Both the position numbers and the translations under genes were made by a program. This document shows, one piece after another, positions 1 through 64,000 of a DNA stretch of 64,000 nt. This stretch comes from Streptomyces cucumeris. Its GTDB lineage: Bacteria; Actinomycetota; Actinomycetes; Streptomycetales; Streptomycetaceae. The notes under the pieces were generated by a model that searched no databases, was not told the origin of the DNA, and saw only the letters and a program-made list of their open reading frames with translations. Position 1 is the stretch's first letter. Each line of letters opens with the position of its first letter. The DNA is taken from positions 1 through 64,000 of the forward strand of contig NZ_JANCLX010000035.1 of the NCBI RefSeq assembly GCF_024295805.1, read 5' to 3'.

Positions 1-237
1 GTGATCACTACTTTAGCGGATTTCCCCCGAGGCTCATAATCGAGCTTCCGAACCGAATTCCGGCATGCCGAAATCCATCCCGATGAGGGGCCGTGCAGTA
101 GTGGTGTGCCGCCGGTGCGGCGTGAGTTGCTGTCCCGTTCCCCTGGGGGCTCCGTGACAACCCGCAGAACATTACACGACGCTCCCGTGGCCACCAAACC
201 GTGGCCGCCGACCCCCCGAGCGCGTACTCTCATGCTC

Positions 238-279
238 ATGACGAAGCATGCGCACACCCAGCAGTGGTGGGCCGCCTGA
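238..279 (+). CDS. Trp leader peptide of the trpS attenuator
   Basis: This 13-codon ORF reads MTKHAHTQQWWAA and carries two consecutive Trp codons (265-270) just before its stop at 277-279. An in-frame ATG at 232 would add two residues. There is no Shine-Dalgarno sequence, but a TAnnnT -10 candidate (TACTCT, 225-230) ends 7 nt upstream of the ATG at 238, so a leaderless transcript starting at or next to this ATG is plausible; the -35 is poor. The Trp codons lie directly in front of four GC-rich segments that can pair alternatively. This is the arrangement of ribosome-mediated attenuation: stalling at the Trp codons when charged Trp-tRNA is scarce would favour read-through into trpS. S. coelicolor trpRS1 is reported to be controlled in this way. 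Confidence 0.85.
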   Translation: MTKHAHTQQWWAA

Positions 280-329
280 CGGCGGCCGCCCAGCGCATGC
301 ACTTCCACGGCCGCCCCTCCGGCGGCCGT
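270..329 (+). promoter_or_regulatory. Trp attenuator with mutually exclusive hairpins
   Basis: Four segments are visible: segment 1 GGCCGCC (270-276), segment 2 GGCGGCC (281-287), segment 3 ACGGCCGCC (307-315) and segment 4 GGCGGCCGT (321-329). Segments 1:2 form a 7-bp hairpin overlapping the leader stop codon. Segments 2:3 can pair as an antiterminator. Segments 3:4 form a perfect 9-bp terminator stem with a 5-nt loop. A ribosome stalled on the Trp codons (265-270) would cover segment 1 and free segment 2 for pairing with 3. The terminator lacks a clear U-run, as is usual in Streptomyces. Confidence 0.82.
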
Positions 330-401
330 TCGCGTATCTCCTTCCCCGCGTACTCCGGCCGCAGGTCCGGCGGCCTTGAGACGGCGGGAGAGAACACCGA
401 C

Positions 402-1421
402 ATGGCACAGACGAAGACGGCACGTCCGCGGATCTTCAGCGGGGTCAAGCCGACCGGCCATCTGACCCTCGGCAACTACCTGGGGGCCGTGCGCCGGTGG
501 GTCCAGGAGGACCAGCACCGGTCCGACGCGCTGTTCTGCGTCGTCGATCTGCACGCGCTGACCGTGGAGCACGACCCCGCCCGGGTGCGGCGGCTCACCC
601 GGCAGGCGGCCACCCTGCTGCTGGCCTCGGGGCTCGATCCCGAGCGGTGCACCGTGTACGTCCAGAGTCATGTGGACGCGCACACCCGGCTGTCCTATCT
701 GATGGAGTGCACCGCGACCGACGGTGAGATGCGCCGGATGATCCAGTACAAGGAGAAGACGGCGCGGGAACAGGCGCGGGGCGGGAGCGTACGGCTGTCC
801 CTTCTCACCTATCCCGCGCTGATGGCGGCCGACATCCTGGCGTTCGACACGGACGAGGTGCCGGTCGGCGACGACCAGGTACAGCACGTGGAGCTGGCCC
901 GGGATCTGGCACAGCGGTTCAACCAGCGCTACGGCCCGGTCTTCACGGTGCCGCGGGCGACGCGCCCGCAGGTGGCCGCGCGGGTCATGGACCTCCAGGA
1001 CCCGCGGTCGAAGATGGGGAAGTCGCATGCCGAGACGGCGGGGATCATCTATCTGCTCGATGAGACGGACGTGGTCCGCAAGAAGGTGATGCGCGCGGTG
1101 ACGGACAGCGGGACGGACGTGGTGTACGACCCGGTGGAGCGTCCGGGGGTGGCCAATCTGCTGGATGTGCTCGCCGCGTGCACCGATGACAAGCCGGAGG
1201 TGCTGGCCGGGCAGTTCTCCTCGTACGGGGCGCTGAAGGGCGCGGTGGCCGAGGCAGTGGTGGAGCTGCTGCGGCCGGTCCGCGCCCGGCACGCGGAGCT
1301 GTGTGCCGACCCCTCTTATGTGGACGGGGTGCTGCGGGCCGGGGCGGAGCGGGCGCGGGGGCTGGCGCGGCCCCGGGTCGACGCGGCGTACGCGGCGGTG
1401 GGGCTGCTGCCGCCCGCGTGA
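402..1421 (+). CDS. trpS: tryptophanyl-tRNA synthetase, trpRS1-like
   Basis: Class I aminoacyl-tRNA synthetase of 339 residues that charges tRNA-Trp in the cytoplasm. The HIGH-type motif appears as TGHLTLGN near residue 20 and the KMSKS loop as KMGKS near residue 205; length is normal for the family. The ATG at 402 follows GGGAGAG at a slightly long spacing; the open frame extends further upstream but through the leader region. The sequence resembles S. coelicolor SCO3334 (trpRS1), the inducible indolmycin-resistant enzyme, rather than the housekeeping copy. The attenuator at 232-329 supports this. It ends 1 nt before the convergent proC stop. Resistance itself is inferred from family likeness, not from identified residues. 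Confidence 0.95.
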   Translation: MAQTKTARPRIFSGVKPTGHLTLGNYLGAVRRWVQEDQHRSDALFCVVDLHALTVEHDPARVRRLTRQAATLLLASGLDPERCTVYVQSHVDAHTRLSYLMECTATDGEMRRMIQYKEKTAREQARGGSVRLSLLTYPALMAADILAFDTDEVPVGDDQVQHVELARDLAQRFNQRYGPVFTVPRATRPQVAARVMDLQDPRSKMGKSHAETAGIIYLLDETDVVRKKVMRAVTDSGTDVVYDPVERPGVANLLDVLAACTDDKPEVLAGQFSSYGALKGAVAEAVVELLRPVRARHAELCADPSYVDGVLRAGAERARGLARPRVDAAYAAVGLLPPA

Positions 1422-1422
1422 A

Positions 1423-2232
1423 TCAGCCGTTGCCGGAGGCGAGCTCGCGGCTGCGGTCGCGGGCCGCCTCCAGGGCGGCGATGAGGGCGGCGCGCACACC
1501 GTGGCTCTCCAGCTCCCGGATGGCGTTGATGGTGGTGCCCGCCGGGGAGGTCACCGCCTCGCGCAGCTTGACCGGGTGCTCCCCGCTGTCGCGGAGCATC
1601 ACCGCGGCGCCGATGGCGGCCTGGACGATGAGGTCATGGGCCTTGTCGCGGGGCAGGCCCAGCAGGATGCCCGCGTCCGTCATGGCCTCGACGAGGAAGT
1701 AGAAGTAGGCGGGGCCGGAGCCGGAGAGCGCGGTGGTGGCGTCCTGCTGGGACTCGGGGACGCGGAGGGTCTTGCCGACGCCGCCGAAGATCGCCTCGGC
1801 GTGGGCGAGGTGCTCCTCGGTGGCGTGGCTGCCGGCCGAGATGACCGACATGGCCTCGTCCACCAGGGCGGGGGTGTTGGTCATGACCCGGATGACCGGG
1901 GTGCCCGCGGCCAGCCGCTCCTCGAAGAAGGAGGTGGGGATGCCCGCGGCGCCGGAGATGACCAGCCGGTCGGCGGGCACATGCGGCGCGAGTTCGTCGA
2001 GGAGCGTCCCCATGTCCTGCGGTTTGACGGTGAGGATGAGGGTGTCGGCGTACTTGGCGGCCTCGGCGTTGGAGACGGCCTCGACGCCGTGGCGCGCCCG
2101 CAGCTCCGCCGCGCGCTCCGGACGGCGGGCGGTGACCAGCAGATCGGAGGGCGACCAGCCGCCCCGGATCATTCCGCCGAGAAGGGCTTCGCCGATCTTT
2201 CCCGTGCCGAGCACGGCGACCTTCTCCGTCAT
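1423..2232 (-). CDS. proC: pyrroline-5-carboxylate reductase
   Basis: Last step of proline synthesis: NAD(P)H-dependent reduction of pyrroline-5-carboxylate. The 269-residue protein has the normal family length. It begins with the Rossmann motif VLGTGKIGEALLGG and contains the family signature around SGSGPAYFY (about residues 172-180), followed by the C-terminal helical dimerisation domain. The gene is convergent with trpS, with one base between the stops, and divergent from the small secreted-protein gene at 2566. No other proline genes are adjacent. Confidence 0.96.
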   Translation of the reverse strand: MTEKVAVLGTGKIGEALLGGMIRGGWSPSDLLVTARRPERAAELRARHGVEAVSNAEAAKYADTLILTVKPQDMGTLLDELAPHVPADRLVISGAAGIPTSFFEERLAAGTPVIRVMTNTPALVDEAMSVISAGSHATEEHLAHAEAIFGGVGKTLRVPESQQDATTALSGSGPAYFYFLVEAMTDAGILLGLPRDKAHDLIVQAAIGAAVMLRDSGEHPVKLREAVTSPAGTTINAIRELESHGVRAALIAALEAARDRSRELASGNG

Positions 2233-2565
2233 GGTGCGGCTCTCCTCATGCCTTGCGGTGGGCAGCGGTGTGGGGCCGAGGGGGCACGGATGGGCGTACC
2301 CCGTCCATCAGCCCGTACCCCGCCATCCTCCCATGGGGCGACACGCTGACGGACATCTTATTCATCGTTCGATGAATTAATTTTTGCCTGTACAGCGGGC
2401 GCATGGGGGGAAGTGGATCGCGCCAGCGCTCGCCGGGGTGAACGGAGTCTGATCCTCCTGTTCGATAATCCCGCGTTCACAATTCGGTTACATATCGACT
2501 TGCAAATGGTCACGCCCTTCAGGAGACAATGGCAGTCGGTGTCGATACGCACATGGAGGGGGGCG
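2233..2565. other. intergenic region with operator-like palindrome
   Basis: This 333-bp divergent region between proC and the small exported-protein gene is less GC-rich than its surroundings, especially 2355-2400 and 2460-2520. It contains one clear symmetric element at 2360-2377, described separately. I see no convincing ORF: a 70-codon frame starting at 2529 overlaps the better supported gene at 2566 and has no recognisable features. Confidence 0.5.
2360..2377. promoter_or_regulatory. perfect 8-2-8 palindrome, likely repressor operator
   Basis: ATTCATCG-TT-CGATGAAT is a perfect inverted repeat in an AT-rich patch 205 bp upstream of the 2566 gene and 128 bp upstream of proC. Size and symmetry resemble operators of dimeric winged-helix repressors such as the ArsR/SmtB family. 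No regulator of that kind is encoded nearby, so the regulator would act in trans. The assignment is inference from symmetry only. Confidence 0.5.
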
Positions 2566-2952
2566 ATGGTGGGGACGCTCCGGAACACCGCACGCGGACT
2601 GCTTGCCGTGGTTTCCGTCTTAGTCGCCCTCTTCATCGCAGTCGACTGCGCGTCAGCGCAGGTCAAACCCTCAGAAGCCGTTCATACGGCAGTGGCCGCC
2701 GAAACCCGGCCGGCCCTTGGGGTCATCTCCTCGCACCATGACACCGGGGCAGAGGACTGTCACGGTCTCCGTGGCGGACGAGCCCCGTTCACCGCTCCCA
2801 CACCGAGCGGCAAATACGGATGTGTGTGCGGATGCGACCACGTGGCCTCTGCGCCCCGCACCGCCGTCACCACACCCGTTCCGGAACGGCAGACCGTTCC
2901 TCTCATGAGATCGGGCGAGCTGCCCGTACTTCTCCAGATCTTCCGCTGCTGA
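2566..2952 (+). CDS. small exported protein with Cys/His-rich centre, unknown
   Basis: I do not recognise this 128-residue protein. The ATG at 2566 is preceded by a strong GGAGGGGGG and is preferred to upstream in-frame ATGs, which have no ribosome site and give no meaningful N-terminus. Residues about 8-32 form a hydrophobic signal peptide or anchor ending in CASAQ, a plausible signal peptidase I site. The mature part has SHHD, EDCH, the cluster CVCGCDH and a C-terminal Cys, which could bind a metal. It lies upstream of the SulP transporter in the same direction, and the operator-like palindrome at 2360-2377 may control it. A role in metal or anion handling is only a guess. Confidence 0.65.
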   Translation: MVGTLRNTARGLLAVVSVLVALFIAVDCASAQVKPSEAVHTAVAAETRPALGVISSHHDTGAEDCHGLRGGRAPFTAPTPSGKYGCVCGCDHVASAPRTAVTTPVPERQTVPLMRSGELPVLLQIFRC

Positions 2953-3126
2953 GAGCCACACCGTCGTAGCCCGGCGGTGCCGATCCAACGACACACAGCT
3001 CTCACGCTTCTCTTCAGCAAGCGATCCAACCGCCAGCGACCGATTCCATCGATCCCACTGACGTGGCGCTATGCCGTGCCCCCGCCTGCCTTGCGCAGGT
3101 CGACGGGGCGCCCTGGAGGCAACCTC

Positions 3127-4707
3127 ATGCGAAAGATCCTTGACCGATTCCGTGGTGGCTCAGGCACCACGGAAGGCTCCGGAATCGGCACCGGAACGCT
3201 CCGTGCCGACTTCACCGCATCCCTCGTCGTCTTCCTCGTCGCCGTGCCCCTGTGTGTGGGCGTGGCGGTGGCCTCCGGTGTTCCGGCCGAACTCGGCCTG
3301 ATCACCGGCATCGTCGGAGGGCTGGTCACCGGCTTCCTGCCGGGCAGCAGCCTTCAGGTCAGCGGCCCGGCAGCCGGGCTGACGGTCCTCGTCTACGAGG
3401 CCGTCGAGAAGTACGGTCTCGCCGCCCTGGGCGTCCTCGTCCTGGCGGCCGGACTGCTCCAGCTGGCGATGGGCGCGCTGCGCCTGGGCCGCTGGTTCCG
3501 CGCGATCTCGGTCGCCGTGGTGCAGGGCATGCTCGCGGGCATCGGCCTGGTGCTGATCGCCTCACAGCTCTACGCGCTCGCCGACGCCAAGGCGCCGAGC
3601 AGCGGTCTCGGCAAGATCGGCCACATCCCCGAACTCATCGGCGACGTGGCCGGTTCCGGCACCGCGCTGAAGGCGGTGGCCGTGGGCGTCGCGACGATCG
3701 CGGTGCTGGTTCTGTGGCCGCGCTTCCGCAAGGGAGCCGAGCTCCTTCCCGCTCCGCTGGCGGCGGTCGCCCTCGCGACGGGCGCGACGGCGGCGTTCGA
3801 CCTCCCGATCGCCCGGGTCGAGGTCCAGGGACTGCTGGACGCGATCCAGCCGCCCGGCGGCAGTGAGTTCGCGGCGCTGGCCGAGGTCGGCGTCATCGGC
3901 ACCATCCTCGCCTTCACCCTGATCGCCTCGGCCGAGAGCCTGTTCAGCGCCGCCGCCGTGGACCGGCTGCACGACGGTCCGCGGACCGACTACGACAAGG
4001 AGCTCATGGCGCAGGGCGCGGGCAACGCGCTGTGCGGTGTGCTGGGCGCGCTGCCGATGACCGCGGTGATCGTGCGGAGTTCGGCCAATGTGCGGGCGGG
4101 CGCGAAGACGAAGGCCTCCCGGGTGCTGCACGGTGTGTGGCTGCTGGTCTTCGCGGTGCTGTTCCCGTCCGCGCTCGGCGTCATCCCGGTGGCGGCGCTG
4201 GCGGGTGTGCTGATCCACGCGGGCTGGAAGCTGATCCCGTCCAAGGACCTGGTCCCGCTGTGGCGGGAGCACCGCGGTGAGGCCGTGGTGCTCATGGTGA
4301 CTGCGGGGGCGATCGTGGTCACGAACATGTTCGAGGGCGTCATCATCGGCCTGCTGATGGCCGTGGCCAAGACGGCGTGGGAGACCTCGCACGTCCATGT
4401 GGAGGTCCGCGGGCTCGACGACGACGATGAGCCGATCCGGGTCCGGGTGCTGGGCAACGCCACGTTCCTGCGGCTGCCCAAGCTGCTCGACGAGCTCGAG
4501 GCGCTGCCCCGGGAGCGGGTCGTGGAGCTGGATCTGAGCGGGCTGCGCCATGTGGACCACGCCTGCGGGATGGCGCTGGCCACCTGGACCGAGCGGCACA
4601 ACGCGGTCGTCAGCCACGAGGCGGGTTCCACCGCCGCACGGGGCTCCAAGACGCCCGGTTCGCCCGATGCTCCGGAGGCTCCCGAGGAGCACAAGGTCCT
4701 GGCGTAG
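3127..4707 (+). CDS. SulP-family anion transporter with STAS domain
   Basis: Membrane transporter of the SLC26/SulP family (sulfate, bicarbonate or related anions), 526 residues. The ATG at 3127 follows GGAGG with 7-nt spacing; the open frame runs further upstream without a ribosome site. The N-terminal half starts with the family pattern DFTASLVVFLVAVPLC and has about 10-12 hydrophobic segments to about residue 415. A C-terminal STAS domain follows (about 422-490, VVELDLSGLRHVDHACG). The substrate cannot be read from sequence. Some actinobacterial relatives carry a C-terminal carbonic anhydrase domain; this one ends after STAS and a short acidic tail. A strong terminator follows. Confidence 0.9.
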   Translation: MRKILDRFRGGSGTTEGSGIGTGTLRADFTASLVVFLVAVPLCVGVAVASGVPAELGLITGIVGGLVTGFLPGSSLQVSGPAAGLTVLVYEAVEKYGLAALGVLVLAAGLLQLAMGALRLGRWFRAISVAVVQGMLAGIGLVLIASQLYALADAKAPSSGLGKIGHIPELIGDVAGSGTALKAVAVGVATIAVLVLWPRFRKGAELLPAPLAAVALATGATAAFDLPIARVEVQGLLDAIQPPGGSEFAALAEVGVIGTILAFTLIASAESLFSAAAVDRLHDGPRTDYDKELMAQGAGNALCGVLGALPMTAVIVRSSANVRAGAKTKASRVLHGVWLLVFAVLFPSALGVIPVAALAGVLIHAGWKLIPSKDLVPLWREHRGEAVVLMVTAGAIVVTNMFEGVIIGLLMAVAKTAWETSHVHVEVRGLDDDDEPIRVRVLGNATFLRLPKLLDELEALPRERVVELDLSGLRHVDHACGMALATWTERHNAVVSHEAGSTAARGSKTPGSPDAPEAPEEHKVLA

Positions 4708-4727
4708 CAGCTTCGCACCGGTCCGAC

Positions 4728-4758
4728 GGGCCCCCGGCGCCGCGCGCGCCGGGGGCCC
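4728..4758. terminator. hairpin terminator after SulP gene
   Basis: A perfect 13-bp stem (4728-4740 with 4746-4758) with a 5-nt loop lies 20 bp after the SulP stop codon. An outer GCACCGG/CCGGTGC pair extends it with a bulge. There is no U-run, as is common in Streptomyces. Confidence 0.7.
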
Positions 4759-4911
4759 CGGTGCGTCCGGGCCCGGCGATTCCTGTGCGGGTACGGCCCT
4801 GCCGCCTCGCCCCAGGGGCCCTTTAGGCTGAGTCCCCGGGGGACGATGGGGCCGATGGGACTCGTGGGACGGAAACGACCCAGACGGCCGCGCGGGGAAC
4901 GGAGGGGAGGG

Positions 4912-7182
4912 GTGGCGGTGCCACGGGGCGCGGACGATCCGGAGAAGATCGGCGACTACGCACTGGAGGACCGGCTCGGCTCCGGCGGAATGGGCGTGGT
5001 CCACCTGGCGCGTTCGGCTTCGGGCCGCCGGGTCGCGGTCAAGGTCGTGCATGCGCAGTTCGCCGAGGACGACGAGTTCCGCACCCGCTTCCGCCAGGAG
5101 GTGGCGGCCGCGCGGCAGGTCAGCGGTGCGTTCACCGCGCCCGTCGTGGACGCCGATCCGGACGCCCGGCGCCCGTGGATGGCCACCCTCTACGTTCCCG
5201 GGCCCACCCTCTCCGAGCGGTTGACCGACGGTGGTCCGCTCGACGCCGGGGAGCTGCGGCGGTTGGCGCTGGGGCTGGTGGAGGCGCTGGGCGATATCCA
5301 CCGGGTGGGGGTGGTGCACCGTGACCTCAAGCCCGCCAACGTGCTGATGGCCGACGACGGCCCGCGCGTCATCGACTTCGGGATATCCCGGGCCGGGGAC
5401 AGCCAGGCGCTGACGGTGACCGGGCGGGTGATGGGCACCCCGCCGTTCATGTCGCCCGAGCAGCTCAGCCGTCCGCGCGAGGTCACCGCCGCCTCGGACG
5501 TCTTCTCGCTGGGCGCGTTGCTGGTCTACGCGGCGACCGGGAGCAGCCCGTTCGACGCCGAGAGCCCGTATATGACGGCCTACCAGGTGGTGCATGAACC
5601 GCCCGCGCTGGAGGAGGTGGCGCCGCCGCTGCGGGGCATCGTCGAACGCTGTCTCGCCAAGGATCCGGCCGCCCGTCCGGACCTCTCCGAGCTGGAACGG
5701 CTGCTGGCCGGACTGCCGTCGAGCGGTGCGCTCCGGGTGGCGGGCGGTGCCAGGCGCCGGGGGCGGGGCCGCGGCGGTGCGCTGCGCACCTGGTCCACCA
5801 CGCTCAGCGGGATCCGGCGGCGCCGGCCCGTCCTCGCCGCGGTGACGGCCGCCGCCGCGCTCGCCCTCGGCGCCGGTACGGTCGCGCTGGTGAGCGCCCC
5901 CAGTGGCGGGGTGCGCACCGGCGGCACGGCGGAGCCGGAGCCGTCGCGCCAGGAGCGGGTGATCGCGCTGCCGCAGGACTGGCGGCCGTGGCAGCTCTCG
6001 CTGATCGAGGCGGCCGGGGGTGATCCGGCCAAGGGCGCGTCGGTCGTGGGCGACGATGTCTCCGGGCACTGCGAGCGCTTCGGCACCGCGCTGTTCTGCG
6101 GGGGGTACGGCTTCCCCGCGGTCCGGGTGGACGGGGCCACCGGGCATGTCGTATGGCGCGCCAAGGGCCTGTCGGCGGACCGGGACACCGCGACGCTCGG
6201 CAGCCAGCCGGAAGGGGTGCGGGACGGACGCGTGATCGTCCATGACACCCCGAGCGACACCGAGACCCAGGTGGTCGCCCTGGACGCGGAGACGGGCCGG
6301 CGGAAGTGGTCGCGTCCTTCGAGCGACACCACCGACACCGCGCTGTTCGGCCACGGAGTGCTGGTGAGCGACCCCGGTGACCATTCACTGACCGCGTGGA
6401 AGGTGTCCACCGGGGAGAAGCTGTGGACGCTGCCGGTGCCGCGGGGACGGGTGTGCGCGGCCGTGGCGTACGACGACGCCCCGTACGCGCTGTGCGCGGA
6501 GGACTTCGAGGACGGGGGCGAGGACGTCCGGTACACCGTGCTGCGTCTGGACCCGCGGGACGGCAGCTCCGAGGAGCTGGTCCGGCTGAGAGACGTCGAG
6601 GATCCGCTGGGGGTGTCCGGACACGAACTGCTGGTGCCGCGCCCGGCCGAGACCTTCGGACAGAAGAAGTACTCCGCCGTGCTCAGGGTCGATCTGCGCA
6701 CCGGCGCCACCCGGACGATGCCGCTGCCGGAGAACGCGCGGGGCGATGCCACCCTGCTCGACGGCCGGCTCTACTTCGTGCAGGAGAGCGGCCGGGTCAC
6801 CGCGGTCGACGCGCGGACCGGACGGCAGGTGTGGAGCGAGCCGACGACCGTGGAGCGGCTGGGGCCGCCGTTGCTCACGGAGCGGGAGAACACCGTCTAT
6901 CTGTCCAGCTCCAGCGGGCGGTTGCTGGCCCTGGACCGGGACAGCGGCACGGAGCGCTGGCAGGGCGCGGCCCGCAGTCCGTCCAGCGGGACCGGTGGCG
7001 GGCTGGAGTCGGCGCAGGTGCTGCGGGTGCGGGGGGCGGTGGTGGCGCTGGCCAGCGACGGGACGCTGTTCTCGGTGGACCCGCTGCGGCCGGAGGCGAA
7101 ACCCGCCGACAGCCCCGCGCCGCCGCGGACTCCGGCCCCGTCCGCGAACGGGGCCCGGAGCACGTCGTGGCCCCGTCACTAG
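4912..7182 (+). CDS. AfsK-like Ser/Thr kinase with PQQ beta-propeller (paralogue 1)
   Basis: Membrane-anchored Hanks-type kinase of about 756 residues. I chose GTG 4912 because GGAGGGGAGG sits just upstream and the N-terminus then matches the paralogue at 10022; an ATG at 4846 would add 22 Arg-rich residues. The kinase domain (about 14-275) has the glycine loop LGSGGMGVVH, Lys44 in VAVKVV, HRDLKPAN (about 135), DFG (about 156) and GTPPFMSPEQ. A basic linker leads to one TM helix (about 306-328). The C-terminal half is a series of PQQ-type beta-propeller repeats with G-x-x-x-W patterns, presumably outside the membrane as a sensor. It has no PASTA domains. First of three tandem paralogues; ligand and target are unknown. 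Confidence 0.9.
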   Translation: MAVPRGADDPEKIGDYALEDRLGSGGMGVVHLARSASGRRVAVKVVHAQFAEDDEFRTRFRQEVAAARQVSGAFTAPVVDADPDARRPWMATLYVPGPTLSERLTDGGPLDAGELRRLALGLVEALGDIHRVGVVHRDLKPANVLMADDGPRVIDFGISRAGDSQALTVTGRVMGTPPFMSPEQLSRPREVTAASDVFSLGALLVYAATGSSPFDAESPYMTAYQVVHEPPALEEVAPPLRGIVERCLAKDPAARPDLSELERLLAGLPSSGALRVAGGARRRGRGRGGALRTWSTTLSGIRRRRPVLAAVTAAAALALGAGTVALVSAPSGGVRTGGTAEPEPSRQERVIALPQDWRPWQLSLIEAAGGDPAKGASVVGDDVSGHCERFGTALFCGGYGFPAVRVDGATGHVVWRAKGLSADRDTATLGSQPEGVRDGRVIVHDTPSDTETQVVALDAETGRRKWSRPSSDTTDTALFGHGVLVSDPGDHSLTAWKVSTGEKLWTLPVPRGRVCAAVAYDDAPYALCAEDFEDGGEDVRYTVLRLDPRDGSSEELVRLRDVEDPLGVSGHELLVPRPAETFGQKKYSAVLRVDLRTGATRTMPLPENARGDATLLDGRLYFVQESGRVTAVDARTGRQVWSEPTTVERLGPPLLTERENTVYLSSSSGRLLALDRDSGTERWQGAARSPSSGTGGGLESAQVLRVRGAVVALASDGTLFSVDPLRPEAKPADSPAPPRTPAPSANGARSTSWPRH

Positions 7183-7204
7183 ACCCCTGGGGCGGGGTTA
7201 ACGG

Positions 7205-7519
7205 TCAGCCGCAGGGCACGGCGACCATGCCGTCGCTGCCGGTCCTCACATATGCGTCGGAGACGTACTGACCGGGCGCGATGCAGTCCCAGAGGTCCGT
7301 GGTGCCGTACGGGCCGGAGACCTTCTCGCCGTGCCGCTGACAGCGGATGGGGACCCGGGTGTTGTACGGCAGCACCTTGATGAGTCTGTGGTGGGTGCCG
7401 GGTCCGCTGCGGACGTTGACCTGGTGGTTGGGTGCGGTCGGATAGGTCACCGCCCCCGCGGCACTCGCGACGGTGCCCTCGTCCGCGGTGTCTCCCATGA
7501 CGGCTTCGTTGTCGGCCAT
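7205..7519 (-). CDS. small bacterial SH3-domain protein
   Basis: The gene is antisense to and between the first two kinases. ATG 7519 follows GGGGGAGGGG, giving 104 residues; a longer frame to 7579 has no ribosome site. After an acidic N-terminus (about 1-30) comes a bacterial SH3-like region with NVRSGPGTHHRLIKVLPYNTRV, the usual start of SH3b domains, and conserved Cys and Trp residues (CQRHG, WDC, VPCG). No signal peptide is visible. SH3b domains often bind cell-wall peptides, but this protein may be intracellular. Placement inside the kinase cluster suggests, without proving, a link to kinase signalling. Stops are convergent with the upstream kinase, 22 bp apart. Confidence 0.8.
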   Translation of the reverse strand: MADNEAVMGDTADEGTVASAAGAVTYPTAPNHQVNVRSGPGTHHRLIKVLPYNTRVPIRCQRHGEKVSGPYGTTDLWDCIAPGQYVSDAYVRTGSDGMVAVPCG

Positions 7520-7665
7520 CTGGCCCCTCCCCCGTTGAACTGCTTTTCCGAGTTGTGTGGATGTCGTGTGACCTGCCACGACATGCGGAGGCTAGCAAGA
7601 TTCGCACAGGCCATCGACTAGGCTCGCCGAGTCGCAACTGGGGCCCGAGAACACGGGGGTGGGGC

Positions 7666-9942
7666 ATGCCGCCGGTGCGCAGACCCGGGTCGGACCCGGA
7701 AACGGAGCATCCGGAGTTCGCTGGGCAGTACCGGCTCGAAGCACCTCTCGGCTCGGGTGGCATGGGGGTGGTGCACCTGGCGCGCTCGGCGTCGGGGCGA
7801 CAGCTCGCGGTCAAGGTCGTGCATGCCGAGTACGCGCAGGACCCGGAGTTCCGGGCGCGGTTCCGGCAGGAGGTGGCGGCCGCGCGGCGGGTCAGCGGCG
7901 CCTTCACGGCACCGGTGATCGACGCCGACCCGGACGATCCGCGGCCCTGGATGGCCACCCAGTACATCCCCGCCCCCACGCTCGCCGAAGAGGTCAAGCG
8001 GAACGGGCCGTTGGGGGCGGCTGAGGTGGTACGGCTGGCCGCGGGGCTGGCGGAGGCGCTGCGGGACATCCACCGGGCGGGCGTGGTGCACCGGGATCTC
8101 AAGCCGAGCAATGTGCTGCTCGCGGCGGACGGTCCGAAGGTCATCGACTTCGGTATCTCCCGGCCCGCCGACAGTGAACTGCGCACCGAGACCGGGCAGC
8201 TCATCGGGACCCCGCCGTTCATGGCGCCCGAGCAGTTCCAGCGGCCGCGGACGGTGGGTCCGGCCGCGGATGTGTTCGCGCTGGGGTCGGTGCTGGTGCA
8301 CGCGGCCACCGGACGCGGGCCGTTCGAGTCCGAGAGTCCCTATCTGGTGGCGTACCAGGTGGTGCACGACGAGGCCGATCTCGCCGGGGTGCCGGCTGAG
8401 TTGCTGCCGCTGGTCCAGCGCTGTCTGGCCAAGGATCCCCGGGAACGCCCCACTCCGGACGCCCTGATGACGGTGTTGCGCGCGATGGCCGACCCGCTGC
8501 CGTCGTCACCGCGCGCCACGGTGCCGCTGGTTCCGGCGCAGCGGGCCCCGGATCCGGTGTCGCTGCCGGGCAGGGGCGCGGCCGCGGTTCCGGTGCCGGC
8601 GCCCGGCGAGGGAGCGGTCCCGGCGGCGGACGGCGCGGACGCCAGCAGCAGCGGCGCGGAGGGGATCGACACCCACGTCAAGGAAGCCGCGCCCGGCGCC
8701 CGTCCGGTGCGCCGCCGGATGGCGCGCCGCTGGCTGACGGCCGGACTGGTGGCCGCGGTGCTGGCCGCCGCGGGCACGGTCGTGGCGTTGCGCAAGGGCG
8801 CCGAACCGCGCCCGGACGCGCGGGCGGCCGCCGCGCAGCGCGAGGCGGGCGATGGCGCGGCCACCGCGGCGTGGCGCCCGTGGCGGGCCACCCTGGGCGG
8901 CGGCCGGGCGGCGGGCACCGGCACCGCGCGGCCCGCGTTCTGCTCGTACGGGGGCGGGGCGCTGTACTGCGCCGGGCGGGGCGTCGGCGCCGCGCGGCTG
9001 GACCCGTCCGACGGCCGGGTGGTGTGGTCGCGCCCGGCCGCGGCGCGCGGCGCGGCGGACGGGGTGCCCACCGCCCCGGCGCTCTCCGGCGGATTGCTGC
9101 GGGTGGTCTCGCCGGACGGGGCCCGGCTGGAGGCGCTGGACCCCAGGACCCACCGGGTGCGCTGGAACCGCGATGTGTCCGGGTACGGCGGCCGGGTCTA
9201 CCCCGCCGGTGACACGGTGCTGCTGGTCGCCGCGGACGGTACGGTCCGCGCGGTCGACGGCGCCACCAACCGGGAGCGGTGGGGCCACCGGCTGTCCGGC
9301 CATGTCCGGCCCAGCTTCTTCGCGTACGGCGACGGCCGCACCGCGTACGCCGTCACCACCTCCCCCGACGGTGGGCGCACCCTGGTCACCGCGGTGGACG
9401 CGGTGCGCGGCACGACGCGGTGGCGGCACGCGTTCTCCGGGCAGCTCACCCCGGCCGGGACCGGGCCGCGCGGCGCCCTGCTGCTGACCGAGACCGACCG
9501 CCAGACCCGTACCACCGCCGTGGTGCGCTACGAACCGGGACGGTCCGGCGTCCGGCGGGTGGCGCTGACCGCGCCGGTGTCCGCGGCGAGCGCGGTCGTC
9601 CGGGGCGGGACGGTGTACCTGCTGTGCGCGGACGGCGGGTTGGTGGCGGCGGCCACCGGACGGGGTGAACGGGGCTGGCGGCTGGAGACCTCGGTGGCCA
9701 ACGCCTCACCGCTGGTGGCCACGGACGGACGGCTGTACTTCTCGGCGGCGGACGGCCGACTGCTCGCCGTGGACGCCCGGAAGGGCACGCTGATCGGCCA
9801 GACCGAACCGCGCGCGGGCCGGGCCGGGCGGAGCTATCTGGAACTGGTGCCCGCACCGGTGGCGGCGGACGGCAAGGTGTTCGCGGCGGCGCCCGACGGC
9901 ACCGTGTTCGGAGTGGACGAGCGGCACCCGGCACGCTGGTGA
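7666..9942 (+). CDS. AfsK-like Ser/Thr kinase with PQQ beta-propeller (paralogue 2)
   Basis: 758 residues from the ATG at 7666; the open frame goes back to 7555 through sequence with no coding features. The kinase domain (about 20-290) shows LGSGGMGVVHLARSASG, Lys50 in LAVKVV, HRDLKPSN (about 143), DFGISRP and GTPPFMAPEQ. A long Pro/Ala-rich linker (about 290-355) precedes the TM helix (about 356-377). The rest is a beta-propeller with repeated W-x-x-x and DG-x-V elements. It is highly similar to the kinases on both sides and all catalytic residues are kept. The activation segment (SELRTETGQLIGTPP) differs from the other two, so the copies have diverged in regulation. Divergent from the SH3 gene. 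Confidence 0.9.
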   Translation: MPPVRRPGSDPETEHPEFAGQYRLEAPLGSGGMGVVHLARSASGRQLAVKVVHAEYAQDPEFRARFRQEVAAARRVSGAFTAPVIDADPDDPRPWMATQYIPAPTLAEEVKRNGPLGAAEVVRLAAGLAEALRDIHRAGVVHRDLKPSNVLLAADGPKVIDFGISRPADSELRTETGQLIGTPPFMAPEQFQRPRTVGPAADVFALGSVLVHAATGRGPFESESPYLVAYQVVHDEADLAGVPAELLPLVQRCLAKDPRERPTPDALMTVLRAMADPLPSSPRATVPLVPAQRAPDPVSLPGRGAAAVPVPAPGEGAVPAADGADASSSGAEGIDTHVKEAAPGARPVRRRMARRWLTAGLVAAVLAAAGTVVALRKGAEPRPDARAAAAQREAGDGAATAAWRPWRATLGGGRAAGTGTARPAFCSYGGGALYCAGRGVGAARLDPSDGRVVWSRPAAARGAADGVPTAPALSGGLLRVVSPDGARLEALDPRTHRVRWNRDVSGYGGRVYPAGDTVLLVAADGTVRAVDGATNRERWGHRLSGHVRPSFFAYGDGRTAYAVTTSPDGGRTLVTAVDAVRGTTRWRHAFSGQLTPAGTGPRGALLLTETDRQTRTTAVVRYEPGRSGVRRVALTAPVSAASAVVRGGTVYLLCADGGLVAAATGRGERGWRLETSVANASPLVATDGRLYFSAADGRLLAVDARKGTLIGQTEPRAGRAGRSYLELVPAPVAADGKVFAAAPDGTVFGVDERHPARW

Positions 9943-10021
9943 CCCCCGGGTGCCCCCGCGGGCCGTCCCGTACGCCCGATTAGAGTGACCGCTGCATCGA
10001 GGGTCGGCAGGGGGAGGACGG

Positions 10022-12184
10022 ATGGCACTGCGCGCGGGAGATCCGGAATCCATCGGCGGGTACGTCCTGGAGGAGCGGCTCGGCCGGGGCGGTATGGGCA
10101 CGGTGTATCTGGCGCGTTCGTCCTCGGGCCGCCGGATCGCGCTGAAGGTGGTCCACCAGCAGTTCGCCGACGACGATGAGTTCCGGGTGCGGTTCCGGCA
10201 GGAGGTCGCGGCCGCGCGCCGGGTCAGCGGCGCCTTCACCGCGCCCGTCGTGGACGCCGACCCGGACGCCCCGCTCCCCTGGATGGCCACCTCCTACGTG
10301 CCCGGCCGCACCCTGGCCGAACGGGTCGCCGCGGACGGCCCGCTGCGCGGCGCCGAGCTGCGGCTGCTGGCGATCGGGCTCGGTGAGGCGCTGCGGGACA
10401 TCCACCGGGCGGGCGTGGTCCACCGCGATCTGAAACCCGCCAACATCGTGCTGTCGGACGAGGGTCCGCGCGTCATCGACTTCGGTATCGCGCGGGCCGC
10501 CGACCACCAGACCCTGACGATGACCGGCCGGGTGATGGGCACCCCGCCGTACATGTCCCCGGAGCAACTGCGCGATCCGCGCGAGGTGGGTCCGGAGTCG
10601 GATGTGTTCTCGCTGGCCACGGTGCTGGTGTTCGCCGCCACCGGGCAGAGCCCGTTCGACGCGGACAGCCCGTACATGACGGCGTACCACGTGGTGTACG
10701 AACCGCCGGACCTGGACTCGCTGCGGGGGCCGATGCGGGACGCGCTCGCGGACTGCCTGGGCAAGGAGCCCGGCGAACGGCCCGGTCTCGACAGGCTGTT
10801 GGCGCGGCTGCGGGCGCTGCCCGCCGATGACAGCTGCGTCAGCACCGCGCCCCGGGACGAGGTGAGCGCCCAGGGCGCCGAGGGCCCGGAGCACGAGGAC
10901 ACCGGGACCGTGCCGGCCGCCGGCCGTCCGCGGCGCCGGGCGGTGCGGGGCGCGGTGGTGGCGGGCGTGGCCGCGGCCGTCACCGGAACGCTCGTCCTGG
11001 CCGGTCTCGCGGTGTCGTCCTCGGGCTCGGGGCAGCACCGGGCCGAGCCCAGGCCCTCGTCCACCGCCGCCGGATCGCTGCCGGACGGCTGGCGGCCCTG
11101 GCACCGTACGCTCCCCACCGACGAGACCTCGTCCGGCCAGGGCGGGCTGGGCGCCGGCAACGGCTTGTCCGGCAGCCGGTGCGCGCACACCGGGACCGAG
11201 CTGTACTGCGGCGGTCCGGGAGCCCTCCTCACCCGGCTGACCGCCACCGGGCACGAGGTGTGGCGCCGCGCGGCCGACGACCGCGCCGACCAGATCGTCG
11301 GGCTGGCCGGGAAGCAGGTGATCAGCGTCGTCGACCGCACGGACGGCACCAGCCGGATGGAGGGCCACCGGCGCACCGACGGGAAGCGCGTCTGGCGCAC
11401 CGACGTGGGCAGGGCCTTCGTGAACTCGGTGTTCACCCGGGGCGGGGGCCATGCCGTGCTCACCCAGAACTGGGACGCCGAGACCTTCCAGGCGGTGGAC
11501 GCCGTCACCGGGGCCATCCGGTGGTCGCACCGGATCAGCCGTGAGCTGACCTGCAGCGGGGTGGTGATCGCGGAGCGCCCGTACGCCCAGTGCCGTCCGC
11601 CGGACGACGACACCGACGAGCACCAGTCGGTGTGGGCCCTCGATCCGCGCACCGGAGCGCCCACCCGGATCGCCGCCCGGATGCCGGGGACGGTCATCGC
11701 GGAGCACGAGGGCCGGCTGGTCTTCGTCCAGCAGCGCTCGAAGAAGACCCTCGACTTCACCGATCTGGTGCTCGTCGACCCGGACGGCAAGGACGCCCCG
11801 CGCCGGGTGGCGCTGCCGCCGGGGCTCCGCGGGGACCAGGTCACCCCGGAACTGCTGGACGGCATCCTGTACTTCGTCCGGGACAACGGCGAGGTCACCG
11901 CCCTCACGCTGGACGGCAGACAGCGGTGGCGCAGCTCGACCCAGGTGGAGTTCCTGGGGCTGCCCGCGCTCTCCGAGCGCCACGACACCCTCTATCTGAC
12001 GACCGCCGCGGGCCGGGTGGTGGCACTGGACCGGGGCGACGGCCGGGTGCGGTGGCGGGGGAAGCCCCGTACCGACCCGGGCGGGCCCCCGGCGGACACG
12101 CTGCTGATGGGCGACGCGCTGTACCTGGTGTACGGATACGAGCGGGTGGAAGTGGCGAGTGTGGACGCCCGCCGCAGGAGCTGA
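10022..12184 (+). CDS. AfsK-like Ser/Thr kinase with PQQ beta-propeller (paralogue 3)
   Basis: 720 residues; ATG 10022 follows GGGGGAGGA, a good ribosome site. The kinase domain (about 12-270) has LGRGGMGTVYLARSSSG, Lys42 in IALKVV, HRDLKPAN (about 134), DFGIARA and GTPPYMSPEQ. One TM helix follows (about 312-335). The C-terminal domain has WRPWHRTLP after the TM, a phrase shared with the other two paralogues (WRPW), then propeller repeats. It starts 79 bp after paralogue 2 in the same direction, so co-transcription is possible. Threonines in the activation loop (TLTMTGRVMGTPP) are likely autophosphorylation sites by analogy with AfsK. Confidence 0.9.
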   Translation: MALRAGDPESIGGYVLEERLGRGGMGTVYLARSSSGRRIALKVVHQQFADDDEFRVRFRQEVAAARRVSGAFTAPVVDADPDAPLPWMATSYVPGRTLAERVAADGPLRGAELRLLAIGLGEALRDIHRAGVVHRDLKPANIVLSDEGPRVIDFGIARAADHQTLTMTGRVMGTPPYMSPEQLRDPREVGPESDVFSLATVLVFAATGQSPFDADSPYMTAYHVVYEPPDLDSLRGPMRDALADCLGKEPGERPGLDRLLARLRALPADDSCVSTAPRDEVSAQGAEGPEHEDTGTVPAAGRPRRRAVRGAVVAGVAAAVTGTLVLAGLAVSSSGSGQHRAEPRPSSTAAGSLPDGWRPWHRTLPTDETSSGQGGLGAGNGLSGSRCAHTGTELYCGGPGALLTRLTATGHEVWRRAADDRADQIVGLAGKQVISVVDRTDGTSRMEGHRRTDGKRVWRTDVGRAFVNSVFTRGGGHAVLTQNWDAETFQAVDAVTGAIRWSHRISRELTCSGVVIAERPYAQCRPPDDDTDEHQSVWALDPRTGAPTRIAARMPGTVIAEHEGRLVFVQQRSKKTLDFTDLVLVDPDGKDAPRRVALPPGLRGDQVTPELLDGILYFVRDNGEVTALTLDGRQRWRSSTQVEFLGLPALSERHDTLYLTTAAGRVVALDRGDGRVRWRGKPRTDPGGPPADTLLMGDALYLVYGYERVEVASVDARRRS

Positions 12185-12220
12185 GCCCCCGCGGCGGGGC
12201 CGGTGACGGGTTCCGCGCCG

Positions 12221-14071
12221 TCAGCCCAGGCGGCTGATGTCGCGCACCGCGCCCTTGTCGGCGCTGGTGGCCATCGCCGCGTAGGCGCGCAGTGCGGTGG
12301 ACACCTTGCGCTCACGGTCCTTCGGGGCGTAGACGCCGCCGAGAGCTTCCCGGCGGGCCGTCAGTTCCTCGTCGCTCACCAGGAGGTCGATGGTGCGGCC
12401 CGGGATGTCGATCCGGATCCGGTCACCGTCCTGGACCAGCGCGATGATGCCGCCGGACGCCGCCTCGGGCGAGGCGTGGCCGATGGACAGGCCCGAGGTG
12501 CCGCCGGAGAACCGGCCGTCGGTGATCAGCGCGCAGGCCTTGCCCAGTCCCCGGCCCTTGAGGAAGGAGGTCGGGTAGAGCATCTCCTGCATCCCGGGGC
12601 CGCCCTTGGGGCCCTCGTAACGGATGACCACCACGTCGCCCTCGGTGACCCGCTTGTTGAGGATCTTGTCGACGGCCTCGTCCTGCGATTCGCAGACCAC
12701 GGCCGGGCCCTCGAAGGTCCAGATCGACTCATCGACGCCCGCGGTCTTCACCACACAGCCGTCGACGGCCAGATTGCCCTTGAGGACGGCGAGTCCGCCG
12801 TCCTGGGAGTAGGCGTGCTCCATGTCGCGGATGCAGCCGCCCGCGGCGTCGGTGTCCAGCGAGTCCCAGCGCTCGGACTGCGAGAAGGCGGTGGCGGAGC
12901 GCCGGCAGCCGGGGGCCGCGTGCCACATCTCGACGGCCTCGGCCGACGGTGAACCGCCGCGCACATCCCAGGTCTTGAGCCAGTCGGCGAGCGAGGAGCT
13001 GTGCACGGACGTGACGTCCTCGTTCAGCAGCCCGCCGCGGAACAGCTCGCCCAGGATCGCCGGGATGCCGCCCGCGCGGTGCACGTCCTCCATGTAGTAC
13101 GTGCCGCCGGGGGCGACGTTCGGGGCGACCTTGGCCAGGCAGGGCACCCGCCGGGAGACCTCGTCGATATCGCCCAGGTCGTAGTCGAGACCGGCCTCCT
13201 GGGCGGCGGCCAGCAGGTGCAGGATCGTGTTGGTCGAGCCGCCCATGGCGATGTCCAGCGCCATGGCGTTCTCGAACGCGGCGCGGGAGCCGATGGAGCG
13301 CGGCAGCACGGTGTGGTCGTCCTGCTCGTAGTGGCGCTTGGTGATCTCCACGACGGTGCGGCCGGCGGTCTCGTACAGCGCCTTGCGGGCGGTGTGGGTG
13401 GCCAGCACCGAGCCATTGCCGGGGAGGGCCAGACCCATCGCCTCGGTGAGGCAGTTCATCGAGTTGGCGGTGAACATGCCGGAACAGGAGCCGCAGGTCG
13501 GACAGGCGTTCTGCTCGATGCGGAGGATGTCCTCGTCCGAGACGTTCTCATTGACCGCGTCGGAGATCGCGTTGATCAGGTCCAGTTTGCGGACGGTGCC
13601 GTCGACCAGCGTCGCCCGGCCCGCCTCCATGGGACCGCCGGAGACGAAGACGGTCGGGATGTTGAGCCGCATGGCGGCCATCAGCATCCCGGGCGTGATC
13701 TTGTCGCAGTTGGAGATGCAGATCAGCGCGTCCGCGCAGTGCGCCTCGACCATGTACTCGACGGAGTCGGCGATCAGGTCGCGGGAGGGCAGCGAGTAGA
13801 GCATCCCGCCGTGGCCCATGGCGATGCCGTCGTCCACCGCGATCGTGTTGAACTCGCGGGGGATGCCGCCCGCCGCGTGGACCGCCTCGCTGACGATCCG
13901 GCCGACCGGCTGGAGGTGGGTGTGGCCGGGCACGAACTCGGTGAAGCTGTTGGCCACGGCCACGATGGGCTTGCCGAAGTCCTCGCGCGCTACGCCGGAC
14001 GCCTGCATCAGGGCGCGGGCGCCCGCCATGTTGCGGCCGTGGGTGACGGTGCGGGACCTCAGCTCGGGCAC
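12221..14071 (-). CDS. ilvD: dihydroxy-acid dehydratase
   Basis: Iron-sulfur enzyme of valine, leucine and isoleucine synthesis that dehydrates 2,3-dihydroxy-3-methylbutanoate and its homologue. I chose GTG 14071 (protein [17 protein letters not shown], 616 residues) because GAGGGAG lies upstream and the length fits streptomycete IlvD; ATG 14092 would add seven residues and has no ribosome site. Cluster-binding cysteines are in [11 protein letters not shown] and [19 protein letters not shown]; the C-terminal signature [20 protein letters not shown] is present. It is a single gene apart from other ilv genes. The hairpin at 14154-14184 lies upstream, and no Leu/Val/Ile-rich leader peptide was seen there. 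Confidence 0.97.
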
Positions 14072-14153
14072 GGTACTCGGCTCCCTCGTCATACGGGTGG
14101 CGATCGTGGTGCGGATCGCATGGATCGGAGTCTTCTGAGCCTACGCCTCATAT

Positions 14154-14184
14154 CCGCGATCCGGACCGTGTGTCCGGATCGCGG
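14154..14184. terminator. 13-bp inverted repeat between tetR and ilvD
   Basis: CCGCGATCCGGAC (14154-14166) and GTCCGGATCGCGG (14172-14184) form a perfect 13-bp stem with a 5-nt loop. It lies after the tetR stop and 83 bp before the ilvD start, both leftward. It can terminate the isomerase-tetR transcript; because of its place in front of ilvD, a leader or operator role is also possible. There is no U-run. Confidence 0.6.
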
Positions 14185-14257
14185 GACGGATGGCTCACTC
14201 CTCGGAAGGGTCCGGCCGGTGCCGCGGGGGCGCGCAGGGGGGGCTCACGCCCGGGGC

Positions 14258-14878
14258 TCACTCCTCGGTGAGATAGCGCTGGAGGGTCGGCCCCACCATG
14301 GCGATGATCTCCTCGGGATCGGCGGACGCGACCGGCTCCATCTTGATCACATAGCGCAGCATCGAGATCCCGATCATATGCGAGGCGGCGAGCTGGGCCC
14401 TCAGCTCCGGGTTGGGAACGTCCAGGTCACCGGCCATCCGCAGCAGCACCCGGCGCTGGATCAGCTCCCGCAGTACCTCGGCCGCGGACTCGTTGGTCAG
14501 CGCGGAGCGCATCACGGCCAGCAGCGGCAGCCGGGCGACCGGGTTCTCCCAGATGCCCATGATGGAGCGGGCCATCCGCTCGCCCGCGCCCTCCCGGCTG
14601 CCGCCGCCGTGGACGGCGTCGGGCACGGCCATCGCGGGCGCCAGGATCAGTTCGATGGCGGCGCCGAAGACCTTCTCCTTGGAGCCGAAGTAGTGGTGCA
14701 CCAGCGCGGGGTCCACCTCGGCCGCCTTGGCGATACCGCGGATCGAGGTCTTGTCGTAGCCGTGCTCGGCGAACTCGTTCCGCGCGGCGGCCAGGATCCG
14801 GTCCCGCGCGGCGGGCTCGGCACCGGCGCTGGAACGGGCCGGACGGCCGCGCTTGCGCGGGGTCGCGGGGGTGGTCAT
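14258..14878 (-). CDS. TetR-family regulator
   Basis: 206 residues. After a basic Arg/Pro-rich N-terminal tail, residues about 25-70 form the TetR helix-turn-helix domain ([43 protein letters not shown], split here by function: helix-turn-helix up to the HHYFGSK end). The C-terminal ligand domain resembles the TetR_C group with [14 protein letters not shown]. Its ATG overlaps the stop of the upstream isomerase gene (ATGA, 14875-14878), so the two are translationally coupled. The ligand is unknown; it could be linked to the isomerase product, but the regulator may act elsewhere. Confidence 0.9.
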
Positions 14879-15720
14879 GCGCCGGGCACCGCCTTGCCGG
14901 AGGGGGACTTCGGGGTGGGCGAGGCCAGATGGAGGCGGGTGAAGGCCAGCGCCTCCGCGAGATCGGCCTCACGCTCGGTGGTGGACATCGCGCGCCGGGT
15001 GTTGACCTCCACCACCACATGGCCGTCGAACCCGCGTGCGGCGAGACGTTCCAGCAGCTCGGCGCAGGGCTGCGAACCGCGCCCCGGCACCAGGTGCTCG
15101 TCCTTGTTGGAGCCGTGGCCGTCGGCGAGGTGGACATGGCCCAGCCGGTCGCCCATGCGGTCCACCATGCCGAGCGCGTCGGTGCGCGCGGTGGCGGTGT
15201 GCGACAGGTCGATCGTGAAGTGCCGGTAGTCGTCCTTGGTGACGTCCCAGTCCGGCGCGTAGGCGAGCATCTCCCGGTCGCGGTAGCGCCACGGGTACAT
15301 GTTCTCGACAGCGAAGCGCACATCGGTCTCGCCGGCCATCCGCCAGATTCCGCGGACGAACTCCCGGGCGTAGGAGCGCTGCCAGCGGAAGGGCGGGTGG
15401 ACGACCACGGTGGAGGCGCCCAGCTTCTCCGCCGCCGATCTCGCCCGCTGGAGCTTCACCCAGGGGTCGGTGGACCACACCCGCTGGGTGATCAGCAGAC
15501 ACGGCGCGTGCACGGCGAGGATCGGCACCTGGTGGTAGTCCGAGAGCCGCCGCAGGGCCTCGATGTCCTGGCTGACCGGATCGGTCCACACCATGACCTC
15601 GACCCCGTCGTACCCCAGGCGGGCGGCGATCTCGAAGGCCGTCGCCGTCGACTCCGGATAGACCGAGGCTGTGGACAGCGCGACCTTCGCATCCGGGATG
15701 CGCACCACTGGCTCTGTCAC
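14875..15720 (-). CDS. sugar phosphate isomerase/epimerase-like TIM-barrel protein
   Basis: 281 residues from GTG 15720 ([24 protein letters not shown]); the frame extends upstream without a ribosome site. It belongs to the xylose isomerase-like/AP endonuclease 2 TIM-barrel superfamily. Candidate metal ligands along the barrel strands are Glu in GVEVMVW, His in VVVHPP, Glu in AVENMYP, Asp/His in IDLSH and Glu in VVVEVN. Members isomerise sugars, inositols or hydroxypyruvate; the substrate cannot be read here. It is translationally coupled to the TetR gene by a 4-bp overlap. Confidence 0.85.
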
Positions 15721-15882
15721 GAGGGACAGCGTACGGCCGCCCGTCGGGCGGCGAGCGATACGGGTGGGGAGCACGCCGTCATGGCGCGGTCACAAACGGG
15801 TCATGGCCGGACCATGGCGACATCGCGGCGGGCCGGAGAGTTCCCCGGGCCCCGCCCCGGCCGCACCGGACCGTGGTGAGCG

Positions 15883-16812
15883 TCACGCCGGCAGATGGTC
15901 CAGACGGCGCAGGATGACGCCCTCGCGCAGCGCCCAGGGGCAGATCTCCAGCTCCTCGACCCCGAAGAGGTCCATGGCGCCCTCCGCGACCAGCGCCCCG
16001 GCCAGCAGCTGCCCCGCCCGCGCCTCGGAGACACCCGGCAGCCCGGCGCGGTCCGCCGCGGGCATGGCGGCCAGTTTGGGCACCCACTCCTCCAGCGCCT
16101 TGCGGGTCAGCTGGCGCTGGACGTACAGGCCGTCACCGGACCGGGCCGCGCCCGCGATCCTGGCGAGCTGCTTGAAGGTCTTGGAGGTGGCCACCACATG
16201 GTCCGGGGCGCCGTGCCGGCTGAAGTCGCCGACGGTCCGGGCGATCTCGGCCCGCACATGGCGCCGCAGCGCCCGTACGTCGGCCGGGTCGGGCGGGTCG
16301 CCGGGCAGCCAGGAGGCGGTGAGCCGGCCCGCGCCCAGCGGCAGCGAGACCGCCGCGTCGGGGTCCTCGTCGATTCCGTAGGCGATCTCCAGCGAACCGC
16401 CGCCGATGTCCAGGACCAGCAGCTTCCCGGCCGACCAGCCGTACCAGCGGCGGGCGGCCAGGAAGGTGAGCCGGGCCTCGTCGGCACCGCTGAGCACCTG
16501 GAGCCGGACCCCGGTCTCCTCGGCGACCCGCGCGAGCACGTCATCGGCGTTGGCGGCCTCGCGGACGGCGGAGGTGGCGAACGGCAGGACGTCCTCCACA
16601 CCCTTGTCCTCGGCCGCCTGGAGGGCCTCCTGGACCACCGTGACCAGGCGCTCCACCCCCTCGGGGCCGATGGCGCCGTCGCCGTCGAGGAGTTCGGCCA
16701 GCCGCAGCTCCGCCTTGTGCGAATGCGCGGGCAGCGGGCACGCGCCGGGGTGGGCGTCCACCACGAGGAGGTGGACGGTATTCGAACCCACATCGAGGAC
16801 ACCGAGTCTCAT
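15883..16812 (-). CDS. exopolyphosphatase / Ppx-GppA phosphatase
   Basis: 309 residues from ATG 16812 ([20 protein letters not shown]). The ASKHA-fold phosphate motifs are visible: [11 protein letters not shown] at the N-terminus and [15 protein letters not shown] near residue 125. The family hydrolyses polyphosphate or (p)ppGpp-type nucleotides. The protein corresponds to the short form without a C-terminal HD-like domain, like mycobacterial Ppx1. Similar genes lie beside proC in other actinobacteria; here proC is 14 kb away. Divergent from the hypothetical gene at 16896. Confidence 0.9.
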
Positions 16813-16895
16813 GGCCAGAACGCTACTGCGCGGTGTGCGTCCGCACGTACGGGTCCCCGCCCTCCGCTTCCGGCCGGGGGGCATACGCTTGCACC

Positions 16896-17747
16896 GTGGC
16901 AAAGACGAAAAAGGCGAAGCAGGACAAAGGCCAGAAGCGTGCCCCGGAGCGGAGGGCCGAGGAATCGACCGCGCCCCCGGCCGGGGACGAGGTCGGCCTC
17001 GACTTCGCCCGCGCGTGGGTCGAATTCCCCGACCCGGCCGACGACGAACAGGTCTTCCGGTGCGATCTGACCTGGTTGACCTCCCGCTGGACCTGTGTTT
17101 TCGGCCAGGGCTGCCAGGGCATCCAGGCGGGTCGCGCGAGCGACGGCTGCTGCACGCTGGGCGCGCACTTCTCGGACGAGGAGGACGAGGAGCGCGTCGG
17201 GCGCCATATGGCGCGGCTCACTCCGGAGATCTGGCAGTTCCACGACGAGGGGCACGCCCGGGGCTGGGTGCAGGAGGACGAGGACGGCGACCGTCAGACC
17301 CGTCGCCACCAGGGCTCGTGCATCTTCCAGAACCGCCCCGGATTCACCGGCGGCGCGGGCTGCGCACTGCACATCCTGGCGCTGCGCGAGGGGCGCGAAC
17401 CGCTGGAGACCAAACCGGACGTGTGCTGGCAGCTGCCGGTCCGCCGGACCTACGACTGGATCGACCGGCCCGACGACACCCGGGTGCTCCAGGTCACCAT
17501 CGGCGAGTACGACCGGCGCGGCTGGGGCCCCGGCGGCCATGACCTGCACTGGTGGTGCACCTCGGCGACCTCGGCGCACGGCGCCGGGCAACCGGTGTAC
17601 GTCTCCTACCGGCCGGAGCTCACGGAGCTGATGGGCAAGGAGGGGTACGACCGGCTGGCCGAGCTCTGCGAGGCCCGGCTGGCGTCCACACTGCCGCTGC
17701 TGGCTCCGCACCCGGCCGATCCGGCCGAGCGGGCCGCCACCGACTGA
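16896..17747 (+). CDS. conserved cysteine-rich protein of unknown function
   Basis: 283 residues from GTG 16896 ([12 protein letters not shown]), 84 bp from the divergent phosphatase gene. A Lys/Arg-rich, Pro-rich N-terminus (1-40) is followed by a compact domain with conserved-looking cysteines: [42 protein letters not shown] and DVCWQLP. The spacing recalls zinc/iron-chelating YkgJ- or DUF3109-like proteins with a GCC motif, but I cannot confirm membership. Many His/Trp residues near the C-terminus (DLHWWC) add potential ligands. No signal peptide or membrane helix. I assign no function. Confidence 0.8.
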
Positions 17748-17808
17748 CCGCCGCCGTCGCCCCGGCCGTGCACCGGCCGGGCCGCGGGTCGGCGCGGCCG
17801 CGGGGCGC

Positions 17809-19614
17809 TCAGTCCTTCGCCGTCGCCGTGCCCGAGGGGGCGGGGGACGGATCGTGCGGGGACGGGCTCGGGGTGCCGGAGGACTGGCTGGGCCCCGGGG
17901 TCGGCTCCGGCGGCGCGCCGTTCCCCTCGATCACCACGACCGCGCCCGAGGGCCCAATGGTGACCCGGGCGCTCCAGCGGCCGGACGGCTCGCGCTCGCG
18001 GTCCACCCAGACCGTGACCCGGGTGGTCTGGCCGGGGCGGAGCACCCCCGTGGTCTGGTTCATCCGGAGCCAGTCCGCCCCGGTGGAGGCGGTCCAGCGG
18101 ACCGGGGAACCACCGGAGGCGGTGAGGGTGATCAGCGTGGAGTCGCCCTGCGGCTGGGCCTCGACCGTCAGCCGTCCGGGGCCGGGCGCCGGACGGGCCG
18201 GGCCGGAGCCGCCGCCGGGACGGTCACCGCGGTCCGAGGAGGTCGGGATGGACGGCCGTCCGTCGCCGTTCTTCCCGCCGTGCTCGCCGTCGATCCGGCC
18301 GTAGCGCCGCACCGTGCCGTCCGGGCCGATCACCGCGACCGAGACCGTCGTGGACGAGGCGCGGTCCTTGGGGCTGTGCCCGGTGCGGGCACGGGCGCCG
18401 GAACGGTCCTGCGCGCTGCCGGTGCGCTCGAAGGAGCGTCCGTCCAGTCGCTGGTGGCCGGTCGGGATCTCCTGGGCGCCGTCCACATCGGCGGCGGCGA
18501 CCGAGTCGCTGTCGTGCTCGTCACCGGCCAGCGGGGCGCTCCGGTAGGCGGCCCACAGCGCGAGCACCGGCGCCGCCACGACCGTGGCGACCACCGTGGT
18601 GGTGAGCGCGCGGCTGCGCATCCGGCTGCGCCGCGCCGCCCGGTCCTGGGGGTCCAGGGGGAAGCCGCGGCGGTCGAAGCGGGGTCCCGCGACGGCGCGC
18701 GCGGGACGTGCGCTGAGGGCGCACAACAGCGCGGCCTGCACCGCCGCCCTGGGTGCCTCCACCAGCGGCAGGGCGGCGGGCGCCGCGGCCGTCCCCGGCC
18801 AGGGGCCGTCCGCCGTGGCGCGCTCGGCCATCCGCCGGCACTCGCGGCAGTCGTCCACGTGCCGCACCAGCTCGCGGCGGAGCGCGGCGGACAGCAGCAC
18901 CTGGGTGTCGCCCGCGAGCCGGGCGACCACCGGGCAGTGGCCCAGCTCGACGACGGCGAGCGCGGCCCGGGTCCGCTCCACCTCACAGGCGGCGCTGGCG
19001 AGCAGGGCGCGGGTCGCGTCCGGCTCCTTGCCGAGGGCCGCGGCCACCTCGGTATGGGTGAGCTGGTGACGCACGGCGAGTTCGAGCGCCTCGCGCTGCT
19101 CGGCGGTGGTCCCGGCGGCCTCCGGCCAGGCGAGCGCGGCCAGTTCACGACGGCGCTGGGCGGCGATCGGCTCGGGCAGCTCGGCGTCGACGACGGCGGG
19201 GACAATGGTTTCGGCGGAGCCCGGCGAGGTGTCCGGACCCGCGTCGCCGCGGCCGCGGACCGCCCGCCAGTCCCTGATGCCGCGGTATTCGCGCCGCTCC
19301 TTGAGCTCGGCCAGTTTGCGCAGACAGGCCCAGCGGGCGACCGCGTAGAGCCAGGGGCGGCACAGATCGCCCTCGGCGGGCGCCCGTCCGCGGCCCCGGC
19401 CGCGGCGCCGCTCGGCCACCGCCAGGACGTCACCGAGGGTGGCGGCGGCCGCGTCGTGTTCGCACAGGACCGAGAGGCAGTACGTGAACAGGCCGTCGAG
19501 ATACGGCTCGTAGCGCGCGGGCGGGCGCTGGGGGCGCGTATTGCCGGAGCGGGGCGCACGCCGATGCGTCCGGTGTCCTCCGGTGGCCTGTGTCGAGTGC
19601 TCGGACCTGCTCAT
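17809..19614 (-). CDS. sigma-like / zinc-finger / TM / BACON-domain fusion protein
   Basis: A single polypeptide of about 601 residues (an alternative ATG at 19647 adds 11). The N-terminal third resembles an ECF sigma factor: a region-2-like part (YEPYLDGLFTYCLSVL to ARWACLRKLAEL, about 35-115) and a region-4-like helix-turn-helix (QLTHTEVAAALGKEPDATRALLA). Then comes an anti-sigma type zinc finger with HVDDCREC (about 247-256), a TM helix (about 334-358) and an extracellular C-terminus with a BACON-like beta-sandwich (about 475-565, VRWTASTGADWLRMNQTTGVLRPG split as core) ending in a Pro/Ser tail. The order suggests a membrane-tethered regulator fusing sigma and anti-sigma functions. The sigma part is degenerate and may no longer bind DNA. 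Divergent from radA. Confidence 0.8.
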   Translation of the reverse strand: MSRSEHSTQATGGHRTHRRAPRSGNTRPQRPPARYEPYLDGLFTYCLSVLCEHDAAAATLGDVLAVAERRRGRGRGRAPAEGDLCRPWLYAVARWACLRKLAELKERREYRGIRDWRAVRGRGDAGPDTSPGSAETIVPAVVDAELPEPIAAQRRRELAALAWPEAAGTTAEQREALELAVRHQLTHTEVAAALGKEPDATRALLASAACEVERTRAALAVVELGHCPVVARLAGDTQVLLSAALRRELVRHVDDCRECRRMAERATADGPWPGTAAAPAALPLVEAPRAAVQAALLCALSARPARAVAGPRFDRRGFPLDPQDRAARRSRMRSRALTTTVVATVVAAPVLALWAAYRSAPLAGDEHDSDSVAAADVDGAQEIPTGHQRLDGRSFERTGSAQDRSGARARTGHSPKDRASSTTVSVAVIGPDGTVRRYGRIDGEHGGKNGDGRPSIPTSSDRGDRPGGGSGPARPAPGPGRLTVEAQPQGDSTLITLTASGGSPVRWTASTGADWLRMNQTTGVLRPGQTTRVTVWVDREREPSGRWSARVTIGPSGAVVVIEGNGAPPEPTPGPSQSSGTPSPSPHDPSPAPSGTATAKD

Positions 19615-19826
19615 CACCCGGTGACGGTAGGCGGATGATGCAGACATACTCGCGTTACTTGCGCGGTTTTAACCCTTACGGGTGACCATCTCCCTCATAA
19701 GGGGACAGGTATCCCACTCCGGTTGCCGCAACCTGCTATGTGCCCCGGGCACCCCCGGCCGGGCCCGCGGACCCCCCGCCGGGACCGGAGACCGCCGCTG
19801 TCGGCGGGCGGCGCTAGCGTTACGGC

Positions 19827-21251
19827 ATGGCTGCCCGTAGCTCCTCCCGCTCATCCGCCAAGGACCGGCCCTCCTACCGCTGCACCGAATGCGGCTGGAC
19901 CACCGCCAAGTGGCTCGGCCGCTGCCCGGAGTGCCAGGCGTGGGGCACGGTCGAGGAGTTCGGCGCGCCCGCCGTGCGCACCACCGCGCCCGGCCGGGTC
20001 ACCTCCGCCGCGCTGCCCATCGGCCAGATCGACGGCCGCCAGGCCACCGCCCGCTCCACCGGGGTGGACGAGCTGGACCGGGTGCTCGGCGGCGGTCTCG
20101 TGCCCGGTGCCGTGGTGCTGCTCGCCGGGGAGCCGGGGGTCGGCAAGTCCACGCTGCTGCTGGACGTCTCGGCCAAGGCCGCCGGTGAGGAGCACCGCAC
20201 GCTGTACATCACCGGGGAGGAGTCGGCGAGCCAGGTGCGGCTGCGCGCGGACCGCATCGGCGCGCTCAGCGAGCATCTGTACCTCGCCGCGGAGACCGAT
20301 CTCTCCGTCGTCCTCGGCCATCTGGACTCGGTCAAGCCGTCCCTGCTGGTGCTGGACTCGGTGCAGACCGTCGCCTCCCCCGAGATCGACGGCGCGCCCG
20401 GCGGGATGGCTCAGGTCCGCGAGGTGGCCGGGGCGCTCATCCGCGCCTCCAAGGAGCGCGGGATGTCCACCCTGCTGGTGGGCCATGTGACCAAGGACGG
20501 CGCGATCGCGGGCCCGCGGCTGCTGGAGCATCTGGTCGATGTGGTGCTGCACTTCGAGGGCGACCGGCACGCCCGGCTGCGGCTGGTGCGCGGGGTGAAG
20601 AACCGCTACGGGGCCACCGACGAGGTCGGCTGCTTCGAACTGCACGACGAGGGCATCACCGGTCTCGCCGACCCCTCCGGGCTGTTCCTCACCCGCCGCG
20701 CGGAGCCGGTGCCGGGCACCTGTCTGACCGTCACCCTGGAGGGCCGCAGGCCGCTGGTGGCCGAGGTCCAGGCGCTCACCGTGGACACTCAGATCCCCTC
20801 CCCCCGGCGCACCACCTCGGGCCTGGAGACCTCGCGGGTGTCGATGATGCTCGCGGTGCTGGAGCAGCGCGGCCGGATCAACGCGCTGGGCAAGCGCGAC
20901 ATCTACAGCGCCACGGTGGGCGGGGTGAAGCTGACCGAGCCCGCCGCCGACCTGGCCGTGGCCCTGGCGCTGGCCAGCGCCGCCAGTGACACCCCGCTGC
21001 CGAAGAACCTGGTGGCCATCGGCGAGGTGGGGCTCGCGGGCGAGGTCCGCCGGGTCACCGGGGTGCAGCGGCGGCTGGCCGAGGCCGCCCGGCTCGGCTT
21101 CACCCACGCCCTCGTCCCGTCCGACCCGGGCCGGATCCCGGACGGGATGCGGGTGCTGGAGGTCGCGGACATCGGGGACGCGCTGCGGGTGCTGCCCCGG
21201 CGCCGGGAGCGGGGCGAGCGGGCGGCGGCGACCGCGGACGACCGCGGCTGA
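19827..21251 (+). CDS. radA: DNA repair protein RadA
   Basis: RecA-like ATPase that remodels recombination intermediates (branch migration); 474 residues, normal length. A C4 zinc finger is formed by Cys19, Cys22, Cys33 and Cys36. Walker A GEPGVGKST is at about 101-109 and the RadA-specific KNRYG motif at about 258-262. The C-terminal third is the Lon protease-like domain (KLTEPAADLAVALALASAA). disA follows 200 bp downstream in the same direction; in Bacillus, RadA is reported to bind DisA and limit its activity, so the adjacency is meaningful. Confidence 0.97.
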   Translation: MAARSSSRSSAKDRPSYRCTECGWTTAKWLGRCPECQAWGTVEEFGAPAVRTTAPGRVTSAALPIGQIDGRQATARSTGVDELDRVLGGGLVPGAVVLLAGEPGVGKSTLLLDVSAKAAGEEHRTLYITGEESASQVRLRADRIGALSEHLYLAAETDLSVVLGHLDSVKPSLLVLDSVQTVASPEIDGAPGGMAQVREVAGALIRASKERGMSTLLVGHVTKDGAIAGPRLLEHLVDVVLHFEGDRHARLRLVRGVKNRYGATDEVGCFELHDEGITGLADPSGLFLTRRAEPVPGTCLTVTLEGRRPLVAEVQALTVDTQIPSPRRTTSGLETSRVSMMLAVLEQRGRINALGKRDIYSATVGGVKLTEPAADLAVALALASAASDTPLPKNLVAIGEVGLAGEVRRVTGVQRRLAEAARLGFTHALVPSDPGRIPDGMRVLEVADIGDALRVLPRRRERGERAAATADDRG

Positions 21252-21451
21252 GCCAGGTCGGCTACGGTGCCTCGGGGGCGGAGGGCTGAGTGCCGCGCTC
21301 CGCTTCCCGCCCACGGGCGTACGCCGGGAGACCCCACGGGGGGCCGGTGACCGCCGGTAGACTTTGCCCTGGTCTCGCCCGTACGTGGCCTCGCACACCG
21401 GCGCGGAGGGGCGACCGCGGCACCGAACAGACCTGGCGACGGAGGAGTGCA

Positions 21452-22558
21452 GTGGCAACAGGCGACCGGGCTCCGGCTCCCGGCAAAGCCGACGGTCTGA
21501 TGCGCGCCACCCTGAGCGCGGTCGCGCCCGGCACGGCGCTGCGTGACGGCCTGGAGCGGGTGCTCCGCGGCAATACGGGCGGGCTGCTCGTCCTCGGGAC
21601 GGACCGGATCGTGGAGTCGCTGTGCACCGGCGGCTTCGTCCTGGACGTCGAGTTCACCGCGACCCGGCTGCGCGAGCTGTGCAAACTGGACGGCGCGCTG
21701 ATCCTCGACAAGGACATCACCAAGATCGTGCGGGCGGGGGTGCAGCTCGTCCCGGACGCGTCGATCCCCACCGAGGAGACCGGCACCCGTCACCGCACCG
21801 CGCAGCGCGTCTCGATCCAGACCGGCTTCCCGGTGGTCTCGGTCAGCCAGTCGATGCGGCTGATCGCGCTGTACGTGGCCGGGCAGCGGCGGGTCCTGGA
21901 GGACTCCGCGGCGATCCTCTCCCGCGCCAACCAGGCGCTGGCCACCCTGGAGCGCTACAAGCTCCGGCTGGACGAGGTCGCGGGCACCCTCTCCGCCCTG
22001 GAGATCGAGGACCTGGTCACCGTCCGGGACGTGAGCGCGGTCGCGCAGCGGCTGGAGATGGTCCGCCGGATCGCCACCGAGATCGCCGAGTATGTGGTCG
22101 AGCTGGGCACCGACGGCCGGCTGCTCTCCCTTCAGCTCGACGAGCTGATCGCGGGTGTGGAGCCGGAGCGTGAACTCGTGGTGCGGGACTACGTGCCCGA
22201 GCCGACCGCCAAGCGCACCCGCACCGTGGGTGACGCACTCGCCGAGCTGGACCGGCTGACCCATACCGAGCTGCTCGAACTGCCCATCGTGGCGCGGGCG
22301 CTGGGCTACAGCGGTTCGCCCGAGACGCTGGACGCGGCGGTCTCGCCGCGCGGCTTCCGGCTGCTGGCGAAGGTGCCGCGGCTGCCGGGCGCCATCATCG
22401 AGCGGCTGGTGGAGCACTTCGGCGGACTGCAGAAGCTGCTGGCCGCGAGTGTGGACGATCTGCAGATGGTGGACGGTGTGGGCGAGGCGCGGGCGCGCTC
22501 GGTGCGCGAGGGGCTCTCCCGGCTGGCCGAGTCGTCGATCCTGGAGCGCTACGTCTGA
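21452..22558 (+). CDS. disA: DNA integrity scanning diadenylate cyclase DisA
   Basis: Makes c-di-AMP from two ATP while scanning DNA for branched structures. 368 residues from GTG 21452, preceded by GGAGGAG; in-frame upstream codons have no such site. The N-terminal DAC domain has the DGA motif ([10 protein letters not shown], about residue 80) and the RHR motif ([11 protein letters not shown], about 112-118). A helical spine follows, then C-terminal helix-hairpin-helix motifs ([19 protein letters not shown]). All catalytic motifs are intact, so the organism should make c-di-AMP. Downstream of radA. Confidence 0.97.
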
Positions 22559-22566
22559 CGGTGGCG

Positions 22567-22596
22567 GAGGGGCCCCGAGGGGCCCCGAGGGGCCCC
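22567..22596 (+). repeat. triple 10-bp tandem repeat between convergent genes
   Basis: Three exact copies of GAGGGGCCCC directly follow the disA stop. Each unit contains the self-complementary GGGGCCCC, so copies can pair with one another in several registers. It probably acts as a terminator for disA and the convergent gene at 22626. Confidence 0.7.
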
Positions 22597-22625
22597 GGCC
22601 GGTCAGTGCCTCTTCCGGCTTACGG

Positions 22626-23462
22626 TCAGTCCTTCTTCAGGAGGAACGACACCTGCGCGGTGCCCAGTCCGTCCAGTTCCGCCTTCACCAGGTAGGTACC
22701 GGCCTTGGCCGCCGCCCGCCCGGACGGGGTGGCGCAGTGCTCGGCGGTGCGCTTGCGGTTCCACTCCACGATCCGCTTGGTCTCGCCGGAGCCCGGCACC
22801 TCGACCAGGGCGGTGGCGCTGCCCTTGGGGCAGTCGCCGGAGGCCCACACATGCTCGTCGTCGGCGTCGGTGATGGTCAGCGTGGCGGCGTCGCGGCCGA
22901 AGTCGACCTTGCAGGAGCTGTTCGAGGTGTTCTGCACAACGATCTCGAACGTGGGCTTCTCACCCGGCCCGTAGGAGTTCCTGACCTTCTCGTCCTTGAC
23001 GCTGCGCACCGTCAAGTCGATGTCCGCGCGGCGGCAGTCGGGAAGGCTGGACCCGACCGGGAGCGTCCGTCCGTCGCCGGTGCCGATGCCGCCACCGCCG
23101 GTGCCGCCCGATCCGGAGCCTCCGGAGCCGGTGCCGGTACCGCCGCTGTCGGTGCCGTCGTCGCCGGTCCCGCCGGTGCCGGGGTCACCGTCGTCGGTGC
23201 CTCCCCCGCCGTCCGACTCATCGCGCCCGCCCGGCCGTTCACTGTTGACCGGGGTGGACGAGGTGGGTCCCGGCGTGATGGTGGACGCGGGTCCGCCGCC
23301 CGGGCGCTTGCCGTCGTCGTGTCCACCGCCGCCCGAACCGCCCCAGCCGGAGGCCCAGATGACGAGGAGGACGAGCAGCCCGAGAAGGGCCAGCGCAACG
23401 GCCCTCCGCCGCCAGTAGATGGAGGAGGGAAGCGGCCCGATCGGATTGCGCAGAGATCCCAC
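22626..23462 (-). CDS. membrane-anchored protein with Gly-rich linker, unknown
   Basis: 278 residues. A single TM helix (about 22-42, AVALALLGLLVLLVIWASGW) follows a short cytoplasmic end. Next is a long low-complexity Gly/Asp/Thr/Ser-rich linker (about 43-145). The folded extracellular part (about 146-278) has three Cys (DCRRADID, SSCKVDFG, GDCPKG) plus EHCATPSG and a beta-rich look (VVQNTSNSSCKV, GTYLVKAELDGLG), like an Ig-type or DUF4232-type domain. Two cysteine pairs could form disulfides. I assign no function. Convergent with disA. Confidence 0.75.
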   Translation of the reverse strand: MGSLRNPIGPLPSSIYWRRRAVALALLGLLVLLVIWASGWGGSGGGGHDDGKRPGGGPASTITPGPTSSTPVNSERPGGRDESDGGGGTDDGDPGTGGTGDDGTDSGGTGTGSGGSGSGGTGGGGIGTGDGRTLPVGSSLPDCRRADIDLTVRSVKDEKVRNSYGPGEKPTFEIVVQNTSNSSCKVDFGRDAATLTITDADDEHVWASGDCPKGSATALVEVPGSGETKRIVEWNRKRTAEHCATPSGRAAAKAGTYLVKAELDGLGTAQVSFLLKKD

Positions 23463-23701
23463 GCGGAAACTCTACGAGAGATCGGGAGCGTGGCCCGCCA
23501 ATAATCACCGCTCGGACCCCTACTTTTCTCATCATCGGACAGGATCCGCCATCCGGGGCCGCACCCCGGGGCGGCAAGCGGCCATCCGTTCCCGCCACGA
23601 CGTCCGGATTGCACGTTTTTTTACCGACGCCGCGCGGCTCGACCCGAACGCCCGCGCCCTCCGCCTCCGCGGGGGGCCTCGGCATGCCAGGATCGACAGT
23701 G

Positions 23702-24625
23702 ATGACTGCCAACCCCGCCCTCCAGGCCGCCGTAAGCCCGACCTCCACCGACGGTGCCACGCTCCACCGGCCCGTCATCGACTGGTTCGACGCACACGCC
23801 CGCGATCTGCCCTGGCGCCGCCCGGAGGCGGGGGCCTGGGGTGTGATGGTGAGCGAGTTCATGCTCCAGCAGACCCCGGTGAGCCGGGTGCTGCCGGTGT
23901 ACGAGCAGTGGCTCGCCCGCTGGCCACGCCCCGCCGATCTGGCCGCCGAACCGCCCGGTGAGGCGGTCCGCGCCTGGGGGCGGCTCGGCTACCCGCGGCG
24001 CGCGCTGCGGCTGCACGGCGCGGCGGCGGCGATAAGGGAGCGGCACGGCGGTGACGTCCCCAGCGACCACGCCCAGCTGCTGGCGCTGCCGGGCGTGGGC
24101 GAGTACACGGCCGCGGCGGTGGCGTCCTTCGCGTACGGACAGCGCCACGCGGTCCTGGACACCAATGTGCGGCGGGTGTTCGCGCGGGCCGTCGGCGGTA
24201 CCCAGTACCCGCCGAACGCCACCACCGCCGCCGAGCGCAAGCTGGCCCGCACCCTGCTGCCCGACGACGAGGACACCGCGGCCCGCTGGGCGGCGGCCAC
24301 GATGGAGCTGGGCGCTCTGGTGTGCACCGCCCGTACACCCGCCTGTGTGCGCTGCCCGATCGTGGCGCACTGCGCCTGGCAGGGGGCCGGGGCACCGGAG
24401 CACGACGGACCGCCGCGGCGCGGCCAGACCTACGCCGGGACCGACCGGCAGGTGCGCGGCAAGCTGCTGGCGGTGTTGCGGGAGGCGGTCACGCCGGTTC
24501 CGCAGTCGGCGCTGGACCAGGTGTGGGACGAGCCGGTGCAGCGGGCGCGGGCGCTGGACGGTCTGGTGGCCGACGGTCTCGTGGAACCGCTCGCCGGCGG
24601 GTACTACCGGCTGCCGCTGACGTGA
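23702..24625 (+). CDS. mutY: A/G-specific adenine glycosylase MutY
   Basis: Removes adenine mispaired with 8-oxoguanine or guanine. 307 residues from ATG 23702; upstream in-frame codons at 23609 give an uninformative leader. Catalytic Glu is in SEFMLQQTPV, the helix-hairpin-helix is LPGVGEYTAAAV, and catalytic Asp is in VLDTNVRRV. The 4Fe-4S loop is C-x6-C-x2-C-x5-C (CTARTPACVRCPIVAHC). The C-terminal region after the cluster is short (about 70 residues) compared with E. coli MutY, so the 8-oxoguanine-recognition domain is reduced. sigE lies downstream under its own promoter region. Confidence 0.93.
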   Translation: MTANPALQAAVSPTSTDGATLHRPVIDWFDAHARDLPWRRPEAGAWGVMVSEFMLQQTPVSRVLPVYEQWLARWPRPADLAAEPPGEAVRAWGRLGYPRRALRLHGAAAAIRERHGGDVPSDHAQLLALPGVGEYTAAAVASFAYGQRHAVLDTNVRRVFARAVGGTQYPPNATTAAERKLARTLLPDDEDTAARWAAATMELGALVCTARTPACVRCPIVAHCAWQGAGAPEHDGPPRRGQTYAGTDRQVRGKLLAVLREAVTPVPQSALDQVWDEPVQRARALDGLVADGLVEPLAGGYYRLPLT

Positions 24626-24658
24626 TCGCCGTGACCCGGACCACCCCCAACAGCCCTT

Positions 24659-24678
24659 CTGTGACAGAGCTGTGACAG
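24659..24678 (+). promoter_or_regulatory. direct repeats upstream of sigE, candidate CseB sites
   Basis: CTGTGACAG occurs exactly twice (24659-24667 and 24670-24678), 11 bp apart, that is one helical turn. They lie about 180 bp upstream of the sigE ATG in a 235-bp gap after mutY. OmpR-type regulators such as CseB bind tandem repeats on one helix face, and the sigE operon of S. coelicolor is CseB-activated. That these are the CseB sites is inference. The core promoter could not be placed with confidence; TATGGG at 24733 is a possible -10. Confidence 0.55.
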
Positions 24679-24860
24679 ACCACGGACCCGGTTCTGACAC
24701 TCCATCGCGCCGGGTTCCGTTGTTACACAACCTATGGGTAGCTGTGCACTGGCAGAGGTGCTGATGCACATGGCGCCGCAACAGCGCCTCCGTAGCGTCC
24801 TTCCCGTGCTGGACGACCGCCAGCAACTCGGATGGGGAACACGCGGGATGGAGGCTGCAC

Positions 24861-25472
24861 ATGTCCGGCAGCGGCAAGGTTCTGGATTTTGAAGAGTACG
24901 TGCGGAACCGGCAGGACGCCCTGCTGCGCAGCGCCCGCCGGCTGGTCCCCGACCCCGTCGAGGCACAGGACCTGCTGCAGACCGCCCTCGTCCGCACCTA
25001 CGGACGCTGGGACGGCATAGCGGACAAGTCGCTCGCCGACGCCTACCTCCGCCGGGTCATGATCAACACCCGTACCGAGTGGTGGCGCGCCCGCAAGCTG
25101 GACGAGGTGCCCACCGAGCAGCTCCCGGAGGCGAGCGTCGAGGACGGCACCGAGCAGCACGCCGACCGCGCCCTCTTGATCGACATCCTCGGAGTTCTGG
25201 CTCCCAAGCAGCGCAGCGTCGTGGTGCTGCGACACTGGGAGCAGATGACGACGGAGGAGACGGCGGAGGCGCTCGGTATGTCGACCGGTACGGTCAAGAG
25301 CACGCTGCACCGGGCGCTGGCCCGGCTGCGGCAGGAGCTGGAGAGCCGCGATCTGGACGCCAGTGCGCTCGGTCGCCGCGGTGTGGAGGGCGGGACCGCC
25401 GCTCCGGTGCGGAAGCCCACCCGGCTCCGCCGTGGCCGCGACGAGCGGGGGCAGGAACGGTGCGCGGCCTGA
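24861..25472 (+). CDS. sigE: ECF sigma factor SigE, cell-envelope stress
   Basis: ECF RNA polymerase sigma factor of 203 residues that directs cell-wall stress genes in Streptomyces. ATG 24861 follows GGAGG with 6-nt spacing. Region 2 spans about 8-75 (FEEYVRNRQDALLRSARRL, DLLQTALVRTYGRW) and region 4 about 105-160 (LAPKQRSVVVLRHWEQMTTEETAEAL split by its HTH). A basic C-terminal tail follows. Near identity to S. coelicolor SigE over the conserved regions and the complete cseABC set downstream make the assignment firm. Unlike most ECF factors it has no anti-sigma; control is by transcription through CseBC. It overlaps cseA by 13 bp. Confidence 0.97.
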   Translation: MSGSGKVLDFEEYVRNRQDALLRSARRLVPDPVEAQDLLQTALVRTYGRWDGIADKSLADAYLRRVMINTRTEWWRARKLDEVPTEQLPEASVEDGTEQHADRALLIDILGVLAPKQRSVVVLRHWEQMTTEETAEALGMSTGTVKSTLHRALARLRQELESRDLDASALGRRGVEGGTAAPVRKPTRLRRGRDERGQERCAA

Positions 25473-26167
25473 CCAGGGCCTCTTCCGTCAAGAGTGCGGT
25501 GATCACCGGCGGCGCGATCGTAGGACTCGCGTCCGCCGGAGGCTGGATGCTGGCCGGATGCGGCTCCACCAGCCAGGGAGTGCGCAATGAGGGTCCGGCC
25601 CGGACCTCATGGGCGTCCAGCGCGGCGGACTCCGGAAAACAGTCGGGCGAGGCCTCCGCGCTGCCCGGCCCCAAGGAACAGAAGGTGGACGCGGTCCGGC
25701 TGGTGAAGGAGGACCCCCAGGTCAGCGAGGACCTGAAGGACAACCTCAAGCCCTGCCGGAAGCCCACCAAGAGCAAGAGCAGCGGGCTGATCAACGGCTA
25801 TCCGGTGGACGTCACCCGGGGCAAACTGACCGGATCCGCTGCCCCCGACCTGGTCATCAACGTCATGGCCTGCACCGACGGCTTCGGTATCGGCTCGTAT
25901 GTGTACCGCAAGGTCGGAGAGAAGTACCAGAACGTCTTCCAGGACGAGCAGCCTCCCGTCTACGCCGTGATCGTCAAGGACGCGCTCCAGGTCACCCGGC
26001 TCTCCTACTCCTCCGGTGACCCCGTCTGCTGTCCTTCGCGCGAGGACCTCATCACCTACCGTTGGTCGGGGCAGCGCCAGGAGTTCGCGGAAGTCAGCCG
26101 CAAGCACACCGACTACAGCGCGCCCACGGACGAACCGAACCCGACTCCCGACGGAACGGAAGGCTGA
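25460..26167 (+). CDS. cseA: lipoprotein CseA, negative modulator of SigE system
   Basis: 235 residues from GTG 25460, overlapping the sigE end by 13 bp. The signal sequence ends in a lipobox MLAGC with lipidated Cys34, so the protein is anchored outside the membrane. The mature part has paired cysteines (KPCRKP, MACTDG, DPVCCPS) and no catalytic motif. In S. coelicolor, loss of CseA raises sigE promoter activity, so it damps signalling by the sensor CseC. Second gene of the sigE-cseA-cseB-cseC operon. Confidence 0.95.
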   Translation: MRGLTRASSVKSAVITGGAIVGLASAGGWMLAGCGSTSQGVRNEGPARTSWASSAADSGKQSGEASALPGPKEQKVDAVRLVKEDPQVSEDLKDNLKPCRKPTKSKSSGLINGYPVDVTRGKLTGSAAPDLVINVMACTDGFGIGSYVYRKVGEKYQNVFQDEQPPVYAVIVKDALQVTRLSYSSGDPVCCPSREDLITYRWSGQRQEFAEVSRKHTDYSAPTDEPNPTPDGTEG

Positions 26168-26176
26168 TCCCGCGCC

Positions 26177-26884
26177 GTGGCCGAAACCCATGTGCTCTTC
26201 GTCGAGGACGACGATGTCATCCGCGAGGCCACCCAGCTCGCGCTGGAGCGCGACGGTTTCCAGGTGACCGCCGCGCCCGACGGGCTGACCGGGCTGGAGC
26301 AGTTCCGCGCCCACCGGCCCGATATCGCGCTGCTGGACGTGATGGTTCCGGGACTGGACGGGGTGAGCCTGTGCCGCCGGATCCGCGATGAGTCCACCGT
26401 TCCCGTGATCATGCTGTCGGCCCGCGCCGACGCGATCGACGTGGTGCTCGGCCTGGAGGCCGGTGCCGACGACTACGTCACCAAGCCCTTCGACGGCGCG
26501 GTGCTGGTCGCCCGGATCCGGGCGGTGCTGCGCCGTTTCGGCCACGCCAGCGGCCCCGGCGGCCGGAACGGCGAGGACGGCCCGGAGGAGCCGGACTGCG
26601 GTGTGCTGCGGTTCGGCGATCTGGAGGTGGACCCCGAGGGCATGGAGGTCCGCAAGGGCGGTGAGCAGGTCGCCCTGACCCCGACCGAGATGCGGCTGCT
26701 GCTGGAGTTCTCCTCCGCGCCGGGCACCGTGCTCTCCCGCGACAAGCTGCTGGAGCGGGTCTGGGAGTACGGCTGGGGCGGGGACACCCGGGTGGTGGAC
26801 GTCCATGTGCAGCGGCTGCGCGGCAAGATAGGCCAGGACCGCATCGAGACGGTCCGTGGCTTCGGCTACAAGCTCAAGGGCTGA
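26177..26884 (+). CDS. cseB: response regulator CseB
   Basis: OmpR/PhoB-type regulator of 235 residues from GTG 26177, 9 bp after cseA. The receiver domain (about 4-115) has the acidic pocket ED, phospho-acceptor Asp in LLDVMVPGLDG (about 54), and conserved Lys in VTKPF. The C-terminal winged helix (about 140-233) ends in TRVVDVHVQRLRGKIG and TVRGFGYKL. It is phosphorylated by CseC and activates the sigE promoter in response to cell-wall damage. Confidence 0.96.
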   Translation: MAETHVLFVEDDDVIREATQLALERDGFQVTAAPDGLTGLEQFRAHRPDIALLDVMVPGLDGVSLCRRIRDESTVPVIMLSARADAIDVVLGLEAGADDYVTKPFDGAVLVARIRAVLRRFGHASGPGGRNGEDGPEEPDCGVLRFGDLEVDPEGMEVRKGGEQVALTPTEMRLLLEFSSAPGTVLSRDKLLERVWEYGWGGDTRVVDVHVQRLRGKIGQDRIETVRGFGYKLKG

Positions 26885-26887
26885 CCC

Positions 26888-28186
26888 GTGGTGAAGCTCG
26901 CTCTCCGCTCCGGTCTGCGCTGGAAGGTCAGTCTGGCCATCGCCGCCGTCAGCGCGCTCGTCGCCGTGGCGCTGAGCCTGGTGGTGCACAACGCGGCCCG
27001 GGTCTCCATGCTCGACAACAGCCGCAATGTGATGGACGAGCGGGTGAAGACCGCCCAGCGCTGGTACGAGCAGTCCCGGGTGCTGGGCTTCGGCGCCAAA
27101 CTGGACGACCCCGAACTGCCCGAGCTGCTGAAGAAGGAGGCGTGGCGCGGCCAGCGCGCCACCTATCTGGAGGACTCCGGCACCGGCACCCCCGAGGTGT
27201 GGGCCTCGGTCCCGCTGCGGAACGGCAAGGTGCTGTCCGTGCACACCAAGTTCAAGGACCGGTTCGCCGTCCTGGACGATCTGGACCGGGTGCTGATCCT
27301 GGGCTCGGTCTCGGTGGTGCTGGGCGGGATCGCGCTCGGGGTGCTCATCGGCGACCAGCTCTCCCGGCGGCTGCGCAAGGCCGCCACCGCCGCCCGCAAA
27401 CTGGCCGAGGGCGACTCCGAGGTGCGCATCCGGGACGCGATCGGCGGCCGGGTGCGCGATGAGACCGACGACCTCGCCCGCGCCGTCGACGGTATGGCCG
27501 AGGCGCTGCAGGAGCGGCTGGAAGCGGAGCGGCGGGTCACCGCGGATATCGCCCATGAGCTGCGCACCCCGGTCACCGGACTGCTCACCGCCGCCGAGCT
27601 GCTGCCCCCGGGGCGCCCGACCGAGCTGGTCCGGGACCGGGCGCAGGCCATGCGCACCCTGGTCGAGGATGTGCTGGAGGTGGCGCGTCTCGACGGCTTC
27701 GCCGAGCGCGCCGAGCTCCAGGAGATCGAACTGGGCGAGTTCATCTCCCGCCGGGTGCGGGTGGTGGCCCCGGACGCGGAGGTCACCGTATTGCGGGACG
27801 CCCATGTGTCCACCGATCCGCGCCGTCTGGAGCGGATCCTCGGCAATCTCCTGGCCAACGCGGCCCGGCACGGCAGGGCGCCGTTCGAGGTGACCGTGGA
27901 GGGGCGGGTGCTGCGGGTCCGCGACCACGGTCCCGGCTTCCCCGAGTCGCTGCTGAAGGACGGGCCGAGCCGTTTCCGCACCGGCAGCAAGGACCGGGCG
28001 GGCAAGGGGCACGGACTGGGGCTGACCATCGCCGCGGGCCAGGCGCGGGTGCTGGGCGCCCGGCTGACCTTCCGGAACGCGGAGCCGACGGCGGAGGGTG
28101 CGGACGGCGCGGTGGCGGTGCTGTGGCTGCCGGAGTCCGCGCCCACCAACACCGGCAGCTTCCCGGTCATCGAGGTCCCGGACTGA
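26888..28186 (+). CDS. cseC: sensor histidine kinase CseC
   Basis: 432 residues from GTG 26888 (a GTG at 26891 is equally possible), 3 bp after cseB. A TM helix (about 15-35), an extracellular sensor loop (about 36-135), a second TM (about 137-157) and HAMP precede the HisKA domain with DIAHELRTPVTGLL (phospho-His about 221). The ATPase domain has the N box NLLANAARHG, G1 DHGPGFPES and G2 GKGHGLGLTI. It senses envelope damage such as vancomycin or lysozyme treatment in S. coelicolor. Last gene of the operon; a strong terminator follows. Confidence 0.96.
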   Translation: MVKLALRSGLRWKVSLAIAAVSALVAVALSLVVHNAARVSMLDNSRNVMDERVKTAQRWYEQSRVLGFGAKLDDPELPELLKKEAWRGQRATYLEDSGTGTPEVWASVPLRNGKVLSVHTKFKDRFAVLDDLDRVLILGSVSVVLGGIALGVLIGDQLSRRLRKAATAARKLAEGDSEVRIRDAIGGRVRDETDDLARAVDGMAEALQERLEAERRVTADIAHELRTPVTGLLTAAELLPPGRPTELVRDRAQAMRTLVEDVLEVARLDGFAERAELQEIELGEFISRRVRVVAPDAEVTVLRDAHVSTDPRRLERILGNLLANAARHGRAPFEVTVEGRVLRVRDHGPGFPESLLKDGPSRFRTGSKDRAGKGHGLGLTIAAGQARVLGARLTFRNAEPTAEGADGAVAVLWLPESAPTNTGSFPVIEVPD

Positions 28187-28190
28187 CAGC

Positions 28191-28253
28191 GGGCTGCCCG
28201 GCGCCCTCCCCGTCCCGTGGATACGGGTCCGAGGAGATGGCGCCGGGCAGCCC
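28191..28253. terminator. bidirectional terminator between cseC and MFS gene
   Basis: A perfect 15-bp outer stem (28191-28205 with 28239-28253) encloses inner pairs CTCC/GGAG and CCCGT/ACGGG. It starts 4 bp after the cseC stop and ends 21 bp before the stop of the convergent exporter gene, so it can serve both strands. Confidence 0.8.
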
Positions 28254-28274
28254 GGCGGGGGATGCGGATCCGGC

Positions 28275-29989
<1,715 letters not shown>

Positions 29990-30040
29990 AAGCAAGGCCG
30001 CGGCCCGACGGGGGCCCGGACACGGACACAGGAGACGACC

Positions 30041-30634
30041 ATGGGCAGCACAGCGCGCGGAGGCGAGCCGAAGGCGCGCCGGGGAGACACCCGCCAGCGC
30101 ATCCAGGACGTCGCCCTGGAACTCTTCGCCGAGCGCGGCTACGAGAAGACCTCGCTGCGGGAGATCGCCGAGCACCTCGAGGTCACCAAGGCCGCCCTGT
30201 ACTACCACTTCAAGACCAAGGAGGACATCCTCCTCAGCCTCTTCCAGGACCTCGGGCGGCCGCTGGACGAGCTGATCGCCTGGGGCGCGGAGCAGCCCCG
30301 CACCCTGGAGACCAAGCAGGAGCTGCTGCGCCGCTACAGCGCCGCGCTGACCAACGCCGCCCCGCTGTTCCGCTTCATGCAGGAGAACCAGGCGACGGTG
30401 CGCGAGCTGAGCAGCATCGGCCAGCTCTTCAAGGACCGGATGTTCGCGATGTCCGATCTCATCCGGGAGCACGACGCCTCACTGTCGGACCAGGTCCGCT
30501 GTGTGACCGCGCTGTTCAGCATGCACGCGGGGCTGTTCGCCCTGCAGACGATCGAGGGCGACCCCGAGGACAAGCGCAAGGCTGCCCTCGAAGTCGCCCT
30601 CGATCTGGTGACGCAGGCCCATCAGGGTCAGTAG
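30041..30634 (+). CDS. TetR-family repressor of the MFS exporter
   Basis: 197 residues from ATG 30041 (ribosome site AGGAGA at 30029-30034); the open frame to 29897 would run through the operators. The DNA-binding domain (about 20-66) contains [19 protein letters not shown] and the helix-turn-helix end [14 protein letters not shown]. The C-terminal domain has the all-helical pattern of drug-binding TetR proteins. Divergent orientation and the paired palindromes at 29926-29989 indicate local repression of the exporter and of itself. The 3' end overlaps the convergent M23 gene by 7 bp. Confidence 0.93.
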
Positions 30635-31317
30635 CGGATGCCACGGTCCTTCATGTAGCGGCCGGTGTCGTAGGCCGAGCCGTAGTCGGGGGTGCTGCGG
30701 CCCTCGAAGTGCAGGTGCGGGCCGGTGGAGTTACCGGTGGAGCCGGAGAGGGCGATCTCCTCGCCGGTCTTCACGGTCTCGCCGATCCAGGCACGGATGT
30801 CCGACAGGTGGGCGTACTGGGTGTAGCTGCCGTCGTCGTGCTTGATCACGATGGCGTTGCCGTACGCCGGACCGTCGCCGCCGCCGTTGGGGCCCGCCTT
30901 GACGACCACACCGTCGTGGACGGCGCGCACCGAGGTGCCGGTCGGCACGACGAAGTCCTGGCCGCTGTGGTTGTTGGTCCACAGGGCGCCCGCGCGGCCG
31001 AAGGTGGCGCCGAGCGTGTACTTGGCGACCGGGGTCACCCACGTGTCCTCGGCGGCCTTGGCCGCGGTGACCTTGGTGGCCGCCGCCTTCTCGGCGGTGA
31101 CGGCCTTCTCCACGGCGGCGGCCTGAGCCTTCACCGAGGCCCCGAGGGAGGCGGCGGAGCTCACCGTCAGGGTGTCGGTGCTCTTGGCGGCTTCGGCGGC
31201 GAGCGCCGCTCCGGCGCCGAGCGCGACCGAGGCGCTCACGCCCGCGGCGACGACGGCGACGCGGGCGCGACGGCCGGAGAGGAGAGAGGAACGGCGGAAT
31301 ATGGCACGCGGCGACAT
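30628..31317 (-). CDS. secreted M23-family peptidoglycan peptidase
   Basis: 229 residues. An Arg-rich start and hydrophobic stretch (about 18-41, ending GAALAAEA) form an export signal. An Ala/Lys/Thr-rich helical segment (about 45-95) could be a coiled coil. The LytM/M23 domain (about 100-225) has the zinc ligands in NNHSGQDFV (His, Asp) and HLHFE (second His), with [12 protein letters not shown] complete. It should cleave peptide cross-links in the wall. Small M23 proteins like this are common in Streptomyces and often under SigE or c-di-AMP control; I saw neither a SigE promoter nor a ydaO riboswitch here. Confidence 0.93.
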
Positions 31318-31739
31318 AGAGAAACGACCTCCAGAACGTCAGGGGTACCGGCTGGGGGCCGGAACAGACGCTCCTTGGTATCCCGTCACCGCGATTCCGC
31401 CAAGATAAGTCTCTACTAAGGAGACCAGTAGCGGTTTAAGGGTCAAGATTCCTTCCCCGATCACCTTGCAAGCCGGTTAAAGAGGTCGCAAAAACAGGTC
31501 TGAGCTGGGGATTCACAGCAAGTTGATCAATGGGTGAAAACTTGACCGCCCGCTATGCGACCTCACCCCTAATTCCCGTAGTAGGCCCGTAGTGGGCTGT
31601 GCCGCATATCACCGGGCCATAAGATCGAATTCCCTTCCGGCGGGACTTACGGCCGTCCGTTTCAGGACCAAGGCCCCGCCCGCCGGCGGCCCCCGGAAAT
31701 CCGTTCGCCACCCCGGTCCGCAGCCGCTACCGTCCGGCC
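31318..31739. other. long divergent intergenic region, no gene seen
   Basis: The 422-bp gap between the M23 peptidase and the methyltransferase is comparatively AT-rich at 31380-31560. It holds a palindrome TTGATCAA (31523-31530) flanked by inverted CAAGTT/AACTTG (31519-31524, 31539-31544), a weak hairpin GTCTC/GAGAC (31409-31413, 31421-31425) and a near-duplicate CCCGTAGTAGG/CCCGTAGTGGG at about 31576-31597. It probably contains the peptidase promoter and a long leader. I cannot place -10/-35 elements or a known riboswitch. Confidence 0.5.
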
Positions 31740-32570
31740 ATGACCACCGCCGACAACGCCCCCGACTGGCTGACGCGCAACCGGGAGAACTGGGACGACC
31801 GGGTCGCGGTCCACGCCGCCAGCGACTTCTACGATCTGGCCGGGTTCCGCGCGGGAGCCTCCACCCTGCGCCCCTTCGAACCGGCGGAGCTCGGTGAGGT
31901 ACGGGGCAGACGGCTGGCCCACCTCCAGTGCCATATGGGACAGGACACCCTCTCCTGGGCCCGCCGCGGCGCGGAGGTGACCGGCCTGGACTTCTCCGAG
32001 CCCGCCGTGCGCACCGCGCGCGGTCTGGCCGGGGACATCGGCCTCGCCGACCGGGCCCGGTTCGTCGTCTCGGATGTGTACGCGGCCGTCGAGGCCCTCG
32101 GCGGGGCGCGGTTCGACATCGTCTACACCGGACGCGGCTCCCTGGTCTGGCTGCCCGACCTGGTCCGCTGGGCGCGGGTGGTGTCCGAGCTGCTGGTGGA
32201 CGGGGGCGCGCTGTACCTCGTGGAGTTCCACCCGCTGACCGACACCCTCGACGACGACGGCACCCGCGTCGTCGAGGACTACTTCCAGCCCGGGGCCGAG
32301 ACCTTCGACTCCCCGCACACCTACACCGACGGTCCGCCGCTCACCCGGACCGTCTCCGTGCAGTGGCTGCATCCGCTGGGCGAGGTGGTGACCGCCCTGG
32401 CCGGGGCGGGACTGCGGATCGAGTTCCTGCACGAGCACCCGACCACGGCGTTCCAGCGCTATCCGGCGCTGGAGCGCGACGAGACACGCGGGTACGCGTT
32501 CCCCGAAGGGCATCCGCGGATTCCGCTGATGTACTCGCTCCGCGCGGTGAAGGGCGGCGGCGGCCGCTGA
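31740..32570 (+). CDS. class I SAM-dependent methyltransferase
   Basis: 276 residues. The Rossmann-fold cofactor site appears as LAHLQCHMGQDTLSWA (motif I in place of the usual GCGxG), followed by GAEVTGLDFSEPAV (acidic loop) and DIVYTGRGSLVWLPD (motif IV region). The altered motif I LQCHMGQDT is typical of a subgroup of actinobacterial methyltransferases. The substrate is unknown and no pathway genes are adjacent. No clear ribosome site is seen near ATG 31740. Confidence 0.85.
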   Translation: MTTADNAPDWLTRNRENWDDRVAVHAASDFYDLAGFRAGASTLRPFEPAELGEVRGRRLAHLQCHMGQDTLSWARRGAEVTGLDFSEPAVRTARGLAGDIGLADRARFVVSDVYAAVEALGGARFDIVYTGRGSLVWLPDLVRWARVVSELLVDGGALYLVEFHPLTDTLDDDGTRVVEDYFQPGAETFDSPHTYTDGPPLTRTVSVQWLHPLGEVVTALAGAGLRIEFLHEHPTTAFQRYPALERDETRGYAFPEGHPRIPLMYSLRAVKGGGGR

Positions 32571-32686
32571 CCGGACCGGCGGCGGCGGCTGCCGTATGAC
32601 CGGTTCGGCCCACCCGTAATGCCTGGGCTGTTGGGAGTTGAGAACATTATCCCGATTCGCTGCACCCAGAACGAGGAGAGCCGGTC

Positions 32687-32947
32687 ATGTCGAAGCGACT
32701 GCATGTGGGCAACCTGAGCTACCAGGTGACGAAGGACGACTTGGCGACCCTGTTCGGGCAGATCGGCGAGGTGCTGGACGCCACCGTCATCACCGACCGG
32801 GAGAGCGGCCGCTCCCGCGGGTTCGGCTTCGTGGAAATGGAGGACATGGCGGCCGAGAAGGCTATGTCCCAGCTCGACGGGCAGGAGATGAACGGGCGGA
32901 CGGTGACGGTGACCGAGGCCCGCGCCGTCTCGCGCGGTGGACGGTGA
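32687..32947 (+). CDS. single-RRM RNA-binding protein
   Basis: 86 residues that are almost entirely one RNA recognition motif. RNP2 is LHVGNL (5-10) and RNP1 is RGFGFVEM (44-51). RNP1 keeps Phe46 and Phe48 for base stacking; RNP2 has His6 where an aromatic residue is usual. A short Arg/Gly tail (SRGGR) ends the protein. The ribosome site GAGGAG lies 8 nt before ATG 32687. Small RRM proteins are well known in cyanobacteria, where they bind RNA under cold stress; in actinobacteria they are uncommon. Its RNA targets are unknown. Monocistronic by spacing. Confidence 0.92.
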   Translation: MSKRLHVGNLSYQVTKDDLATLFGQIGEVLDATVITDRESGRSRGFGFVEMEDMAAEKAMSQLDGQEMNGRTVTVTEARAVSRGGR

Positions 32948-32995
32948 GCGTGCCGTTCGCCACGTATCACCGCTAGGACTTGCAAGGGGTGCAGT

Positions 32996-34396
32996 ATGCC
33001 GTGGTGGGATGGTCCGATGCGATCCCCCACACGCATATCTCCACCCCGTCCCCGGAATTCTCACACCGATGTAACCAGCACGGATTTGAACGACACCGCA
33101 TACCTCCCCGCGTACGACGACACGTACGACAGCGCCCATGACTTCGCGCGCATCGGCGCGCAGCACCCGGCCCAGGACGCCGCCCCAGCGCCCGACCCGG
33201 CCGTCTACAGCAACCCGTATGAGGAACTGGCCGAGTTGGCCGACCCGTACGACCCGGACGACCCGCTCGGTCTCGGGCTGAAGGCCGATGACGAGGACGG
33301 CGCCGACGGCGAGGGCACCGCGGACGAGCCGTGGACACCGCCCAACCACCGCCGCCGCTCCCGGCGCGCCCGCAACCGCTTCGCGGCCGTGCCGATCGCG
33401 GCGAAGCTGGTGATCGGCGCCCTGGTGGCAACCGCTCTGCTGCTGCTGGCCGACCGCTGCGCCGTGATGTACGCGGAGAAGAAGGCCGAGGAACAGCTCC
33501 AGAAGAAGATGGGGCTGGCCACCGCGCCGAACGTGACCATCCACGGCTTCCCGTTCCTCACCCAGGTGTGGGACAAGCATCTGGACCGGGTCGATGTCAC
33601 GGTGCCCGATGTGGCGGCCGACCGGGTCTCGCTCGCCGAAGTGAGCGCCAGGGCCGAGGACATCACCCTCACCGGCGATCTGCCCAGCTCCATCCACGGC
33701 GCCGTGGCGGGCCAGATGAAGGGCGATGTGCTGCTGGCCTTCGAGGACCTCAACCGTGAACTGGGCGCCTCCCAGGTGAAGTTCCGGGCCACCGGCCCCG
33801 AGTCGGTGCGCGCCGACGGCAAACTCCCGGTCGCCGGACAGCAGGTGACCATGCACGCCATGGCGAAGATCCGCCGTGACGGGGACCGCGGGATCTCCAC
33901 GAGCGTCAGCGGAATGCGCCTGGACATGCCCGGGGTCGCCACCTACCGCCCCGGCCGCGACGAGGGACTGCGGCTGCACCGCAAGACCGCGGAGCGGATC
34001 AGCCGGGACGCCGAGAAGGCCAAGGCGCTGCTGACGGTGGGATCCGTGGCGCGGCAGCTCGGGGTGGAGCCGGAGTCCGCGGGACGGTCGCTCCCGGAGA
34101 ACGAGCGGGTGGAGCGGATCACCAATTCGCCGAAGTTCATCCCGGCGCTGATGAAGGTCAACTTCGTCGATCTGGTGGCCGAACACCCGCAGTTGGTCAA
34201 GAAGCTGGGGATCAACCCGGCGGTGGCCTCCGCACTGACCAAGCTGAAGGTGCCGGAGCTGTCGGAGAAGCTGTCGCTCTCCTTCCAGATGCCGAAGAAG
34301 GCCAAGGGCATCCACATCCAGAACATCCATGTGAAGCCGGAAGGCATCGTGGCCGACCTGGTCGGCACCGAACTGCACCTGGGCAAGACCCGCTGA
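32996..34396 (+). CDS. LmeA-like phospholipid-binding protein (DUF2993)
   Basis: 466 residues from ATG 32996; ATG 33017 is an alternative. An acidic, Asp/Ala/Pro-rich cytoplasmic region (about 25-115) precedes one TM helix (about 138-158, AKLVIGALVATALLLLADR). The extracytoplasmic DUF2993 domain starts with the family phrase MGLATAPNVTIHGFPFLTQV and continues to the C-terminus with VDVTVPDV and LEGDL-like strands. Mycobacterial LmeA binds phosphatidylinositides and affects lipomannan length. The long acidic N-terminus is unusual for the family. A second DUF2993 gene lies at 46712. It ends just before the HK terminator hairpin. Confidence 0.85.
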   Translation: MPWWDGPMRSPTRISPPRPRNSHTDVTSTDLNDTAYLPAYDDTYDSAHDFARIGAQHPAQDAAPAPDPAVYSNPYEELAELADPYDPDDPLGLGLKADDEDGADGEGTADEPWTPPNHRRRSRRARNRFAAVPIAAKLVIGALVATALLLLADRCAVMYAEKKAEEQLQKKMGLATAPNVTIHGFPFLTQVWDKHLDRVDVTVPDVAADRVSLAEVSARAEDITLTGDLPSSIHGAVAGQMKGDVLLAFEDLNRELGASQVKFRATGPESVRADGKLPVAGQQVTMHAMAKIRRDGDRGISTSVSGMRLDMPGVATYRPGRDEGLRLHRKTAERISRDAEKAKALLTVGSVARQLGVEPESAGRSLPENERVERITNSPKFIPALMKVNFVDLVAEHPQLVKKLGINPAVASALTKLKVPELSEKLSLSFQMPKKAKGIHIQNIHVKPEGIVADLVGTELHLGKTR

Positions 34397-34401
34397 GAGC
34401 C

Positions 34402-35832
34402 TCAGCCCGACGGCCCCGCCTCCCCGGGCGGGGCCGTCGGCGCTCCCGGGAGCCGGATCCAGGCGACGGTGCCGCCGCCCGCCGCGGGCCGCAGCCCCAC
34501 CTCGCCGCCGGACCGCTGGACGGCACGGGCCACGATCGACAGCCCCAGACCGGAGCCGGGGAGGCTGCGGGCGGACGGGGAACGCCAGAACCGCTCGAAG
34601 ACATGCGGCAGTTCATCGTCCGCGACACCCGGCCCCCGGTCCCGTACGGTCAGCTCCCCGCCGCTGAGCGCGACATCGACCGCACCCCCCGCAGGGCTGA
34701 ACTTCACGGCGTTGTCCAGGAGGTTGACCAACGCCCGCTCCAGGGCCGCCGGTTCCCCGCGGACGTACCAGGGGTCCAGCGCCGCGTCGACGGTCAGCCC
34801 CACCCCGCGCAGCCGGGCCCGCTCCACCGCGGCCAGCGCCACCTCGTGCAGCGCGACCACCTGGAGTGGTCCGCTGCCGGGCAGCGCGTCCGGCCGGGCC
34901 AGCTCCTGGAGATCGCCGATCAGCGCGGCCAATTCGGTGACCTGCGCCTTCACGCTCGCCATCAGCGCGTCCCGGTCGGCGGGCGGCAGTGCGCGGCCGG
35001 TCTGCTCGCTGCGCACCAGCAGCTCCACATTGGTGCGCAGCGAGGTGAGCGGGGTGCGCAGCTCATGTCCGGCGTCCGCGATGAGCTGCTGCTGGCGGTC
35101 GCGTGAGGAGGCCAGAGCGGCCGCCATGGCGTTGAAGGACCGGGACAGCCGGGCGATCTCGTCGTCGCCCTCGGCCGGGATGCGCACCGCCAGGTCCTCG
35201 GTGCGGGCCACATGCTCGACCGTCTCCGCCAGCCGGTCCACCGGTTTGAGCCCGGTACGGGCGATCCACAGCCCCGCCGCCCCGGCGCCGAGCACACCGA
35301 CACCCGCGACCACCAGCATCACCAGGGCGAGGGTGCCCAGCGGTTCGGTGACCTCGCTCAGCGGCCGGGAGACGGACACCGTCAACGGCGGGATACCGCC
35401 CTGCGATGAGGTGACGAAGGTGTACACCCGCATCCGGGTGCCGTCCGCCGCCCTGCCGTCGTGGGTGACGTCGTTGAGCCGCCCCCGGGCCACCGCGATG
35501 TCGTCCCCGGTCACCTTCACGGCGCGGGAGCCACGGGCGACGCACCGGTCCCCGTCGGAGAGCACGAGCTGTACGTCGGACGCGCCGGGCCGGGATCCGG
35601 CGCCCGGCTGGGACTGGGGCGAGCAGGTGCTCTGCGCCTCCACCAGATCGCGGACGTAGACGCCGGAGACATCGTGGAGCTTGTCGTCCAGCGCGCCCGT
35701 GAGCTGCTCCCGGGTGACGAACCAGCAGGCGAACGCGGACAGCGCCACCGCGACCGCCACCGCGACCGCGGTCAGCAGCGCCAGCCGGGAGCGCAGCGGC
35801 AGCCGTGCGCGCAGCGGACCGCCCCCGGTCAC
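34402..35832 (-). CDS. sensor histidine kinase, MprB-like
   Basis: 476 residues. TM1 (about 14-35), an extracytoplasmic sensor loop with two Cys (TCSPQ, DRCVARG), TM2 (about 165-190, [20 protein letters not shown]) and HAMP precede HisKA with [13 protein letters not shown] (phospho-His about 258). The ATPase domain carries [17 protein letters not shown] and GSGLGLSI. It overlaps the response regulator gene by 4 bp (ATGA), so they form a pair. Together with the upstream HtrA-like protease, the order matches the mycobacterial MprAB-PepD envelope/secretion stress locus. The last codons form part of a terminator hairpin. Confidence 0.93.
34407..34440. terminator. terminator hairpin overlapping the kinase 3' end
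   Basis: A perfect 14-bp stem (34407-34420 with 34427-34440) lies 11 bp after the DUF2993 stop and inside the last codons of the opposite-strand histidine kinase gene, where it encodes the Gly/Ala/Pro-rich end. It can terminate the rightward transcript. Confidence 0.7.
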
Positions 35833-36569
35833 GAGGGATCGCCGTCCCCGGGGCGCAGGACGTAGCCGACTCCGCGGACGGTGTGCACCAGCCGCGGTTC
35901 ACCGCCCGCCTCCGTCTTGCGGCGCAGGTACATCACGTACACATCGAGCGAGTTGGACGAGGGCTCGAAGTCGAAGCCCCACACCGCCTTGAGGATCTGC
36001 TCACGGGTGAGCACCTGGCGGGGGTGGGCGAGGAACATCTCCAGCAGGGTGAACTCGGTCCGGGTCAGCTCCACCCGCCGCGCGCCGCGCGTCACCTCGC
36101 GGGTGGCCAGGTCCATCCGCAGGTCGCCGAAGGTGAGCGCGTCGTCCTCGGTGACCGCCTCGTGCGCGGCCGCGGCGTAGGAGCTGCGGCGCAGCAGGGC
36201 ACGGATCCGGGCGAGCAGCTCATCGAGTTCGAAGGGTTTGACGAGGTAGTCGTCGGCGCCCGCGTCCAGCCCGGTGACCCGGTCGCCGACGGTGTCCCGC
36301 GCGGTGAGCATCAGCACCGGGACGGTCACCCCGGACGCGCGCAGCCGCCGGGCGGCCGTCAGCCCGTCCATCCGGGGCATCAGCACATCGAGGACGATCA
36401 GCTCGGGGGCCCAGCTCGCGGCCTTCTCCAGCGCGTCCAGACCGTCGACGGCGACCTCGGTCGTGTAGCCCTCGAAGACCAGACTGCGGCGCAGGGCTTC
36501 GCGGACGGCCGGCTCGTCGTCGACGATCAGGATGCGGGCGGGCTGATCGCCCTGGTCGGCGGGGGTCAT
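35829..36569 (-). CDS. response regulator, MprA-like
   Basis: 246-residue OmpR-family regulator. The receiver (about 12-125) has DDEP, phospho-acceptor Asp in [13 protein letters not shown] (about 62), Thr in LTAR and Lys in LVKPF. The winged helix (about 150-240) includes [22 protein letters not shown] (recognition part split) and [10 protein letters not shown]. It is coupled by a 4-bp overlap to the kinase gene downstream. The likely target is the adjacent HtrA-like protease gene, by analogy with MprA-pepD. Confidence 0.93.
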
Positions 36570-36688
36570 GGGCCGGTTTCCTCACAGATGACGGTGGGGC
36601 GGTGCGCCCCGCCGGCGGGGCCGCTCCGCCCCGGACGGTGGCGGGCGTCGCTGCCAGCCTCGCACGGCGGGCGCCGCGGCGGCGGTGG

Positions 36689-37792
36689 TCAGGAGTCGGT
36701 GCCGCCGTCGCGCAGGGTGTCGAGATCGGCCTTGAGGGTGTTGACCGGGATGGAGAAGCCGAGGCCTACGCTGCCCGCGGAGCCGCCGGAGGCACGCTCC
36801 GAAGCCGATGAGTACATCGCCGAGTTGATGCCGATGACCTGGCCCTTCATATTGATCAGGGCACCGCCGGAGTTGCCGGGGTTGAGCGAGGCATCGGTCT
36901 GGATGGCCTTGTAGGAGGTGGTGGAGGAGCCGACGTCGCCGTTGTACTCGCCGCCGCCGAACTCGAAGGGCCACCGGCCGCCGTCCCCTCCCCGGCCCTG
37001 GTCCTGGCCCTCCCCCGTGGAGACGGTGACCTTGCGGTCGAGCGCGGAGACGATGCCGCTGGTGACGGTGCCGGTCAGCCCCTCGGGCGAGCCGATGGCC
37101 ACCACCTGGTCGCCCACCTGGACCTTGCTGGAGTCGCCGAGGGTGGCGGGCTTGAGCCCGTCGGCGTCCTTCACCTTGATCAGCGCGAGGTCCTTGCCGC
37201 TGTCGGTGCCGATGACCGACGCGCTCCTGGTGCTGCCGTCCGGTGCGGACACCTTGACCGAGTCCGCGCCGGAGATCACATGGTTGTTGGTGATGATCTC
37301 GCCGTCCCGGGTGAGCACCACACCGGAGCCGGTGGACTTGCCGGCCGTCGAGGAGGCGCTGATCTCGACGATGCTCGGGCTCACCGCCGCGGCCACCGCC
37401 GAGACCCCGCTGTCGCCGCCGGAGCCGGTGTTGACGACCGGGGTGGAGATCTCGGTGGCGGGCTTGTCCGCGGCCCGGACGACCAGCGCCGACGCCCCGC
37501 CGCCGACCAGCGCGGCGGCCACCGCCACCGCCGCGATCAGCGCCAGGGAGCGCGGTGCGCGGCGCCGGGCGCGACGGCCGCCGGACGGCGGACCGTCCGG
37601 GAGGGCGGCGGTGGTGCCCCCGCCGCCGTCCGCACCGCCCGCCCCGCCCGGACCCGGCCACACGGTGGCCCCGGAGGGCGTGATGACCGGCTGCGCGGGC
37701 GGGTACGCGGGCGGCACCGGGTGGCCCGGCGTCCCGCCGTAGGAGAAGGGCTGGGGCTCGTCGTCGCGGCTGTGGCGCATGCTGTCCGTCAT
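36689..37792 (-). CDS. membrane-anchored trypsin-like serine protease (HtrA-like)
   Basis: 367 residues. A Gly/Pro-rich cytoplasmic region (about 10-75) and a TM helix (about 80-102, SLALIAAVAVAAALVGGGAS) precede the protease domain. The triad is His in TNNHVISG, Asp in KDLALIKV and Ser in NPGNSGGALIN. A Gly/Arg-rich insertion (GEGQDQGRGGDGGRWP) interrupts the domain around residue 255. Unlike typical HtrA/DegP proteins, no PDZ domain follows; the protein stops about 60 residues after the active-site Ser. It probably removes misfolded exported proteins. It lies 119 bp upstream of the response regulator gene in the same direction. Confidence 0.9.
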   Translation of the reverse strand: MTDSMRHSRDDEPQPFSYGGTPGHPVPPAYPPAQPVITPSGATVWPGPGGAGGADGGGGTTAALPDGPPSGGRRARRRAPRSLALIAAVAVAAALVGGGASALVVRAADKPATEISTPVVNTGSGGDSGVSAVAAAVSPSIVEISASSTAGKSTGSGVVLTRDGEIITNNHVISGADSVKVSAPDGSTRSASVIGTDSGKDLALIKVKDADGLKPATLGDSSKVQVGDQVVAIGSPEGLTGTVTSGIVSALDRKVTVSTGEGQDQGRGGDGGRWPFEFGGGEYNGDVGSSTTSYKAIQTDASLNPGNSGGALINMKGQVIGINSAMYSSASERASGGSAGSVGLGFSIPVNTLKADLDTLRDGGTDS

Positions 37793-37929
37793 GGTTCGAC
37801 GGTGTCTCGGCCGGATGAGAACAGCGTGAGGAGCCGCTGAGAAGCCCGGCAGAAACCGGTATGCCCGGGATAAGGAGGCCGGTCCCGGCCGTCACGACCG
37901 CCCGGCCGCGGGCCCGTTCCGGCTCGGGG

Positions 37930-38949
37930 TCAGGCGCAGCCGCAGGAGCGCCGGATCACCAGCGCCGACGGGAACTGCTTGACCCGCTCCCGGCGCGAAC
38001 CGCCCCGTACGCCGTCGTCCAGCACCAGGTCCACCGCGGCCCGCGCCATCGCCGGGCGGTCGGAACCGACCGTGGTCAGCGGCGGATCGGTGAGCCCGGC
38101 CTCCTTCACATCGTCGAAGCCCGCGACCGCCAGCTCGCCGGGGACGTCGATACGCAGTTCGCGCGCCGCCCGCAGCACACCGAACGCCTGGTCGTCGGTG
38201 GCGCAGAAGATCGCGGGGGGCCGGTCGGGGCCGGCCAGCAGGTCCAGTGCGACCCGGTAGGCGTCGTAGCGGTTGTACGGAGCGTGGAAGAGCCGTCCCT
38301 CGGTGGACCGTCCGGCCTCCTGCATGGCCCGGCGCCAGCCCTCGACGTGGTCGGTCACCGGGTCGCCGACGGTGGGCGTTATCTCGGTGCCGCCCAGACA
38401 GGCGACGTACGGGTGGCCGTGCTCCAGCAGATGGCGCACCGCGAGCTGGGCGCCGCCGATGTCGTCCAGCACCACGGCCACGTCGTCGATGGCCTCGGGG
38501 CGCTCGTGGAGCAGCACCACCCGGGCGTCCCACGCCTCGATCTCGGCGGCGGCGTTCTCGCTGGGGCCCTGGCTGATCAGGATCAGCCCGGACACCCGCA
38601 TCCCCAGGAAGGCGCGCAGATAGTGCACTTCGCGGTCGTCGAGGTAGTCCGAGTTGCCGACCAGGACCATCTTTCCGCGCTCGGCCGCCGCCTGCTCGAC
38701 GGCGTGTGCCATCTCCGCGAAGAACGGCTGCCGGGCGTCCGGGACGATCAGCCCTATGAGGTCGGTACGGCGGCTCGCCATCGCCTGCGCGACGCGGTCC
38801 GGCCGGTAGCCGAGCTCCTTGATCGCGGCAAGCACCCGCTCGCGCGTGGCCGGGGCGACCGGCCTTGGTCCGTTATTGATGACGTAGCTGACGACCGCGG
38901 TCGAGGTCCCCGCCAGTCTTGCCACATCATCCCGCGTCACCTTGGCCAC
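37930..38949 (-). CDS. LacI-family transcriptional regulator
   Basis: 339 residues, full length. The N-terminal helix-turn-helix reads [22 protein letters not shown], with the hinge [19 protein letters not shown], followed by the periplasmic-binding-protein-like effector domain (about 62-335). The C-terminus ends in RRSCGCA, with Cys residues outside the family fold. Effector and targets are unknown; no sugar genes are adjacent, so it probably acts elsewhere. It lies between the HtrA-like protease and glnR, the order I recall from S. coelicolor (SCO4157-4159). Confidence 0.93.
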
Positions 38950-38973
38950 GCGCGGCAGTCTACGCGGGTCCAG

Positions 38974-39768
38974 CTAGGTATTGGCCGGTCGTGCCCCGGC
39001 CGCTTCGGCCGCGGTCCGCGCACCGCCCCCGGGGGCCTCGCGGGTGGACTTCGGCGCCGACGCCTTGGCCCTGGCCTCCTCGGCGGCACGCTCGACCTTC
39101 TCGGGCACGACGAACCGGTAACCGACGTTCCGGACGGTCCCGATGAGGGACTCGTGCTCCGGACCCAGCTTGGCCCGCAGCCGCCGGACGTGGACGTCGA
39201 CGGTACGGGTGCCGCCGAAGTAGTCGTAGCCCCAGACCTCCTGGAGGAGCTGGGCGCGGGTGAAGACGCGGCCGGGGTGCTGGGCCAGGTACTTCAGCAG
39301 CTCGAACTCCTTGAATGTGAGATCGAGCACACGCCCCTTGAGCTTGGCGCTGTAGGTGGCCTCGTCGACCGAGAGATCACCGTTGCGGATCTCCATGGGG
39401 CTGTCGTCGGTGGTGATCTGCTGGCGGCCCATGGCCAGCCGCAGCCGGGCCTCCACCTCGGCCGGACCCGCGGTGTCCAGCAGGACGTCGTCGATGCCCC
39501 AGTCCGCGGTGACGGCGGCGAGGCCGCCCTCGGTCACCACCAGGACCAGCGGGCAGCCGGGGCCGGTGGACCGCAGGAGCTGGCACAGGCTGCGCACCTG
39601 CGGCAGATCGCGGCGGCCGTCGATCAGGATGACGTCGGCGCCCGGGGTGTCCACCAGGGCCGGGCCCTCCGCCGGGGCGACCCGCACGTTGTGCAGCAGC
39701 AGGCCGAGGGCGGGGAGCACCTCCGTCGAGGGCTGGAGTGCGTTGGTCAGCAGCAGGAGGGAACTCAT
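38974..39768 (-). CDS. glnR: nitrogen regulator GlnR
   Basis: OmpR-type orphan regulator that activates glnA, glnII, amtB and related nitrogen genes in actinomycetes. 264 residues from ATG 39768; upstream in-frame sequence is leader. The receiver-like domain has the unphosphorylated arrangement typical of GlnR, with Asp in [13 protein letters not shown]. The winged helix includes [15 protein letters not shown] and [10 protein letters not shown]. An Ala/Glu/Pro-rich tail (about 225-264) follows. It matches S. coelicolor GlnR almost throughout. The upstream region holds an intergenic repeat (39864) and a U-run hairpin (39986). Confidence 0.97.
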
Positions 39769-39863
39769 CGTCCACCACCCGCCTCGGTCGTGGTCCTGAC
39801 ATTGAGCACGCTTCGCTCGCCCATTACCTCGGTTCCTCCTCGGTCCCTTGCGAGAGGGGGCAC

Positions 39864-39886
39864 CTCCCAGGCAGCGCCTGGGGGAG
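39864..39886. repeat. Streptomyces-type interspersed CTCCCAGGC hairpin element
   Basis: CTCCCAGGC-AGC-GCCTGGGGGAG, preceded by GGGGGCAC and followed by TCTGC, matches an element I recall as frequent in Streptomyces intergenic regions. It forms a 7-bp CCCAGGC/GCCTGGG stem. Here it lies in the glnR upstream region, about 95 bp before the start codon. Whether it is mobile or regulatory is unknown. Confidence 0.6.
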
Positions 39887-39985
39887 TCTGCGGCTACTTC
39901 TCCGGCTACTTCTTCCGTCTCTGCGGTCCGCGCCCTCGAAGGCTTGTGCCCGCTCATGCGCACACCGTGCCCCTGAAAGCACAAA

Positions 39986-40015
39986 AGGACCCGGGGGCAA
40001 CGCTGCCCGGATCCT
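39986..40015 (-). promoter_or_regulatory. U-run hairpin in front of glnR, possible attenuator
   Basis: Read on the minus strand, AGGATCCGGG and CCCGGGTCCT form a 10-bp stem with one mismatch and a roughly 10-nt loop, directly followed by TTTTGTGCTTT. This is an intrinsic-terminator shape pointing toward glnR, 218 bp before its start, and within 22 bp of the divergent hydrolase start. It may stop antisense transcripts or attenuate a long glnR leader. Confidence 0.5.
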
Positions 40016-40036
40016 CTTCACAGCAGAATAACCCAC

Positions 40037-40918
40037 ATGACACCCGGAGGAGAGGCTCGATCTGCTCGCCGTTCCGTGCCGTCGGTCACTGCGCGCGACC
40101 ACAGGGCCACCCTGCTGACGGCCGACGGGGTGCCGATCGAGGCCCGTTACGAGCCGCCCCCGCCGTCCGCCGCGGCGGACGGGGACGGCCTCGCGCTGGT
40201 CGTCGCGCATGGGTTCACCGGTGCGCTGGAGCGCCCGGCACTGCGGCGGGTGGCGCGGGCGTTCGCCCAGCACACGGCCGTGATCACGTTCTCCTTCCGG
40301 GGGCATGGACGGTCCGGCGGACGGTCCACGGTGGGCGACCGGGAGGTACTGGACCTGGCCGAGGCGGTGCGCTGGGCCCGGCGGCTCGGCCATCGGCGGG
40401 TCGCCACGGTCGGTTTCTCGATGGGCGGCTCGGTGGTGCTCCGGCAGGCCGCGCTCCAGGGAGCGGACATCGAAAATCAGCCGTCCGAGGGAACCGTGAG
40501 CGAGGAGCACGGGGGGCGCATGGGCGCGCGCGCCGATGCTGTGATCTCCGTGAGCGCCCCCGCCCGCTGGTACTACCGGGGAACCGCTCCGATGCGCCGG
40601 GTGCACTGGGCGATCACCCGCCCGGCCGGACGGCTGGTCTCCCGCTACGGGCTGGGCACCCGGATCGACGGCCGTGGCTGGGACCCCGAACCGCTGCCGC
40701 CGGTGGCCGCGGTACCGCTGATCGCACCGACCCCGCTGCTGCTGGTGCACGGCGACCGGGACCCGTACTTCCCGCTGGACCATCCACGGATGCTGGCGGG
40801 CGCGGCCGATCCGTCGTCCACAGAGCTGTGGATCGAGCCGGGCTTCGGCCACGCCGAGACGGCGGCGCCGGACGCCCTGCTGGAGCGGGTGGCGGACTGG
40901 GCGCTGGCCCGCGCCTGA
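40037..40918 (+). CDS. alpha/beta hydrolase
   Basis: 293 residues. Nucleophile Ser is in the elbow GFSMGGS (about 130), the acid is Asp in VHGDRDPYF, and the catalytic His is in GFGHAET near the C-terminus. The oxyanion region is VVAHGFTG. No signal peptide. The start is uncertain: a strong GGAGGAGAGG lies 9 bp inside the frame after ATG 40037, and the next in-frame start (GTG 40076) is 20 nt beyond it. Substrate unknown. Divergent from glnR, as in S. coelicolor. Confidence 0.85.
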   Translation: MTPGGEARSARRSVPSVTARDHRATLLTADGVPIEARYEPPPPSAAADGDGLALVVAHGFTGALERPALRRVARAFAQHTAVITFSFRGHGRSGGRSTVGDREVLDLAEAVRWARRLGHRRVATVGFSMGGSVVLRQAALQGADIENQPSEGTVSEEHGGRMGARADAVISVSAPARWYYRGTAPMRRVHWAITRPAGRLVSRYGLGTRIDGRGWDPEPLPPVAAVPLIAPTPLLLVHGDRDPYFPLDHPRMLAGAADPSSTELWIEPGFGHAETAAPDALLERVADWALARA

Positions 40919-40952
40919 CCGGCACCGGCTCCCAGCGGTCCCGGGACCGTCC

Positions 40953-42908
40953 CTACTCCGCCTCGACCGCCGCCTCCGCGAACTGCGCCGTGTACAGCCG
41001 GGCGTACGCACCCTCCGCGGCCAGCAGCGCGTCATGCGTGCCCTGTTCCACGATCCGCCCGTTCTCCATCACCAGGATCACGTCGGCGTCGCGGATGGTG
41101 GACAGCCGGTGCGCGATCACAAAGCTGGTCCGGCCGGTCCGCAGTGAGGCCATCGCCCGCTGGATCAGCACCTCGGTGCGGGTGTCCACCGAACTGGTCG
41201 CCTCGTCCAGCACCAGGATCGACGGCTCGGAGAGGAACGCGCGGGCGATGGTGATGAGCTGCTTCTCACCGACGCTGACGTTGGAGCCCTCCTCGTCGAT
41301 CACCGTGTCGTAGCCGTCGGGCAGGGTCCGTACGAAGCGGTCGACGTAGGTGGCCTTCGCGGCCGCCACGATCCGCTCGAAGCTCGCGCCCTCCGCGCCG
41401 TACGCGATGTTCTCCGCGATGGTGCCGCCGAACAGCCAGGTGTCCTGGAGCACCATGCCGATGTGGGAGCGCAGATCCTCCCGTGACATCGCGGCGATAT
41501 CCGCCCCGTCCAGGGTGATCCGTCCACCGCTGACCTCGTAGAACCGCATCAGCAGATTGACCAGGGTGGTCTTCCCGGCGCCGGTCGGCCCGACGATGGC
41601 CACGGTCTGGCCGGGCCGCACCGAGAGCGTGAGGCCGTCGATCAGCGGCCTCTCCGGCTGGTAGCGGAAGGAGACCTCCTCGAACTCCACCTGGCCGCGC
41701 ACGGTCCCCGGCCGCTGCGCGCCCTCGGGGTCCGGGCTCTGCTCCTCGGCGTCCAGCAGCTCGAAGACCCGCTCGGCCGACGCCACCCCGGACTGCACCA
41801 GATTGGCCATCGAGGCGACCTGGGTCAGCGGCTGGCTGAACTGCCGGGAGTACTGCACGAACGCCTGCACATCACCGATGGACAGCGCGCCACTGGCCAC
41901 CCGCAGCCCGCCGACGACCGCGACCAGTACGTAGTTGAGGTTGCCGATGAACATCATCGCGGGCTGGATCAGCCCGGAGATGAACTGGGCCCGGAAGCCC
42001 GCCTCGTACAGCTTCTCGTTCTGCTCGCGGAACAGCTCCGCGGACTCCTTCTCCCGCCCGAAGACCTTCACCAGCGAGTGGCCGGTGTACATCTCCTCGA
42101 TATGGGCGTTGAGCGTGCCCGTGGTCTTCCACTGGCTGACGAACTGCGGCTGCGCCCGCTTGCCGATCTTGGTGGCGACCACCACCGACACCGGGACGGT
42201 CACCAGCGCGACCAGTGCCAGCAGCGGCGAGATCCAGAACATCATCGCCAGCACCCCGATGATCGTCAGCAGCGAGGCCATGATCTGGCTCAGGGTCTGC
42301 TGGAACGTCTGCTGGATGTTGTCGATGTCGTTGGTGGCGCGGGAGAGCACCTCACCGCGCGGCTGGCGGTCGAAGTACGCCAACGGCAGCCGCGCCAGCT
42401 TGTGTTCGACGTCCTCACGCAGCCGGAAGACCACCCGCTGGACCACCACCGTGGCCACCCGCGCCTGGACCAGGCCCAGCAGCGAGGCGAAGACGTAGAT
42501 CGCCAGCACCCACAGCAGCACATCGCCGACCGCGCCGAAGTCGATGCCCTGGCCGGGGTGGACGTCCATGGAGGCGACCATGTCGGCCAGCGTGTCCTCG
42601 CCGTCCCGGTGCAGCCGCTCGACGGCCTGCTCCTTGGTGACGCCGTCCGGCAGCTCACGCCCGATGATCCCCGCGAAGATCAGGTCGGTCGCCCTGCCGA
42701 GAATCAGCGGACCCAGCACCGACAGCGCGACGCTGACCGCGCACAGGGCCAGCACGACCAGCACGATGCCGCGCTCGGGGCGCAGTCTGCCCAGCAGCCG
42801 GCGGCCGGAGCCGCGGAAGTCCATGGACCGCTCGGTGGGCTGGCCGCCCATGAAGCGGGCGGGCCCGGCGGCGGGAGCCGGGCCCCTGCGGGGCGCCGGG
42901 GTACTCAT
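40953..42908 (-). CDS. ABC exporter half-transporter, catalytic-site subunit
   Basis: 651 residues with an N-terminal six-helix exporter domain (about 40-390) and a C-terminal nucleotide-binding domain. Walker A is GPTGAGKTTL (about 439) and Walker B ends LVLDEATSS with the catalytic Glu; the H-loop His is in VIAHRLS. The signature motif is altered, VSVGEKQ instead of LSGGQ. Paired with the next protein it would form an asymmetric heterodimer: this subunit supplies the intact Walker B/H-loop half, its partner the intact signature. Substrate unknown (lipid or drug type). The start ATG 42908 follows GAAGGA, 73 bp after the partner gene. Confidence 0.92.
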   Translation of the reverse strand: MSTPAPRRGPAPAAGPARFMGGQPTERSMDFRGSGRRLLGRLRPERGIVLVVLALCAVSVALSVLGPLILGRATDLIFAGIIGRELPDGVTKEQAVERLHRDGEDTLADMVASMDVHPGQGIDFGAVGDVLLWVLAIYVFASLLGLVQARVATVVVQRVVFRLREDVEHKLARLPLAYFDRQPRGEVLSRATNDIDNIQQTFQQTLSQIMASLLTIIGVLAMMFWISPLLALVALVTVPVSVVVATKIGKRAQPQFVSQWKTTGTLNAHIEEMYTGHSLVKVFGREKESAELFREQNEKLYEAGFRAQFISGLIQPAMMFIGNLNYVLVAVVGGLRVASGALSIGDVQAFVQYSRQFSQPLTQVASMANLVQSGVASAERVFELLDAEEQSPDPEGAQRPGTVRGQVEFEEVSFRYQPERPLIDGLTLSVRPGQTVAIVGPTGAGKTTLVNLLMRFYEVSGGRITLDGADIAAMSREDLRSHIGMVLQDTWLFGGTIAENIAYGAEGASFERIVAAAKATYVDRFVRTLPDGYDTVIDEEGSNVSVGEKQLITIARAFLSEPSILVLDEATSSVDTRTEVLIQRAMASLRTGRTSFVIAHRLSTIRDADVILVMENGRIVEQGTHDALLAAEGAYARLYTAQFAEAAVEAE

Positions 42909-42981
42909 GGGCGGTCCTTCGGGGGCGCGGACGGGAACGACGGGCGGCAGGGGCGGCGGCGCAGGCCGGGCGGCGGGCCGC

Positions 42982-44724
42982 TCATGCGGCTTCCTGCTCG
43001 GTGAGCTGGGAGAGCACGATCTCGCGGTAGGTCTCGTTGTCCGCCATCAGCTCGGTGTGGGTACCGGTGCCCACGACCCGCCCCGCGTCGAGGACGACGA
43101 TCTGGTCGGCGCCGCGGATGGTGGAGACCCGCTGGGCGACGATGACGACGGTGGCGTCCCGCGTCTGGTCCGTCAGCGCCGCCCGCAGCCGGGCGTCGGT
43201 GGCGTAGTCGAGCGCCGAGAAGGAGTCGTCGAAGAGGTAGACCGAGGGTCTGCGGACCAGGGCGCGGGCGATGGCCAGCCGCTGCCGCTGGCCGCCGGAG
43301 ACATTGGAGCCGCCCTGGGCGATCGGGGCCTCGAGCCCGCCCTCCATGGCTTCCACGAAATCCCGCGCCTGGGCGGTCTCCAGGGCCTGCCACAGCTCCT
43401 CGTCGGTGGCGTCCGGTTTGCCGTAGCGCAGGTTGGAGCCGACGGTGCCGGAGAAGAGGTACGGCTTCTGCGGTACGAGCCCGATGGACTGCGACATGAT
43501 CTCGGTGTCGAGATCGCGGACGTCCACTCCGTCGATATGGACGCTGCCGTCGGTGGCGTCGAACAGCCGGGGCACCAGCCCCAGCAGGGTGGACTTGCCA
43601 CTGCCGGTCGAGCCGATCACGGCGGTGGTCCGGCCGGGCCGGGCGATCAGCGAGATCTCGCGCAGCACGGGCTCCTCGGCGCCGGGATAGCGGAACTCCA
43701 CACCACGCAGCTCCAGCAGACCCCGTCCACCGCCGGTGGGCGCGGGCGGGACGGGCACCAGCGGCGGAACCACACTGGTCCGGGTGTCCAGCACCTCCTG
43801 GACGCGCTCGGCGCAGACCTCGGCACGCGGCACCATCATGAACATGAAGGTGGCCATCATGACGGCCATCAGGATCTGCATCAGATAGCTGATGAACGCG
43901 GTCAGCGCGCCGATCTGCATACCGCCACTGTCGATCCGGTGTCCGCCGAACCAGACCACGGCGACGCTGGAGACATTCACCACCAGCATCACCGCGGGGA
44001 ACATCAGCGCCATCAGCCGCCCGGCGCGCAGCGAGACGTCCATCAGCTCGCCGTTGGCCCCGGTGAAGCGGTCGCGCTCATGGCCGTCCCGGACGAAGGC
44101 GCGGATGACCCGGATCCCGGTGATCTGCTCGCGCAGCACCCGGTTGACGGTGTCGATGCGCTCCTGGACGCCGCGGAACAGCGGGCGCATCCGGCGGACG
44201 ATCAGGGTGACGATGACACCGAGCACCGGGACGATCAGCAGCAGCAGTCCGGAGAGCGGGACGTCCTGGTTGAGAGCCATGATCACTCCGCCGACGCACA
44301 TGATCGGCGCCGAGACCATCAGCGTGAAGCCCATCAGGCACAGCATCTGCACCTGCTGGACGTCATTGGTGGTGCGGGTGATCAGTGAGGGCGCCCCGAA
44401 ATGGCCCATTTCCCGGGAGGAGAAGGACTGCACCCGGTCGAAGACCGCGGCCCGGACGTCCCGGCCGAGCGCCATGGCGGTGCGGGCGCTGAAGTAGACG
44501 GCGCCGATGGCGCACACGATCTGCGCCAGCGTGACGGCGATCATGAAACCGCCGATACGCAGGATGTAACCGGTGTCCCCCTCCACCACGCCGCCGTCGA
44601 TGATGTCGGCGTTGAGCGAGGGCAGATAGAGCGTGGCCAGCGTCTGCACCAGCTGCAACAGCACGATCAGCGCGATCGTTCGGGCGTGGGGCCTGAGATA
44701 CCCCCGTATGAGTCGGACCAGCAC
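42982..44724 (-). CDS. ABC exporter half-transporter, degenerate-site subunit
   Basis: 580 residues from GTG 44724 (VLVRLIRGYLRPHARTIAL); the longer open frame upstream is not exporter-like. Six TM helices (about 10-300) precede the nucleotide-binding domain with Walker A GSTGSGKSTL (about 371) and a canonical signature VSGGQ (about 473). Walker B reads VYLFDDSFSALD, with Asp replacing the catalytic Glu, and the H-loop reads VIVAQRVS, with Gln replacing His. These are the changes found in the degenerate half of heterodimeric exporters such as TM287/288 or BmrCD. It is upstream of its partner in one operon. Confidence 0.92.
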   Translation of the reverse strand: MLVRLIRGYLRPHARTIALIVLLQLVQTLATLYLPSLNADIIDGGVVEGDTGYILRIGGFMIAVTLAQIVCAIGAVYFSARTAMALGRDVRAAVFDRVQSFSSREMGHFGAPSLITRTTNDVQQVQMLCLMGFTLMVSAPIMCVGGVIMALNQDVPLSGLLLLIVPVLGVIVTLIVRRMRPLFRGVQERIDTVNRVLREQITGIRVIRAFVRDGHERDRFTGANGELMDVSLRAGRLMALMFPAVMLVVNVSSVAVVWFGGHRIDSGGMQIGALTAFISYLMQILMAVMMATFMFMMVPRAEVCAERVQEVLDTRTSVVPPLVPVPPAPTGGGRGLLELRGVEFRYPGAEEPVLREISLIARPGRTTAVIGSTGSGKSTLLGLVPRLFDATDGSVHIDGVDVRDLDTEIMSQSIGLVPQKPYLFSGTVGSNLRYGKPDATDEELWQALETAQARDFVEAMEGGLEAPIAQGGSNVSGGQRQRLAIARALVRRPSVYLFDDSFSALDYATDARLRAALTDQTRDATVVIVAQRVSTIRGADQIVVLDAGRVVGTGTHTELMADNETYREIVLSQLTEQEAA

Positions 44725-44844
44725 ACCGAAACAGTAAGCGAGGACACCGACAGCGGGCCTCTCATTTCCCTCGGACCGCCGGTGGTCCGGACCGCTGCCC
44801 GCACCCGTCATCATGGAGGCGGCAGTAGACGGGAAGGGATCGCG

Positions 44845-45120
44845 ATGGCGATGAAGAACGCGCCCGCCGGCACCATCCGGTACTGGGCCGCGGCCCGCGC
44901 CGCGGCCGGTACGCAGGAGGAGCCGTACGCGGCGGCGACGCTGGCCGAGGCGCTCGACGCGGCCCGGCGGCGGCACACCGGGCATCCGGAGTTCGCGCGG
45001 GTGCTGATGCGCTGTTCGTTCCTGGTCGACGGCACGCCCGTCGGCACCCGCGACCACACGACGATCCAACTGGCCGAGGGCGGCACGGTCGAGGTGCTCC
45101 CGCCGTTCGCAGGAGGGTGA
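44845..45120 (+). CDS. ThiS/MoaD-family sulfur-carrier-like protein
   Basis: 91 residues from ATG 44845 (GGGAAGGGA upstream). It has a ubiquitin-like beta-grasp pattern (TIRYWAAARAAAG, TLAEALDAARRRH, VLMRCSFLVDG) and ends exactly in the diagnostic PPFAGG, whose terminal Gly-Gly can be adenylated and thiocarboxylated. It could serve molybdopterin or cysteine synthesis (CysO-like). Genes for MoaE, ThiG or an E1-like MoeB are not adjacent. Its neighbours include a rhodanese and DsrE protein, which suggests sulfur transfer. Confidence 0.88.
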   Translation: MAMKNAPAGTIRYWAAARAAAGTQEEPYAAATLAEALDAARRRHTGHPEFARVLMRCSFLVDGTPVGTRDHTTIQLAEGGTVEVLPPFAGG

Positions 45121-45130
45121 CCCCGAGGTC

Positions 45131-46627
45131 ATGAGCAACCAGCCGCACGACCCGCAGCATCCGCAGAACCCGTACGAGCCGCATGGTCCGTACGGGTCCC
45201 CGGAGACGCCGTACGGGGGACAGCAGCCGCCCGCCGACCCGTACGGGAGCTGGGACCAGGGCGGGTACGACCAGGGCTACGGCCAGGCGGGACAGCAGCC
45301 GCAGCAGGGTCAGGAGTACGGCGGCCACGCCCCGCACCCGGGCTACGGCACACCGGACCAGCACCCCCAGCAGGGCCACGGCCAGGCCGCGCACCAGCCG
45401 CAGCAGGGTCAGGAGTACGGCGGGCAGCACCCGGGGCACCCCGGCCAGTACACCCAGCCCGCCCCGGGCCGACAGGCCCAGCACGCCCCGCACCCGGGGT
45501 ACGCCCCGCAGCAGGCGTACGGCCAGCCCGACCCGTACGCGCAGGCGTACCCGGCTCAGAACCCGTACGCCGCCGCGCCGCAGGGCCACCAGCAGCAGGG
45601 ACACGCGCAGTCGCAGGGCCACGCGCCGCAAGGCCACCAGCAGCCGCAGAGCCCCCCGCAGCAGCAAGGCCACCCGCAGCAGCCGTACTCCCCCGGCTGG
45701 GACCAGCAACACCAGCCGCAGCCCGCCGCCGCGTTCGCGGCGCACGGCCCCCAGGGACCCGCGCCCGTCACCGCCGCCCCGACGGCCATGGCGGACCCCG
45801 CCGGGCCGGAGCACCCCTCCGCCACGGCGCCCGCCGCGCCCGAGGAGACGTCCCGGCCGCTCACCGCCGCCGAGAAGGCCCGTGCCGAGGGCCGTCCGCA
45901 GATCCTCCACCCCGGACTGGTCCCGGCCGCCCTGACCTCCGTCATCGCCGCCGCCCTCGCGGGGGCCGCCCCGCTGGGCCGTCCCGCGGTCGCCGTCGTG
46001 GTGGCGCTGCTCCAGGCGGTCACGGCGGCGGGCTGGTTCCGGCTGAACGGGATGTGGCCCGCCCGGCAGGGCATCGCGCTCGCCTTCGCGGGCGGGCTGG
46101 CCGCGACCGCCGGGCTGCTCGCCACCGAGCGGACACACGCCCCGACCGTGGTCATCGGCACGCTCGGGGTCTGGCTGCTGCTGGTGCTCGTACTCCAGCT
46201 GCGCAGCCACAGTTCACCGGACGAGCGGCTCTACGGGCTGACCGCCACCGTGGCCTCCACCGCCCTCGCCGTGATCGCGGCCGGGTATCTGGCCACGGCC
46301 GCCGAATCCACCGACGCCGTGGTGATCGGCGCGGCCGGAGTGGCGGGGGCCGTGCTGGTCCGCGCGGTGCCGCTGCCGATCGCCGCCTCCGTGGTGGTGG
46401 CGCTGCTCGCCGCCGCGGGCGCGGGCGCCGGGGCCGGACAGCTCACCGGCACCGGCACCACGGACGCCGCGCTGCTGGGGCTGGCGGCCGGGGCGTGCGC
46501 GCTGATCGGCCACCGGGTGGCGAGCTACGACTACCCGTCCCGTTTTGTCCATATGACCGCCGGGGTGGCGCTGCCGCTGGCCGCCGCCGCTCCCGTCGTC
46601 TATGTGATCGGCCGCGCACTGATCTGA
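45131..46627 (+). CDS. membrane protein with long Gln/Pro/Gly-rich N-terminus
   Basis: 498 residues, starting 10 bp after the ThiS/MoaD stop, so probably co-transcribed. Residues 1-235 are low-complexity Gln/Pro/His/Gly/Tyr with an internal duplication (QPQQGQEYGG twice). Residues about 260-498 form about eight hydrophobic helices with few polar residues. No known motif seen. The soluble tail should be cytoplasmic and disordered. Similar QGP-rich tails occur in actinobacterial envelope-biogenesis proteins, but I assign no function. Confidence 0.8.
   Translation: MSNQPHDPQHPQNPYEPHGPYGSPETPYGGQQPPADPYGSWDQGGYDQGYGQAGQQPQQGQEYGGHAPHPGYGTPDQHPQQGHGQAAHQPQQGQEYGGQHPGHPGQYTQPAPGRQAQHAPHPGYAPQQAYGQPDPYAQAYPAQNPYAAAPQGHQQQGHAQSQGHAPQGHQQPQSPPQQQGHPQQPYSPGWDQQHQPQPAAAFAAHGPQGPAPVTAAPTAMADPAGPEHPSATAPAAPEETSRPLTAAEKARAEGRPQILHPGLVPAALTSVIAAALAGAAPLGRPAVAVVVALLQAVTAAGWFRLNGMWPARQGIALAFAGGLAATAGLLATERTHAPTVVIGTLGVWLLLVLVLQLRSHSSPDERLYGLTATVASTALAVIAAGYLATAAESTDAVVIGAAGVAGAVLVRAVPLPIAASVVVALLAAAGAGAGAGQLTGTGTTDAALLGLAAGACALIGHRVASYDYPSRFVHMTAGVALPLAAAAPVVYVIGRALI
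45296..45423 (+). repeat. 29-bp direct repeat inside the membrane-protein gene
   Basis: Bases 45296-45324 and 45395-45423 are identical, 99 bp apart and in the same reading frame, encoding the two QPQQGQEYGG units. The spacing is a multiple of three, so expansion or contraction would keep the frame. Confidence 0.75.
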
Positions 46628-46711
46628 TCCCCGGCCCCCTGGCTCATCGCTCCGGTTAGGCTCACAACCTCAGGCGAGCGCCTGACCGAGAGCCGGGGGG
46701 ACCCACCGCAC

Positions 46712-47398
46712 ATGCGCGCACTACGCATCACACTGATCGTCGCCGTGATACTCGGCGTTCTCTTCGTCGCCGCGGACCGCATCGCGGTGAGCATCGCCGA
46801 GTCCAAGGCCGCGGACAAGATCAAGACCTCGCAGGGGCTGACCGGCACCCCCGATGTCTCGATCAAGGGCTTCCCGTTCCTCACCCAGGTCGCGGGCAAG
46901 GAGCTGGACGAGGTCGACATCAGCATGGAGGGGCTGACCACGGACGCGGGCAACGGCCGCAGCGTGCGGGTCTCCGAACTCGACGCCCAGCTCCACACGG
47001 TGGGCATCTCGGGCGACTTCTCGTCCGCCACCGCCGACCGCGCCACCGGTACGGCCCACATCAGCTACGCGGACCTCTCGCGCGCGGCGGGTCCGGGAAT
47101 CACGGTCGCCTACGACCCGTCCGGTACCAACCGGGTCAAGATCACCGGCAGTCTGATGGGCTTCTCCCTCACCGCGCGCTCCACCATCACCGTGGTCGAC
47201 GGCGACACCATCAAGCTGCACGCCGAGTCCGTCCCCGGAGGCTCCGTCCCGGGCTGGGAGGAGAAGGTCCGGCAGCGCACCGATATGGAGCGCCAGGTGG
47301 AAGGGCTGCCGAAGGGGATGCGGCTGGACACGGTGAAGACCGACAAGGACGGCATGGACATCTCGGTCACGGGGCAGAACGTCGAACTGGCGGGCTGA
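46712..47398 (+). CDS. LmeA-like phospholipid-binding protein (DUF2993), short form
   Basis: 228 residues. A signal anchor (about 4-24, LRITLIVAVILGVLFVAADR) is followed by the DUF2993 domain with GLTGTPDVSIKGFPFLTQV, the same phrase as in the 466-residue paralogue at 32996, and VDISMEGL. It lacks the long acidic N-terminus of that paralogue and is close to mycobacterial LmeA in size. Probably faces outward and binds phospholipid. It starts 84 bp after the upstream membrane-protein gene in the same direction. Confidence 0.9.
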   Translation: MRALRITLIVAVILGVLFVAADRIAVSIAESKAADKIKTSQGLTGTPDVSIKGFPFLTQVAGKELDEVDISMEGLTTDAGNGRSVRVSELDAQLHTVGISGDFSSATADRATGTAHISYADLSRAAGPGITVAYDPSGTNRVKITGSLMGFSLTARSTITVVDGDTIKLHAESVPGGSVPGWEEKVRQRTDMERQVEGLPKGMRLDTVKTDKDGMDISVTGQNVELAG

Positions 47399-47613
47399 GT
47401 CCGGCGGACGAAGCGCCACCGGCCACCCCACGGGCCACCCCGGCACCCCCGGCCGGGGCCGCCCGCGGACCAGGTGGTCCCATGCAGTGAGACGCCTCGT
47501 CCGCGGCAGCGGGTGCGCGGGGTCGCCGCGCGGCTCCGCGACCGCCCCCACGAGGCACTCCTCCGCCCCCGTCCCGAATAGTGGACAATCACGTCTCACC
47601 ATCCGACACGCCG

Positions 47614-47643
47614 GTGACACGCCCACCGGTCCGTCCCTACGAT
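47614..47643 (+). promoter_or_regulatory. promoter of the Cys leader peptide transcript
   Basis: GTGACA (47614-47619) and TACGAT (47638-47643) are separated by 18 bp, a good match to the main sigma factor consensus (TTGACN-N18-TAnnnT). Transcription would begin about 7 nt after the -10, at or next to the leader ATG at 47651, giving a leaderless mRNA. Confidence 0.7.
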
Positions 47644-47650
47644 CGGACGC

Positions 47651-47731
47651 ATGAAGCGACAGGCGGATCTCACGAAGCGGCGGGCAGTCGACCTGTGCCG
47701 CGTCGCCGCCATGCTCTGTCACGCCGTCTGA
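47651..47731 (+). CDS. Cys-containing leader peptide upstream of cysA
   Basis: A 26-codon ORF beginning MKRQADLTKRRAVDLCR and ending MLCHAV, too short for routine gene calling. It contains two Cys (codons 16 and 23) and the RRAVDLCR core of the actinobacterial leader peptides found before sulfur-assimilation genes. No ribosome site precedes it; the promoter above places the start of the mRNA at its ATG. In mycobacteria, leaderless Cys-containing uORFs attenuate downstream genes when Cys is plentiful. cysA begins 158 bp downstream. Function by analogy. Confidence 0.85.
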   Translation: MKRQADLTKRRAVDLCRVAAMLCHAV

Positions 47732-47889
47732 GACGAGGACGCGTGGCCGCCGACGAGATGCCCCCGGCCCGCCCCTCCTCGGCCCGTCAGCCGGATCTTC
47801 CCGCACTCCGCTCGTACGCTCGCAACCGAGCCCGCCTCGGGCCGTCCGAGCGTATGACCACCGCCGCAACTGCCCCGGAGGAGAGACAC

Positions 47890-48729
47890 ATGAGCCGCAG
47901 TGACGTCCTGGTGGACGCCGACTGGGTACAGGCCCGCATCGATGACCCCAAGACGGTCATCGTCGAGGTCGACGAGGACACCTCGGCCTACGACAAGAAC
48001 CACATCACGAACGCCATCCGGATCGACTGGAAGCAGGACCTCCAGGACCCGGTGCGCCGTGACTTCGTCGACCAGGCCGGTTTCGAGAAGCTGCTGTCGG
48101 AGAAGGGCATCGCCAACGACGACACGGTCGTCCTCTACGGCGGCAACAACAACTGGTTCGCGTCCTACGCCTACTGGTACTTCAAGCTCTACGGCCACCA
48201 GGACGTGAAGCTGCTCGACGGCGGCCGCAAGAAGTGGGAGCTGGACTCCCGCGACCTGGTCGCCGAGGTCCCGGACCGCCCGGCCACCCAGTACAAGGCC
48301 AAGCCGCAGGACGCCTCGATCCGCGCGTTCCGCGATGACGTCGTGGCCGCCATCGGCTCGCTCAACCTGGTGGACGTCCGCTCCCCCGACGAGTTCTCCG
48401 GCAAGCTGCTCGCCCCGGCCCACCTCCCGCAGGAGCAGTCGCAGCGTCCGGGCCACGTCCCGAGCGCGCGCAACATCCCGTGGTCGAAGTCGGCCAACGA
48501 CGACGGCACCTTCAAGTCCGACGCGGAGCTCAAGGAGCTCTACGAGGGCGAGGGCGTGGACCTGTCCAAGGACACCATCGCCTACTGCCGCATCGGCGAG
48601 CGCTCCGCCCACACCTGGTTCGTCCTGCACGAGCTGCTCGGCCAGTCCAACGTCAAGAACTACGACGGTTCCTGGACCGAGTACGGCTCCCTCGTCGGCG
48701 TGCCGATCGAGCTCGGCGCCAACAGCTGA
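47890..48729 (+). CDS. cysA: thiosulfate sulfurtransferase (rhodanese) CysA/SseA-type
   Basis: 279 residues from ATG 47890, ribosome site GGAGGAGAG. Two rhodanese domains: the inactive N-terminal one (about 5-130) lacks the active Cys, and the C-terminal one (about 150-275) has the catalytic loop YCRIGERS with the sulfur-accepting Cys. It transfers sulfane sulfur from thiosulfate to cyanide or thiol acceptors. The name cysA is used for this protein in actinobacteria and is unrelated to the sulfate-transport ATPase. Preceded by the Cys leader peptide; DUF1416 gene follows 32 bp later. Confidence 0.95.
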   Translation: MSRSDVLVDADWVQARIDDPKTVIVEVDEDTSAYDKNHITNAIRIDWKQDLQDPVRRDFVDQAGFEKLLSEKGIANDDTVVLYGGNNNWFASYAYWYFKLYGHQDVKLLDGGRKKWELDSRDLVAEVPDRPATQYKAKPQDASIRAFRDDVVAAIGSLNLVDVRSPDEFSGKLLAPAHLPQEQSQRPGHVPSARNIPWSKSANDDGTFKSDAELKELYEGEGVDLSKDTIAYCRIGERSAHTWFVLHELLGQSNVKNYDGSWTEYGSLVGVPIELGANS

Positions 48730-48761
48730 CCCCCTCACCCCCGACGTAAGGACAGACATCC

Positions 48762-49049
48762 ATGTGTGGAGCCCAGGCCGGCGGTCCCGACGCCTCGACG
48801 ATCAAGCCCGGTGAGACCACGATCCAGGGGTCGGTGACCCGGGACGGCGAGCCGGTGACCGGCTACGTCCGCCTCCTGGACAGCACCGGCGAGTTCACCG
48901 CCGAGGTCCCCACCTCCGCGACCGGACAGTTCCGCTTCTACGCCGCCGAGGGCACCTGGACGCTGCGCGCCCTGGTCCCCGGCGCCACCGCGGACCGCAC
49001 GGTCGTCGCCCAGAAGGGCGGTCTGGCGGAGGTCGCCATCACCGTCTGA
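48762..49049 (+). CDS. DUF1416 protein linked to rhodanese
   Basis: 95 residues beginning MCGAQAGGPDAS. The body is a small beta-sandwich of the carboxypeptidase regulatory-like type (TIQGSVTRDGEPVTGYVRLL, GQFRFYAAEGTWTLRALVPG). There is no signal peptide. DUF1416 proteins are almost always encoded directly after the CysA-type rhodanese in actinobacteria, as here, so a role in the same sulfur reaction or as a partner is likely. Terminator follows. Confidence 0.9.
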   Translation: MCGAQAGGPDASTIKPGETTIQGSVTRDGEPVTGYVRLLDSTGEFTAEVPTSATGQFRFYAAEGTWTLRALVPGATADRTVVAQKGGLAEVAITV

Positions 49050-49075
49050 CGCCACACCGCGCGTCATACGCACGG

Positions 49076-49127
49076 CGGGAGGGCCGTACCCCGGGGTTGG
49101 ACGCCTCGGCGGGGTACGGCCCTCCCG
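49076..49127. terminator. strong hairpin terminator after DUF1416
   Basis: A perfect 17-bp stem (CGGGAGGGCCGTACCCC, 49076-49092, with 49111-49127) and an 18-nt loop start 27 bp after the DUF1416 stop. It ends the cysA-DUF1416 transcript. Confidence 0.85.
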
Positions 49128-49198
49128 TCCGTCGAGCCGGGCCCGCGGGCGCGGTCCAGGAGCTGCCCCCGCCGCACCCCCGGACGTATCCTGGAACC

Positions 49199-49456
49199 AT
49201 GTACGCGCGACGCCGCCACGCATATTTCTTCCTGATGGGCGCGTGTCTGACGCTCTTCATCTCGGCGTGGGCCTTCGTGCGCCTGTGGTCGGTTCCGGCG
49301 GCCGTCGTGATGTGCATCGTCGCCATGGTGATCCCCCCGTTCGCGGCCATCGTCGCCAACCGCCGGGGACCCGACGACCGCTGGTGGGACGAGTCGGGGG
49401 ACGAGGAGTCCGACCGGTGGTGGCGGGAGCTGGACGAGCACAACCACCGCCACTGA
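49199..49456 (+). CDS. small membrane protein, DUF3099
   Basis: 85 residues from ATG 49199. Two TM helices (about 8-27 and 30-50, YFFLMGACLTLFISAWAFV and VPAAVVMCIVAMVIPPFAAIV) are followed by a charged tail with paired WW motifs (DDRWWDESG, DRWWRELDE) and a His-rich end. This matches the actinobacterial DUF3099 pattern; function unknown. Separated from the cysA operon by a terminator. Confidence 0.85.
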   Translation: MYARRRHAYFFLMGACLTLFISAWAFVRLWSVPAAVVMCIVAMVIPPFAAIVANRRGPDDRWWDESGDEESDRWWRELDEHNHRH

Positions 49457-49476
49457 CCGGCTGACCGGCTGACCGG
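49453..49476. repeat. triple 8-bp tandem repeat between convergent genes
   Basis: Three copies of CTGACCGG span the DUF3099 stop codon and the short gap to the convergent DsrE gene. The first copy supplies the TGA stop. Later copies provide further TGA triplets spaced 8 bp apart, in different frames. Confidence 0.6.
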
Positions 49477-49477
49477 C

Positions 49478-49843
49478 TCAGTAGACGAGCGCCTGCACTC
49501 CGTCGGGCATGATCTCGCTCACGAAGACCTGGGAGCCCGCGATCCGCGCCCCCTCGATCAGGTCCTTCTCCTCGATGTCCCGGCGGGCCGCGCACTGCGT
49601 GCACACCGTGAGGGTGCCGCCGCCCGCGAGGACCCCCTCGATCAGCTCCGGCAGCGGCGCCGCGTGCGGCAGCTCGAACTCCGCCGCCCGCCCCGGCAGC
49701 GCGAACCACGCGGACTCACCGGTCAGCCACAGCGAGACCTCCACCCCGCTCGCCACGGCCACCGCCGCCACCGTGAACGCCTGGGAGCACCGCTCGGGCG
49801 CGTCCGCGCCCGCCGTCACCTTGATCACCAGCTTCTTCGCCAT
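49478..49843 (-). CDS. DsrE-family protein
   Basis: 121 residues of the DsrE/DsrF-like fold (KKLVIKVTAGADAPERCSQAFTVA at the start). Cysteines are found at CSQAF and in TVCTQCAARRDIEEKDL; the latter is where sulfur-carrying DsrE proteins bear their active Cys. The protein may carry sulfur, consistent with the rhodanese and ThiS/MoaD-like neighbours, but many DsrE-like proteins have no known role. Convergent with DUF3099. Confidence 0.88.
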   Translation of the reverse strand: MAKKLVIKVTAGADAPERCSQAFTVAAVAVASGVEVSLWLTGESAWFALPGRAAEFELPHAAPLPELIEGVLAGGGTLTVCTQCAARRDIEEKDLIEGARIAGSQVFVSEIMPDGVQALVY

Positions 49844-49981
49844 ACGGCAAGCCTAGGCTCGGGGCCTCGCGACGCCCGCCGCCGGACCGCCGACTAGACT
49901 CGGCACCGGTCCGTCATCCGTTCCGCCGTCCCTCCGCCGCCCGCGGAGCCGGGGGACACACGCCGTTCGAGGAGCGCGCCC

Positions 49982-50083
49982 GTGCTTGAGGCAGTCTTCA
50001 CCACGCTGATGATCCTGGTCGCCGTCGCCACCCTTGGCTTCTGCGCACTCACCTGGAAGAAGCTGTTCCAGGGCCAGCGCTGA
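49982..50083 (+). CDS. 33-residue single-span membrane protein
   Basis: GTG 49982 gives MLEAVFTTLMILVAVATLGF followed by a basic end (WKKLFQGQR). GAGGAG lies 8-9 nt upstream. One hydrophobic helix (about 4-23) and a positively charged C-terminus predict an N-out, C-in microprotein. It lies 54 bp before the nitrobindin-like gene in the same direction and may be in the same transcript. Below common annotation cut-offs; support is ribosome site, helix pattern and clean stop. Confidence 0.7.
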   Translation: MLEAVFTTLMILVAVATLGFCALTWKKLFQGQR

Positions 50084-50137
50084 TCCGCGCTCTCCGCACC
50101 ACCGTCACCGACCGCCCTCGAAAGATCGCCTGAGCCC

Positions 50138-50701
50138 ATGATCGAGATTCCGTCCGACCTCCACCCCGACCTGGTGCCGCTCGTCTTCCTCCTGGGCAAC
50201 TGGGAAGGCGCCGGTGTCTCGGACTTCCCGGGCGCCGAGAAGTGCAACTTCGGCCAGGAGGCGACCTTCACCCACGACGGGCGCGACTTCATCGAGTACG
50301 TCTCGCACACCTGGGTGCTGGACTCCGAGGGCAAGAAGGTCCGTCCGCTGGAGTCCGAGTCCGGCTACTGGCGGATCGACAAGGACCGCAAGGTCGAGGT
50401 CGTGATGTGCCGTGACCAGGGCATCGTCGAGGTCTGGTACGGCGAGCTGGCCGACGGCAAGCCGCAGATCGACCTGGCCACCGACGCCGTGGCGCGCACC
50501 GCCGCCGCCGGGCCCTACGCGGGCGGCAAGCGGCTCTACGGCTACGTCAACAGCGATCTGATGTGGGTGGGCGAGAAGGCCACCCCCGAGGTCGAGCTGC
50601 GGCCGTACATGTCGGCGCACCTGAAGAAGGTCGTCGACCCGCGCGAGTGGGCCAAGGACCTCAAGGACCTGCCCGACGACGGGATCGCCTTCTTCCGCTG
50701 A
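50138..50701 (+). CDS. nitrobindin-like heme-binding beta-barrel protein
   Basis: 187 residues of the FABP-like/DUF1794 group (THAP4-type nitrobindins). The lipocalin-like signature GNWEGAGVSDFPG opens the barrel, and the conserved C-terminal His of YMSAHLKKVV is at the position of the heme-iron ligand. Family members bind ferric heme and can isomerise peroxynitrite to nitrate. It precedes nur by 31 bp in the same direction, so it may be in one transcript. Confidence 0.9.
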   Translation: MIEIPSDLHPDLVPLVFLLGNWEGAGVSDFPGAEKCNFGQEATFTHDGRDFIEYVSHTWVLDSEGKKVRPLESESGYWRIDKDRKVEVVMCRDQGIVEVWYGELADGKPQIDLATDAVARTAAAGPYAGGKRLYGYVNSDLMWVGEKATPEVELRPYMSAHLKKVVDPREWAKDLKDLPDDGIAFFR

Positions 50702-50732
50702 GCCTCCACCGGGCCCCGCCTACACTGGGCTC

Positions 50733-51230
50733 GTGGCGACCACCGACTGGAAGACCGATCTGCGGGAGCGCGGCTACCGGCTCACCCCGCAGCGTCAGCT
50801 CGTGCTGGAAGCAGTCGATCACCTGGAGCACGCCACTCCGGACGACATCCTCACCGAGGTGCGCCGTACCGCGAGCGGCGTCAACATCTCCACGGTCTAC
50901 CGCACGCTGGAGCTGCTGGAGGAGCTGGGCCTGGTCAGCCATGCCCATCTGGGCCATGGCGCCCCCACGTACCACCTCGCCGACCGGCACCATCACATCC
51001 ACATGGTCTGCCGGGACTGCACGGAGGTGATCGAGGCCGATGTGTCGGTGGCCGAGGCGTTCACCCGGCGGCTGCGGAGCGATTTCGGTTTCGACACCGA
51101 TATGAAGCATTTCGCGATCTTCGGCCGGTGCGCCGACTGCACCGCCAAGCAGCGCCCCGGACCGGGCTCCGGGCCGGGCTCCGGGCCGGGCTCCGGTGAC
51201 TCCGCCAAGGGCCGAGTGGCCAAGTCGTAG
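50733..51230 (+). CDS. nur: Fur-family nickel regulator Nur
   Basis: 165 residues from GTG 50733. The winged helix spans about 8-80 (RGYRLTPQRQLVLEAV, SGVNISTVYRTLELLEELGL). The dimer/metal domain has the His cluster DRHHHIHMVCRDC and a second pair CADC near the end, with MKHFAIFGRC. It is much more similar to S. coelicolor Nur than to FurA, Zur or CatR; Nur represses nickel uptake and the Fe-type superoxide dismutase when Ni is bound. The C-terminus has a PGSGPGSG repeat tail (about 135-155) absent from the S. coelicolor protein. Confidence 0.9.
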   Translation: MATTDWKTDLRERGYRLTPQRQLVLEAVDHLEHATPDDILTEVRRTASGVNISTVYRTLELLEELGLVSHAHLGHGAPTYHLADRHHHIHMVCRDCTEVIEADVSVAEAFTRRLRSDFGFDTDMKHFAIFGRCADCTAKQRPGPGSGPGSGPGSGDSAKGRVAKS

Positions 51231-51239
51231 GCTGAGCGC

Positions 51240-52205
51240 ATGAAGAGCCCTTTGCTGTCGCTGCCCGGCGCCGTCCCCGGCGAGGGCCCCGACGAAGGCG
51301 TCGCCGCCCACTACGGCGACCTGTTCCGCGAGCAGCGCACACTCGCCGACGGATCCGGTTTCGTGGACCTCTCGCACCGCGGGGTGGTCACGGTCACCGG
51401 CTCCGACCGGCTGAGCTGGCTGCATCTGCTGCTCACCCAGCACGTCCAGGAACTCCCGGCGGGCCAGGCCACCGAAGCCCTGATCCTCTCCGCGCACGGC
51501 CATATCGAGCATGCGCTCTACCTCGTCGACGACGGTGAGACCACCTGGGCCCATGTGGAGCCCGGGAGCCAGGGCGATCTGATCACCTACCTGGAGAGCA
51601 TGAAGTTCTTCTACCGGGTCGAGATCGCCGACCGCACCGACGCGTACGCGGTGGTCCACCTCCCGGCCGGGAGCATCACCGAGGCCCCCGAGGACACCGT
51701 GGTCCGGGAGACCGCCCACGGCCGTGATCTGTTCCTGCCGCGGGAGCGGCTGGAGTCCTTCGCGGCGGCCGCGGGTCCGGCGGCCGGCGCGCTGGCGTAC
51801 GAGGCGCTGCGCGTGGAGGCGCGGCGGCCGCGGCTGGGGCTGGAGACCGATCACCGAACCATTCCGCACGAGCTGGGCTGGATCGGCACCGCGGTGCACC
51901 TGCAGAAGGGCTGCTACCGCGGCCAGGAGACGGTGGCCCGGGTGCACAACCTCGGCAAACCGCCGCGGCGGCTGGTCTTCCTCCACCTCGACGGCAGCGA
52001 GGTCAAGCTGCCCGGCCACGGTGCGCCGATACGTCTGGCCGCCGACGGCGAGGAGGGGCGTCAGCTCGGCTTCATCACCACCTCGGCCCGCCACCACGAA
52101 CTGGGGCCGATTGCGCTGGCGCTGGTGAAGCGGAACGTTCCGGTGGATGCGGAGCTGTTGGCGGATACGACGGCGGCGGCGCAGGAAGTGGTCGTCGAGC
52201 CGTAG
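51240..52205 (+). CDS. ygfZ: folate-binding protein YgfZ
   Basis: 321 residues, 9 bp after nur. It shares the fold of the glycine-cleavage T protein and has the diagnostic YgfZ signature KGCYRGQETVAR (about 222-233), whose Cys is essential in E. coli. It uses tetrahydrofolate to help Fe-S cluster enzyme assembly. The N-terminal region GVVTVTGSDRLSWLHLLLTQ is typical. Tight spacing implies co-transcription with nur. Confidence 0.93.
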   Translation: MKSPLLSLPGAVPGEGPDEGVAAHYGDLFREQRTLADGSGFVDLSHRGVVTVTGSDRLSWLHLLLTQHVQELPAGQATEALILSAHGHIEHALYLVDDGETTWAHVEPGSQGDLITYLESMKFFYRVEIADRTDAYAVVHLPAGSITEAPEDTVVRETAHGRDLFLPRERLESFAAAAGPAAGALAYEALRVEARRPRLGLETDHRTIPHELGWIGTAVHLQKGCYRGQETVARVHNLGKPPRRLVFLHLDGSEVKLPGHGAPIRLAADGEEGRQLGFITTSARHHELGPIALALVKRNVPVDAELLADTTAAAQEVVVEP

Positions 52206-52268
52206 CGCGTCCGCGGTGGCGCGGTGGGGCGAGCGCGGTGGGGGTCGTCTTCTGGCTGCGGCCGCGTC

Positions 52269-52309
52269 GTGGTTGCTCGCGCAGTTCCCCGCGCCCCTAC
52301 AGGGGCGTG
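52269..52309. repeat. Streptomyces interspersed repeat with CGCCCCT hairpin
   Basis: This stretch begins GTGGTTGCTCGCGCAG, continues with TTCCCCG, and ends in CGCCCCT-AC-AGGGGCG (52292-52307). It matches a repeat I recall as extremely common between Streptomyces genes, usually near 3' ends. Here it lies between the convergent ygfZ and FtsX-permease genes, where it may terminate both. Confidence 0.7.
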
Positions 52310-52389
52310 TCGTGGCTGAGCGTGTCGGTCCTCGCGCGGATGCGGTCCTCGCGCCGTCGCGTCCGCAGGTGCGGCGGGGCCGGCGTCTG

Positions 52390-54699
52390 TCAGAGGACGT
52401 CGCTTGCGGTGTCCGCCAGTCGGCTGCGGGCGGCGCGGGCCGCGGGCAGGGCCGCCGCGGCCACCGCTCCGGCCACCGCCCCGGCACCGATCAGCAGCAG
52501 CACCCCCAGCGGCGGCGCCTCCGCGATTCCCGCGCCCATCCCGCTGCTGCGGCCCTGGAGGTCGATCATCCAGCCGGAGGCGAATGTCCCGATCACCGTC
52601 CCGGCCACCGCCGCGGCCAGTGCGGTGAAGCCGGTCCCGGCCACGATCACCGCCGCGATCTGGCGCGGGGTCAGCCCGATCGCCCGCAGCGCGAGCAGAT
52701 CGCGGCGGCGGTCGCGCACCGCGGCGCCGATCGTCGTCGACAGCTCGGCCAGACCGATGAGGCCGAGCACCGCGATCAGGCCGAGGCTCACCCCGCGCAC
52801 GGCGGAGAGCCGGTCGGCCGGGTTGGGGATCTCCCGCACCTCCAGACGGCCGTGCGAGGTGTCCGCCAGCGAGGCGCTGACCGCCTCGGGGCTGGCCCCG
52901 GGGCGCAGCGCCAGATGGTAGAAGTCCGGCTCCAGCTTCGGATCGCGTTCGCGGAGGGTGTCGACCGAGGTGGAGATCACCCGGCCGCCCTGTTCGGGCT
53001 CTATGCTCCGCCCGACGATATGGAGCACCTGGGGGCTTCCGCCGACCGTCATCCGGACCCAGTCGCCGACCTCGACGTCGAGCAGGTCCAGCAGTCCCTG
53101 TCCGGCCACCGCCTCGTCCTCGCCGTGGGCGGGACGGCCCTCGGCGACGGAGAACGGGTAGGGGTGGCGGTCGGTGCCCAGCCCCTGGAGGGTGATCATG
53201 CCGGTCTGGCCGGGGACGAGCGCCTCGGTCTCGGTACCCGGGTAGACGGCGGTGACCTCGGGGTCCTTGCTGAGGAGGGCGCGGATCCGGGCGTCGGAGA
53301 GCCCCTCGCCGCGGGCGGCGAGCGGCGCGGCCAGACCGATCTTCTCGGGGTGGCTCTCGAACCGGTCCAGGGTGGTCCAGGTGCCCACCGCGACCGTGAT
53401 CAGCAGCAGCGGCAGCGCCAGCCGTCCGACGGACGCGAGCGCGCGCACCGGACGCTGGAAGGCGCCGCGCCAGCCGAGCACCAGCGCGGGCGGCAGCCGC
53501 ATGCCCAGGGCCCGCCGGGTGGTGCCGGACATCCGGCGTCCGGGGTCGATGGCGGCGCGGGCAACCGGCACCGGCGGAACCCGGCCCGCGCGCCAGGCGG
53601 CCAGGCAGGTGGCCGCGGCGATGAAGACGAGGGCGCCGCCCATGACGGCGAACGGGGCCCAGCGGTGCTCCGGGAGCGCCTGCCACAGCGCCACCGCCTC
53701 GCCGATACGGCCGGGCAGATGCGGTCCCAGCACCTCGGCGAGGACCGCGCCGCAGACCACGCCGAGCAGCGCCAGGCCCAGGTGCTGGACCAGGAACATC
53801 CGGACCACCTGGCCGGGGGCGAAGCCGATCGCCTTGAGCACCGAGATGTCCCGCAGATGACCGCGGACCCGGGTGGTGATCGCACCGCCCACCGCCAGCG
53901 CGGCGGCCAGCAGCGCGCCCAGTCCGAAGAGGCCGAGCAACTGGCCCACCAGCCGGTCGTCGCCCACCGCCTCGGCGCGGGCCCGCTGCCACAGCGAGAC
54001 CCCGGTGACCTCCTCGGCGCCGAGTTCGGTGACCACCCGCTGCACCGCGAAGTCGGTGTCCGTCGGATCCTGCAACCGCAGTCCGATGGCCTGGCCGAGG
54101 TGGTCCGGGCGGGTCTCGACGGAGCTGAGGGCGCCGGGCAGCACCCAGCCCACGCCGGGGGTCTCACCGGGGTCGTAGCGCGGTTCCGCGGACTCGGCGA
54201 CCCCCGCGACCCGCAGCGTACGGGCCTTGCCGCCGGGGGCGCGGACGGTGAGCGCGTCACCGGGCTCGGCCCACAGGGCGTGGGCGACCGAGCTCTCCAG
54301 CACGATGCCGTCCCGCGCGTCCGAGGAGAGCCAGCGGCCACCGGTGATCAGCGGCCGGGCGGTGTCCGGCTCCTCGGGTCCGGCGGCGCGCAGCTCCAGC
54401 GAGGCGCGGGCACCGCCGTGTTCGAGGGTGGCGCGAGCGGTGCGGAAGGGCCCGGACGCGGCCTCGACCCCGTCGAGACCGGCCAGTGAACCGGCGTCGG
54501 CGGTGGCCCGGGTGTGGATCCACACATGGGCGCCGGAGGACTGGGTGAACACCCGCTGCCAGGGGTTGGCGGCATAGGCGAAGAAGGCGCTGGCGAGCAG
54601 CAGCGAGACGATGATCCCGGCGGTGGCGAGCACGGTGAACAGGGCCGCGCCGCGGTGTGCCCGCAGATCGGCGTGTGCCCAGCGCAGGGTGGCCCGCAC
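52390..54699 (-). CDS. FtsX-family ABC transporter permease
   Basis: 769 residues with the MacB/FtsX-like layout: TM1 (about 20-42), a large extracytoplasmic domain (about 45-240), three TMs (about 245-375), a second extracytoplasmic region (about 430-620) and three TMs ending at about 765. Two FtsX domains are visible (GDDRLVGQLLGLFGLGALLAAAL and LIGLAELSTTIGAAVRDRRRDLL region). Such permeases do not import sugars; they move lipids or peptides or act mechanically. Its ATPase gene is 5 bp upstream and a PadR regulator precedes both. Confidence 0.9.
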   Translation of the reverse strand: MRATLRWAHADLRAHRGAALFTVLATAGIIVSLLLASAFFAYAANPWQRVFTQSSGAHVWIHTRATADAGSLAGLDGVEAASGPFRTARATLEHGGARASLELRAAGPEEPDTARPLITGGRWLSSDARDGIVLESSVAHALWAEPGDALTVRAPGGKARTLRVAGVAESAEPRYDPGETPGVGWVLPGALSSVETRPDHLGQAIGLRLQDPTDTDFAVQRVVTELGAEEVTGVSLWQRARAEAVGDDRLVGQLLGLFGLGALLAAALAVGGAITTRVRGHLRDISVLKAIGFAPGQVVRMFLVQHLGLALLGVVCGAVLAEVLGPHLPGRIGEAVALWQALPEHRWAPFAVMGGALVFIAAATCLAAWRAGRVPPVPVARAAIDPGRRMSGTTRRALGMRLPPALVLGWRGAFQRPVRALASVGRLALPLLLITVAVGTWTTLDRFESHPEKIGLAAPLAARGEGLSDARIRALLSKDPEVTAVYPGTETEALVPGQTGMITLQGLGTDRHPYPFSVAEGRPAHGEDEAVAGQGLLDLLDVEVGDWVRMTVGGSPQVLHIVGRSIEPEQGGRVISTSVDTLRERDPKLEPDFYHLALRPGASPEAVSASLADTSHGRLEVREIPNPADRLSAVRGVSLGLIAVLGLIGLAELSTTIGAAVRDRRRDLLALRAIGLTPRQIAAVIVAGTGFTALAAAVAGTVIGTFASGWMIDLQGRSSGMGAGIAEAPPLGVLLLIGAGAVAGAVAAAALPAARAARSRLADTASDVL

Positions 54700-54704
54700 C
54701 CCGG

Positions 54705-55502
54705 TCAGCCTTTCAGCTCGAGGACGTCGGCCACCCCGCCGCCACGGCGTCCGCCGCCGCCCTGGAGCGCCACGTCGTCGACGACCTGGCCGTCGAAGAA
54801 GCTGATCACGCGGTCCGCGGCACTGGCCATCCGGGCGTCATGGGTGACCAGCACGATCGTCTGGCCACGCTGGTGGAAGCGGGACAGCAGCCGCAGCACC
54901 TCGCGGGTGCCCTTGCTGTCGAGGCTGCCCGCGGGCTCGTCGGCGAGCAGCACGCTCGGGGTGTTGACCAGGGCCCGGGCCAGGGCGACCCGCTGCTGCT
55001 CACCGCCGGACAGCTCGGCGGGCATGCTCTGCTCCTTGCCCGCCAGGCCCAGCTCGGCGAGCAGCTCCTCCCGGCCCGCCCTGGCCTGCCGCGGGGTGGA
55101 CCCGGCCAGCAGCGCGGGCAGCTCCACGTTGTCGGCGACGGTGAGGTTGGAGACCAGGTTGAAGAACTGGAAGACGATGCCGATCTTCTTACGGCGCAGC
55201 ACCGCCCAGCGGGCCTCGCTGTAGGAGTCGACCTGCTTCCCGTCCAGCCAGAGCGAGCCGCCGTCGGGGCGGTCGAGGCCGCCGAGCAGATGGAGCAGGG
55301 TGGACTTGCCCGCTCCGGAGGGGCCGGTGACCGCGACGAACTCACCGCGCTCGACATGGAGGTCGACCCCGCGGACCGCTTCGACGGGTGCGGCGCCCTC
55401 GGTGCGGTAGGTCTTGACCAGGCCCTCGGCCCGCACGATCGAGTCCGCGGACGGCCCGGCCGCGCGCGGGGACTCCTCGCGGCTCGACTGCTCGCGGCTC
55501 AT
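54705..55502 (-). CDS. ABC transporter ATP-binding protein (MacB/LolD type)
   Basis: 265 residues. Walker A GPSGAGKSTLLHLLGGLDRPD, signature LSGGEQQRVALARAL and Walker B VLLADEPAGSLDSKG are all intact, with H-loop VTHDARMAS. The LLHLLGGLDRP phrase is typical of the LolD/MacB subgroup that pairs with FtsX-type permeases. The N-terminal Ser/Glu/Arg tail is extra. Its start overlaps the padR stop by 4 bp and its stop is 5 bp before the permease gene. Confidence 0.93.
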   Translation of the reverse strand: MSREQSSREESPRAAGPSADSIVRAEGLVKTYRTEGAAPVEAVRGVDLHVERGEFVAVTGPSGAGKSTLLHLLGGLDRPDGGSLWLDGKQVDSYSEARWAVLRRKKIGIVFQFFNLVSNLTVADNVELPALLAGSTPRQARAGREELLAELGLAGKEQSMPAELSGGEQQRVALARALVNTPSVLLADEPAGSLDSKGTREVLRLLSRFHQRGQTIVLVTHDARMASAADRVISFFDGQVVDDVALQGGGGRRGGGVADVLELKG

Positions 55503-56017
55503 CTCTGCTCCTCCTCCAGGTCCTCCTGGCAGCGCTCCAGCCAGTCGAGGTCGGCCTGGAGGTGCAGCATGGCTCCCTCTATGAGGAGCTGGGGGATCCT
55601 GTTGTCCCGTTCCTCGGCCGCGGCCAGTTTGGACAGGTCGCGCATGGCATTCAGATAGTGCCGGCGCTGCTTGTTGATCAGGCCGATCTGGTCGACGTCC
55701 CCGGTCTGGGGGGCGAGGGCGAGCTTCATGAAGAACTCGTCCCGTACCCGCGGCTCATCCGTCGGCTCCTCGAACCATAGGGCCAACGCTTCGCGTCCGG
55801 CGTCGGTGAGCCGGTAGATGCGCTTGTTGGGCCGGGTCGACTGGGCAACATCCTCGCCCTCGATCAGACCGGACTTCTGGAGCCGGTTGAGAGTGACGTA
55901 GATTTGTCCGATGTTGGGCTGAGGGTACGCCGAGCCCAGGAGCTTCTCAAGGGCCTGCTTGAGCTCGTAGCCGTGGGCCGGTCCGCGCGAGAGTAGCGCC
56001 AGCAGAGGGAGCCGCAC
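55499..56017 (-). CDS. PadR-family regulator of the FtsX ABC system
   Basis: 172 residues from GTG 56017, with GAGGAGGG upstream. The N-terminal winged helix reads LLALLSRGPAHGYELKQALEKLL and GQIYVTLNRLQKSGLI; the C-terminal helical Vir-type dimer domain follows (about 95-170). PadR proteins usually repress the adjacent exporter and themselves. The ATGA overlap with the ATPase gene makes a three-gene operon padR-ATPase-permease. Confidence 0.93.
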   Translation of the reverse strand: MRLPLLALLSRGPAHGYELKQALEKLLGSAYPQPNIGQIYVTLNRLQKSGLIEGEDVAQSTRPNKRIYRLTDAGREALALWFEEPTDEPRVRDEFFMKLALAPQTGDVDQIGLINKQRRHYLNAMRDLSKLAAAEERDNRIPQLLIEGAMLHLQADLDWLERCQEDLEEEQR

Positions 56018-56043
56018 CCCTGCCCTCCTCAGCCGTGCCGTAC

Positions 56044-56061
56044 ATGTCCGTTAGGGACCAT
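56044..56061. promoter_or_regulatory. possible PadR operator
   Basis: ATGTCC-GTTAGG-GACCAT is an imperfect inverted repeat (ATG/CAT and GTCC/GGAC) 27 bp upstream of the padR start in the divergent region with the solute-binding-protein gene. PadR operators are often ATGT/ACAT palindromes, so this is the best local candidate. Confidence 0.35.
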
Positions 56062-56191
56062 TTCCGACTGTGTGCCGGATCGCCCTTGTATCTTCCTGCA
56101 ACGTCTAGTATCCCGCATGCCTAACAGGTATACAGGTGGCCGGATGCCGGTCTCCGGATCCGACCGGTTACGCGCGCGCAAGGAGGGACCG

Positions 56192-57472
56192 ATGCGGTGG
56201 ACACACGCCGCCGGCAGAACCCTCCTCGTCACCGCCCTGCTGGTGGCCGGACAGGCGGGCGCGCGGGGTCCCGGCGGAGCGCCGACGGCCGCCGACGGGG
56301 GCGGCCGCGGACCGATCACCCTGGTCACCGGCGGTGATCTCACCAGCTATCTGCGCGGTGTGCTGGACGGCTGGAACCGCAAGCACCCGGCGGAGAAGGT
56401 CACGCTGATCGAGCTGCCGGACGCCGCCGACGAGGTGCGCGCGCAGATGGTCAGCGGGCTGCGCTCCGGGAGCGACCGCTTCGATGTGCTCAACATCGAC
56501 GTGGCGTGGACCTCGGAGTTCGCCGCGGCGGGCTGGATCTCCCCGCTGAACGCCGACCGCTTCCCGCTGGACCGCTTCCTGCCCCCGGTGGTGGACACCG
56601 CCACCTTCGGCGGGCGGCTGCGCGCGGTGCCGTATGTGACCAACGCGGCGCTGCTCTACTACCGCAAGGACGTGCTCGCCCAGGAGCATGAGAAACCGCC
56701 CCGGACCTGGGCCGAGCTCAGACGCCTGGCCAAGACCGCCGCCCCGGCCCACGGGCTGGACGGCTACGCGGGCCAGTTCCTGCCGTACGAGGGGCTGACC
56801 ACCAATGTCACCGAGGCGGTGCAGTCGGCGGGCGGCACGATCCTCGGCGACGAGGGCGCCAAGGTCACCGTGGACTCCGCGGCCACCCGCCGGGCGCTGG
56901 ACTTCCTGACCGGCGGGGTGCGGGACGGCTGGATACCCAAGGAGGCCCTCCGCTACAAGGAGGAGGAGTCGCGGCGGGCGTTCCAGAACGGCCGGCTGCT
57001 GTTCCTGCGCAACTGGCCCTATGTGTACTCACTGGCCAACGCCCCGTCCTCGCCCGTCGCCGGGAAGGTCGGCGCGGTCCCGCTGCCGGGCCCGGACGGC
57101 CCCGGCTCCGGCGTCCTGGGCGGCTCCAACCTCGCCGTCAACGCGCAATCCCGGCACCAGAAGTCGGCCACCGATCTGATCGCCTATCTGACCAGCGAGG
57201 CGGTCCAGCGCCGGGTCCTCACCGAGGGGGCACTGCCGCCGGTGTGGGCCGATCTGTACACCGATCCCGCGCTGGTGCGGAAGTACCCGTATCTGCCGAC
57301 GCTCCGCAAGGGTGTGCTCGCGGCCAAACCGCGCCCCAAGAGCCCCCGCTACGACCAGGTGAGCCTGACCGTGCAGGCCGTGGTGCACGACGCGCTGGCG
57401 CAGCGGCAGTCCACCGAGCAGACGGTCACCCGGCTGCGGCGCGAGCTCGGCGACGTCGTCCGCACGGACTGA
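56192..57472 (+). CDS. orphan extracellular sugar-binding protein lacking lipobox Cys
   Basis: 426 residues from ATG 56192 with AAGGAGGG upstream. It is a cluster-type solute-binding protein of carbohydrate ABC systems (GGDLTSYLRGVLDGWNRKHP, FDVLNIDVAWTSEFAAAGWI, GKVGAVPLPGPDGPGSGVLGG). The signal sequence reads LLVAGQAG: exactly where a lipobox Cys would be (LVAG-C), residue 21 is Gln. It should therefore be secreted or remain tethered by an uncleaved signal. No permease or ATPase is directly adjacent; a full sugar operon starts 220 bp downstream. The sugar is unknown; family likeness suggests a trehalose/maltose type. Confidence 0.85.
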   Translation: MRWTHAAGRTLLVTALLVAGQAGARGPGGAPTAADGGGRGPITLVTGGDLTSYLRGVLDGWNRKHPAEKVTLIELPDAADEVRAQMVSGLRSGSDRFDVLNIDVAWTSEFAAAGWISPLNADRFPLDRFLPPVVDTATFGGRLRAVPYVTNAALLYYRKDVLAQEHEKPPRTWAELRRLAKTAAPAHGLDGYAGQFLPYEGLTTNVTEAVQSAGGTILGDEGAKVTVDSAATRRALDFLTGGVRDGWIPKEALRYKEEESRRAFQNGRLLFLRNWPYVYSLANAPSSPVAGKVGAVPLPGPDGPGSGVLGGSNLAVNAQSRHQKSATDLIAYLTSEAVQRRVLTEGALPPVWADLYTDPALVRKYPYLPTLRKGVLAAKPRPKSPRYDQVSLTVQAVVHDALAQRQSTEQTVTRLRRELGDVVRTD

Positions 57473-57509
57473 CCCTCCGGACCGTCCCGCCCGTCAGCGA
57501 GACCCTTTC

Positions 57510-57630
57510 CTACTTACCCGTTAAGTAGCTCAGTCGCGCTCCGGCGATGGATAAAACAACGCAAAACCGGACAGTGCTTCGCTACTTCTGTGATTTTCGT
57601 TGACACCCGTTCGCAACGCTTACTTAACAT
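57510..57630 (+). promoter_or_regulatory. promoter region of the alpha-glucoside operon
   Basis: TTGACA (57600-57605) and TAACAT (57625-57630), 19 bp apart, form a candidate promoter 63 bp before the GH13 gene. Upstream is a perfect inverted repeat CTACTTA-N5-TAAGTAG (57510-57528). The TACTTA half recurs at 57621 over the -10, and the palindrome ATGCATGCAT lies at 57628-57637. These suggest a repressor controlling the operon. None matches the usual MalR or DasR boxes. Confidence 0.55.
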
Positions 57631-57692
57631 GCATGCATAACAGCCGACGATGGCGTGCGGCGCACGCCCGCTGAGAACGGGTAAACGGCACG

Positions 57693-59384
57693 ATGCTCAC
57701 AGCCACGGCCGCGAACGGCCCCTCACCGTCCCCTGCGGACCTCGCGCAGCGGCACTGGTGGCGCGACGCGGTGATCTACCAGGTCTACATCCGCAGCTTT
57801 CTGGACAGCACCGGTGACGGCATAGGCGATCTGGCGGGGGTCCGCGCCGGACTTCCCTACCTCAAGAAGCTGGGCGTGGACGGGATCTGGCTGAGCCCGT
57901 TCTACCCCTCGCCCCAGCACGACCACGGCTATGACGTCGCCGACTACCGCGAGGTGGACCCGGTCTACGGCGACCTCGCCGAGTTCGACAGCGTGGTGGC
58001 CGACGCCCACCGGCTGGGCATGAAGATCCTGGTCGACATCGTCCCCAACCACTGCTCCAGCGAGCACCCCTGGTTCCGGGCCGCGCTGGCGGGCGCCCCC
58101 GGCGGCCCGGAGCGGGAGTACTTCCACTTCGCCGACGGCCGCGGGGAGAACGGCGAACTGCCGCCCAACAACTGGCGCGCGATGTTCGGCGGCCCCGCCT
58201 GGTCCCGGATCCGGGAGGCCGATGGCAGCGAGGGCCAGTGGTACCTCCACCTGTTCACCCCCGAGCAGCCCGACCTCAACTGGCGCAACCCGGCGGTCGG
58301 CGAGTACTTCCTCGACGTCCTGCGGTTCTGGCTGGACCGCGGTGTCGACGGCTTCCGCATCGATGTGGCCGCGGGCCTCTTCCGCCACCCCGAGCTCCCC
58401 GACTCCCCCGACCCGGAGGCCGATGAGCGCACCCGCGACTCGGTCAACCCGCTGGCCTGGAACCAGCCCGAGGTGCACCAGGTGTGGCGGGACTGGCGCG
58501 CGCTGTGCGACGAGTACGCGGAAGCCGACGGCCACGACCGGCTGCTGGTCGGCGAGGTGTCGGTGCCCACCGCCCGGGAGCACGCCGCCTACGTCCGCCC
58601 CGACGAGCTGCACCAGGCGTTCTTCTTCCACCTGCTCAGCGCCCGCTGGGACGTGGACGCCTTCAAGAACACCATCACCGAGGCGCTGCGCGACATCGCT
58701 GGCACCGGCTCCACCGTCACCTGGGTGCTCAACAACCACGACCAGGTCAGGACCGTGACCCGGTACGCCTCCGGCCCGGCCGGCGAGGGCGACACCACCA
58801 CCGACCACGGCCCCGCGCGGGCCCGCGCCGCCGCCCTGCTGATGCTGGCGCTGCCCGGCGCCGCCTACGTCTACCAGGGCGAGGAACTGGGCCTGCCCGA
58901 GGTGCTGGACCTGCCCGACGAGGTGCTCACCGACCCGATCTTCCGCCGCACCGGCAGCCGTCGGCACGTCCGGGACGGCTGCCGGGTGCCGCTGCCCTGG
59001 TCCGGGCTGGCCTCCCCGTTCGGCTTCACCCCCGCCGAGGGCGGCGCCCGGCCGTGGCTGCCGCAGCCCGAGTGGTTCGCCGAGCACGCCACCGACCGGG
59101 CGCTGGCCGACACCCGCTCCTTCTGGCACCTCTACCGCGACGGCCTGCATCTGCGCCGCAGCCTCCCCCAGCTCGGCGAGGGCGGACTGCGCTGGCTGGA
59201 GACCCCGCCCGAGGTGCTCGCCTTCGTCCGGGGCGACGGTCTGGTGTGCGCCGTGAACTTCGGCACCGAACCGGCCCCCGCCCCGGTCTCCGGACCTCCC
59301 CTGCTGGCCAGCGGCGACTGCCCGGCCGGCATCCTCCCCGGCTCCACCGCCGCCTGGTGGATCAGCGACATCGACCCCCGATGA
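57693..59384 (+). CDS. GH13 alpha-glucosidase / oligo-1,6-glucosidase type
   Basis: 563-residue GH13 enzyme without a signal peptide, so cytoplasmic. The (beta/alpha)8 barrel starts WWRDAVIYQVYIRSFLDSTGDGIGD (typical of the oligosaccharide-acting subfamily, split by GDGIGDLAGV). Catalytic residues: Asp nucleophile in GFRIDVAAG, Glu acid/base in LLVGEVSVP and Asp transition-state residue in LNNHDQVR. It should split imported maltose-like or isomaltose-like sugars to glucose. The binding protein and permease genes follow in the same direction. Start ATG 57693 has a weak ribosome site. Confidence 0.92.
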   Translation: MLTATAANGPSPSPADLAQRHWWRDAVIYQVYIRSFLDSTGDGIGDLAGVRAGLPYLKKLGVDGIWLSPFYPSPQHDHGYDVADYREVDPVYGDLAEFDSVVADAHRLGMKILVDIVPNHCSSEHPWFRAALAGAPGGPEREYFHFADGRGENGELPPNNWRAMFGGPAWSRIREADGSEGQWYLHLFTPEQPDLNWRNPAVGEYFLDVLRFWLDRGVDGFRIDVAAGLFRHPELPDSPDPEADERTRDSVNPLAWNQPEVHQVWRDWRALCDEYAEADGHDRLLVGEVSVPTAREHAAYVRPDELHQAFFFHLLSARWDVDAFKNTITEALRDIAGTGSTVTWVLNNHDQVRTVTRYASGPAGEGDTTTDHGPARARAAALLMLALPGAAYVYQGEELGLPEVLDLPDEVLTDPIFRRTGSRRHVRDGCRVPLPWSGLASPFGFTPAEGGARPWLPQPEWFAEHATDRALADTRSFWHLYRDGLHLRRSLPQLGEGGLRWLETPPEVLAFVRGDGLVCAVNFGTEPAPAPVSGPPLLASGDCPAGILPGSTAAWWISDIDPR

Positions 59385-59407
59385 CCTCCCGCGAAAGGAC
59401 TTCCACG

Positions 59408-60724
59408 ATGAGACGAATAATCACCGCGACCGCCACCGTCCTCGGCCTGGCGCTGACCGCGACCGCCTGTGGCGGCGGCGACGACGACTCCGCCAAGGGC
59501 GAGCAGAAGCTCAAGGGCCAGACCGTGAACGTGGCGGGGGTCTGGACCGGTGTGGAGATGAAGAACTTCAAGAAGGTGCTGGACGCCTTCTCGGAGAAGA
59601 CCGGCGCCAAGACCAACTTCGTGCCCACCGGTGACAACGTCTCCACCGTCATCGGCAGCAAGATCGAGGGCGGCAAGGCCCCCGACGTGGTGATGGTGCC
59701 GCAGGTCGGCGTGCTCAAGCAGTTCGCCAAGAAGGGCTGGCTCACCCCGCTGTCGAAGAAGGTCGGCGAGAAGGCCGGGGCCACCTTCGCCACCGTGTGG
59801 AAGAAGTACGGCACCGTCGACAACACGTACTACGGCCTGTACTTCAAGGCGACCCACAAGTCCACGGTCTGGTACACCCCGCAGTCGTTCGAGCAGGCCG
59901 GGGTGCAGCCGCCGAAGAGCTACGACGAGATGCTCAAGACGGCCAAGACCGTCTCCGACTCCGGGACGCCCGCCTTCTCCGTCGGCGGCGAGGACGGCTG
60001 GACCCTCACCGACTGGTTCGAGAACATCTACCTCTCGCAGGCCGGTCCGGAGATGTACGACAAGCTGGCCTCCCACAGCATCCCGTGGACCGACCCCAGC
60101 GTGGTCAAGGCGCTGACCACCCTGGGCAAGCTGTTCGGCGACAAGAACCTGGTCTCCGGGGGCAGCGCGGAGGCGCTGCGCACCGACTTCCCCGAGTCGG
60201 TGGAGAACGTCTTCGGCAGCGAGCCCAAGGCGGGCATGGTCTACGAGGGCGACTTCGTGGGCGGTCTGATCTCCGGCCAGTTCCACAAGAAGCTCGGCGA
60301 GGAAGCCCGGTTCTTCCCCTTCCCCGCGGTGGACGGCAAGAAGGCCCCGGTGGTCAGCGGCGGTGACGCGGCCGTGGTGCTCAAGGCGGGCAAGAACCAG
60401 AAGGCCGCCATGGCGTTCCTGGAGTACCTGGCGAGCCCCGAGGCCGCCGCGGTGTGGGCCGAGGCGGGCGGTTTCGTCTCCCCCAACACCAACCTCAAGC
60501 CCACCGCGTACAAGGACGAGACCACCCGCGCGATCGCCGAATCGCTGGTCGACGCCGGGGACAGTGTCCGGTTCGACATGTCGGACCAGGCCCCGGCCGC
60601 CTTCGGCGGGACCGTGGGCACCGGTGAGTGGAAGATCCTCCAGGACTTCCTGAAGAGCCCGTCGGACGCGAAGGGCACCGCGCGCAAGCTCGAGGCCGCC
60701 GCGGCCAAGGCGTACAAGGACTGA
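59408..60724 (+). CDS. alpha-glucoside-binding lipoprotein
   Basis: 438 residues from ATG 59408 (GAAAGGA upstream). The signal sequence ends with a lipobox-like TATAC, lipid-attached Cys21, followed by GGGDDDSAKG. The mature protein is a carbohydrate solute-binding protein (NVAGVWTGVEMKNFKKVLDAF, VPTGDNVSTVIGSKIEGGKAPDVV). It resembles alpha-glucoside (AglE-type) receptors. It lies 23 bp after the GH13 gene and its stop touches the MalF-like permease start. Confidence 0.92.
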   Translation: MRRIITATATVLGLALTATACGGGDDDSAKGEQKLKGQTVNVAGVWTGVEMKNFKKVLDAFSEKTGAKTNFVPTGDNVSTVIGSKIEGGKAPDVVMVPQVGVLKQFAKKGWLTPLSKKVGEKAGATFATVWKKYGTVDNTYYGLYFKATHKSTVWYTPQSFEQAGVQPPKSYDEMLKTAKTVSDSGTPAFSVGGEDGWTLTDWFENIYLSQAGPEMYDKLASHSIPWTDPSVVKALTTLGKLFGDKNLVSGGSAEALRTDFPESVENVFGSEPKAGMVYEGDFVGGLISGQFHKKLGEEARFFPFPAVDGKKAPVVSGGDAAVVLKAGKNQKAAMAFLEYLASPEAAAVWAEAGGFVSPNTNLKPTAYKDETTRAIAESLVDAGDSVRFDMSDQAPAAFGGTVGTGEWKILQDFLKSPSDAKGTARKLEAAAAKAYKD

Positions 60725-62104
60725 GTGCCCGTCATGTCTGCCACTGTCCGCAAGGTGCTGCCCGCGAACGCGGGCAGCACCCCGTCCGGGCCCACGCCCC
60801 GGAGCCGCGCGGCCCGCCGCAGGAAGCTGGTCTCGCTGGGCTTCCTGCTGCCCGCGCTGCTCCTGCTGGGCTCCCTGGTCGCCTATCCCATCCTGTTCTC
60901 GGTCGGGCGCAGCTTCTTCGACGCCTCGGGCGACACCTTCGTCGGTGCCGACAACTACACCGAGATGTTCCAGGACCCGGCGACGACGAAGGCGATCCGC
61001 AACAGCGCGATCTGGGTCATCGTGGCCCCGGTCCTGCTCACCGGGCTCGGTCTGATCCTCGCGGTGCTCTCCGAGAAGATCCGCTGGGCGACCGCCTTCA
61101 AGCTGCTGATGTTCATGCCGATGGCGATCTCCTTCCTCGCCGCGGGCATCATCTTCCGCGTCGCCTACGAGGCGGACCCCGAGCGGGGTGTGCTGAACGC
61201 GATGACCGTCGGCGTCCACGACGCCTTCTCCGGGGACACCAAGGGCTATCCGACGGCCCACCCCCAGAACCCGCGGACCATCCCGGCGCAGAAGGACGGT
61301 TCGTACCGCACGGCGAAGTCCGTCTCCCCCGGGGACACGGCCGACCTCGGTCTCGTCGGCGTACCGCCCAAGGACATTCCCAAGGCGGCCAAGCCCGCCG
61401 CCGCGGCGTCCTCGGCCCCCGCGGCCAAGGGCGAGCTGCGCGGTGTGGTCTTCATCGACTTCACCCTCGGCGGCGGTGGCAAGCCGGGCCGCGTCGACCC
61501 CACCGAACGCGGACTGCCGGGGCTCGCCGTGGAGGCGGTGAAGGGCGGCGAGGTCGTCGCCACCGCCACCACCGGGAACGACGGTACGTACCGCTTCGAG
61601 GACCTGCCGTCCGGCGACTACCACCTGCAACTGCCCCAGAAGGACTTCGCCGAGGCGTACCAGGGGATCTCCTGGCTGGGCCCCTCACTGATCACCCCCG
61701 CGATCATTGGCGCCTATCTGTGGATCTGGACCGGCTTCTCGATGGTGCTCATCGGCGCGGGGCTGGCCTCGCTGCCGCGTGACGCCCTGGAGGCGGCCCG
61801 GATGGACGGTGCCAATGAGTGGCAGATCTTCCGGAAGATCACCGTCCCGCTCCTCAGCCCGGTACTGGGCGTGGTCTTCGTGACCACGGTGATCAATGTG
61901 ATGAAGGTCTTCGACCTCGTCTACATCATCGCGCCGGGGCCGGTGCAGCAGGACGCGAGCGTACTGGCCACCCGGATGTGGCTGGTCTCCTTCGGCGGCG
62001 GCAACAACCAGGGTCTCGGCAGCGCGCTCGGCGTTCTGCTGCTGCTGCTGGTGGTCCCCGCCATGGCCCTCAACATCCGTCGCTTCCGCAGGAGCCAGTC
62101 ATGA
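60725..62104 (+). CDS. MalF-type sugar permease with extracellular SdrD_B-like insert
   Basis: 459 residues. GTG 60725 directly follows the upstream TGA and AAGGA; ATG 60734 is an alternative. It is a binding-protein-dependent permease with the cytoplasmic EAA loop DALEAARMDGANEWQIFRKI and LP motif. Between TM3 and TM4 (about residues 155-318) sits an insert of about 160 residues. Its second half is a Cna_B/SdrD_B-like beta domain (RGVVFIDFTLGGG, TGNDGTYRFEDLPSGDYHL). The place corresponds to the P2 loop of E. coli MalF, which contacts the binding protein. It overlaps malG by 4 bp (ATGA). Confidence 0.9.
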   Translation: MPVMSATVRKVLPANAGSTPSGPTPRSRAARRRKLVSLGFLLPALLLLGSLVAYPILFSVGRSFFDASGDTFVGADNYTEMFQDPATTKAIRNSAIWVIVAPVLLTGLGLILAVLSEKIRWATAFKLLMFMPMAISFLAAGIIFRVAYEADPERGVLNAMTVGVHDAFSGDTKGYPTAHPQNPRTIPAQKDGSYRTAKSVSPGDTADLGLVGVPPKDIPKAAKPAAAASSAPAAKGELRGVVFIDFTLGGGGKPGRVDPTERGLPGLAVEAVKGGEVVATATTGNDGTYRFEDLPSGDYHLQLPQKDFAEAYQGISWLGPSLITPAIIGAYLWIWTGFSMVLIGAGLASLPRDALEAARMDGANEWQIFRKITVPLLSPVLGVVFVTTVINVMKVFDLVYIIAPGPVQQDASVLATRMWLVSFGGGNNQGLGSALGVLLLLLVVPAMALNIRRFRRSQS

Positions 62105-63051
62105 CCCTCTCCGACACCGCCGGGCGGGAACCCGGCGCGTCCGCGGCCGCCCCGGCCACGGCGACGCCCGCGAAGACATCCCCCGCTCCCCGCCGGGCCG
62201 GGCGGGGGCCGGCCGCCTGGCTGGCCAAGAAGCTCAGCAACGGGCTCATCCAGGCGTTCCTGCTGCTGATCGGGCTGATCTGGCTCACCCCGGCGGCCGG
62301 GCTCTTCATGTCCTCGCTGCGTTCGGAGGAGGACAACTCCACCTCCGGCTGGTGGAAGGCGTTCACCAGCCCCAGTTCGCTCTCCTTCGACAACTACCAG
62401 GAACTGCTGAAGCAGTCCGACATGGTCCAGGCGTTCTGGAACACGGTGGCGATCTCCGTCCCCGCCACCGTGCTGGTCGTGGTGATCGCCGCGCTGGCCG
62501 GATACGCCTTCGCCTGGCTGGACTTCCCCGGCCGGGACTGGGTCTTCCTGGTGGTCGTGGCGATGCTGGTGGTGCCGGTGCAGATCGGACTGCTGCCGGT
62601 GTCCAAGCTGTTCGGCTCGCTCGGGCTGTTCGGCTCGATCCCCGGTGTGGTGCTCTTCCACGTCGCCTACGGACTGCCGTTCGCCATCTTCCTGCTCCGC
62701 AACTACTTCGCGGAGATTCCCCGGGAGATGCTGGAGGCGGCCCGGATGGACGGCGGCACCGAGTGGCGGATCTTCACCCGGCTGGTGCTGCCGCTGGGCC
62801 GCCCGGCCATCGCCAGTCTGACCATCTTCCAGTTCCTGTGGGTCTGGAACGACATGCTGGTCGCGCTGATCTTCGCCGACAACGAGTCGCAGCCGCTGAC
62901 CGTGGCGCTGCAGACCCAGACCCGGCAGTTCGGCAGCAACATCGGGGTGCTGGCGCCGGGCGCCTTCCTCTCCCTGATCGTGCCGCTGGTGGTGTTCTTC
63001 GCCTTCCAGAAGCACTTCGTCCAGGGCGTCATGGCGGGGTCGGTGAAGTAA
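62101..63051 (+). CDS. MalG-type sugar permease
   Basis: 316 residues. A Pro/Ala-rich cytoplasmic N-terminus (1-45) precedes six TM helices (about 50-310). The EAA loop REMLEAARMDGGTEWRIFTRLVLP binds the ATPase. Partner of the MalF-like subunit by the ATGA overlap. No ATPase gene follows: the next gene, dtd, is convergent with 19 bp between stops. In Streptomyces such importers share the ATPase MsiK encoded elsewhere. Confidence 0.93.
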   Translation: MTLSDTAGREPGASAAAPATATPAKTSPAPRRAGRGPAAWLAKKLSNGLIQAFLLLIGLIWLTPAAGLFMSSLRSEEDNSTSGWWKAFTSPSSLSFDNYQELLKQSDMVQAFWNTVAISVPATVLVVVIAALAGYAFAWLDFPGRDWVFLVVVAMLVVPVQIGLLPVSKLFGSLGLFGSIPGVVLFHVAYGLPFAIFLLRNYFAEIPREMLEAARMDGGTEWRIFTRLVLPLGRPAIASLTIFQFLWVWNDMLVALIFADNESQPLTVALQTQTRQFGSNIGVLAPGAFLSLIVPLVVFFAFQKHFVQGVMAGSVK

Positions 63052-63070
63052 CCCGGATCTCCGAGACCTC

Positions 63071-63496
63071 TCAGACCTCGACGATCACCGTGAACGGGCC
63101 GTCGTTCGTGAGCGTGACCTTCATGTCCGCTCCGAACCGGCCCGTTTCCACTGTTGCGCCCAGCTCCCGCAGCCGCGCCACGACCTCGTCCACCAGCGGT
63201 TCGGCCACCTCGCCCGGCGCCGCCGCGTTCCAGGTGGGGCGGCGGCCCTTGCGGGCGTCGCCGTAGAGCGTGAACTGGCTGATCACCAGCAGCGGGGCGG
63301 CCAGGTCCGAGCAGGACTTCTCGTCCTCCAGGATCCGCACCGACCACAGTTTGCGGGCGAGCTGGGCCGCCTTCTCGGGGGTGTCGTCATGGGTCACCCC
63401 CACCAGGACGCACAGCCCCGGGCCGACGACCTCCCCGACCGTCTCGCCGTCCACGACGACGCTCGCCCCGTTCACTCTCTGTACCACAGCACGCAT
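63071..63496 (-). CDS. dtd: D-aminoacyl-tRNA deacylase
   Basis: 141 residues from ATG 63496 ([18 protein letters not shown], the canonical start). It hydrolyses D-amino acids, and Gly mischarged on tRNA-Ala, from tRNA. Both active-site motifs are present: SQFTLYGD and the cross-subunit Gly-cisPro motif TNDGPFTV. Length is normal. Convergent with malG and divergent from rsiG. Confidence 0.96.
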
Positions 63497-63642
63497 ACGG
63501 ACCATCATGCCGTGCGTCCATCCGGGGCCGAACGGGTGGAGAGCCGCTGCACAGGGTGCACCCACGGTGGCACGATGCGTGCAGGCGGTGCAGGTGGGCA
63601 GGAACTGCGGGAACGACGCACCGCTGGAGGGGACGGACAAAA

Positions 63643-64000
63643 ATGATCACACCGGGCACCGAGCAGCACACGGCCACCGAGGGCCTGCTGCCGCCACGGC
63701 CGCCGAGCCAGCGCGGCGGCCGCCTGGCCGACTCCGTGGCGCTGACCACGAACGCCGCCGCCAACGCCGCCGACACCGGGGCCGCGGGACAGAGCCTGTC
63801 CGGGCTGCGGCTGCCCGAGCTGCGGGCACTGCGCCGCACCGCGCAGCTCGAGGAGGCGGATCTCAGCTATGTGCGCAGGCTGTTGCAGGGACGGATCGAC
63901 ATCCTCCGCGCCGAACTGGAGCGCCGCAGCGATCCGGCGCCCCCGGTGGTGCCGGACGCCCCGCCCGCGGCCCTGGTGGAGCTGCTGCCGAAGATCCTCG
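63643..64000 (+). CDS. rsiG: anti-sigma factor RsiG, 5' part
   Basis: The frame opens at ATG 63643 (GGAGGGGACGGA upstream) and runs open to the window end; 119 codons are visible. After a disordered N-terminus (1-52), helices carry the c-di-GMP-binding signature E(X)3S(X)2R(X)3Q(X)3D as Glu71, Ser75, Arg78, Gln82 and Asp86 ([17 protein letters not shown]). In Streptomyces, RsiG bound to c-di-GMP sequesters the sporulation sigma factor WhiG. The whole motif matches exactly, so c-di-GMP control of differentiation should operate here. The C-terminal part, with the second motif copy, is outside the window. Confidence 0.9.

What the first reader, a model, noticed from the sequence alone, without database searches (positions are those of the whole stretch)
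232..329. Complete ribosome-mediated attenuator in front of trpS
A 13-codon peptide with tandem Trp codons stands directly before four segments that form 1:2, 2:3 and 3:4 hairpins, the last a perfect 9-bp terminator. The mechanism is known for trp operons and reported for S. coelicolor trpRS1. Here the whole device is readable, and its ORF seems to start at the mRNA 5' end (-10 candidate TACTCT at 225-230), so a leaderless attenuator peptide is a specific new prediction.
Basis: partly seen in the sequence, partly recalled or inferred. Interest (0 to 1): 0.72.

Follow-up and report, generated by a model that had tools for sequence, protein, structure and literature searches.

The report
Known leaderless Trp attenuator of trpS
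In front of a spare tryptophanyl-tRNA synthetase gene, this Streptomyces-like bacterium carries a tiny tryptophan-sensing gene and an RNA switch that should turn the synthetase on when charged tryptophan tRNA runs short; the device is real and conserved in relatives, but the same kind of element, including its start right at the RNA's end, was already reported in a related species.

Summary
The feature is real. A 13-codon ORF with tandem Trp codons (MTKHAHTQQWWAA, 238-279; the in-frame ATG at 232 is not the conserved start) is followed by mutually exclusive hairpins 1:2, 2:3 and 3:4, then trpS (402-1421). The same leader precedes trpS in 71 of 73 fetched loci; the two misses are MAGs of other lineages. 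A TANNNT -10 lies 6-7 nt before the start in 70 of 72 sequences (8-9 in two), with no Shine-Dalgarno seen, so a leaderless peptide is well supported. In 297 family genomes the leader accompanies this TrpRS in 133 of 136; the other three are masked upstream. Two more keep a leader relic without an intact gene. The central claim is not new: RNA-seq of S. lividans (PMC8079986) reports trpL2 (MMTRTCTQLWRAA), 13 aa, leaderless, two hairpins, no U-tract, before trpS; Seliverstov 2005 predicted a trpS attenuator; a 2010 paper, seen by title only, reports attenuation of a resistant TrpRS gene. Small additions: the outer stem, conserved ribosome geometry, a WblC-like promoter, and a similar leaderless attenuator on a different trpS in another genus of the family.

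The parts
194..199 (+). CCAAAC, conserved upstream promoter element (TCAAAC in 41 of 70 sequences); resembles the WblC motif GAAAWY
   Evidence: CAAA[CGT] or CAA[TG]C between -45 and -19 of the -10 in 61 of 70 sequences, 57 of them at -29 to -32, against 6.75 in mononucleotide shuffles; WblC motif from PMC7157823
202..207 (+). candidate -35 TGGCCG, 17-bp spacer to the -10
   Evidence: T[GT]G[AC] at 16-19 bp spacing in 32 of 70 sequences, 3.65 in mononucleotide shuffles
225..230 (+). -10 element TACTCT
   Evidence: TANNNT-to-start gap in 72 sequences with the leader: 6 nt in 23, 7 in 47, 8 in 1, 9 in 1; the start codon had been picked with a 5-9 nt gap required
238..279 (+). leader peptide ORF MTKHAHTQQWWAA with stop TGA; expected transcription start at or next to 238
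   Evidence: W[WR][AP]A-stop anchor upstream of trpS in 72 of 74 sequences
246..253 (+). 5' arm of outer stem, within codons 3-6 of the leader ORF
   Evidence: pairs with 293-300; this helix covaries
270..276 (+). segment 1 GGCCGCC, last base of the second Trp codon plus the two Ala codons
   Evidence: pairs with 281-287; 95.1% of cells paired in 70 sequences
281..288 (+). segment 2 GGCGGCCG
   Evidence: can pair with segment 1 or with segment 3; 2:3 has 93.9% of cells paired
293..300 (+). 3' arm of outer stem
307..315 (+). segment 3 ACGGCCGCC
   Evidence: 99.0% of 3:4 cells paired in 70 sequences
321..329 (+). segment 4 GGCGGCCGT, 3' arm of a terminator-like hairpin without U-tract
357..375 (+). 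post-terminator hairpin region
   Evidence: inverted repeat I10, arms 357-365 and 367-375; a hairpin lies here in the minimum-energy fold
386..390 (+). Shine-Dalgarno-like GGGAG of trpS
   Evidence: mostly paired in the predicted ensemble (mean unpaired probability of its purine run 0.13)
402..1421 (+). trpS, 339 aa, auxiliary TrpRS (the genome's second copy is 47% identical)
   Evidence: TIGR00233 309.2 bits, cut-off 176.75; second TrpRS at G000:C3:127361-128353

Best explanation
This is the attenuator of an auxiliary TrpRS gene, of the same kind as, and very probably orthologous to, S. lividans trpL2-trpS. A promoter at about 202-230 starts RNA at or next to A238, so the ribosome initiates on a leaderless AUG. 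When Trp-tRNA is charged, the ribosome runs to the stop codon, covers segment 2, and 3:4 folds and stops RNA polymerase before trpS. When charged Trp-tRNA is scarce (starvation, or a TrpRS inhibitor such as indolmycin), the ribosome waits at codons 10-11, covers segment 1 and the 5' arm of the outer stem, 2:3 forms, 3:4 cannot, and trpS is transcribed. If the leader is not translated, 1:2 with the outer stem forms and 3:4 terminates by default. Shown by sequence comparison: the ORF, promoter spacing, mutually exclusive pairings, outer-stem covariation and co-occurrence with this trpS. Inferred: the start of the RNA in this organism, termination without a U-tract, ribosome positions, and the response to Trp-tRNA charging.
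For: W[WR][AP]A-stop leader in 72 of 74 sequences. TANNNT-to-start gap 6-9 nt in 72 of 72 (start picked with the motif required), only one other TANNNT in the 60 nt before the 72 starts, and 0 of 70 with a Shine-Dalgarno-like run before the leader. Structure 1:2 plus outer stem: 40 cells changed on both sides against 14.8 +/- 3.1 in shuffles, 0 of 500. 2:3 and 3:4 paired in 93.9% and 99.0% of cells. Segment 2 starts 16 nt after the first Trp codon and 4 nt after the stop codon in 63 of 70, which fits a footprint edge about 12 nt past the A-site codon start (recalled). Strong model hits and this TrpRS coincide in 133 of 136 TrpRS genomes, the other 3 masked upstream. Precedent: S. lividans trpL2, leaderless, 13 aa, two hairpins, no U-tract.
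Against: No U-tract and no terminator by the consensus scan. Segments 1-4 barely vary, so 1:2, 2:3 and 3:4 show no change on both sides; one 1:2 pair is broken in 21 of 70. For the outer stem two of the five measures do not exceed shuffles (pairs with a change on both sides 6 against 5.0; pair types 14 against 13.0), a slide of +2 still gives 31 such cells, and relatedness is not controlled. Four of 72 leaders have a single regulatory Trp codon (WRAA). No expression data for this organism; codon changes in the ilvB leader of S. coelicolor had no effect, as cited in PMC1262725.
Confidence: 0.9

Rival explanations
1. Attenuation as above, but with a strong second layer: the trpS Shine-Dalgarno is sequestered by sequence behind the terminator, so the leader also or mainly acts on translation of trpS.
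For: The Shine-Dalgarno purine run is less accessible than with shuffled upstream sequence in 56 of 70 sequences (mean unpaired 0.258 against 0.409); own complementarity (16.4) exceeds 300 of 300 reassignments of partners.
Against: Relatedness is not controlled and the cross-species mean is close (15.5). Forced 2:3 opens the site by more than 0.05 in 28 of 70, closes it in 9, and does nothing in the window (0.13 against 0.15).
Confidence: 0.15
2. The 3:4 hairpin is not an intrinsic terminator; Rho or RNA processing cuts off the message when the leader ribosome moves on.
For: No U-tract behind the stem in the window.
Against: Stem nearly invariant in 70 sequences; the S. lividans authors attribute trpL2 termination to two hairpins without U-tract; 49 of 70 sequences, the window not among them, have 5 or more T in the 10 nt counted from the end of GGCGGCC.
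Confidence: 0.15
3. The leader is translated from a longer 5' UTR (start at ATG 232 or further upstream), not leaderless.
For: An in-frame ATG at 232 and an in-frame GTG at 187 exist here.
Against: The -10 would end 1 nt before 232; the gap to the 238-type start is 6-7 nt in 70 of 72; S. lividans trpL2 is reported as leaderless.
Confidence: 0.06
4. Chance inverted repeats in GC-rich DNA with an accidental small ORF.
For: GGCCGCC-type repeats recur: 16 inverted pairs in 150-450.
Against: 0 of 200 shuffles fold as well; conserved across 70 distinct sequences; co-occurrence with the gene.
Confidence: 0.01

Closest known systems
S. lividans trpL2-trpS attenuator (PMC8079986; section 14 read in full)
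   Same: 13-aa Trp leader (MMTRTCTQLWRAA against MTKHAHTQQWWAA), leaderless, hairpins, no U-tract, before trpS
   Different: one Trp codon there, two here; that section gives no competing-fold or covariation analysis
Auxiliary, antibiotic-resistant TrpRS gene under ribosome-mediated transcriptional attenuation (Vecchione and Sello 2010; only the title seen in a reference list; text not held)
   Same: same kind of gene and mechanism, by the title; that it is S. coelicolor trpRS1 is recalled
   Different: details could not be compared
Trp attenuators of Streptomyces and Corynebacterium trp operons and S. avermitilis trpS2 (Seliverstov 2005, PMC1262725; part 1 of 3 and passages read)
   Same: repeated Trp codons; complementary GGCC-type triple shared by antiterminator and terminator
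   Different: trp operon terminators there are followed by poly-U; the one here is not
Leaderless trpL of Sinorhizobium meliloti (PMC7298713, passages)
   Same: the attenuator RNA begins with the ATG of the leader ORF
   Different: controls trpE(G), other phylum, peptide also acts in trans

Membership tests
Ribosome-mediated transcription attenuator (trp type) | short leader ORF with codons of the regulating amino acid | tested here: met
   present in 72 of 74 sequences; its translation was not tested
Ribosome-mediated transcription attenuator (trp type) | mutually exclusive 1:2, 2:3, 3:4 pairings | tested here: met
Ribosome-mediated transcription attenuator (trp type) | ribosome geometry: a stall leaves segment 2 free, a ribosome at the stop codon covers it | tested here: met
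   16 nt and 4 nt in 63 of 70; footprint size recalled
Ribosome-mediated transcription attenuator (trp type) | expression responds to Trp-tRNA charging through the Trp codons | not testable with these tools
   needs reporter assays
E. coli-type intrinsic terminator | U-tract directly after the stem | tested here: not met
   tail TCGCGTATCTCC after 329, no hit in the scan; not filed as a member
Streptomyces trpL2/trpRS1-type attenuator | homologous leader before an auxiliary trpS | tested here: met
   S. lividans TrpL2 MMTRTCTQLWRAA is letter for letter the leader of L081 with its GTG start read as Met, and L081 aligns with the window
Streptomyces trpL2/trpRS1-type attenuator | leaderless transcription | tested here: inconclusive
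   promoter spacing and lack of a Shine-Dalgarno agree; 5' end not mapped in this organism

The most novel reading that the evidence does not exclude
The leader is a two-input stress sensor: an antibiotic-induced WblC-type promoter fires straight onto a leaderless Trp-reading ORF, so the spare TrpRS is made mainly when translation stress and uncharged Trp-tRNA coincide, and leaderless initiation keeps the sensor working when ordinary initiation is impaired. A similar leaderless Trp attenuator was acquired separately by a non-orthologous trpS in another genus of the family.
Probability: 0.2. Interest if true: 0.5.

Novelty: already known. Interest (0 to 1): 0.25.

Why it matters
It shows that the published trpS attenuator of S. 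lividans belongs to a family-wide element tied to one auxiliary synthetase, gives a fold with a covarying outer stem to mutate, and suggests that leaderless Trp attenuators stand on more than one kind of trpS. It does not by itself open a long-standing question.

Tried and rejected
Rfam at gathering thresholds finds nothing in the window. A genome-wide ATG-N12-TGGTGG pattern was uninformative (69 forward and 64 reverse matches against 99 and 71 for the reversed control). Model R1 finds one copy in this genome, so no second member was found. In a phylum sample 16 of 396 genomes match: 9 of the same genus (own included; best E 8.9e-16 or lower) and 7 others at 1.8e-5 or weaker, which I did not follow (strict filters). 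Of the weak family matches I inspected 14 loci: 8 are WWW leaders before genes that look like trpE by eye (L110, L111, L116, L117, L121, L122, L123, L125), 4 stand before another trpS (L112, L115, L118, L120), 2 show no Trp leader (L119, L124). Not inspected: G049, G252, an antisense match in G013, and further matches that one search counted but did not list.

Coupling of 2:3 to release of the trpS Shine-Dalgarno was tested and is weak, absent in the window. In one search I read the second TrpRS in a wrong frame, so its absence from that BLAST table means nothing; replace it.

Full report
What is there. Window 402-1421 encodes a tryptophanyl-tRNA synthetase (TIGR00233, 309.2 bits). Upstream, ATG 238 to TGA 279 encodes MTKHAHTQQWWAA. 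Segments 1-4 are at 270-276, 281-288, 307-315 and 321-329. The leader folds better than 200 of 200 shuffles (z -3.77). The scan of 1-600 finds neither a sigma-70-consensus promoter nor a U-tract terminator.

Comparison. A protein search of genome contigs gave 73 loci. With the window, 74 sequences were examined: 72 carry a leader ending W[WR][AP]A-stop upstream of trpS; the misses, L078 and L079, are MAGs titled Solirubrobacterales and Nealsonbacteria. Endings: WWAA 48, WWPA 20, WRAA 4; starts ATG 65, GTG 7. Two loci with identical leader stretches (L022, L051) were dropped for the alignment, leaving 70. The gap from TANNNT to the start codon is 6 nt in 23, 7 in 47, 8 in 1 and 9 in 1 of 72; elsewhere in the 60 nt upstream the motif occurs once in all 72. 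The start codon was chosen with a 5-9 nt gap required, so the spacing is partly conditioned; for L081 an alternative GTG start gives gap 6 and 13 codons. None of 70 has a Shine-Dalgarno-like run at -16 to -5.

Structure. 1:2 plus the outer stem is 94.9% paired, with 40 cells changed on both sides against 14.8 +/- 3.1 in shuffles (0 of 500), and pairing drops to 22.6-47.9% when slid by 1-3 columns. All changes on both sides lie in the outer stem (6 of its 8 pairs); 1:2 itself has none, and one of its 7 pairs is broken in 21 of 70. Against this: the number of pairs with a change on both sides (6 against 5.0) and of pair types (14 against 13.0) do not exceed shuffles, a slide of +2 still gives 31 such cells, and shuffles do not control for relatedness. 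2:3 (93.9%) and 3:4 (99.0%) show no covariation because their segments barely vary; that is expected where one segment must pair with two partners, but it is not independent proof. A per-sequence test gives a longest outer stem of 7.19 bp with the own partner, 5.83 with other sequences' partners and 4.03 with shuffled partners. Segment 2 begins 16 nt after the first Trp codon and 4 nt after the stop in 63 of 70. With a footprint reaching about 12 nt beyond the A-site codon start (recalled), a ribosome waiting for Trp-tRNA leaves segment 2 free and one at the stop covers it.

Distribution. Model R1 has one hit in this genome. In 297 family genomes 145 match at E <= 0.001; 10 of these have only matches weaker than 1e-8, leaving 135. 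This TrpRS at E <= 1e-115 is in 136 of 297. Both occur together in 133. The three with protein only (G033, G100, G200) read N upstream. The two with leader only look like relics: in G229 (L104) the aligned start is ACG and a protein search of the 2.4-kb stretch finds no trace of this TrpRS; in G023 (L105) an intact-looking leader precedes a TrpRS remnant matching residues 2-42 and then 332-339 only. In a phylum sample only same-genus genomes score strongly, 9 of 396 with the own one.

Promoter. A CAAAC-type element lies upstream of the -10 in 61 of 70 sequences (6.75 in shuffles), and a TKGM -35 at 16-19 bp in 32 of 70 (3.65 in shuffles); relatedness is not controlled. The paper on S. coelicolor WblC reports GAAAWY, 3 bp, TKGMNN, 16-19 bp, TANNNT, with most starts 7-8 bp downstream of the -10, and names trpS SCO3334 among WblC-activated genes (PMC7157823, passages). 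The common TCAAAC element, 3 bp before TGG in many relatives, matches GAAAWY at 4 of 6 positions; in the window the spacing is 2 bp. So the link is a suggestion. That SCO3334 is the ortholog of this gene is recalled, not tested.

Another trpS with the same device. In four loci of unnamed genus g14 of the family a trpS 35-40% identical to this one follows a leader of the form MK...CLNWWPS (12 codons) whose ATG lies 6-7 nt behind TACCCT or TACGCT. The one tested is a TrpRS by TIGR00233 (233.5 bits) and 37% identical to this genome's other TrpRS. The second TrpRS of this genome shows no Trp leader in the sequence read before its start (by eye).

Literature. PMC8079986, section 14: TrpL2, MMTRTCTQLWRAA, 13 aa, before trpS, leaderless, two hairpins, no uridine-rich stretch. 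The same section calls leuL1, leuL2, trpL1, ilvL, metL and thrL leaderless. PMC1262725 (part 1 of 3 and passages): classical attenuators predicted before trpS in some Streptomyces. Vecchione and Sello 2010 was seen only as a title and is not held. Kitabatake 2002 and Vecchione and Sello 2009 are cited in PMC9437257 for the indolmycin resistance of TrpRS1 (passages). A leaderless trpL attenuator is known in S. meliloti (PMC7298713, passages), and leaderless poly-Cys attenuators in mycobacteria were seen as a reference title. I ran eight paper searches; the one for Streptomyces, leaderless, trpS and attenuator together returned only PMC8079986.

Verdict. Real, conserved and well interpreted as to mechanism, but of a described kind whose leaderless start is in print for S. 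lividans.

Noticed in passing
L112 (reverse strand; 567-665 of the reverse complement), L115 209-309, L118 202-303, L120 186-286: A different trpS (35-40% identical to this one) in unnamed genus g14 of the same family has its own leader MK...CLNWWPS with TANNNT 6-7 nt before ATG: a similar leaderless Trp attenuator on a non-orthologous synthetase.
   Followed up: partly
L104, L105: Leader relics without an intact trpS: L104 has no trace of this TrpRS in the stretch fetched, L105 keeps residues 2-42 and 332-339 only.
   Followed up: yes
L010, L030, L039, L048, L074 (upstream of trpS): In all five loci given to Rfam a 16S rRNA gene lies on the other strand, its 5' end about 735-940 bp upstream of trpS; many draft contigs, the window's too, end just upstream of trpS, probably for this reason.
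   Followed up: partly
window 330-400: The Shine-Dalgarno of trpS tends to be paired with sequence behind the terminator in relatives (56 of 70 against shuffles).
   Followed up: partly
L113 1900-2500: One trpE-like gene of this genome follows a hisI-like gene (by eye) with no WW leader between them, while relatives have WWW leaders before trpE-like genes. The region before the other hit, L114, was not examined far enough to say.
   Followed up: partly
G132:C189:697-1689, G115:C1:4453582-4454574: TrpRS genes of this type with one in-frame stop each (TAG, TGA): possible recent pseudogenes or sequencing errors.
   Followed up: no
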